Shown here: positions 1 through 34,828 of the stretch, piece after piece
Layout: each line of letters opens with the position of its first letter
Position numbering within the stretch: the first letter of the stretch is position 1
Virus record (IMG/VR): IMGVR_UViG_3300006924_000076
Span: 1 to 34,828 of that record
Strand: one strand, 5' to 3'
Source: a virus
Length of the DNA: 34,828 nucleotides
Made by a program: the position numbers and the translations under genes
Notes under the pieces: model-generated
The model's database searches: none
Told to the model about the DNA's origin: nothing
Seen by the model: only the letters and a program-made list of their open reading frames with translations

Positions 1-37
1 TAAACTCACTAATTACAAACTCTATCTAACACTTTTC

Positions 38-130
38 ATGTCTAAGTCTGATCTCTTCCTTGCTCTTGAATCTGCACAGAATGGCAATGATATTCTTATC
101 ATCCTTGAAGCAATTGAGGCTCTCTATTGA
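38..130 (+). CDS. small hypothetical protein, 30 aa
   Basis: An ATG-to-TGA reading frame encodes an acidic, leucine/isoleucine-rich 30-residue peptide (starts MSKSDLFLALESAQNG, ends EAIEALY). It has an amphipathic-helix look and no motif I can name. No strong Shine-Dalgarno sequence precedes the ATG. Support comes from its position: it lies just upstream of an intrinsic terminator (194-218), as the last gene of a unit entering from the left would. Short helical proteins like this are common in cyanophage early regions, but I cannot assign a function. It may also be chance coding. Confidence 0.45.
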   Translation: MSKSDLFLALESAQNGNDILIILEAIEALY

Positions 131-193
131 TACGATTACCTACGGCAATCTTCTCCCTTCGGGTTAGATAAGACAAACAACTGAATAACACAT

Positions 194-218
194 AGAGAGG
201 GTCATTCCTCTCTTTTTT
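194..218 (+). terminator. rho-independent terminator
   Basis: A 7-bp perfect stem (AGAGAGG 194-200 with CCTCTCT 207-213) with a 6-nt loop is followed at once by five more T residues. This is the classic intrinsic terminator form on the + strand, and it closes the transcription unit containing the 30-residue ORF. Confidence 0.8.
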
Positions 219-223
219 GTGAC

Positions 224-241
224 GAATCTCCATAGAGATTC
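224..241. repeat. perfect 7-bp hairpin
   Basis: GAATCTC (224-230) and GAGATTC (235-241) form a perfect 7-bp stem around a CATA loop. A short TTCTCCC tract follows, but no T-run, so it is not a standard terminator. It sits just after the terminator at 194-218 and could be a transcript-end stabiliser or a protein-binding palindrome. The tract after it (TTCTCCCTT, 242-250) is also present at 150-158. Confidence 0.5.
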
Positions 242-250
242 TTCTCCCTT

Positions 251-300
251 TGGTATCAATTAATACCATTATTCGTTAAAAAACGTTTTTAAATGGTATT
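251..300. repeat. nested AT-rich inverted repeats
   Basis: Three inverted repeats overlap here: TGGTAT (251-256) with ATACCA (263-268); AATACCATT (262-270) with AATGGTATT (292-300); and, inside the latter, CGTT (274-277) with AACG (282-285). The middle arm can pair either left or right, so two alternative structures exclude each other. The segment is very AT-rich and lies beside the DnaA-box-like repeats. Confidence 0.65.
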
Positions 301-307
301 ATAAATA
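300..307 (+). promoter_or_regulatory. T4-type late promoter-like TATAAATA
   Basis: An exact match to the T4 late-promoter consensus TATAAATA, which in T4 is read by RNA polymerase carrying the gp55 sigma factor and the sliding clamp. No gene starts within 300 bases downstream, so it would make a long leader or a non-coding transcript. In AT-rich DNA an 8-mer match can arise by chance. Confidence 0.35.
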
Positions 308-327
308 TAACTTGCTATTTTATAGTG

Positions 328-391
328 TTATTCACATGTCTGTGGAAAAGGTATCATTTATCTGTGGAGAAAGGTATATTTCTGTGGATAA
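328..391. repeat. tandem ~21-bp repeats with DnaA-box-like cores
   Basis: Three tandem units start with TCTGTGGA at 339, 361 and 381. Their cores are TGTGGAAAA (341-349), TGTGGAGAA (363-371) and TGTGGATAA (383-391), spaced 22 and 20 bp, about two helical turns. TGTGGATAA is the exact reverse complement of the bacterial DnaA box TTATCCACA. TGTGGAAAA is the reverse complement of TTTTCCACA, the form I recall for cyanobacterial origins. A fourth, inverted core TTATTCACA (328-336) differs from the box at one base. DnaA binding is inferred. Confidence 0.6.
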
Positions 392-413
392 GTGTGTGAT
401 TATGTGTTAATTA

Positions 414-471
414 GTGATCAATTAAATGTCTCATAGTCCCTTCATTTGTGATCAATTAAATGTCTCATAGT
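414..471. repeat. 24-bp direct repeat, two perfect copies
   Basis: Positions 414-437 and 448-471 are identical over 24 bases. Each begins GTGATCAATTAAATG and ends TCTCATAGT, with a 10-bp spacer, giving a 34-bp period. Each copy contains the palindrome TGATCA. The first copy also takes part in a hairpin (TTAATT 407-412 with AATTAA 420-425). The repeat lies upstream of the promoters at 574 and 594, consistent with a regulator-binding site, though no regulator gene is in view. Confidence 0.75.
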
Positions 472-573
472 GCAGTGATCTAAGCGAGCACTCTATCACG
501 ACCGCGCAGAAATGTCAAGGGGGCGCTCATAAGTTTTTCCAGGGATTGACAACACAAAAATATCAGTGTTTCT

Positions 574-581
574 TATAAATA
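574..581 (+). promoter_or_regulatory. T4-type late promoter (TATAAATA)
   Basis: An exact TATAAATA, followed by C, lies 70 bp upstream of the ORF at 652. It immediately precedes a sigma-70 promoter for the same gene, so that gene may be read both early and late. Confidence 0.5.
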
Positions 582-593
582 CTCTCTGGAAGA

Positions 594-622
594 TTGACAA
601 TATCACTCAGGCATTCTATACT
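594..622 (+). promoter_or_regulatory. sigma-70 promoter, TTGACA-N17-TATACT
   Basis: A perfect -35 box (594-599), a 17-bp spacer and TATACT as -10 (617-622, 5/6 to TATAAT). The expected start of transcription near 629 gives a leader of roughly 22 nt for the ORF at 652. This form is read by the host housekeeping sigma factor, as expected for phage early genes. Confidence 0.75.
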
Positions 623-651
623 AGTAAAGTCATCACCACCGGGACAAACTC

Positions 652-828
652 ATGTCAGTCGCTATCAGTCAGGCACAGAAGCAACGTTATAGAATCACCC
701 TGGATTTAGAGGTGATGGAAGACTTCAACCCGCATAATATTGATTGGGAAACTCTCTTTGAAATGGAGGGAAATGAGCAGGTAATTGACAGCTACGTAGA
801 GGACCTGAGTAATCCTGTCCGGTGGTAG
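652..828 (+). CDS. conserved-type cyanophage small protein, 58 aa
   Basis: ATG (652) to TAG (828). The product starts MSVAISQAQKQRYRITLD and ends with a DLSNPVRW tail. It is acidic in its second half and shows no membrane segment or named domain. A consensus sigma-70 promoter ends 29 bp upstream and a late promoter lies 70 bp upstream, which supports it as a real gene. The opposite-strand frame across this stretch is a shadow. It resembles small hypothetical proteins I associate with T4-like cyanophages, but I cannot give a function. It may be an early host-interaction protein (inference). Confidence 0.75.
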   Translation: MSVAISQAQKQRYRITLDLEVMEDFNPHNIDWETLFEMEGNEQVIDSYVEDLSNPVRW

Positions 829-887
829 ATTAGCAGTCCTATGTGATGTCGTAGACAGAACGTTAGTGATACTTTGTGGCACGGGGG

Positions 888-916
888 TTGACATCAGCTA
901 GTCTCCGTGTTATGAT
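888..916 (+). promoter_or_regulatory. sigma-70 promoter, TTGACA-N17-TATGAT
   Basis: A perfect -35 (888-893), a 17-bp spacer and TATGAT as -10 (911-916). It probably starts near 923 and would serve the micro-ORF at 942 and the gene at 1095. Any ATG at 912-917 lies upstream of the predicted start and is unlikely to be used. Confidence 0.7.
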
Positions 917-941
917 GGAGGAAAGTATCAGTGAATAGGCA

Positions 942-1022
942 GTGTTTATCGGCGGCGTTGTTATCGTTGCGGGCGGCGTTGCGTATATAAAAACGACCTA
1001 CTACCCTAACCTACAGAGGTGA
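942..1022 (+). CDS. possible 26-aa membrane micro-protein (GTG start)
   Basis: GTG (942) to TGA (1022) encodes a short peptide with one hydrophobic, glycine/valine-rich segment (FIGGVVIVAGGVAYI), then a basic-aromatic tail (KTTYYPNLQR). This is the form of a single-pass membrane micro-protein. The start is not backed by a Shine-Dalgarno sequence. The same frame is open upstream to an amber codon at 936-938, preceded by ATG codons at 912 and 915, so the gene may be a relic of a slightly longer one. Two copies of GGCGGCGTTG (951-960, 972-981) lie within it. Confidence 0.3.
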   Translation: MFIGGVVIVAGGVAYIKTTYYPNLQR

Positions 1023-1094
1023 CAGATCGCGAGAGATATATAATGCAACTTACAAATACATAAAGGAAAAAAAAATTCCGGGCAAAAAAAATTT

Positions 1095-1286
1095 ATGGAA
1101 AAGGTTTATCACATCTATGCAAAAGAAGAGTGTTTATATAACAATTTAAGTGAAGTACAATTTAATAAGACATGGAGCACCCTCAATGGGATGGTTGGTT
1201 TATTACATACCGACTATACCATTGAGGATTTATCATATGAAGAATTAGTAAAAACCTCTATGGGGGGACACGAACATTCTTATTAG
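1095..1286 (+). CDS. conserved-type cyanophage small protein, 63 aa
   Basis: ATG (1095) to TAG (1286). The product starts MEKVYHIYAKEECLYNNLSE and has an amphipathic, aromatic-rich middle with an acidic segment (DYTIEDLSYEEL). It looks like a compact soluble protein and resembles a recurring hypothetical protein of T4-like cyanophages; I know no function. The promoter at 888-916 is the likely driver. The 5' leader has an unusual A-tract context (1064-1094) and no ordinary ribosome-binding site. The next gene has its own promoter directly after this stop. Confidence 0.75.
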   Translation: MEKVYHIYAKEECLYNNLSEVQFNKTWSTLNGMVGLLHTDYTIEDLSYEELVKTSMGGHEHSY

Positions 1287-1289
1287 AGA

Positions 1290-1318
1290 TTGACATACCA
1301 TACATATACTGATATAAT
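1290..1318 (+). promoter_or_regulatory. perfect-consensus sigma-70 promoter, TTGACA-N17-TATAAT
   Basis: Both hexamers match consensus exactly (1290-1295 and 1313-1318) with the optimal 17-bp spacer. It begins four bases after the previous stop codon and should start transcription near 1325, giving a short leader to the ATG at 1342. It likely drives the glycosyltransferase-like gene and the basic protein after it. Confidence 0.85.
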
Positions 1319-1341
1319 TGAACTGACGTAATTTCAAAGAC

Positions 1342-2109
1342 ATGGCAAAAGGATTTACTGTAAAGGCCAATGCGCCCACCAAGAAGAAAGAAGAGTGGGA
1401 CATTGCAGCAATCAAAGAGAGAATGAAAGGTAAGACAATTGTATTTTGTTTACCAGGACGTGGATGTTCGTTCACATTTCTGAAGAACTTTGTACAACTG
1501 TGCTTTGATATGGTACAGAATGGTATGAGTATTCAGATCAGTCAAGACTACTCATCAATGGTTAACTTTGCAAGATGCAAATGTTTAGGAGCAAATGTAT
1601 TACGCGGACCGAACCAAATTCCATGGGATGGTAAGTTAGAATATGATTATCAGTTATGGATTGATAGTGATATTGTATTTGACACTAACAAGTTCTGGCA
1701 GTTGTGTGACTTAAGTGTTCCTGCAGAGGGTGAAGAGCGTGGCATTACTGCAGGTTGGTATGCAACTGAAGATGGTGTCACAACATCAGTCGCACATTGG
1801 TTAGAAGAAGAAGAGTTCCGTACAAATGGTGGAGTGATGAATCACGAAACTGTCGATTCTATCCAGAAGCGTCGGAAGCCCTTTACTGTTGATTATACAG
1901 GATTTGGATGGGTCTTAATCAAGAAGGGAGTATTTGAAGAAATGGAATACCCATGGTTTGCACCTAAGATGCAAGTCTTTGAGAGTGGGAGTGTACAAGA
2001 CATGTGTGGTGAAGATGTCTCATTCTGCTTAGATGCCAAAGAGATGGGTTATGATATTTGGTGTGATCCACGTATTCGTGTGGGTCATGAAAAGATGCGT
2101 GTTATTTAA
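1342..2109 (+). CDS. GT-A-fold glycosyltransferase-like protein, 255 aa
   Basis: The likely role is sugar transfer from a nucleotide-sugar, with acceptor unknown. After a charged N-terminus (1-30), a first beta-strand reads KTIVFCLPGRG (31-41), where GT-A enzymes begin their nucleotide-binding fold. A DSD motif flanked by hydrophobics (LWIDSDIVF, 105-113, Asp108 and Asp110) fits the metal-binding DxD of family 2-like transferases. A TGFGW segment (186-190), a GED (223-225) and a late His (249) fit the usual downstream acceptor/base and metal-ligand positions. There is no signal peptide or membrane segment. It has its own perfect promoter. The fold assignment rests on motifs only; virion or host-surface modification is inferred. 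Confidence 0.6.
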   Translation: MAKGFTVKANAPTKKKEEWDIAAIKERMKGKTIVFCLPGRGCSFTFLKNFVQLCFDMVQNGMSIQISQDYSSMVNFARCKCLGANVLRGPNQIPWDGKLEYDYQLWIDSDIVFDTNKFWQLCDLSVPAEGEERGITAGWYATEDGVTTSVAHWLEEEEFRTNGGVMNHETVDSIQKRRKPFTVDYTGFGWVLIKKGVFEEMEYPWFAPKMQVFESGSVQDMCGEDVSFCLDAKEMGYDIWCDPRIRVGHEKMRVI

Positions 2110-2122
2110 GAGGTATTAAGTT

Positions 2123-2269
2123 ATGGCAGCAAGAACTAAATCATTATCAGGAACAGAGTTTGTGGAGTCGCATCCGAAAAAAACTCGTCAAGGAATGGGT
2201 AAGCACACTAAGTATACCGCGTCGTCTCGTAATAACAAGAAGAAGCGTTATCGCGGACAAGGTAAATAG
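2123..2269 (+). CDS. small highly basic protein, 48 aa
   Basis: ATG (2123) to TAG (2269), 13 nt after the glycosyltransferase-like gene, with AAGAGG (2108-2113) upstream as a ribosome-binding site. The product starts MAARTKSLSGTEFVESHPKK and ends in a cluster of Lys/Arg (SSRNNKKKRYRGQGK); about a third of residues are basic. This suggests nucleic-acid binding or a packaged basic peptide. No domain is recognisable. I have seen similar small basic proteins in cyanophage genomes, without assigned function. Confidence 0.65.
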   Translation: MAARTKSLSGTEFVESHPKKTRQGMGKHTKYTASSRNNKKKRYRGQGK

Positions 2270-2289
2270 TGTAGTTATATGAATACATC

Positions 2290-2985
2290 ATGGCAGCACT
2301 TATATGCAATCTTCCTTCAGTGGAGGTATGGGTTCGTAAAGAGTATCTAACTGATCATCAAAGTGGCCATGGTGAATTTGTAAAAGGCGTTTGGGTATCG
2401 TGTAAATCGATACCTGGGCGCACTTTTTATTTTGAGACGTATTTGCCCGAATATGCCGCAATGTATGACAAACTACCTATTAGTGCGTTTCTCTCGTCTC
2501 CGGCGCTTCCAGACCCCGATATGGACCTTCCTAACCTGCAGTTCTGGAACTGTATGGACTATGGTGTTGTATCAATAACGAAGCAATTTATTGGTTCAAT
2601 GGACTATGAATTATATACAAGAGACTTTGGTATTCAGAAAGGTACATATATTTGTACAATAGACAACTATCATCAAGATCCTGAGGTAGTAGATTATGCA
2701 ACAAGTGAAAATCCAGCTGAACATAAGTCACATAATCTAATTCAACTTGAAAATGGTCAGTATGCACTATATCCAAACAATAGAATGCGTATTTTTGACA
2801 ATAGTTTAACACCTGTTGAACCTAAGATGCCCGATTTCAAGGTTTCGACTCAATATTATCAAGTTGAGAATGGATTTGAGCGTCTTGGAATGGGACGTGA
2901 GGATGAATATTTCTGGAAAACCGCAAAAGAGCGTGAATCTAGTGAATTAAATAGTGATATAGACGAAAAAACTACTAATTTTTAA
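2290..2985 (+). CDS. conserved-type cyanomyovirus protein of unknown function, 231 aa
   Basis: ATG (2290) to TAA (2985). The product is aromatic- and proline-rich, mildly acidic, and lacks a signal peptide or membrane helix. Notable segments are a conserved-looking N-terminus (MAALICNLPSVEVWVRKEYL), a central SMDYELYTRDFG region and a C-terminal Ser/Asp/Glu-rich tail (from about 215) that looks disordered. It lies directly before the baseplate wedge genes and is read the same way, so a virion or assembly role is possible. I do not recognise its family. The ATG has no evident Shine-Dalgarno sequence. Confidence 0.75.
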   Translation: MAALICNLPSVEVWVRKEYLTDHQSGHGEFVKGVWVSCKSIPGRTFYFETYLPEYAAMYDKLPISAFLSSPALPDPDMDLPNLQFWNCMDYGVVSITKQFIGSMDYELYTRDFGIQKGTYICTIDNYHQDPEVVDYATSENPAEHKSHNLIQLENGQYALYPNNRMRIFDNSLTPVEPKMPDFKVSTQYYQVENGFERLGMGREDEYFWKTAKERESSELNSDIDEKTTNF

Positions 2986-2987
2986 AA

Positions 2988-3158
2988 ATGACAGATTTTT
3001 TAGACAATTTAGCTAATGATCAGCATCAAAAGATGCTTCGTGAAATTGCAAATGATGTAAAAACACCTAAAAAACGCGATTCTCTTGAAGAAACCGACCT
3101 TTTTATAGTTGATGAGGTAGTTTCTCAGACTGAACCGATGACACTTAATGAATTTTGA
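2988..3158 (+). CDS. small acidic hypothetical protein, 56 aa
   Basis: ATG (2988) to TGA (3158), two bases after the stop of the 231-residue gene, so translation is likely coupled. The product starts MTDFLDNLANDQHQKMLREI, has a short basic patch (KTPKKR) and an acidic C-terminal half. It is predicted helical at the N-terminus and otherwise featureless. Tight packing with its neighbours supports a real gene of unknown role. Confidence 0.6.
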   Translation: MTDFLDNLANDQHQKMLREIANDVKTPKKRDSLEETDLFIVDEVVSQTEPMTLNEF

Positions 3159-3169
3159 TATTATACCTT

Positions 3170-3177
3170 AATAAATA
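3170..3177 (+). promoter_or_regulatory. late promoter (AATAAATA) for the baseplate operon
   Basis: It matches the NATAAATA late-promoter form reported for T4-like cyanophages. It lies in the 40-bp gap after the 56-residue gene and 22 bp before the GTG start of gp25. It probably starts the gp25-gp6-giant transcript. Confidence 0.55.
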
Positions 3178-3198
3178 AGTTATAATCGCAGGATTCTT

Positions 3199-3600
3199 GT
3201 GCCTTTAGAACGGGTAAGTCAGGGTTTTAAGGATATTAGTATGACTTTTCAGATTAATCCTCTGACAAGTGATTTAATTGCACTTAAAAACGAAAATGCA
3301 ATTGCTCGTTCCATAAGAAATATTGTATTTACAATACCTGGCGAGAAATTTTTTGATGAATCTTTTGGATCTGACATCAATAAATCACTTTTTGATAACA
3401 TTGATGAAATATCAGCAATTTTAATTAAAGATCAGATTACAGAATCTATTCAAAACTTTGAACCAAGAGTCAAATTAACTGAGGTTGTTACTTCTCCCGA
3501 CTTTGATAATAATAGTTTCAATGCAACTTTAACATATGAGGTTATTGGGGCTGATATTCCACCACAAGAATTACAATTTGTTTTGCAACAAACTAGGTAA
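3199..3600 (+). CDS. gp25: baseplate wedge protein gp25
   Basis: A T4 gp25-family protein (133 aa against 132 in T4), part of the conserved wedge core that holds gp6 and gp53 together and links wedge to hub. The EPR triplet typical of the family is present (NFEPRVKL, 87-94), as are the TIPGEKFFDESFGS segment (45-58) and the N-terminus MPLERVSQGFKDIS. I choose GTG at 3199 over the ATG at 3241 because those first 14 residues look native to cyanophage gp25 and AGGA (3190-3193) sits at ribosome-binding distance. A late promoter precedes it, and gp6 begins three bases after its stop. Confidence 0.93.
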   Translation: MPLERVSQGFKDISMTFQINPLTSDLIALKNENAIARSIRNIVFTIPGEKFFDESFGSDINKSLFDNIDEISAILIKDQITESIQNFEPRVKLTEVVTSPDFDNNSFNATLTYEVIGADIPPQELQFVLQQTR

Positions 3601-3603
3601 AAA

Positions 3604-5670
3604 ATGCCATTAGCTAACTTCACAAACCTAGACTTTGGTCAGGTTAAAACAACACTTAGAGAATATCTAAAAGAAAACTCTAATTTTACTGATTATGATT
3701 TCGAGGGTTCAAACCTGTCATCAATTCTCGATGTATTGGCATACAATACCTATATTACTTCATACAATGCGAACATGGTCGCTAATGAAGTGTTTATTGA
3801 TAGTGCAACATTAAGAGAGAATGTTGTATCATTAGCAAGAAACATTGGATATCTTCCCAAATCAAGAAAGGCTGCAAGAGGAACAATTAGTTTCTTTATT
3901 GATACTACAAATATAACACCTGTTCCTAGTACAATTACACTTAAAGCAGGTATTGTATCTACAACACAGGGTTCATTCGGAAAACAATCATATACTTTTT
4001 GCATATTATCAGATATTACAGTTCCAGTTACAGATGGAATTGCATCGTTTGATGATATATCAGTATATGAAGGAAGTTTCTTGACCACAAACTTTACATA
4101 TAGTGCAAGAACTCCAAATCAAAAATTTATTTTAGAAAATCCAGGAATTGATACTGATTTAATTTCTATTAATGTTCGACCAAATGAGCAATCGACTCGT
4201 AGTGTGAAGTATAGTCGTCAAGATAGTCTTTTTGATATTAAATCAGATTCGAAGGTATATTACTTACAAGAAGTAGAAGACGAAAGATATCAAATATTTT
4301 TTGGTGATGGAATCTTTGGCAATAAACTGCAAGATAATAATTTTATTACCGTCAACTATATTACGTCAAATGGAGACGCTGCAAATGGAGTGCAGCAGTT
4401 TACTTTTGCAGGTAGATTAGTATATACAAGGAATTCTCAAGAATATACAGTAACTTCTGGAATTTCACTACTTACAACTGGATTATCATCGTCTGGTGGA
4501 GAATCTATTGAGGGTGTTGAGTCAATTAAGAAATTTGCACCAAGAATTTATGCCTCTCAGAACAGGGCATTGACTGCAAATGATTATGAAACTCTCATTC
4601 CTGCAAAAATTTATCCAGAAACTGAATCAATTTCCGTTTTTGGTGGTGAAGAGTTAGTTCCACCACAATATGGTAAAGTTTTCATTAGTATCAAACCAAG
4701 ATTTGGCGATTTTATACCAAATTTGATAAAAGATAATATCAAAAACAAATTAAAAAAGTATGCAGTTGCAGGAATTGTTCCAGAAATTTTAGATCTTAAA
4801 TATTTGTATCTAGAAGTTAATTCAAAAATTTATTACAATACAAATCTTGCACCATCTGCAACTTTTGTTTCTTCAATTGTCCAAAATAATACTACAAAGT
4901 ATTCAGAGTCAACTGAGTTGAACAAGTATGGCGCAAGATTTAAATATAGTAAGTTTTTAAAAACAATTGATGATAGTCATGAATCGGTAACTTCCAATAT
5001 TACAAACGTAATTATGAGAAGGGATTTGAGAGTTGTATTAAACACTTTTGCAGAATATCAAATTTCTTTTGGAAATGCATTTCATATTAATAGTATGAGT
5101 GGATACAATATAAAAACAACTGCATTTATAATCGCGGGTATTCAATCACAAGTGTACTTATCTGATATTCCAGATACTAATAAGATAACAGGATCTCTTT
5201 TCCTTTTTACTTTACCAAATATTGGATCACAATCACCAACTATTGTTAAAAGAAATGTTGGTAGGATTAATTATGTAAATGGATCTATTACATTAAATCC
5301 TATGAATATTTTAGGAGGAAAACTGAAAGATAGTCAACCAATTATTGAAATTGGAGTGACTCCAACTTCAAATGATGTTATTGGATTACAGGATCTTTAT
5401 TTGCAACTAGATATAAGTAGCAGCAATTTTGAAACTGTTGTTGATGATATAGCATCTGGTCTAGACCCATCTGCTTCAAGTTATATTGTATCATCTAGTT
5501 ATTCAAATGGCAATTTAGTTCGTTCAGGTGGACCAGAAACAATTTCTATAACTGGAAATGCAACAGGAGGATCCTCAGCCTCAACTTCTAATGTAATTAC
5601 TCAACAATCAACACCAGCAACAATAACATCCAATGCTGGATCATCCTCATCCGGTTCAATTTCATACTAA
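3604..5670 (+). CDS. gp6: baseplate wedge protein gp6
   Basis: T4 gp6-like wedge protein (688 aa; T4 gp6 is 660). In T4, gp6 forms the ring of dimers that ties the six wedges together around the hub. Recognised from the N-terminal segment (LREYLKENSNFTDYDFEGSN, then a region on loss-of-symmetry helices ending in SLARNIGYLPKS), the baseplate-J-like middle containing FGDGIFG (about 238-244) and the ANDYE motif (about 325-329), and its place directly after gp25. The C-terminal ~50 residues are Ser/Thr/Gly-rich low complexity, likely disordered. It is probably translated with gp25; the giant gene starts 17 bp after its stop. Confidence 0.93.
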   Translation: MPLANFTNLDFGQVKTTLREYLKENSNFTDYDFEGSNLSSILDVLAYNTYITSYNANMVANEVFIDSATLRENVVSLARNIGYLPKSRKAARGTISFFIDTTNITPVPSTITLKAGIVSTTQGSFGKQSYTFCILSDITVPVTDGIASFDDISVYEGSFLTTNFTYSARTPNQKFILENPGIDTDLISINVRPNEQSTRSVKYSRQDSLFDIKSDSKVYYLQEVEDERYQIFFGDGIFGNKLQDNNFITVNYITSNGDAANGVQQFTFAGRLVYTRNSQEYTVTSGISLLTTGLSSSGGESIEGVESIKKFAPRIYASQNRALTANDYETLIPAKIYPETESISVFGGEELVPPQYGKVFISIKPRFGDFIPNLIKDNIKNKLKKYAVAGIVPEILDLKYLYLEVNSKIYYNTNLAPSATFVSSIVQNNTTKYSESTELNKYGARFKYSKFLKTIDDSHESVTSNITNVIMRRDLRVVLNTFAEYQISFGNAFHINSMSGYNIKTTAFIIAGIQSQVYLSDIPDTNKITGSLFLFTLPNIGSQSPTIVKRNVGRINYVNGSITLNPMNILGGKLKDSQPIIEIGVTPTSNDVIGLQDLYLQLDISSSNFETVVDDIASGLDPSASSYIVSSSYSNGNLVRSGGPETISITGNATGGSSASTSNVITQQSTPATITSNAGSSSSGSISY

Positions 5671-5687
5671 GAAGATAAACTCATAAA

Positions 5688-8600
5688 ATGTCAGAAACTA
5701 GAGTTCAGTTTAATACTATCGTATCTAATCAACTTCCCAACTATGTGAAGGATGATTTTCCACTTATATCAGAATTTTTAAAACAGTATTATCTTGGACA
5801 GGAGTATCAAGGTGGTCCTATTGATCTTATTCAAAATATTGACAAATATGTAAAGGTAGATGAAACTACAAATTTAAGTGAATCTGTATTATTGAGTGGA
5901 GATTTAGATTTTGATGCAACAACCATCAATGTTGATACTTCATCAACAACTGGAACTAATGGGTTTCCAGATTCTTATGGACTTTTGCAAATTGATAATG
6001 AGATAATAACTTATACTGGAAAAACTAATTTTTCTTTTACCGGATGCATTAGGGGATTTGTTGGCATTACTTCGTACAGAAGTGAATTGAATAATGAGGA
6101 AGTTGTATTTACAGAAACGGAATCTGATGATCATGTGGATCAATCTATCATCAGAAATCTAAGTTGTCTCTTTTTAAAAGAATTTTTATTAAAAACAAAA
6201 CATCAATTTTTACCAGGATTTGAATCTAGATCTTTAACTCCAGAATTAAATCAAAATATTTTTCTAAAACAATCAAAAGATTTTTACTTAAGTAAAGGAA
6301 CAGATATTTCTTTTGAAATATTATTTAAAGCTTTATATAATGAAGATGTAAAAATTGTAAAACCTAGTGATTTCTTAATTTCGCCATCAAATTCACAATA
6401 TAGAATTACCAATGATCTGATAGTAGAACCTATTGATGGAGATCCAATAAATTTACAAAATTCTACTTTATTTCAAAATAAGTATAAATTTGGAAGTAAT
6501 ATAGAGAATGCATATGCTCCAATTACAGATGTTGAAAAAATATCTGTTGGATATGGAAAGACATTTTATAAAATTAGTTTTGATGGTGGATATAACAGAG
6601 ATATTAATGTAGATGGTTCCCTATATGGAGATTTTAAAGTAGAACCATCTACTAGAGTCATTGGACAAGTTTCTTCTGGATCAACTTCATTAGATGTTGA
6701 TTCGACTGTTGGATTCGGATCTACAGGGGAATTGTATGTAAATTATTCAGATAATAGTGTTGGCGTAGTATCATATACATCAAAATCATTAACTCAATTT
6801 TTTGATGTTACAAATTTAACTGGAACTATATTGAATGCATCTACAGTTGGTGTTAATACATTTGCGTATGGAAGATCATTATTAAACCAAGATGAAATAA
6901 TTTCAGTAAGAATTAATTCGGTTTTAAAAAATGTAGAATTGCCAACAAATACATCAGATTTACTAAAGGGTGGAACTGTCAATATTTCTACGCTTGGAAT
7001 TGCAGAAAATAATAAAAATACAAATAAGTGGTTCTATAACATAGCACCTCTTTATGAAATAAAGAAATTAGAATTGCGAGATTCTTCTACTAACACATAT
7101 AGAGTAATATTGAATGTTATTCCAAATCTTAGACCTGGAGATATTGCTGAATTTATTTTAAATGATGGTACTAGAAAACAGACTAATATATCTGATGTTA
7201 TATCCGAAAAAACACTTCTAGTAACAGGTCAAGGAGTTTTAGATTTAGATTTAACTTACAAAATCCAAAGAAATATAAGTAAAGGATCTTCAAATACATT
7301 TTCAGAAATTTCTTTATATTCTACCGATATCGATAATGTTTATAAGAATAATACTAACGATTATTTGGTAGCATCACCATCCATTCCCAACTATAACTCA
7401 CAACCATTAAATGTATCATCTAGAAAAGTTACATTTTCTGGAACTTTTAATGGAAGTGAATTTGAAATTTCAGCAGGAAAGGAACATGGATTTTATACAG
7501 GAGATTCTGTATATTATTCCGCACAAATTGTTGATGAAAATTATATTAATGATTCTGGAAATCCGGCAACTAGAAAAGTTCGTGGCATTGGACTTTTTGA
7601 TGATGGACTATACTTTATCAAAAGAGTAAGTGGATCTAAAGTAAAATTTGCAAAAAGTAGATCTGATATCTTCAATTCAAACTTTGAAACTCTTAGTGAA
7701 GAAATTACCGTAAAAAATAGTTTAATTGAACCATATAAGTTTAATGGCAAAACATTAAATTCTCAAAAATTATTGAGAAAAATATCGACTCCAATTAATA
7801 CTGGGGTTGTTAGCAAAACAGAACCTGGATTTACAGGTATTCTTGTAAATGGAGTTGAAATATTAAATTATAAGTCAAATGATGTGGTCAAATATGGTAA
7901 AATTGAAAATATTGAAGTTCTTTCTAAAGGATCGAATATTGATGTAATAAATGTGCCAAATTTGATTATCAAAGATTCAGTTGGGACTGGAGCTACTGGT
8001 TATGTTGCTGTATCTGGTTCTGTAAAGGAATTTAGAATTATTGATCCTGGATTTGACTATCAAGAAACTCCTGTATTAAAAATTTCTGGAGGAAATGGAT
8101 CAGGTGCTTTTGGTAGAGTAAATATGAAATCTATCACACATGATGCAGAATTTTTTGCAGATATTGCATCCAAAAATGTAATTGTTGGCACTGCGGCAAC
8201 TCAATCTAGAATTGGATTTTCAACTTATCATAAATTTAAGAATGCCGAACAAGTAATTTATAAAACATCAGATCAAAGTGGAATTGTAGGAATAGTAACT
8301 AATTCTGCATATTTTGTTTCTACAATTGATAACACTACTATCAAATTACATAATACTGAAGGTGATGCTATAAGCGGAATCAATACTGTATATCTGACAT
8401 CGCATGGTATTGGAAAACACTCTTTACAATCAGTTAATACTAAATTAGTAGTTGATTTTATCAATGTTGTCGATGGTGGAACTGGATATGAAAATAAAAA
8501 AAGAACCGCATCTGTATCAGGCATTAATACAGTCTCAAATTCAATTCAAATTATAAATCATGATTATAAGTCGGGAGAAAAAGTAAAATATACTCACGAA

Positions 8601-11600
8601 GGAACTATTGCTTCGGGACTTTCAACAAATACAGAATATTATATAACTAAAATTGATAACAATTCTTTCAATCTTTCTGAAATTGGTCCAGCATCGGATA
8701 TAGAATTTTATTACAGAACAAATCAGTATGTTAACATAACTTCTGTTGGAGTTGGAACTCATATATTCAATTACCCAGAAATTTCAGCAACTCTTATTGG
8801 AAAAGTTGGAATATCCACAATAGGGTCAGAAACTTTTGAGTGTTCTATTCAACCTATTGTTAGGGGAGAAATAACTTCAGTCCATTTGGAAAATAATGGT
8901 GTTGGATATGGTTCTTCAGAAATTATCAATCTTGATCAGCAACCACAAATATTTTTAGATAATGGAAATAATGCTCAAGTTCAACCAGTCATATCCAATG
9001 GAAAAATAGTTCAAGTTATTGTTTTGAATTCTGGAAGCAGATATTTCTCAACACCAGATTTAGTTATTAATGGAACAGGAATTGGTGCTGTGCTTACACC
9101 AATAATAGAAAATGGTTCTTTAACTGCCGTCAATGTCATTGAAAGTGGGATTGGATATTCTACAGATAAGACTAGTATAGATGTAATTAATGCCGGTTCT
9201 ACAAATGTTTTACCCGAATTTAAATCCAATTTAAAAACATGGAGAGTTAATCTTTATAGCAAGTATTTTTCATATTTTACTAAAGATGATGGAATTGTAG
9301 TTGATAGTAAATTTGGGTTGCAGTATTCTCACATATATGCACCAAGATTATTGAGAGAGACAGTTAATCCTGTAAGTCAAGATGGAGACACTCTTTATGG
9401 TGAATTTGATTTACGAAAAGTTAATAGTATAGAAGAACAATCAACAAAGCATTCTCCAATTCTTGGTTTTGCTTATGATGGAAATCCAATATATGGTCCA
9501 TATGCATATAATAAAAAATCTGGAGGAACAATATCCCAGATGAAATCTGGATATTCTCTTGATATCAAATCAGATAGGCCACTTACATCAATATTCCCTG
9601 AAGGATTTTTTATAGAAGATTATACTTATAATGAAGTTTCTGATGAAACAGTTCTTGATGAAAACAATGGAAGATTTTGCATAACTCCAGATTATCCAGA
9701 AGGAACTTATGCATATTTTACAACAATTAATGATAAATTCTCCTCTACCTCTGGTATTTTTGAAAAATATAGAGAACCAGTATTCCCATATGTTATAGGT
9801 GAAAATTACAAATCAATTCCAAACAAATTCAATTTTCAGTTGGGATCAAATCAAGATAATTATGATTTAGTAGAAAATGGATGGAGAAGAAACACTCAAC
9901 CACTTAATTTGATTGAAGGTGAATCAGAGTATCCATATTTGTATATTCCAAATAAGTTTGATCAAACCGCAATTGTTTCATCTACAACTCCGGGAACAAT
10001 TGCAAGTGTTGGCATTGTAACTGGAGGTAATGAATATAGAATAAATGATGAATTAGTTTTTGATAATAGCGGAACTCAAGGACATGGAGCATTTGCAAAA
10101 GTTAGTAGACTAAAAGGTAGATCTGTAACTAATATTAGCGTTGCTTCTAGTATAATCGAAAATGTTGAAATTTATCCTGGAAATGTCAGAGGAGAATATT
10201 TAATATTTGCAAATAATCCTCACAATTTAAATAATTTAGATATAGTCTCAATTTCAGGATTATCTACAACTTCATCTAAAATTGAGGGTTCTTACATTGC
10301 AGGAATTTCTACAAATAAGTTGGCAATTGCAGGAGTTGGAAGCATTGGGGTATCTATAGGAACTGATGGAATTACTGGCATTGTAACATACTTTAAAGTT
10401 AGTGGAAATTTATCATATCCAAATATTAGAGAAAATGATATTTTAAGTGTCGGAACAGAAAAAATTAAAGTATTGAATGTGGATACCCTATCCTCTAGAA
10501 TTAGAGTTTTAAGGGCAGTGGAAGGCACTACAGGCACCTCTCACACGATAGGTAAGTACATCTATGAAGACCCAAGAAAACTTAAAATTAATGCCGGTTT
10601 TAGGACTGATTACAATTCTACTTTAAATAGACAAATTTATTTTGATCCATCAAATTCTGTTGGATTGGGAACAACTTCTGGTGTTGGTATTGTAACAACA
10701 ATTGTATTTTCAAATCCAGGATCTGGTGCAACTCAAGTAGTTATTCCATCAAAAACTATCTTTATAAAAAATCATAATTTGAATACTGGAGACCAATTAA
10801 CTTATTCTCCAGGAACAGGTGGAAATGGTATTATTGTTCAAGATGAAAATAATGTTGGATTAGGAACAGCATTAACTAATGGACAAACTTTATTTGTTGC
10901 AAAAATAACTGAAGATTTGATTGGAATTGCAACTGTAAGAGTTGGACTTGGAACTACTGGAAGTTTTGTTGGAGGAGTAAATGCAGATTCATCCACATTA
11001 TTCTTTAGAACAGTAGGTACTGGAGACACTCATAGCTTCTCAACAAATTATAATGTTATTACTGGAAAAGTTCAGAGAAATTTAGTCACAGTTTCTACTG
11101 CAGAAACTCATGGACTTAGTTCCCCACATAATATTTTTGTAACAGTTAATCCACAAAATACAAAAACATTAACCGTAAAGTATGATGACTATAACTCTAG
11201 ACTTATCATCAATCCAGTTGGGTTTGCAACTGCAGAAGTAAGCACATCTACTAATAGCATTACAATAGCATCTCATGGTTTTAATAATGGTGATAAAGTA
11301 ATTCATACTTCAAATTCTTCTTCTCTGGGATTAGAGAATGAAAAAATGTATTATATTGTCAAAGTTGATGACAATATAATACAATTATCAAATACTTATT
11401 TTAATTCAATTCAAGAAAAACCTGAAATTGTTGGAATTACAAGTGCTTCCAATGGAACGATCAATCCGATCAATCCATTAGTCAATTTGTATAAAAATTC
11501 TACAATCGAATTTGACTTATCCGACGAATCACTCTCATATACAACTCAAGGAACGAAGTATTCCGCATTTAAGTTTGATTTGTACACAGATAAAAACTTT

Positions 11601-14600
11601 ACTAAAATTTGGAATAAGTCTGATGAAAGTACAAGTTTTGAATATGTGAAAGAAGGATCTATCGGAACTGCTGGAGCAAAAGCAACTTTAACAGTCAATA
11701 ATGACATACCCAAAATTTTGTATTACAAACTGCATCCTTTATCTGAGAGCAATATCCCAGAAGTTAAGGAAAGAGTTTTTGCGGATAATGAAGTTATTTC
11801 CGGAAATCAATTAAACGTAATTGAAAGTGGTTATAATGGAAAACATGTTATAAATGCGGGCACAACTACATCGTTTACTTATAGTCTTAAGAATGTTCCG
11901 GAAGAATCTTCATATGGCGAAACATCTTTAATTTCTTATGAAACAGATTGTACTCATACATATGGACAAATTTCAAAAGTATCAATTACAAACTCAGGTT
12001 CAAATTATTATTCATTACCTGGAATAACCACAGTAATATCAGATTCTGGTAATGGTGCCATTTTTGAGACTTTTGGAAAGGGAATTGGATCCATGAAGTC
12101 ATTAGTGATGAAGGATATTGGATTTAAATATCCTTCTGATAAAACACTAAATCCAAAAACTGTTTTACCTCAAGTTATAAAAATAGAATCTTTAGCATCC
12201 ATAGAATCTATTGGTATTACATCATTTGGTCGTGGTTTCTCTATTCCACCAAAGTTGGTAGTTCTTGATGGTAGAACTGATAAAATTGTTTCTGACATTG
12301 ATTTAAAGGTAATAGTAGGAAAATCTAATGTAGAAATTCTTAAAAATACAAATGGAATGAACAATGTAAGTCCAACTATCATTCCCACAGAAAGTGGAGC
12401 TGGAGTTGGAATTGATACAATAACATATCATTCACCATCAGGTATAGCAACGGCAACTTTATCTGTTGGATTTAGCACTATAAATTCATTCCCATTCTCT
12501 GTAGGGGATAAAGTTTTAGTAGAGAATGTAAGTGTAGGAGTTGGATCTACAGGAAAAGGATTTAATTCTTCTGAATATAATTATAAGTTATATACTCTTA
12601 CCGGAACAACTGAAAACCTTGGAGGTATTGGTGATGTTACATTTGACATGTCAGAGTTTATTGATGACGGAGAAATTCCAGGAGTATTTGATGCAGTAAA
12701 TTCTTCTGGAAGAATTTTAGCTAAAAAACATTTCCCAATTTTTGAAACTAAATTAACTACAAATAACTTCAGTGTTGGAGAAAATGTAACTTCAAATTCT
12801 GCAACTGGAATTGTAGATAGTTGGGATTCAAAAGTTGTTACTCTTAGAGTTTCATCTGTCGAAAACTTCAATGTTGGAGAAATTATAACCGGCAAAACTT
12901 CTAAAACGCAAGGAATTGCATCTTCCATAAAATCTTTTGATACGTATTCAAATTTAGATTCTTATTCAAAATCAATTAAAGGATGGCAAAAAGATTATGG
13001 ATTCTTAAATAAAGATCTGCAAAAGATTCAGGATAGTTTTTATTATCAAAATTTCTCATACTCATTAAAATCAAAAGTTTCATATAATACTTGGGAAGAT
13101 TCAGTTGCTAGTCTCAATCATACTTTAGGATTTAAAAAATTCTCCGATTATCAATTAGAGACAACTAATACTATTAATATGTCAGTTGGACTTACAACTG
13201 AAACGACTAATCTAAGTGTAGTCAATAATTTAGATGGATTTGCAAGTCTAAATTGTGTTTATGATTTTGACTTAGTTAGAGAAAATAACCTAAACCAAAA
13301 TTCTAAATTTATATCCAATGAAATTACTTTTTCAAATAGAATTTTAACAGACTTCTTTGAATCAGTTGGGAATAGAGTTTTATCCATTGATGATATAAGC
13401 AATCAATTTAATAGCAATCCAAGGCCAATAGACTTTAGTGTTGTTGATACATTCCCAATTTCATCTAAGAGATTTCAAAAATATATCACTTATATTAGAG
13501 ATAAGAGATTTGTTGCTCAAAGACAACTGATGCTTGTCGATCTTCTTCACGATGATTCGAGAGGATATGTCAATCAATATGGTAGAGTTGAAACTGAATA
13601 TGATCAAGGATCATTTGATTTCTCGGTAAATGGATCAGATGGAAGATTAGAATTCCATCCAATCAGATCAACAATAAATGATTATGATATTTCTACATTA
13701 TCATATGTTTTAGATGATGCTGTTCTTGGTACAGGAAGTACCAGTCTTGGTGGTGTAGTGTTAATTGATACAGACAGTATTGAAATTCCATCAAATACAA
13801 CAAAAACTATTGTATCAATCGGAGATACTTACACTAGTGCAAAAGTTCTTGTCAATATAAATCCGGACATATCTCAGAATAGTGAATTTGAGGCTATTGA
13901 GCTCAATATAACACATGATTCTAATAATGTAGAAATACTTGAATATGGAAGATTATCAACAAGTATTGGAGAATATTCAATAACTGGTTTGGGAACATAT
14001 CATGCGTATATTGATGGATCAAATCTAAAAGTTGATTTCATTCCAACATCTGTAGGAATTGCAACTACTGGTGCCATTAACACAGTCGTTGTTGGACTTT
14101 CTAGTGATACATTTACTGGAATTGGAACAATTAATCTTAGAAGATCAAAACTTGAAGGAAAAACTACAAGCATTTCCTCATCAGGATCTCCCGGAATTAC
14201 TACTATTTGTGAATATGACAATAATTTTGATGGAGCATATTTTATAGTTCAGGTTACAGATACAACTAATTCATCTACTCAAATGTCTGAAATAGTTGTT
14301 GTTGATGATTATGTTGATTTAACTCAAGGTCGTGAAACCTATATGACTGAGTATGCAAATATTGAAACTTCTTCTGGACTTGGAACATTTGGATCAAGAG
14401 TTTCCGCAGCAGGAACTGTCTCATTAATATTCACTCCAAATGCTAGCATTGATACTGTTGTTAATGTTTATATGAATGCATTAACTGTTAATGAAAACAT
14501 TACATTGCCAACTCAAATACCATTTACTAATGGTTCTATTGATGATTCTATTGGAGAATATTTTGGAACAGAATCTGATATTAAGAGAGAGTTTATGCTT

Positions 14601-17600
14601 ACGCATCAAACTGAACCAATTTTTGAAAGATATTTCTTAGGTAACAACACTGATACAATCAATGTTGATACTAATACAATTAAAATCCCAAATCACTTCT
14701 TTGTAAGTGGAGAAAAACTGAGATACAATCATGTCGGTACTGCTTCTTCTGCAATTGGAATCGCTACAGCAAGTTTTGTTGGTGCTGCAAACACAACTTT
14801 CCTGCCGGATGAAAATCTATATGCAGTAAAAATTGACGACAATATAATCAAAATTGCAACAAGTCCAGAAAATGCTCTCAATCCTATTCCAGTTGTAGTT
14901 GATCTTGAAAGTGTTGGCATTGGAACTTCTCATAGATTTATTGCAGTAAATCAAAATGCAAAATGTATTGTTGCTCTTGATAACATTATACAATCACCAA
15001 TTGTATCTACAGCAGTAACAACTACTCTTGCAAATCAAGTTAGAGTTGTTGATAATGTGATTGAATTTAGTGGAATAACATCTTTCTTTGGATCTGATAT
15101 TATTCAAATTGGTAATGAAATAATGAAGATAGAGGGTGTTGGCATAGGAAGTACGAATAGAATTAGAGTTCGTAGGCCTTGGTTGGGAACTGTTTTATCT
15201 GGTTATGGTACTGGAACACTTGTAACTAAAATTACAGGAAATTACAATATAGTTGATAATCACTTAAATTTTGTAGAAGCTCCTTTTGGAAATGTTCCAA
15301 TTGGATCCACAACAAATCCACCTGATGAAAGAGACTGGTCTGGAATATCAACTAGTTCTAGTTTCCAGGGTAGAAGTTTTATGAGATCTGGAGTTCAAAA
15401 TACTTCTGATGAGTCTTATCATAAAAATTATATTTTTGATGATGTGTCAAACCAGTTTAATGGAATTTCAAACGAATTTACACTAAATCAAGGTGGCAAC
15501 AATATAACCGGAATTTCCACAGAAAATGCAATTATTTTAGTCAATGATATTTTCCAAGCACCTGGATTGAGTGATCAATATGTGATTACAGAAGCATCAG
15601 GAATTTCTTCAATTGCTTTCCAAGGAACCAATACAGTTCCACTTGGACCTGATGTTGGAATATCAAGTTTCCCTAAAGGTGGAATTATTGTTTCTGTTGG
15701 TTCAGATGCTGGACTTGGGTATCAACCATTAATTTCTGCTGGTGGTACTGCTATTGTTTCTGGATTGGGAACAATCTCATCTATTAGTATAGGGAATAGT
15801 GGTTCTGGATATAGAGCGGGAATTCAAACTGTAGTCAATGTTGGTGTTGGCACTTCCAGTACAGGAACTGGCAATATTGAGTTTATTGGAACTGCTGCAA
15901 TAAGTGGTGGAAATATTGTAAGTGTTGCAATCACAAATCCAGGATCAGGATATACTTCTACAAATCAACCATTTGTCATCTTTGATGCTCCATTGAGTTA
16001 TTCAAATATTCCTCTACAATATTCAGCATCTAGTATTGTTGGTGTGGGAACCAATGCTGTAATTGATATTGTTGTTGGACAAGGATCTAGCGTTATTGAT
16101 TTTACAATCAAAAATACAGGATATGGATTTGGTAATGGTGAAATTTTAACAATACCTTCAGGTGGACTGACAGGAATTCCAACTACTTCATCTTTTGCAC
16201 CATCCAATGAATTCCAAATTACTATTGATGGGATATTCAATGATGAATTTACTGGATGGTCTGTTGGTCAACTCCAAGTTTTGGATAATATTCAAAATTT
16301 CATTGATGGAACTAGAAGAAATTTCCCACTATCCTTAGCGGGAAATACTGTTTCTATTGTTGCTGGAAAAGGATCTAAAATTAATGTTCAAGATGTTCTT
16401 CTTATATTTGTAAATGACATACTTCAAGTTCCAGGTAAAGCATACACATTCAATGGTGGAAGTATTATTACATTTACGGAATCTTTGAGAATTGGTGACA
16501 ATGTTAATATTATATTCTACAAAGGAACTGGTGATACTGATGTTGTCTTTAGGAATATAATTGAAACCGTTAAGAAGGGAGATACTCTTCAAATTAAACA
16601 TGATTCTACAATTGGTCAAGCACGATCCTTAGATGAAGATGAAAGAATCGTTGATGAAGTTAAATCTACGGATATAGTCGGAACAAATTCATACCCTGGT
16701 CCCGGAAATACAGATGATGTGACTTTAGAAAGACCTGTTATTTGGTGTAGACAGACTGAAGATGTATTCGTCAATCAAGTTCCTATTGGTAAAGATAGAG
16801 AACTTTATGAACCAGCAATCAATCCAAGTGCATACCTTATCAAATCTGTAGGTGTTGGGTCAACAGCAATTTATGTTGATAACTTGAGACCTATCTTCAA
16901 CTCTCAAAATGAAAATGATACTGATCTTACATTCCAAAATAAAATTAAATTTGTAAGTCAAGAAAACAAGTCTGGTGCTGCAGCTACTGCAGTTGTTTCT
17001 GGATTTGGTACAATATCTTCCATTTCAATTATAGAAAGTGGATCTGGATATGATTCCACACCAGTAGTCACTATTGGTAACATATCTCAATCAGTTGGTT
17101 TGGGCACAACTGCGACTGCCACTGCCACCATAACAGATGGTGAAGTTACTTCTATTATTTTAACAAATGTTGGAACTGGATACACTACTAGCAATCCTCC
17201 GAGTGTATTGATTGAACCTCATACATATTCTCAGGAAATATGTAGTGTTGATTCTTACACTGGTGATTCTGGAGTTATTGTTGGATTTGGAACCACAACA
17301 ATTAGTGGAATTGATGAGGTAATTGTAGATCTTCATATTCCGTATGAGTCTTTCCTTAGAGATACTGATTTAGTTGGAACTGCGGTTACTTTAAGTTCTA
17401 TATCTGTTAACGATTACTTCACTATCTTCAATTCAAATGCTAGTGTCGCAGGAAATCCAACAATTGCAACATTTGATACTGAAGCAACTACTCAAGTAGG
17501 ATTAGCAACTCACTTTATTGACACAGTGCATCAAGCAAAACGAGTTGAAGTTGTTTCTAGAAATGTTGGTGGAATTTCAACAAATGTCTTAAGAGTCAAT

Positions 17601-17882
17601 TCTGTTATAACTGGTATTGGAACTATTAACTTTAGTGTTAATACAGTTACTATGGATAATGTAACAGTAACAATGGATGCATCTGGAAGTTCTCTTACAT
17701 ATTCTGGTGGTATAACAACTTCAAATTACTTTGGAGAGTTCTCTTGGGGTAAAATTAATATTGCTGCAAGATCAAAGAATAATTCTTATTCTGCAGAAAC
17801 TTTGAAAGGAATTGTTGGAATTTCCACTTCTGACAGTTTGGTAAGAGATAACTCTCTTAAATTTAAGAATTACTCGGTATAA
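5688..17882 (+). CDS. giant baseplate/tail structural protein at the gp7 locus, YHYH-type domain, 4064 aa
   Basis: A single uninterrupted frame, about four times T4 gp7 (1032 aa), in the gp7 position between gp6 and gp8. Visible regions: conserved-looking N-terminus (1-55); an Ile-Asp-x-Glu/RG module (about 66-145); 11 or so G-x-G-Y beta modules (near residues 738, 775, 1060, 1104, 1142, 1434, 2091, 3357, 3405, 3771, 3817); six His-Gly/GD modules (near 599, 847, 957, 1695, 1862, 3001); a YHYH-family segment (about 1254-1372); F-x-x-GE modules (about 2365-2425); a helical FYYQNFSYSLKS region (about 2450-2490); a conserved-looking IRDKRFVAQRQLMLVDLLHDD block (about 2600-2625); and a C-terminal EFSWGKI segment. 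It has no signal or membrane segment. Wedge membership is inferred from position; it could also be a distal adhesin scaffold. Confidence 0.85.
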   Translation: MSETRVQFNTIVSNQLPNYVKDDFPLISEFLKQYYLGQEYQGGPIDLIQNIDKYVKVDETTNLSESVLLSGDLDFDATTINVDTSSTTGTNGFPDSYGLLQIDNEIITYTGKTNFSFTGCIRGFVGITSYRSELNNEEVVFTETESDDHVDQSIIRNLSCLFLKEFLLKTKHQFLPGFESRSLTPELNQNIFLKQSKDFYLSKGTDISFEILFKALYNEDVKIVKPSDFLISPSNSQYRITNDLIVEPIDGDPINLQNSTLFQNKYKFGSNIENAYAPITDVEKISVGYGKTFYKISFDGGYNRDINVDGSLYGDFKVEPSTRVIGQVSSGSTSLDVDSTVGFGSTGELYVNYSDNSVGVVSYTSKSLTQFFDVTNLTGTILNASTVGVNTFAYGRSLLNQDEIISVRINSVLKNVELPTNTSDLLKGGTVNISTLGIAENNKNTNKWFYNIAPLYEIKKLELRDSSTNTYRVILNVIPNLRPGDIAEFILNDGTRKQTNISDVISEKTLLVTGQGVLDLDLTYKIQRNISKGSSNTFSEISLYSTDIDNVYKNNTNDYLVASPSIPNYNSQPLNVSSRKVTFSGTFNGSEFEISAGKEHGFYTGDSVYYSAQIVDENYINDSGNPATRKVRGIGLFDDGLYFIKRVSGSKVKFAKSRSDIFNSNFETLSEEITVKNSLIEPYKFNGKTLNSQKLLRKISTPINTGVVSKTEPGFTGILVNGVEILNYKSNDVVKYGKIENIEVLSKGSNIDVINVPNLIIKDSVGTGATGYVAVSGSVKEFRIIDPGFDYQETPVLKISGGNGSGAFGRVNMKSITHDAEFFADIASKNVIVGTAATQSRIGFSTYHKFKNAEQVIYKTSDQSGIVGIVTNSAYFVSTIDNTTIKLHNTEGDAISGINTVYLTSHGIGKHSLQSVNTKLVVDFINVVDGGTGYENKKRTASVSGINTVSNSIQIINHDYKSGEKVKYTHEGTIASGLSTNTEYYITKIDNNSFNLSEIGPASDIEFYYRTNQYVNITSVGVGTHIFNYPEISATLIGKVGISTIGSETFECSIQPIVRGEITSVHLENNGVGYGSSEIINLDQQPQIFLDNGNNAQVQPVISNGKIVQVIVLNSGSRYFSTPDLVINGTGIGAVLTPIIENGSLTAVNVIESGIGYSTDKTSIDVINAGSTNVLPEFKSNLKTWRVNLYSKYFSYFTKDDGIVVDSKFGLQYSHIYAPRLLRETVNPVSQDGDTLYGEFDLRKVNSIEEQSTKHSPILGFAYDGNPIYGPYAYNKKSGGTISQMKSGYSLDIKSDRPLTSIFPEGFFIEDYTYNEVSDETVLDENNGRFCITPDYPEGTYAYFTTINDKFSSTSGIFEKYREPVFPYVIGENYKSIPNKFNFQLGSNQDNYDLVENGWRRNTQPLNLIEGESEYPYLYIPNKFDQTAIVSSTTPGTIASVGIVTGGNEYRINDELVFDNSGTQGHGAFAKVSRLKGRSVTNISVASSIIENVEIYPGNVRGEYLIFANNPHNLNNLDIVSISGLSTTSSKIEGSYIAGISTNKLAIAGVGSIGVSIGTDGITGIVTYFKVSGNLSYPNIRENDILSVGTEKIKVLNVDTLSSRIRVLRAVEGTTGTSHTIGKYIYEDPRKLKINAGFRTDYNSTLNRQIYFDPSNSVGLGTTSGVGIVTTIVFSNPGSGATQVVIPSKTIFIKNHNLNTGDQLTYSPGTGGNGIIVQDENNVGLGTALTNGQTLFVAKITEDLIGIATVRVGLGTTGSFVGGVNADSSTLFFRTVGTGDTHSFSTNYNVITGKVQRNLVTVSTAETHGLSSPHNIFVTVNPQNTKTLTVKYDDYNSRLIINPVGFATAEVSTSTNSITIASHGFNNGDKVIHTSNSSSLGLENEKMYYIVKVDDNIIQLSNTYFNSIQEKPEIVGITSASNGTINPINPLVNLYKNSTIEFDLSDESLSYTTQGTKYSAFKFDLYTDKNFTKIWNKSDESTSFEYVKEGSIGTAGAKATLTVNNDIPKILYYKLHPLSESNIPEVKERVFADNEVISGNQLNVIESGYNGKHVINAGTTTSFTYSLKNVPEESSYGETSLISYETDCTHTYGQISKVSITNSGSNYYSLPGITTVISDSGNGAIFETFGKGIGSMKSLVMKDIGFKYPSDKTLNPKTVLPQVIKIESLASIESIGITSFGRGFSIPPKLVVLDGRTDKIVSDIDLKVIVGKSNVEILKNTNGMNNVSPTIIPTESGAGVGIDTITYHSPSGIATATLSVGFSTINSFPFSVGDKVLVENVSVGVGSTGKGFNSSEYNYKLYTLTGTTENLGGIGDVTFDMSEFIDDGEIPGVFDAVNSSGRILAKKHFPIFETKLTTNNFSVGENVTSNSATGIVDSWDSKVVTLRVSSVENFNVGEIITGKTSKTQGIASSIKSFDTYSNLDSYSKSIKGWQKDYGFLNKDLQKIQDSFYYQNFSYSLKSKVSYNTWEDSVASLNHTLGFKKFSDYQLETTNTINMSVGLTTETTNLSVVNNLDGFASLNCVYDFDLVRENNLNQNSKFISNEITFSNRILTDFFESVGNRVLSIDDISNQFNSNPRPIDFSVVDTFPISSKRFQKYITYIRDKRFVAQRQLMLVDLLHDDSRGYVNQYGRVETEYDQGSFDFSVNGSDGRLEFHPIRSTINDYDISTLSYVLDDAVLGTGSTSLGGVVLIDTDSIEIPSNTTKTIVSIGDTYTSAKVLVNINPDISQNSEFEAIELNITHDSNNVEILEYGRLSTSIGEYSITGLGTYHAYIDGSNLKVDFIPTSVGIATTGAINTVVVGLSSDTFTGIGTINLRRSKLEGKTTSISSSGSPGITTICEYDNNFDGAYFIVQVTDTTNSSTQMSEIVVVDDYVDLTQGRETYMTEYANIETSSGLGTFGSRVSAAGTVSLIFTPNASIDTVVNVYMNALTVNENITLPTQIPFTNGSIDDSIGEYFGTESDIKREFMLTHQTEPIFERYFLGNNTDTINVDTNTIKIPNHFFVSGEKLRYNHVGTASSAIGIATASFVGAANTTFLPDENLYAVKIDDNIIKIATSPENALNPIPVVVDLESVGIGTSHRFIAVNQNAKCIVALDNIIQSPIVSTAVTTTLANQVRVVDNVIEFSGITSFFGSDIIQIGNEIMKIEGVGIGSTNRIRVRRPWLGTVLSGYGTGTLVTKITGNYNIVDNHLNFVEAPFGNVPIGSTTNPPDERDWSGISTSSSFQGRSFMRSGVQNTSDESYHKNYIFDDVSNQFNGISNEFTLNQGGNNITGISTENAIILVNDIFQAPGLSDQYVITEASGISSIAFQGTNTVPLGPDVGISSFPKGGIIVSVGSDAGLGYQPLISAGGTAIVSGLGTISSISIGNSGSGYRAGIQTVVNVGVGTSSTGTGNIEFIGTAAISGGNIVSVAITNPGSGYTSTNQPFVIFDAPLSYSNIPLQYSASSIVGVGTNAVIDIVVGQGSSVIDFTIKNTGYGFGNGEILTIPSGGLTGIPTTSSFAPSNEFQITIDGIFNDEFTGWSVGQLQVLDNIQNFIDGTRRNFPLSLAGNTVSIVAGKGSKINVQDVLLIFVNDILQVPGKAYTFNGGSIITFTESLRIGDNVNIIFYKGTGDTDVVFRNIIETVKKGDTLQIKHDSTIGQARSLDEDERIVDEVKSTDIVGTNSYPGPGNTDDVTLERPVIWCRQTEDVFVNQVPIGKDRELYEPAINPSAYLIKSVGVGSTAIYVDNLRPIFNSQNENDTDLTFQNKIKFVSQENKSGAAATAVVSGFGTISSISIIESGSGYDSTPVVTIGNISQSVGLGTTATATATITDGEVTSIILTNVGTGYTTSNPPSVLIEPHTYSQEICSVDSYTGDSGVIVGFGTTTISGIDEVIVDLHIPYESFLRDTDLVGTAVTLSSISVNDYFTIFNSNASVAGNPTIATFDTEATTQVGLATHFIDTVHQAKRVEVVSRNVGGISTNVLRVNSVITGIGTINFSVNTVTMDNVTVTMDASGSSLTYSGGITTSNYFGEFSWGKINIAARSKNNSYSAETLKGIVGISTSDSLVRDNSLKFKNYSV

Positions 17883-17885
17883 ATA
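17878..17885 (+). promoter_or_regulatory. late promoter TATAAATA over a stop codon
   Basis: An exact T4 late consensus that contains the TAA stop of the giant gene (17880-17882). It lies 18 bp before the ATG of the fibre-like gene, enough for a short leader carrying the AAGGA ribosome-binding site at 17896-17900. It would allow separate late expression of the fibre-like protein. Confidence 0.6.
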
Positions 17886-17903
17886 TTTTTAAACCCAAGG
17901 AAT

Positions 17904-19634
17904 ATGGCAATACAGGGAATAGGGACGGGTTCATCTCCAAATGACGGCACAGGTGATAATTTAAGAGCCGCTGGTGGAAAAATTAATGACAATTTTTCTG
18001 AATTATACGAATATTTTGGAGACGGAACCACTCTGTCTCGTGGTACTTGGGATATAGTTAGTTCTGGTATCAGCACTCTTTCTAGTGTTGGTATCGGAAC
18101 CACTAATCCTAGATTTGCTCTTGAAGTAGGTGCTGTAGGTGCTTCAGGGACCTCTTTATATGTTAATGGTGATGCCAGAGTTACTGGTATATTAACAGTT
18201 GGATCTAGTTCTGTTACTTTAAATGGATCTACAAATGAAATTACTGTTGGTACTGGCATTACTATAAGTGGTAATACTGGAATAATTTCTGCTACTCAAG
18301 TAACTATTGCTGGAGAAACTCTAACAGGAGCAGGTGTTACTTCACTTGTTGCTGGTTCAAATATTACTTTATCTGGAAGCACTGGACAAGTAACAATTAG
18401 TTCTTCTGGTAGTGGTGGTGGTGCAGGTGCTGGTGGAACATGGGCTAACTACGATAGTAATGCTGGAGTTAGCACCACAAAGAAAGTCAAGATTGAAAAT
18501 AATTTAGAAGTTACTGGTGTAACAACATCAACTGGTGGATTTGTTGGTGCTTTGACTGGTAATGCCAGTGGATTAACTGGAACACCCGATATTAATGTTA
18601 GAAATATAACAGGTGTTGCTGCAACATTCACTGGCGTTCTCACATATGAAGATGTAACTAATATTGACTCTATAGGACTTGTTACTGCAAGATCTGGAAT
18701 TAATGTAGTTGGTGGTGGTATAACAGTTGGTGGTGGCATAACTGCAACTGGTGGAGTTCAAATTGGAGCTGGACAATCTTTTGGTGCTAATGGACCAACA
18801 GCAGTCTATTATGGTGACGGATCAAACCTCACTGGAGTTTCAGGTGGTAGTGGTATTACAACCGCCAATATAAGTGCTGACACTTTAGAAGTTTCGGGTG
18901 TTTCTACATTTACTGGAAATACTATAACTAATGGTCGAGTTAGTATTGGCGCTGCAAGTGCTGGAAGTGCAAATTTAGCAATTGTTAATACTAATAGTGC
19001 ATCATTTTCTATTGGTCAAAATGTAGATGGATCTGGTGCTAATCATCTTGGAATATATTACGGTACTGGTTTTGGATCACCAGCTGGAGCAGATATATTC
19101 ACCTCCAATGGTAATATGAGTTTCTGGGTTGATGGTGCTGGTGGTGGGGCCGGTAATTCAGAACTTGAATTTGGAAACGCTTTTGGTGCTAGTGGTGGTG
19201 CTGGTGGTGCCACCTGGATCTCCATGTCTTCTAGTGGTCTTAGTGTATCTGGTATTGTGACTGCCAGAACTGGTGCTGCTGTTACTTATTACGGTGACGC
19301 ATCTTACATAACGGCAGGAAAGTGGGTTTTAGGTGCCAATGGAATAACAGATTACACATTTACTGGACCTGGATTCAGTGGTGCTACTAATGATCCAGTC
19401 CTATACCTCGCAAGAGGGCAGACCTATGAGTTTGTAAATACAATGAATGCTCATCCATTCCAGATTAGAGCATCGAATGGTGGTAGTGCTTATAATACTG
19501 GTGTCACTAATAATGGCACACAAAATGGAACAGTGAGATTTGAAATTCCTATGGATGCTCCAAATACATTATATTATCAGTGTACATCACACGCGGCAAT
19601 GGGTAACACAATTAACGTTTATCCTACTACCTAA
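17904..19634 (+). CDS. fibre-like structural protein with C-terminal cupredoxin-like domain, 576 aa
   Basis: The N-terminus (GTGSSPNDGTGDNLRAAGGK, 7-26) resembles the attachment segment of marine phage fibres. The middle is a Gly/Thr/Ser/Val-rich repeat region with fibre-type phrases: VGIGTTNPRFALEV (62-75), DARVTGILTV, LVTARSGINV and YYGDGSNLTGV. The C-terminal ~110 residues differ: ARGQTYEF, AHPFQIR and LYYQCTSHAAMG match a cupredoxin strand plan, with His517, Cys560, His563 and Met566 as a complete type-1 copper ligand set. It is likely a trimeric fibre or spike whose tip carries a copper-site fold. Its own late promoter and AAGGA site precede it. The copper-fold call is from motif spacing alone. 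Confidence 0.78.
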   Translation: MAIQGIGTGSSPNDGTGDNLRAAGGKINDNFSELYEYFGDGTTLSRGTWDIVSSGISTLSSVGIGTTNPRFALEVGAVGASGTSLYVNGDARVTGILTVGSSSVTLNGSTNEITVGTGITISGNTGIISATQVTIAGETLTGAGVTSLVAGSNITLSGSTGQVTISSSGSGGGAGAGGTWANYDSNAGVSTTKKVKIENNLEVTGVTTSTGGFVGALTGNASGLTGTPDINVRNITGVAATFTGVLTYEDVTNIDSIGLVTARSGINVVGGGITVGGGITATGGVQIGAGQSFGANGPTAVYYGDGSNLTGVSGGSGITTANISADTLEVSGVSTFTGNTITNGRVSIGAASAGSANLAIVNTNSASFSIGQNVDGSGANHLGIYYGTGFGSPAGADIFTSNGNMSFWVDGAGGGAGNSELEFGNAFGASGGAGGATWISMSSSGLSVSGIVTARTGAAVTYYGDASYITAGKWVLGANGITDYTFTGPGFSGATNDPVLYLARGQTYEFVNTMNAHPFQIRASNGGSAYNTGVTNNGTQNGTVRFEIPMDAPNTLYYQCTSHAAMGNTINVYPTT

Positions 19635-19641
19635 AATCTTT

Positions 19642-19649
19642 AATAAATA
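19642..19649 (+). promoter_or_regulatory. late promoter (AATAAATA) before gp8
   Basis: NATAAATA-type late promoter in the 33-bp gap between the fibre-like gene and gp8, 18 bp from the gp8 ATG. The spacing matches that at 17878. The gap is so AT-rich that a chance match is possible. Confidence 0.5.
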
Positions 19650-19667
19650 ATAAAAAGTCCTAATAAA

Positions 19668-21221
19668 ATGGCCGCAATTATAACTGATCAGATTAGAATA
19701 TTAAATGCAAAGAATTTTGTTGCTGGCATTTCTAACGCTGGCGATTCGTATTATTCTTTTATTGGACTAACTAACCCAGCAGATTATCAATCTGATTGGG
19801 ATGTAGATCCACCATCACCAAAGGATAATTTTGATCAAGAGAATGATTATTGGGATACAATGGTTGCTCTGAAAAAAATTAATACTGCTGATGTAAGGCA
19901 GGTTGTACCAAAACTTGTTTGGTCTTCAGGTACTGCTTATGACATGTATCGCCATGATTATAGCAGAACAAATACTGCTGCAGTTTCTGGTTCTACTTCA
20001 TTATATCTTGCAAATTATTTTGTAATGAATAGTGATTTTAGAGTTTATATCTGTCTTCATAATGGTATTAGTCCAGACAATCCATCTGGAAAACCATCAT
20101 TAGATGAACCAACCTTTACAGATCTAGAACCAAGATCTGCAGGAACTAGTGGGGATGAATATATTTGGAAATATTTGTTTAGTATCAAACCAAGTGATGT
20201 TGCAAAATTTGAGTCTACAGATTATTTGCCAGTGCCAAGTGATTGGGAAACATCTACTGACAATGCAGCTGTTAGAGATAACTCTGTTGATGGATCTATT
20301 AAAATTGCAACTATTACTAATAGAGGAGTTGGTTTAGGTACAGCAAACTCAACATATACTCGTGTTCCAATTTCTGGAGATGGTTCTGGCGCAGAATGTA
20401 CTATTACTATTGATGGAAACCAACAAGTAAGTGGAGTAACAATTTCAAATCAGGGATCTGGTTATACATATGCAAATATTGATTTAGTTTCTGGTGGAGT
20501 TCCTACAGGTACAACTAGACCATCCTTTGATGTGATAATATCTCCTCAAGGTGGGCATGGAGCAGATATTTATAGGGAATTGGGAGCATATAATGTTCTT
20601 ATGTATTCTAGAATTGAAAATGATAATAATAATCCAGATTTTATAACTGGAAATCAAATTGCAAGAGTTGGTGTAGTAAAAAATCCACAGCAACTTGGAT
20701 CTTCTGATGTCCTCACTTCGGACAAAGCAAGTGCTCTTTATGCACTGAAACTAGTTGGTTCTGGATATAGTACTGCAACATTTACTGGAGATGCTTATTT
20801 TACTCAATTAGTTTCAACAGGATCAACAGCTGTTGGTAGAGTAGTAAGTTATGATCAAAATACTGGCGTTCTTAAGTATTGGCAAGATAGATCTCTTGCA
20901 GGATTTTCCACAGTTGGAATCGCACAAACTCAACCGACATATGGATTTGATCTGACAGAATTTACATCTTCTCCCGGAACCGGTGGATCGTTAGTTATTA
21001 CACCATCTACGGGTGTCAATTTATCTATTGATGAAAATTTTACAGGTATATCTACTGTAATAAATAATCGTACATACTATCTTGGTCAAACCTTTACAAG
21101 TGGTGTTGCCAGTCCAGAGGTTAAAAAACACTCTGGTAATATAATTTACGTTGACAACAGACCATCTATAACAAGATCGTCAAACCAAAAGGAAGACATA
21201 AAAGTTATTTTGCAGTTCTAA
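19668..21221 (+). CDS. gp8: baseplate wedge protein gp8, extended
   Basis: T4 gp8-like (517 aa; T4 gp8 is 334). gp8 is a dimeric wedge component added after gp7 and gp10. The N-terminal part (SYYSFIGLT, then WDTMVALKKI and the VRQVVPKLVW segment), the GDEYIWKYLFSIKPSD segment (about 161-176) and the C-terminus (SGNIIYVDNRPSITR, ending ILQF) align by eye with T4 gp8, whose C-terminus has the same MENRPP-like and ILFTF forms. The extra length is mostly a middle insertion with one G-x-G-Y beta module (about 240-275) and Gly/Ser/Thr-rich loops. It starts six bases before the next gene after its stop, consistent with one operon. Confidence 0.9.
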   Translation: MAAIITDQIRILNAKNFVAGISNAGDSYYSFIGLTNPADYQSDWDVDPPSPKDNFDQENDYWDTMVALKKINTADVRQVVPKLVWSSGTAYDMYRHDYSRTNTAAVSGSTSLYLANYFVMNSDFRVYICLHNGISPDNPSGKPSLDEPTFTDLEPRSAGTSGDEYIWKYLFSIKPSDVAKFESTDYLPVPSDWETSTDNAAVRDNSVDGSIKIATITNRGVGLGTANSTYTRVPISGDGSGAECTITIDGNQQVSGVTISNQGSGYTYANIDLVSGGVPTGTTRPSFDVIISPQGGHGADIYRELGAYNVLMYSRIENDNNNPDFITGNQIARVGVVKNPQQLGSSDVLTSDKASALYALKLVGSGYSTATFTGDAYFTQLVSTGSTAVGRVVSYDQNTGVLKYWQDRSLAGFSTVGIAQTQPTYGFDLTEFTSSPGTGGSLVITPSTGVNLSIDENFTGISTVINNRTYYLGQTFTSGVASPEVKKHSGNIIYVDNRPSITRSSNQKEDIKVILQF

Positions 21222-21227
21222 AGAATT

Positions 21228-24200
21228 ATGCCCCAACAAACGAACCTCAACGTAGCTCCCTACTTTGACGATTTTGATTCTACAAACGATTACCATAAAA
21301 TATTATTTAAACCCGGATATCCAGTACAGGCTAGAGAGTTAACTTCTCTCCAGTCTATACTGCAAGATCAAGTTGAAAAATTTGGACAACACTTTTTTAA
21401 AGAAGGTGCTAAAGTAATTCCAGGAAATACTGCATATAACAGAATATATTATTGCATCCAATTAGAAAATGCATTTCAAGGTGTTCCTGTATCTGCATAT
21501 GTAGATCAGTTAATTGGCACAAAGATAACAGGACAAAGATCTGGAGTAACTGCTTTTGTTGATAGCGTCCTTTTACCAGAAGATTCCGAAAATAATACTC
21601 TCACTCTTTATATAAATTATCTTTCTTCTAGCACAGGAAATAACTCAACTCAAAGTTTCTTTGATGGAGAACAACTTTTATCCAATGAAGTAATAACATC
21701 TGGACTTCTTGGAAACACTACTATTTCTGCTGGATCACCTTTTGCATCGACAATAGAAAGCAATTCATCCGAAACAGGATCTGCATTTCAAATTGATGAA
21801 GGTGTGTATTTTGTAAGAGGAAATTTTGTTAATGTATCCAGAGAAACCTTAATTCTCGATCAGTATTCAAATAGTCCGAGTTATAGAATTGGTCTTTACG
21901 TCAACGAAGAAATTATAACTGCCGATTTAGATGAAAGTCTTAACGACAATTCTCAAGGATATAGCAATTACGCAGCACCTGGAGCAGATAGATTAAAAAT
22001 TAGTGTAAGTTTATTCAAAAAAGCACTTGATGATTTTAATGATGATAATTTTATTTTACTTGCAACTGTAATCAATGGTACTATTCAAGAGAAACCCAGA
22101 AAATCTCTTTTTGGTGGCAGTGTAGGATTTAATGATGTAACAGACACACTTGCAAGAAGAACCTTTGATGAATCTGGCAATTATTATATAAAATCTTTTG
22201 ATCTTAGTGTTGTAGAATCTCTAAACAATAATGTTGGTAATGGTGGCATATTTAACTCTGGGCAATTTACTCCTGGAGGTGTAACTCCAACAGATGATTT
22301 AATATTATATAAAATTTCTCCCGGAAAAGCATACGTTAAAGGATATGAAATTGAAACCTCTAGTTCCGTATATCTTGATGTAAACAAACCAAGAACAACT
22401 AGAACTATTAAAGGGCAAAGCGTAATTTATAACACTGGTCCGACATTACAAATAAATCGAGTACATAGATCTCCCATAATTGGACTTGGAAATACTTATT
22501 TCGTAAGTTTGAGAGATCAAAGAGTTGGGAATAATTCAGAAACTCTTCCAGGAAATGAAATTGGAGTTGCAAGAGTATATGACTTCAAATTAGAATCTGG
22601 ATCATATAGCACATCTAATGCAAATGAGAATGAGTGGAACCTTGCTCTTTATGATGTTCAAACAATTACAGATATTGCATTAAATCAGGCACATACTTTA
22701 TCGATTCCTACCTTTGTCAAAGGTGATAATAGTGGAGCTACAGGTTTCTTAAGACATTCAGTTTCTGCTGGTACAGCAATTACGGTCTATGAGACCAGTG
22801 GATCTTTTGTGCCAAATGAAAAACTTACTTTTAATGGAATTGCAGATGGTAGAATTGCAATTGCTATTACTGAACATGGTATTTCTGATGCCAAATCCAT
22901 ATATGGTACAAATAGTGGAGTAATTGGAATTAATACTTTCAGTGCAGACGTAATTCAATCCGATAAATTTGCGATTGGTATTGCTACTGTCAGTCCTTTA
23001 TCTGGTGGAATTAGCACTATTAAAAGTTCTAATCCAAATTTCCCAGGAAATATTGTAAAAGAAAATGATTTAATTAAATATAGCGATACAACTCCAGGAT
23101 TGAACGGAGATCCAATTATTGCTAGAGTAACTAATGTAGGAACTACTGATATTTCAGTTGAGGGTGTTAGCGCAGTTTCTGGAATTTCAAGTGGATTTTT
23201 ACCAGCATCAACTTTAAGTATAACTGATCTAACAGTTCTCACTACTCAATTAGCACCATCTTCCAGCAATTCTCTATTCACTCCACTACCTAAAGTTAAT
23301 GTTTCTAATATAGATCTTTCTGATGCATCTTTAGTCATTCGCAAAAGTTTTACAGTAAACATTGTTAGTAATGAATTATCAGCACAAGTAGTGGCTGATA
23401 ATAATGAAACATTTTTACCATTTGATACGGAAAGATATCTTTTAGTAAGATCTGATGGGTCTACAGAAGCATTAAGTGGTGATAAATTTGATATTTCACC
23501 AAATGGATCTACTTTACAAATTCGCAATTTAGGTACGGATAATACTGGTGCCACTTTAATTGCAACACTTAGAAAGGTAAAACCAAAGGCAAAAGAAAAA
23601 ATTAAAAATAAAGTCAACTCTATTATTATAAACAAGTCAAAACTTGCCGGTTCCGGAATTGGGGAAACAACTTTAAATAATGGATTGACTTACGGAAATT
23701 ATCCGTTTGGAGTAAGAGTTGAGGATGAAGTAATTTCATTAAATACTCCAGATATTATTGAAATCCATGGAGTATTTGAATCATCAGATACTTCTTCACC
23801 ATCTTGTCCTCAAGTTGTTTTACAATTAATTAATACAATTTCTACAACAACATCAGAATTTTTAATCGGAGAAAAATTTGTTGGACAGACAAGTGGTGCT
23901 GTTGCTATAGTTGCAGAAAAATTAAACGATTCAAGTATATCATTTCTTTATAAGAATGAGATTGCATTTGTAGAAGGAGAAAATGTAGAGTTTGAAGAAT
24001 CAAACTCTACTGCGTTAGTATCTTCTCTGTCTGCCCCCAGTTTTAATATTTCCTCCAATTATACATTTAAAACAGGACAGGAAATTACTTTCTATGATCA
24101 TGGAAGAATTAAGAGAAAAAATGATTCTTCTTCCCCATCAAAACAAATTAAAATTTACTTCTCAAGTGCATCATATTCTAGTACAGATGACGGAGACATA

Positions 24201-27200
24201 ACAACTGTTAATTCGTATAGACAATTTGATTATGCAAGTGAAATTAGAAAAGTAAATATTTTTAGAGACTCCGATATTATTGATATTAGACCTAGAGTTT
24301 CTAATTATGAAGTGTCCGAAAGTTCAAGATCCCCACTTGAATTTTTTGGAAGATCATTCGATGGATCTGGACAATCTGCAGCAAATCCGTTAGCTTCTGA
24401 TGAAGTTGTTCTAGCTGATATTTCTTACTATCAAGGAAGAATTGATAGAGTGTTCTTATCAAAGAGTGGAAAATTTCAAGTTGTTTATGGAACACCATCA
24501 GATAACCCACAAAAACCTGATCCAGTTGATGATGCACTTGAAATTTGTAGAATAGAACTTCCAGCATATCTTGCCAATGTAAAGGATGCAAAACTTTCAT
24601 TCTTGCAGCATAAAAGATATAAGATGCAAGATATCAAGGAACTTGAGAATAGAATCAAGAGTCTTGAATATTATACAACTCTATCTCTTTTGGAGAAAGA
24701 AACGGCAAATCTGTTTATTTCGGACGATGAAGGTTTGAATAGATTTAAGTCTGGATTTTTTGTAGACAACTTTAATGACTTTTTAGCACAAGAAGATTCT
24801 TTTAAACTCAATAATTCTATTGATAGAAAATATAATGAATTGAGACCAAGACATTATACCAACTCTGTTGATATGATTTTCGGTCCTGTTGTAGGTACAG
24901 ATCCAACAATTGATTTAAATTTCTCTACAGTAGAAGGAACCAATATCAGAAAGCAAAGTGATATTGTAACACTTGATTATGCTGAAGTTGAATACATCAA
25001 ACAAAATTTTGCTACAAGAACTGAAAGTGTAACTCCATTCTTGATTAGTTTTTGGAGTGGAACATTAGAATTGACTCCAGCAAGTGACAACTGGGTTGAC
25101 ACTGCAAGATTGGATGCAAAAATTATTGATGTTGAAGGTGATTATGCATCAACTTTTGGAAGAATGGTGGAAAATGGAACTATTGACCCTCAAACTGGGT
25201 TTGGTCCTATATTATGGAATTCATGGGAAACTAATTGGGTCGGTATTGAAGTTGTTGAATCTACAAGACAACGAGTTATTCAAAATACTCCTAACACTAT
25301 TATCCGGGGATCTGGAAATTCAATAAGTTGGTCAAGTAGAACTGTTATTGATAATGTTGTTCTGGAAGATCTTGAAACATCAATAGAATTTGGAACTAAC
25401 GATAGAACTGGAACGAGAACTATTGTAACAGAACAATTTGATCGAGAATCAGTCGGTGATAGAGTTGTAAGCAGAGATCTTATTCCATTCATGAGATCCA
25501 GAAATATTGAATTTGTTGCTAAAAAAATAAAACCACTTACTCAAATATATCCATTTTTTGATGGAGTTGATATTTCCAAATATTGCACTCCAAAATTAAT
25601 TGAGATTACAATGGAATCTGGAGTTTTTGAAGTTGGAGAAACTGTAGTTGGAAATAGTCCTGTTGTTGGTGATATTGGTTCAAATTCTCTTCCATCTGCT
25701 CCGTTTATTCGATTTAGAGTTGCACAATCTAATCATAAGGAAGGACCATATGATTCAGCAACAAAAACTTACCGCAAAAATCCATACAATAGTCAAGATT
25801 TATCCTCCGCATATTCTTCAACATCAACTATCTTAAATGTTGATACATTCTCAATTTCTAATGAGACTCAGGGTGAGTATTATGGTTGGATTATGGCGGG
25901 AATGACATTTCGTGGGCAGACAAGTGGTGCAATTGCAAAAGTATCAACTATAAGATTTGTCTCCGATATATCGGCTAGTTTAATTGGTAGTTTCTATATT
26001 CCAGATCCAAATAATATAAGTTTCCCTAGATTTGAAACTGGAAGTAAAGTATTTACTTTGACTGATGATATTGATAATAATCAGGATCAGGCTGTTACTA
26101 TTGCAGAAGAAGGATTTGCATCTACAGGAACTTTAGAAACAGTTCAAGAAAATATTGTTTCTGTTAGAAATGCAAGAGTTGAAGATCAAGAGCAGTTCCA
26201 AAGTGAAGATACCACTAGAAATCTTGGAACAGAAGTTGTTAACACTACAGTTATTGGTCAAAGATCAAGAACTCAAACAATTGGAACCAGATTTAATCGC
26301 CCACCAGATCCACCACCACGTAGATGGGGTGGTGGTCGTGACCCGCTTTCACAATCATTTATAATTGAAGATTCTACAGGAGTATTCTTAACTAGTTGTG
26401 ATGTCTTCTTTAGATCAAAAGATGATATGGATATTCCTGTCATCATGCAAATCAGAACAATTGAAAATGGGATTCCTTCCACTAAAGTTCTTCCATTCTC
26501 AGAAATAGTTTTAGATCCAGATGAAGTTCAAACTTCATCTGACGGGTCTGTTGCAACTAATATACAATTTAAGTCTCCTGTCTATGTCGAAGGTGGAATT
26601 GAATATGCAGTAACTTTATTATCAAACTCTACTAAGTATAGTGTTTATATTTCAAGAGTTGGTGAGAATGACATCATAACTGATACTTTTATTTCAAATC
26701 AGCCATATCTTGGATCACTCTTTAAGTCTCAAAACGGATCTACATGGGAACCAAGTCAATGGGAAGATCTTAAATTTACACTTTATAGAGCAGATTTTAT
26801 TGATAATGGAACTGTAGAATTCTACAGTCCAGAACTTACAAGAGGAAATGGACAAATTCCAAATCTTCTTCCAGATTCAATTATTATGAACTCTAGACAA
26901 ATTAGAGTTGGTCTTGGCACAACAGTTGCAGATTCTGGATATGAACTTGGAAATACTTTCTCTCAATTAGGAACAAATGCAACCGGAAATTATGTGGGAT
27001 CTGCAGCATCTGCTGTTGGAAACCTTTCTATAAGTAATGCTGGTATTGGATATACTCCTGCTGATGGAAGTCTCACATTCAGTGGTGTAAATCTTATCAC
27101 TCTTACCGGAAATGGAAGAGGTGCCACCGCAGATATTACTATCGCAAATGGTACTATAGTTTCTAGTGGAGCAACTATTTCTAATAATGGTGGATCAGGT

Positions 27201-28796
27201 TATCAAGTTGGTGACGTTCTTGGAATTTCTACAATAGGAATAGCAACAATTGGAACAAATGCAAGACTTACCGTTGCTGGCATTGGACAAACTAACGAAT
27301 TGATTTTCAATTCTGTTCAAGGTGAATTTGTTGTTGGTTCTGCTAATACTATAATGTATACTAACAGCGCAGGAATTACAACAGAGCTTAACTATGGACT
27401 TCCTGGAGGAGTTGGTGGAGATGTTCAATTATCAACAATAAATGTTGATAATGATGGAACACACTTTACAGTCAATCATCAAAATCATGGAATGTATTTT
27501 GAAGATAATGTAGTCAAAATATCTGGAGTGCTTCCTGATATTCGACCAACTAAACTAACTGCTGAATATACTTCTGGATCTACTGACGGAATTGTTGTTG
27601 GTGGTGCAACAACATTCTCATCTTTTGAAGGTGTTGGTGTTGGAACTACCAATGTTGGATATCTGTTAATTGGAGAAGAAATTATCCAATATACAAATGT
27701 TTCCGGAAACACGATTGGTGGTAGTATTGTTAGAGGATCTGATCCAAGATCGTATCCAGTTGGAACTCCAGTATTTAAATATGAAAACTCTGGTATTAAT
27801 CTCCAAAGAATTAATAGATCTCATAGTTTAAATGATGTTACTCATTTAGATCCATTTACTTTTGATTCTTATAAAGTTAAAGTTGATATGAGTGCAACTA
27901 CAGGAACTGATAGAAGTACTGATGTTGGATATCCAAAACTTTATATTGGACAAACAAAGTCCACTGGTGGGAGAAACATAAGGGCTACTCAAAATATGCC
28001 ATTTGAAATTATTACTCCACAGGTTCAAAATCTTACAGTTACTGGAACAAATATTACTGCTCAAGTAAGAACAACCACCAGTAAGAGTTTTAGTGGAAAT
28101 GAAATTCCATTCATTGATTCCGGATTTGAAGACATTACAATCAATCAAAAAAATTATTTTGATACTCCAAGGATGATTGCATCTAAGGTAAATGAAGATT
28201 TGAAATTGACTAACGTTGAGGGCAACAAATCAATGCAGATGAGTCTTGCATTGAATACTACGGATTCTCGTTTAAGTCCCGTTATTGACTCTCAAAGAGT
28301 GAATATGATTACTACTTCCAATAGAATTAATAATATTATTACAAATTATGCAACTGATTCTAGAGTCAATGTTATCGATTTAGATCCTACAGCATGTCAA
28401 TACGTATCAAAGGAAATTGTTCTTGAAAATTCTGCATCATCAATTAAAATTATATTATCTGCACATATTGGTGATGATGCTGATATTAGAGCACTATATT
28501 CTGTAAACAATAAAATTGGTCTTGACCCAATCTTCACTCCATTCCCTGGATATTCAAACTTGAATTCTAGAGGACAAGTTATTTCTCCAGAAAATAATAA
28601 TGGAGAATCAGATTCTTTTATTACAAAATCAATTGCTCGTTCATTTGATAGTGAAAAACTTGATTATAGAGAGTATACATTTACAGTCGATCAACTTCCA
28701 GCATTTAGAACATATAGAGTGAAAATCTCATTAGAATCTAATAGTCAGTGCTTTGTTCCTAGGATTAAAGATCTTAGGGTAATTTCTTTAGCATAA
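21228..28796 (+). CDS. very large virion structural protein, DUF4815-type, 2522 aa
   Basis: Occupies the place of T4 genes 9-12 and wac, between gp8 and the neck genes. The N-terminus (LNVAPYFDDFDSTNDYHKIL, then FKPGYPVQARELTSLQSILQ and KFGQHFFKEG) is typical of DUF4815 tail proteins. A coiled-coil-like stretch (ELENRIKSLEYYTTLSLLEK, about 1136-1155) follows. A proline/arginine linker (PPDPPPRRWGGG, about 1686-1697) leads into a conserved-looking DPLSQSFIIED...FLTSCDVFFRSKDD block (about 1700-1735). Downstream lie two G-x-G-Y modules (about 1930-2000) and an RG module (about 2140-2180). It is likely a peripheral baseplate or fibre-network protein; no signal or membrane segment. Function is inferred from position and family. 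Confidence 0.82.
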   Translation: MPQQTNLNVAPYFDDFDSTNDYHKILFKPGYPVQARELTSLQSILQDQVEKFGQHFFKEGAKVIPGNTAYNRIYYCIQLENAFQGVPVSAYVDQLIGTKITGQRSGVTAFVDSVLLPEDSENNTLTLYINYLSSSTGNNSTQSFFDGEQLLSNEVITSGLLGNTTISAGSPFASTIESNSSETGSAFQIDEGVYFVRGNFVNVSRETLILDQYSNSPSYRIGLYVNEEIITADLDESLNDNSQGYSNYAAPGADRLKISVSLFKKALDDFNDDNFILLATVINGTIQEKPRKSLFGGSVGFNDVTDTLARRTFDESGNYYIKSFDLSVVESLNNNVGNGGIFNSGQFTPGGVTPTDDLILYKISPGKAYVKGYEIETSSSVYLDVNKPRTTRTIKGQSVIYNTGPTLQINRVHRSPIIGLGNTYFVSLRDQRVGNNSETLPGNEIGVARVYDFKLESGSYSTSNANENEWNLALYDVQTITDIALNQAHTLSIPTFVKGDNSGATGFLRHSVSAGTAITVYETSGSFVPNEKLTFNGIADGRIAIAITEHGISDAKSIYGTNSGVIGINTFSADVIQSDKFAIGIATVSPLSGGISTIKSSNPNFPGNIVKENDLIKYSDTTPGLNGDPIIARVTNVGTTDISVEGVSAVSGISSGFLPASTLSITDLTVLTTQLAPSSSNSLFTPLPKVNVSNIDLSDASLVIRKSFTVNIVSNELSAQVVADNNETFLPFDTERYLLVRSDGSTEALSGDKFDISPNGSTLQIRNLGTDNTGATLIATLRKVKPKAKEKIKNKVNSIIINKSKLAGSGIGETTLNNGLTYGNYPFGVRVEDEVISLNTPDIIEIHGVFESSDTSSPSCPQVVLQLINTISTTTSEFLIGEKFVGQTSGAVAIVAEKLNDSSISFLYKNEIAFVEGENVEFEESNSTALVSSLSAPSFNISSNYTFKTGQEITFYDHGRIKRKNDSSSPSKQIKIYFSSASYSSTDDGDITTVNSYRQFDYASEIRKVNIFRDSDIIDIRPRVSNYEVSESSRSPLEFFGRSFDGSGQSAANPLASDEVVLADISYYQGRIDRVFLSKSGKFQVVYGTPSDNPQKPDPVDDALEICRIELPAYLANVKDAKLSFLQHKRYKMQDIKELENRIKSLEYYTTLSLLEKETANLFISDDEGLNRFKSGFFVDNFNDFLAQEDSFKLNNSIDRKYNELRPRHYTNSVDMIFGPVVGTDPTIDLNFSTVEGTNIRKQSDIVTLDYAEVEYIKQNFATRTESVTPFLISFWSGTLELTPASDNWVDTARLDAKIIDVEGDYASTFGRMVENGTIDPQTGFGPILWNSWETNWVGIEVVESTRQRVIQNTPNTIIRGSGNSISWSSRTVIDNVVLEDLETSIEFGTNDRTGTRTIVTEQFDRESVGDRVVSRDLIPFMRSRNIEFVAKKIKPLTQIYPFFDGVDISKYCTPKLIEITMESGVFEVGETVVGNSPVVGDIGSNSLPSAPFIRFRVAQSNHKEGPYDSATKTYRKNPYNSQDLSSAYSSTSTILNVDTFSISNETQGEYYGWIMAGMTFRGQTSGAIAKVSTIRFVSDISASLIGSFYIPDPNNISFPRFETGSKVFTLTDDIDNNQDQAVTIAEEGFASTGTLETVQENIVSVRNARVEDQEQFQSEDTTRNLGTEVVNTTVIGQRSRTQTIGTRFNRPPDPPPRRWGGGRDPLSQSFIIEDSTGVFLTSCDVFFRSKDDMDIPVIMQIRTIENGIPSTKVLPFSEIVLDPDEVQTSSDGSVATNIQFKSPVYVEGGIEYAVTLLSNSTKYSVYISRVGENDIITDTFISNQPYLGSLFKSQNGSTWEPSQWEDLKFTLYRADFIDNGTVEFYSPELTRGNGQIPNLLPDSIIMNSRQIRVGLGTTVADSGYELGNTFSQLGTNATGNYVGSAASAVGNLSISNAGIGYTPADGSLTFSGVNLITLTGNGRGATADITIANGTIVSSGATISNNGGSGYQVGDVLGISTIGIATIGTNARLTVAGIGQTNELIFNSVQGEFVVGSANTIMYTNSAGITTELNYGLPGGVGGDVQLSTINVDNDGTHFTVNHQNHGMYFEDNVVKISGVLPDIRPTKLTAEYTSGSTDGIVVGGATTFSSFEGVGVGTTNVGYLLIGEEIIQYTNVSGNTIGGSIVRGSDPRSYPVGTPVFKYENSGINLQRINRSHSLNDVTHLDPFTFDSYKVKVDMSATTGTDRSTDVGYPKLYIGQTKSTGGRNIRATQNMPFEIITPQVQNLTVTGTNITAQVRTTTSKSFSGNEIPFIDSGFEDITINQKNYFDTPRMIASKVNEDLKLTNVEGNKSMQMSLALNTTDSRLSPVIDSQRVNMITTSNRINNIITNYATDSRVNVIDLDPTACQYVSKEIVLENSASSIKIILSAHIGDDADIRALYSVNNKIGLDPIFTPFPGYSNLNSRGQVISPENNNGESDSFITKSIARSFDSEKLDYREYTFTVDQLPAFRTYRVKISLESNSQCFVPRIKDLRVISLA

Positions 28797-29023
28797 TGGA
28801 TTTTTATGGATTAGATGGGCATAAGGATCTTGCAAGAGATCCTTCTACAAATGCGGTGATAAATGTGAATAGTCTTGAATATCAACAATATCTTTCAAGA
28901 CTTGAAGTTAAATCTAAAAAGAATGATAAGATACAAAATATTGAAGAAAATTTTGCTAACATGCAAGATGAACTGAATGAAATCAAATCTCTATTAAAGG
29001 AGTTATTAAATGGATCCCGATAG
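28796..29023 (+). CDS. small coiled-coil protein, 75 aa
   Basis: Its ATG shares one base with the stop of the 2522-residue gene (TAATG), so translation is coupled. The N-terminal half (MDFYGLDGHKDLARDPSTNA, then SLEYQQYL) is followed by a heptad-patterned helix (about 38-72, IQNIEENFANMQDELNEIKS) ending with leucines. It is a likely oligomerising structural or assembly factor. The form recurs in T4-like marine phages as far as I recall; no function is known to me. Confidence 0.75.
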   Translation: MDFYGLDGHKDLARDPSTNAVINVNSLEYQQYLSRLEVKSKKNDKIQNIEENFANMQDELNEIKSLLKELLNGSR

Positions 29024-29192
29024 CATAGAACTAAGTAATCTATCAAAACAATTTGCTTACACTAAAGTGGCATCAGAGATAGATAGTTGCAATGATCATG
29101 ACGAATTAAAGAATATTGCAAAGTCCTTTTGCAAACTTTATTATAAGCAACAAGAAACAATGAAACTAATAGGAATAGTAGATGGCAACTAA
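29010..29192 (+). CDS. small helical protein, 60 aa
   Basis: ATG at 29010 lies 14 nt inside the previous gene, with a strong AAAGGAG (28996-29002) at the right distance, which settles the start. The product (IELSNLSKQFAYTKVASEID, then a KSFCKLYYKQQET helix) is all-helical and contains two cysteines. It has no recognised domain. Overlaps with both neighbours (14 and 11 nt) show tight translational coupling. Confidence 0.75.
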   Translation: MDPDSIELSNLSKQFAYTKVASEIDSCNDHDELKNIAKSFCKLYYKQQETMKLIGIVDGN

Positions 29193-29568
29193 AAACATTA
29201 CTTTTGATCCTGATTCAGGAGTTCCTTATGGAATGAATTTAACCATGTATGGTGGAGCAGATTTTTCTGCGGATTTAAATGTTCTTAGTACATCAAATAC
29301 TGCGTTTGATTTGACTGATTATTCTGGGTCTGCAGCAATATCAAAAAGTGTTGCGGTTGGAGCTACTTTAGGAATAACTAGTTCGTTAACAGTTGGATTT
29401 ACCAGCGCATATGATGGCAAAATTAAATTGTCGCTAAGTGCAGTAAATACTAGAGGAACTGCGGAAGGAAGATATATGTTTGATGTATTGGTAAGTAAAG
29501 GTTCTACAACCTATGCTCTTGCGAGTGGCAACGTAATGGTAATCAATCCAGTTTCTTCAGCACCCTAA
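29182..29568 (+). CDS. small beta-rich virion-type protein, 128 aa
   Basis: ATG at 29182 overlaps the previous gene by 11 nt. The product is Ser/Thr/Gly/Val-rich with alternating hydrophobics. The N-terminus (ITFDPDSGVPYGMNLTMYGG) and the closing strand (YALASGNVMVINPVSS) suggest a single Ig- or BppU-like beta-sandwich, as used for phage decoration or fibre-base proteins. It lacks a signal sequence. The fold is inferred from pattern only. Its stop codon sits in a hairpin (29564-29579) before gp13. Confidence 0.65.
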   Translation: MATKNITFDPDSGVPYGMNLTMYGGADFSADLNVLSTSNTAFDLTDYSGSAAISKSVAVGATLGITSSLTVGFTSAYDGKIKLSLSAVNTRGTAEGRYMFDVLVSKGSTTYALASGNVMVINPVSSAP

Positions 29569-29579
29569 ATACATTTAGG
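29564..29579. repeat. hairpin over a stop codon with embedded CCTAAATA
   Basis: CCTAAA (29564-29569) and TTTAGG (29574-29579) form a 6-bp stem around TACA and include the TAA stop of the preceding gene. No T-tract follows, so termination is unlikely. The left arm holds CCCTAAATA, which recurs before gp15; it may be a late-promoter variant or a transcript-processing site. Confidence 0.45.
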
Positions 29580-29593
29580 AAACTTGTGAATAT

Positions 29594-30427
29594 ATGGCAC
29601 AACCAGCAAGTAGATCAGATTTAATTAATTACTGCAAAAGGCAATTAGGGGCTCCGGTCCTTGAAATTAATGTTGCCGATGAGCAAGTAGATGATCTTGT
29701 AGATGATGCTCTACAATATTTTCACGAAAGACATTTTGATGGAGTAGTACAGACATATTTAAAATATAAGATAACTCAAGAAGATATTGACAGGGGAAGG
29801 GGAACAAATTCAGCAGGTGTCGTAACAACAACAGCAGATACAACTATTGTTGGAACAGCAACAACATTTAGTTATACTGAGAATAGTAATTATATTCAGG
29901 TTCCTCCTTCAGTAATTGGTGTCAACAAAATTTTTAGATTTGATAGCAGCACAATATCGGGAGGAATGTTTAGTCTAAAATATCAATTGTTCTTGAATGA
30001 TATATACTTCTTCAGTTCGATGGAGATGTTGACATATGCAATGACAAAAACAACTCTTGCTGATATTGATTTTTTATTGAATACAGAAAGTCAAATTAGA
30101 TTTAATCAGAGACAAGATAGATTATATCTGGATATAGATTGGGGTAGTATCGCAAAAGATGAATATATTATTTTAGATTGTTGGAGACTTTTAGATCCAA
30201 ATGATTTTACAAGAGTTTATAATGATTCATTCTTAAAAAGATATTTGACAGCATTAATTAAAAGGCAATGGGGGCAAAACTTAATTAAATTCCAAGGAGT
30301 AAAATTGCCTGGTGGTATAGAACTTAATGGAAGACAGATATATGATGATGCTCAAAGAGATTTAGAAATAATCAGAGAGCAGATGTCAAACACATACGAA
30401 CTTCCACCACTTGATATGATAGGCTGA
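29594..30427 (+). CDS. gp13: head completion neck protein gp13
   Basis: T4 gp13-like (277 aa; T4 309). In T4, gp13 and gp14 complete the filled head and form the site for tail attachment. Recognised from the N-terminal part (LINYCKRQLGAPVLEINVAD, 10-29; DDLVDDALQYFHERHFDG, about 33-50) and the C-terminal RLLDPNDFTRVYND...LKRYLTALIKRQWG region (about 199-230) ending in an arginine-rich helix and ELPPLDMIG. A short Thr-rich stretch (about 75-95) is inserted near residue 70. Its TGA shares a base with the gp14 ATG, as expected for two proteins made together. Confidence 0.92.
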   Translation: MAQPASRSDLINYCKRQLGAPVLEINVADEQVDDLVDDALQYFHERHFDGVVQTYLKYKITQEDIDRGRGTNSAGVVTTTADTTIVGTATTFSYTENSNYIQVPPSVIGVNKIFRFDSSTISGGMFSLKYQLFLNDIYFFSSMEMLTYAMTKTTLADIDFLLNTESQIRFNQRQDRLYLDIDWGSIAKDEYIILDCWRLLDPNDFTRVYNDSFLKRYLTALIKRQWGQNLIKFQGVKLPGGIELNGRQIYDDAQRDLEIIREQMSNTYELPPLDMIG

Positions 30428-31872
30428 TGGTATTAAATCCCTTTTTCTCTCAAGGAACATCTTCTGAGCAAAATCTTGTTCAAGATTTAATAAATGAGCA
30501 ACTTAGAACTTATGGGGTAGATATTTTTTATCTACCTAGAAAGTATCTATCAGAAAATACCATAATAAGAGAGGTTGTTCAGTCAAAATTTGATATGGCA
30601 CTGCCCTTAGAGGCATACATTGATAATTATGACCAATACTCCGGAGCGGGTAATTTATTGTCAAAATTTGGTATCGAATCTAAAGACGAAGTAAGACTTA
30701 TAATATCAAGAGAACGATTTGAAAATTATATAACACCATTAATTCAAGATCAAGAAAATATAAAATTATCAACTAGACCAAAGAGTGGAGACCTTATTTG
30801 GTTCCCTCTTGACGATAGGATCTATGAGATCAAAGATATTGAATATGCAAAACCATATTATCAGTTACAAAATCTCTACGTTTATGAATTATATTGCGAA
30901 CTCTTTCAGTTGGAAGATGAGATTATTTCAACTGGAATTGAAGATATTGACAATAATCTCATTGGTGAAAATTATGATGGATCAACTGATGATGGAATTA
31001 ATACTATTCAAGGACCAACTCAAAAACTCACTTTAGTTGGTACTGGAGTAACTGCAACTGCAACTGCTAGTATACTCAACGGAGGAGTTAGATTCTTCAC
31101 AATTACGAATAGGGGTGGTGGATACAGTAGCGTGCCCACAGTGGGCGTCACATCCGCTCCAGCGGGCGGTAAAACAGCAATTGGTATCGCCACTATGATT
31201 GGTGGTATTAACGTCTGCAACCTCAATGCAAATCCAAAATTGCAATCAGTTCAAGCAGTTAATGTTGCAAATTCAGGTGTTGGATATACTGTAGCACCTG
31301 GAGTAAAATTTTCTGGAGGAGGCGGGGTTGGAGCAGCTGCTACAACTACAATTGGAGATGGTGTTGTAGGTGTTGTGACATTAACAACAGGTGGTTCTGG
31401 ATATATTGACAATCCAACAATTAGTTTTACAAATCAAATATTTACGACAGGAGTTACTACAGTTTCTGCTGCAGCAACTGCCATAGTCAGTGCTGCTGGA
31501 ACTATATCTAATATTTACATTACAAATGCTGGTCTTGGATACTCTGTAGCACCAACTATTGTTATTGGTGATGCTGAAAGTAATGGTTCTGGTACATTTG
31601 TGTTTAATGAAATTATCACTGGTTCTTCTAGTGGAACTACAGCAAGAGTTAGAACATGGGATACATCCACTAATACACTCATAGTTGCAACAGTTGCAGG
31701 AGAGTTTACTAAAGGTGAAACTTTAGTAGGTGCAACTTCTGGGGCATCATATCAATTACGTATCGTCGATGTTCAACCAGCAGATGATGGGTTTGCTGAC
31801 AATATTAACATTGAAGCAGAAGCAGATAATATTATCGACTTTAGTGAGCAGAACCCATTTGGAATGCCCTAA
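30427..31872 (+). CDS. gp14: neck protein gp14 with large repeat insertion, 481 aa
   Basis: T4 gp14-like core (T4 gp14 is 256 aa). The N-terminal ~185 residues (FFSQGTSSEQNLVQDLINEQ, then YGVDIFYLPRKYLSE, FGIESKDEVRLIISRERFEN and GDLIWFPLDDRIYEI) match the family. The C-terminal tail (IDFSEQNPFGMP) also resembles the family end. Between them lies an insertion (about 198-445) with four G-x-G-Y beta modules (near 217, 269, 312, 355) and an F-x-x-GE/TSG pair (about 392-440). The modules recur in the giant, gp8 and DUF4815 proteins. Translation couples to gp13 through TGATG. The neck role follows from the core; what the insertion does is unknown. Confidence 0.9.
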   Translation: MVLNPFFSQGTSSEQNLVQDLINEQLRTYGVDIFYLPRKYLSENTIIREVVQSKFDMALPLEAYIDNYDQYSGAGNLLSKFGIESKDEVRLIISRERFENYITPLIQDQENIKLSTRPKSGDLIWFPLDDRIYEIKDIEYAKPYYQLQNLYVYELYCELFQLEDEIISTGIEDIDNNLIGENYDGSTDDGINTIQGPTQKLTLVGTGVTATATASILNGGVRFFTITNRGGGYSSVPTVGVTSAPAGGKTAIGIATMIGGINVCNLNANPKLQSVQAVNVANSGVGYTVAPGVKFSGGGGVGAAATTTIGDGVVGVVTLTTGGSGYIDNPTISFTNQIFTTGVTTVSAAATAIVSAAGTISNIYITNAGLGYSVAPTIVIGDAESNGSGTFVFNEIITGSSSGTTARVRTWDTSTNTLIVATVAGEFTKGETLVGATSGASYQLRIVDVQPADDGFADNINIEAEADNIIDFSEQNPFGMP

Positions 31873-31899
31873 ATAAAAATATCTTATACTTGAGATATT
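31867..31899 (+). promoter_or_regulatory. CCCTAAATA motif plus hairpin before gp15
   Basis: CCCTAAATA (31867-31875) overlaps the gp14 stop. Directly after it AATATCT (31878-31884) and AGATATT (31893-31899) form a 7-bp stem around an 8-nt loop. The ATG of gp15 follows 12 bases later. This may combine a late-promoter variant with a leader hairpin; no T-tract follows, so it is not an intrinsic terminator. Confidence 0.4.
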
Positions 31900-31911
31900 G
31901 TAGGATTAACA

Positions 31912-32910
31912 ATGTTTGAATATTTTTACAACGAAATATTGAGGAGAACCATTATATCTTTTGGTACGCTTTTCAATGATATTAGCATTAAGCATGAAGA
32001 CTCCTCAGATAACGTTGTAAGCGTTGTAAAAGTTCCTTTGGCATATGGACCTACCCAAAAGTTTTTAGCAAGACTAGAGCAGTCTCCAGACCTCAATAAA
32101 CCCTTTGCAATTACTTTGCCAAGGATGTCTTTCGAGTTTACTGGATTGACTTATGATCCATCAAGGAAAGTATCCACAACTCAAAAGTTTACAGTCAAAG
32201 ATCCAAATGATGGAACTGAGACGAAGAAGGCATATATGCCAGTTCCATATAATATGCAGTTTGAACTATCTGTCATGGCAAAATTAAATGATGATGCATT
32301 GCAAATTGTAGAACAGATCTTACCATACTTTCAACCAGCATATAACCTTTCAGTAGAGTTGGTTGAATCCATTAAAGAAAAAAGAGATGTTCCAATTGTC
32401 TTGGAAAATATCACTATGCAAGATGATTATGAAGGAGACTTCACTTCCAGAAGAGTTCTTCTTTATACATTTAGATTTACTGCAAAAACATATCTATTTG
32501 GTCCTGCATCTTCTGCAACCAAGGATATCATCAAGAAGTCTACTATCAGTTATCTTACTGGAACAGATACTTCAAATACAACAAGAGAAATTTCATATTC
32601 CTCAACTCCAAGAGCAATCAAAAATTATACTGGAGATGCAGCAACTACTCTTACTGCAGACATAACCACATCTGTAAAAACATTTGAGGTTGCAGATGGT
32701 TCTACTTTAACTAGAGGAACTTATATTGATATTGATGGAGAGGAGATGTTCATCAAATCAATTAGTGGAAATAAAATTACAGTCAATCGTGGACAAGATG
32801 GAAGTACTATTTCAACTCATTTGGGTGGAACAGAAATTCATAAAATTGATGCTGCAGATAATGCTTTGGTTGAGGCTGGAGATGACTTTGGATTTAGTGG
32901 TGGATTCTGA
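31912..32910 (+). CDS. gp15: tail sheath terminator/stabiliser gp15, C-terminally extended
   Basis: T4 gp15-like (332 aa; T4 272). In T4, gp15 forms the hexameric ring that caps the finished sheath and tube and joins the neck. The N-terminal region (MFEYFYNEILRRTIISFGTL), the PLAYGPTQKFLARLE segment (about 42-56) and the VPYNMQFELSVMAKLNDDAL segment (about 107-126) are characteristic. The last ~90 residues (about 240-325) carry a module with DGSTLTRGTYIDIDGEEM, VNRGQDG and a HLGGTEIHKI end, which is also seen in the giant and DUF4815 proteins. Its TGA overlaps the gp16 ATG by one base. Confidence 0.9.
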   Translation: MFEYFYNEILRRTIISFGTLFNDISIKHEDSSDNVVSVVKVPLAYGPTQKFLARLEQSPDLNKPFAITLPRMSFEFTGLTYDPSRKVSTTQKFTVKDPNDGTETKKAYMPVPYNMQFELSVMAKLNDDALQIVEQILPYFQPAYNLSVELVESIKEKRDVPIVLENITMQDDYEGDFTSRRVLLYTFRFTAKTYLFGPASSATKDIIKKSTISYLTGTDTSNTTREISYSSTPRAIKNYTGDAATTLTADITTSVKTFEVADGSTLTRGTYIDIDGEEMFIKSISGNKITVNRGQDGSTISTHLGGTEIHKIDAADNALVEAGDDFGFSGGF

Positions 32911-33341
32911 TGATACCCATGACAAAAAAATTTGACGGACTGAACGAAACCTTCAACACAGACGATGATCTCATTCAACCGGAAGTGATAGAAAAAAAGG
33001 TTGAAAAGATAAAAGAAACTGTTGATGATGTAAAAAAAGATTATGATTATACAAGAGGAAATTTATATTCTATAATTGAAAAAGGACAAGAAGCAATAAA
33101 CGGCATTCTCGAACTTGCTCAAGAAAGTGAAATGCCTAGAGCATATGAAGTTGCTGGACAATTAATTAAAAATGTAGCTGATGCTACTGATAAACTGATG
33201 GATCTTCAGAAAAAACTAAAAGATGTTGAAGAAGAAAAAACATCTAAAGGTCCATCTACTGTAAATAATGCTCTTTTTGTAGGGTCTACAGCAGAACTTG
33301 CAAAAATGTTAAAGGATGGACTGAAAGAAGATCCTAAATAA
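32910..33341 (+). CDS. gp16: terminase small subunit gp16
   Basis: T4 gp16-like (143 aa; T4 164). The small subunit regulates the large terminase gp17 and marks DNA for packaging. The layout fits: an N-terminal acidic segment, a long helical middle (about 35-95, with YDYTRGNLYSIIEKGQEAIN and MPRAYEVAGQLIKNVADATD) like the coiled coils of T4 gp16, and a C-terminal NNALFVGSTAELAKMLK matching the T4 NATVFMGSPTEL region. ATG at 32910 overlaps the gp15 stop; ATG at 32919 is an alternative. The place after gp13-14-15 is as in T4. Confidence 0.88.
   Translation: MIPMTKKFDGLNETFNTDDDLIQPEVIEKKVEKIKETVDDVKKDYDYTRGNLYSIIEKGQEAINGILELAQESEMPRAYEVAGQLIKNVADATDKLMDLQKKLKDVEEEKTSKGPSTVNNALFVGSTAELAKMLKDGLKEDPK
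33333..33341 (+). promoter_or_regulatory. CCTAAATAA motif over the gp16 stop
   Basis: A third CCTAAATA, here overlapping the gp16 TAA and 41 bp before the next ATG. It may be a late-promoter variant; only one base separates it from NATAAATA. A weak GGG/CCC hairpin (33345-33358) follows. Confidence 0.35.
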
Positions 33342-33382
33342 CTTCGGGAGAGAAATCCCAAAGTAAAATAGTTACTAATAGA

Positions 33383-34828
33383 ATGTCTAAAGAAGAATTG
33401 CCTTCTATTGATGATGAGATCATTAGTGATCTGCCATCAGTTGAAGATTTTATAACAGAAGAGAATGCAGAGGAACTCCCTTCTGTTGAAGAATATATCG
33501 AAAAAGAAGAAGAAGAAATCGTAGAGGAAGTAGATACTCCAGTAGACCTAACAGAAATTGTACGTCTTATAAATGACGTAAGAAAAGATATACCAGACAT
33601 TCCAGAAGTCAAATATTATGATGCAGAGTTAGAAAAACTCTGTGAAATTGTAGATCAAGTAAGATCAGAAATACCAGAAATTAAATCATATGATTCTGAA
33701 ATTGAAGCAATCTGCGGTGAGATAGATCTTGTAAAAGAAAATATTCAAGATTTGCCCGAAGTAAAATATTATGATGAACAGGTTACTTTAATTGAAGATA
33801 GAATTGATACTCTTCAAATAGAAGTAACAAATCTTCCAGAGGTCAAATATTATGATAAAGAGATTGAAGCAATCTGTGAGGCTATTGATGCTGTAAAGTC
33901 CCAGATTCCTAAGTTCCCTAAATGGGTAAATGAAGTAAATGAAGTTCCAGATTTTTCTTGGATTGGTAAAACATTTAGTGTAATTGATGATGATTTTATA
34001 AATGTAAATGATACTATCAATGAACTTAGAAATAAAGTAAATTTCAATTTAAATGAAATATCAGAAGATATTGATAAAAAATATTTTGAAAATTCTGTAA
34101 AAGTAGATGCAGAAGTTGCTAGTCTAAATGAAAAAGTAAATACTAGAATTGACGAAGAAAAAAATAAAATTTGGAAAGAACTTAGAGAATCTTCTCTTAA
34201 GATATGGGAATATCATAAAGAGTTTAAGGATGATGATAGAAAATTAAAAAAACAAGTTCTTGGAGAGTATAATAACCTCAAGAAAAATATTGACAAAGAA
34301 CTTAAAGAAATTAATTATACCAGTGTAAAAACTGACGAATTACTTCTTAAGTACTTTACAGAATTAAAGGAAGAAATTTCAGAACTTCCTGAAGTTAAGT
34401 ACTATGATAAAGATATTGATTATGTAAAATCTGACATCAAAGGTCTTTATAAAATTATTGAGGATATAAAATCTTCTCAAAATAAACTACAAGAAGAACA
34501 AAAACTTTTAGCAGAAACTAATGTTCCACTAGGTGAAGATCCTCCAGGAACAAAAAATTCAGATCCACTTACTCCACTTGATCAAAATTTTGTAACACTT
34601 GATCAACTACAACAGCATTATAAGAGATTTGTAGAGAGAGTACAATATCAACTCGGATCTATCGGTGGCGGCGGCGCAGGATTTATTAGAGATCTTGATG
34701 ATGTGACCTTTGATGCTACAGATGGTCAGTTACTGATCTATAACTCATCTACATCAAAATGGGTTGGTATTGCCAGCACTGCAGTTGGTGGTGGAGATGC
34801 ATCTACATTAGCAGAAAATACAACAGGA
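33383..34828 (+). CDS. coiled-coil fibre-like structural protein, 5' part, 482+ codons
   Basis: Open from the ATG at 33383 to the window end without a stop. After an acidic N-terminus, a segment read LPEVKYYD or close to it starts at residues 74, 98, 125, 152 and 336, each followed by a charged helix (EIEAICEAID-type), with a 24- to 27-residue period for the first four. A long charged helical region (about 225-385) follows, then a glycine hinge (SIGGGGAGF, near 429-437) and fibre-like text (DLDDVTFDATDGQLLIYN, then DASTLAENTTG). This suggests a long coiled-coil stalk leading to a fibre domain. The position between small terminase and the expected large terminase is occupied in T4-like cyanophages by similar genes, as I recall. 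It is cut by the window. Confidence 0.8.
   Translation, partial: MSKEELPSIDDEIISDLPSVEDFITEENAEELPSVEEYIEKEEEEIVEEVDTPVDLTEIVRLINDVRKDIPDIPEVKYYDAELEKLCEIVDQVRSEIPEIKSYDSEIEAICGEIDLVKENIQDLPEVKYYDEQVTLIEDRIDTLQIEVTNLPEVKYYDKEIEAICEAIDAVKSQIPKFPKWVNEVNEVPDFSWIGKTFSVIDDDFINVNDTINELRNKVNFNLNEISEDIDKKYFENSVKVDAEVASLNEKVNTRIDEEKNKIWKELRESSLKIWEYHKEFKDDDRKLKKQVLGEYNNLKKNIDKELKEINYTSVKTDELLLKYFTELKEEISELPEVKYYDKDIDYVKSDIKGLYKIIEDIKSSQNKLQEEQKLLAETNVPLGEDPPGTKNSDPLTPLDQNFVTLDQLQQHYKRFVERVQYQLGSIGGGGAGFIRDLDDVTFDATDGQLLIYNSSTSKWVGIASTAVGGGDASTLAENTTG

Follow-up and report, generated by a model that had tools for sequence, protein, structure and literature searches.

Host-type DnaA-box arrays in a non-coding gap of T4-like cyanophages, a candidate transcription-activated replication origin

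Introduction

In E. coli, datA is a titration site for DnaA that consists of a compact box cluster, and control of transcription by DnaA is established in bacteria. To our knowledge, phage T4 starts its replication independently of host DnaA. The T4 origins depend on promoters and R-loops (oriF/oriG), oriE has 12-nt iterons that are conserved at syntenic positions of T4 relatives, and the T4 review that describes them nowhere mentions DnaA (PMC3016281). The consensus of the T4 late promoter is TATAAAT (PMC3037559). The ori region of phage lambda has the promoter pR and the leftward promoter pO, with DnaA boxes downstream of pO (PMC3985674). In cyanobacteria, the published DnaA box is TTTTCCACA (PMC4674748).

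We analysed a 34,828-bp viral DNA fragment, called the window throughout, which is less than a whole genome; statements on whole genomes are therefore drawn from complete relatives instead. A gap of ~520 bp (131-651), located between a small ORF (38-130) with a terminator and a conserved 58-aa ORF (652-828), holds four DnaA-box-like 9-mers within 64 bp (328-391). Like datA, this cluster is compact and could, by analogy, bind several DnaA molecules; unlike datA, it is phage-borne and associated with an AT-rich element and promoters. With lambda ori the gap shares divergent promoters, a predicted short leftward RNA and boxes downstream of the leftward promoter, although in lambda transcription is tied to origin activity and here the likeness is one of sequence only. 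It also differs from lambda, where the iterons of a dedicated initiator (the O protein) lie inside the O gene, in being non-coding, in belonging to a T4-like phage with its own replisome, and in arrays that are phased at 20-22 bp or otherwise laid out. The likeness to T4 origins lies in the T4-like phage itself, in a promoter adjoining an AT-rich element and, as at oriE, in evenly spaced repeats, but these repeats are host-type DnaA boxes and are exchanged for other repeats in relatives. As at the cyanobacterial oriC by dnaN (PMC4674748), TTTTCCACA boxes stand next to AT-rich DNA and, in the tandem phage arrays, are mostly oriented towards it; the host, however, has a CCTACTACTACT trio run that is missing from the phage gap, and the host boxes are not in phased tandem arrays. 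In the literature searched, which covered papers outside subscription, we found no earlier report of such arrays or of an origin candidate for these phages.

Results

The array and its neighbourhood in the window

The records closest to the window are S-SM2, Bellamy and SynMITS9220M01 (Kyanoviridae, T4-like), in agreement with an earlier note, made from the sequence, that attributed it to a cyanophage. That note had also described three tandem cores at 22- and 20-bp spacing together with an inverted core, one of the E. coli type and one of the cyanobacterial form, beside nested AT-rich inverted repeats. All of these were recovered (Table 1): positions and start-to-start spacings of the cores are exactly as it gave them, and the outer palindrome arms (TAATACCATT, 261-270, and AATGGTATTA, 292-301) are 100% complementary and enclose an inner palindrome, TTAAAAAACGTTTTTAA, at about 276-292. 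Relaxed boxes (TTNTYCACA, both strands) occur six times in the whole window, four of them in 328-391. Of 300 dinucleotide shuffles, 285 had no cluster larger than one box and 15 reached two, never more. A chance cluster is ruled out by these shuffles and by the conservation in relatives.

Table 1. Features in and around the gap (window coordinates)
Position	Strand	Feature	Remark
194-219	+	Intrinsic terminator, rightward, behind the small ORF (38-130)	Bounds the gap on its left
261-301		Nested AT-rich palindromes	Candidate unwinding element; low duplex stability
300-307	+	TATAAATA	T4-type late-promoter-like; adjoins the AT-rich palindromes
328-336	+	TTATTCACA	Inverted DnaA-box-like
341-349	-	DnaA box TTTTCCACA (TGTGGAAAA on +)	Cyanobacterial form
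363-371	-	TTCTCCACA (TGTGGAGAA on +)	Degenerate box
383-391	-	DnaA box TTATCCACA (TGTGGATAA on +)	E. coli form
414-437, 448-471	+	Two copies of GTGATCAATTAAATGTCTCATAGT	Second repeat family; 1-4 copies in relatives
475-520	-	Conserved element with leftward sigma70-type promoter	-35 TTGACA 518-513, spacer 17, -10 TAGAGT 495-490
574-581	+	TATAAATA	Late-promoter-like; nearly invariant among relatives
594-622	+	Rightward sigma70-type promoter TTGACA-N17-TATACT	Ahead of the 58-aa ORF
652-828	+	Conserved 58-aa ORF, phrog_12516	Family without assigned function; anchor for finding homologous gaps
1342-2109	+	255-aa protein, phrog_1574	Glycosyltransferase annotation in some relatives

The two small ORFs flanking the gap match only families of unknown function, and no phage initiator was recognised in them, such as one that, in the manner of lambda, binds dedicated iterons within or beside the gene that encodes it. 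No tRNA or known structured RNA scored above threshold. Beyond the 255-aa gene follow a gene with a ferredoxin or purM annotation and then the baseplate genes gp25, gp6 and gp7. Two further observations concern this neighbourhood. A sigma70 promoter with a perfect 12/12 consensus (TTGACA-N17-TATAAT, 1290-1318) stands directly upstream of the glycosyltransferase-like gene, and the next gap (829-1094) contains a very strongly conserved motif, CCCTAACCTACAGAGGTGACA (1004-1024), which is found in 113 of 153 relatives; G/T-rich sequence and a promoter of the sigma70 type (888-916) precede it.

Enrichment and layouts of the boxes in relatives

The glycosyltransferase-like gene (255 aa, phrog_1574) served as anchor for the enrichment test, in which the 2.5 kb upstream were taken as the upstream region at 143 non-redundant loci. 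Exact TTWTCCACA boxes number 137 in 235 kb upstream and five in 501 kb downstream of this gene; when the loci that owed their detection to boxes (L040, L060, L085, L088, L105 and L120) are excluded, the densities are 0.515/kb and 0.010/kb, respectively. Among the loci that were not chosen for boxes and have at least 1 kb upstream, 41 of 108 carry a box cluster. The commonest layout is a homologous cassette of ~85 bp, composed of an inverted box, 4 bp, and direct boxes 20-22 bp apart. Since its spacers are also fairly conserved (identity 0.78, where the two box units that played no part in selection have 0.83-0.88), the cassette by itself would support the boxes only weakly. Strong evidence comes from the non-cassette layouts, which to judge by their sequences have little in common except the box: three to five dispersed boxes (L199, L152, L154), box hairpins (L156, L163), seven boxes (L120, L085) and an inverted pair (P-TIM68). 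The hairpins are perfect and paired (TGTGGAAAA-loop-TTTTCCACA, two times) and lie at L163:2500-2576 and L156:85-159; those of L163 come just after the 58-aa ORF, that is, in a different gap from that of the window's array. Two boxes 307 bp apart in S-SSM7 are located within genes in another part of the genome and were excluded from the arrays.

In the complete genome of S-SM2, the array gap is the largest non-ORF gap (520 bp) and the neighbouring gap the second largest, and the only tandem pair of exact boxes sits in the former. The search for further clusters proposed in the earlier note returned no other tandem exact-box pair in that genome. The same data bear on the idea that the boxes are a decoy which titrates host DnaA as phage copies increase, whatever the layout and neighbours, with the effect that host replication initiation would be shut off and nucleotides spared. 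The freely varying layouts (tandem, dispersed, hairpins, seven boxes), in which the high-affinity sequence is kept, favour a decoy and count against an origin, and two to seven sites multiplied by many phage copies would make many sites. Clusters are, however, restricted to a single region, while in S-SM2 as many as 13 non-ORF gaps measure 150 bp or more, an argument that is weakened by the large non-coding share of that region but still stands, and in the tandem arrays the distance to the AT-rich element is nearly constant. Our literature search found no paper on box decoys in lytic phages, and we regard a decoy as quite unlikely.

Host DnaA as the likely ligand

In the upstream regions of the relatives, TTTTCCACA outnumbers TTATCCACA by 98 to 18, whereas it is the rarest of the four TTNTCCACA forms in three complete phage genomes overall. 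The same form makes up 22 of the 23 boxes upstream of dnaN in picocyanobacteria, with none within dnaN, and DnaA domain IV, the box-binding domain, is encoded in all five picocyanobacterial genomes examined. This shared preference, the presence of domain IV in the hosts and the published box together make host DnaA the likely ligand of the array. The upstream regions hold several exact host-consensus boxes, far above chance, as expected of a host-type cluster; with the right consensus, the strong positional enrichment and layouts that share only the box, the assignment as host-type DnaA boxes is, at the level of sequence, well supported.

The repeats might instead bind another protein, of phage or host, whose site resembles a DnaA box by chance. 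In relatives without the array, other repeats occupy this place, where another factor may thus act. It would then be a coincidence, though, that several layouts prefer the host form TTTTCCACA, and the two adjoining small ORFs, from families of unknown function, name no candidate binder; we consider this explanation highly improbable.

The AT-rich element, the promoters and the leftward transcript

In the tandem arrays, the least stable 50 bp lie ~30-70 bp from the first box, at a near-constant distance; in some dispersed arrays they lie elsewhere. In S-SM2 and Bellamy, the AT-rich element ranks with the least stable DNA of the genome, yet it is not the least stable site there. The earlier note had taken the arrangement for the usual one of a DnaA origin with an unwinding element. 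What holds of this is that the boxes adjoin AT-rich DNA of predicted low stability, and the match to an oriC/BUS-type origin goes as far as this adjacency and low stability. A run of DnaA-trios such as CCTACTACTACT, which most host regions upstream of dnaN show, is absent from positions 1-651 by inspection, by which degenerate trios could escape. GC skew, a check suggested in the same note, lends no support either: in three complete relatives there is no inflection at the gap, and the skew is lower to its right, the opposite of a simple bidirectional origin, with gene strand bias and gene content as confounders.

The leftward and rightward promoters are divergent and stand back to back. The former (TTGACA-N17/18-TAGACT or TATAAT) is present at a fixed distance in 44 of 56 non-redundant loci, and three complete relatives each have a single copy of its element (475-520), located at this position. 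Leftward ORFs have a median of 30 codons, against 32 in shuffled sequence, and a protein-coding leftward transcript was rejected, the ORFs being no longer than in shuffles. The predicted leftward RNA would traverse repeats and boxes and then enter the AT-rich element. The gap sequence offers, as in a T4-type R-loop origin, a promoter whose predicted transcript enters a low-stability element and, as in a lambda-type origin, a leftward promoter with DnaA boxes downstream. An origin is favoured because this conserved promoter, which has no conserved ORF, reads through the array into the AT-rich element and because no other non-ORF gap of S-SM2 is as large; the confinement of the clusters to one region, the AT-rich neighbour and the conservation of the promoter point the same way.

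The position of the boxes, downstream of the conserved leftward promoter and next to the late-promoter-like TATAAATA, would also suit a DnaA-responsive transcription switch, in which host DnaA would block or tune the transcript, or the read-through from the left, with no replication start at the gap; phage expression would in effect be coupled to the host DnaA level. Control of transcription by DnaA is known at lambda promoters (PMC3985674). Against a switch, a leftward RNA without a conserved ORF leaves no obvious gene to regulate, the rightward promoter is ~200 bp from the boxes, and both promoters are kept in array-less relatives. We judge a switch unlikely.

Patchy distribution and exchange of the array

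The comparison of the same gap across relatives, also proposed in the earlier note, gave a mixed outcome: next to the 41 loci with a cluster, ~60% of relatives lack the array, Bellamy and SynMITS9220M01 among them. The array therefore cannot be required, which, like the GC skew, speaks against a simple origin. On the tree of the glycosyltransferase-like gene, from which L147, L169 and L200 were left out for their wrong upstream slices, the array needs 13 state changes, of which well-supported branches impose at least 11; recombination between this gene and the gap would also produce such a patchy pattern. Two loci, L229 and L246, are near-identical in the conserved promoter element and in everything to its right, but have unrelated sequences on its left. 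Four array-less gaps (L250, L269, L277 and L283) show by eye other G-rich repeats of roughly 11 bp (GAGTTACTTAG, GGGTATCTGGG, GTGTCTTCAGA) where the boxes would be. Contig ends, that of the window included, were seen to accumulate here: of 77 contigs, 26 end in the 400 bp that precede the 58-aa ORF and six downstream. The L229/L246 break and this pile-up, which assembly effects may cause, fit a place of frequent exchange.

A match to the gp59 helicase loader was found in all six phages examined; a host loader is then not needed in principle, which counts against an origin with DnaA. The idea that these phages need DnaA for want of a gp59 loader was dropped on the same result.

Discussion

Computation on these sequences shows the boxes, their enrichment and the form they prefer, an AT-rich element beside them, two divergent promoters, no conserved ORF in the leftward direction, and gain and loss of the array as a module. 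The earlier note had offered an origin, a decoy and a switch as options. Of these we prefer the origin, and we give an even chance to the reading that the gap 131-651 is a replication origin which is activated by transcription and has a module for host DnaA as an optional part, as its sequence suggests. Host RNA polymerase would initiate at the conserved leftward sigma70-type promoter (490-518), and the resulting RNA, which has no conserved ORF, would extend over the repeats and the DnaA boxes as far as the AT-rich element, where it would aid melting and possibly leave an R-loop primer. In array-bearing lineages, host DnaA on the boxes might stabilise the opening, modulate the transcript or help to recruit the helicase, and DnaA plays such roles at oriC and lambda ori. 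DnaA binding, RNA synthesis and origin activity at the gap are the parts of this scheme that we infer.

A wider proposal, which we offer tentatively and hold to be doubtful, is that T4-like marine cyanophages have one main non-coding origin region with an interchangeable initiator-binding module, either a host-DnaA array or other phased repeats, that is swapped by recombination at the leftward promoter. Array-bearing and array-less relatives that are near-identical on one side, such as L229 and L246, make a clean comparison possible.

If the origin reading is true, these cyanophages have a candidate origin. A cluster that is kept, rearranged or swapped at the same spot suggests that the relatives use or hijack DnaA, perhaps for starting DNA copying. 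If widespread marine relatives do recruit or sequester DnaA, phage replication would be directly linked to the cell cycle of hosts that are abundant primary producers in the sea.
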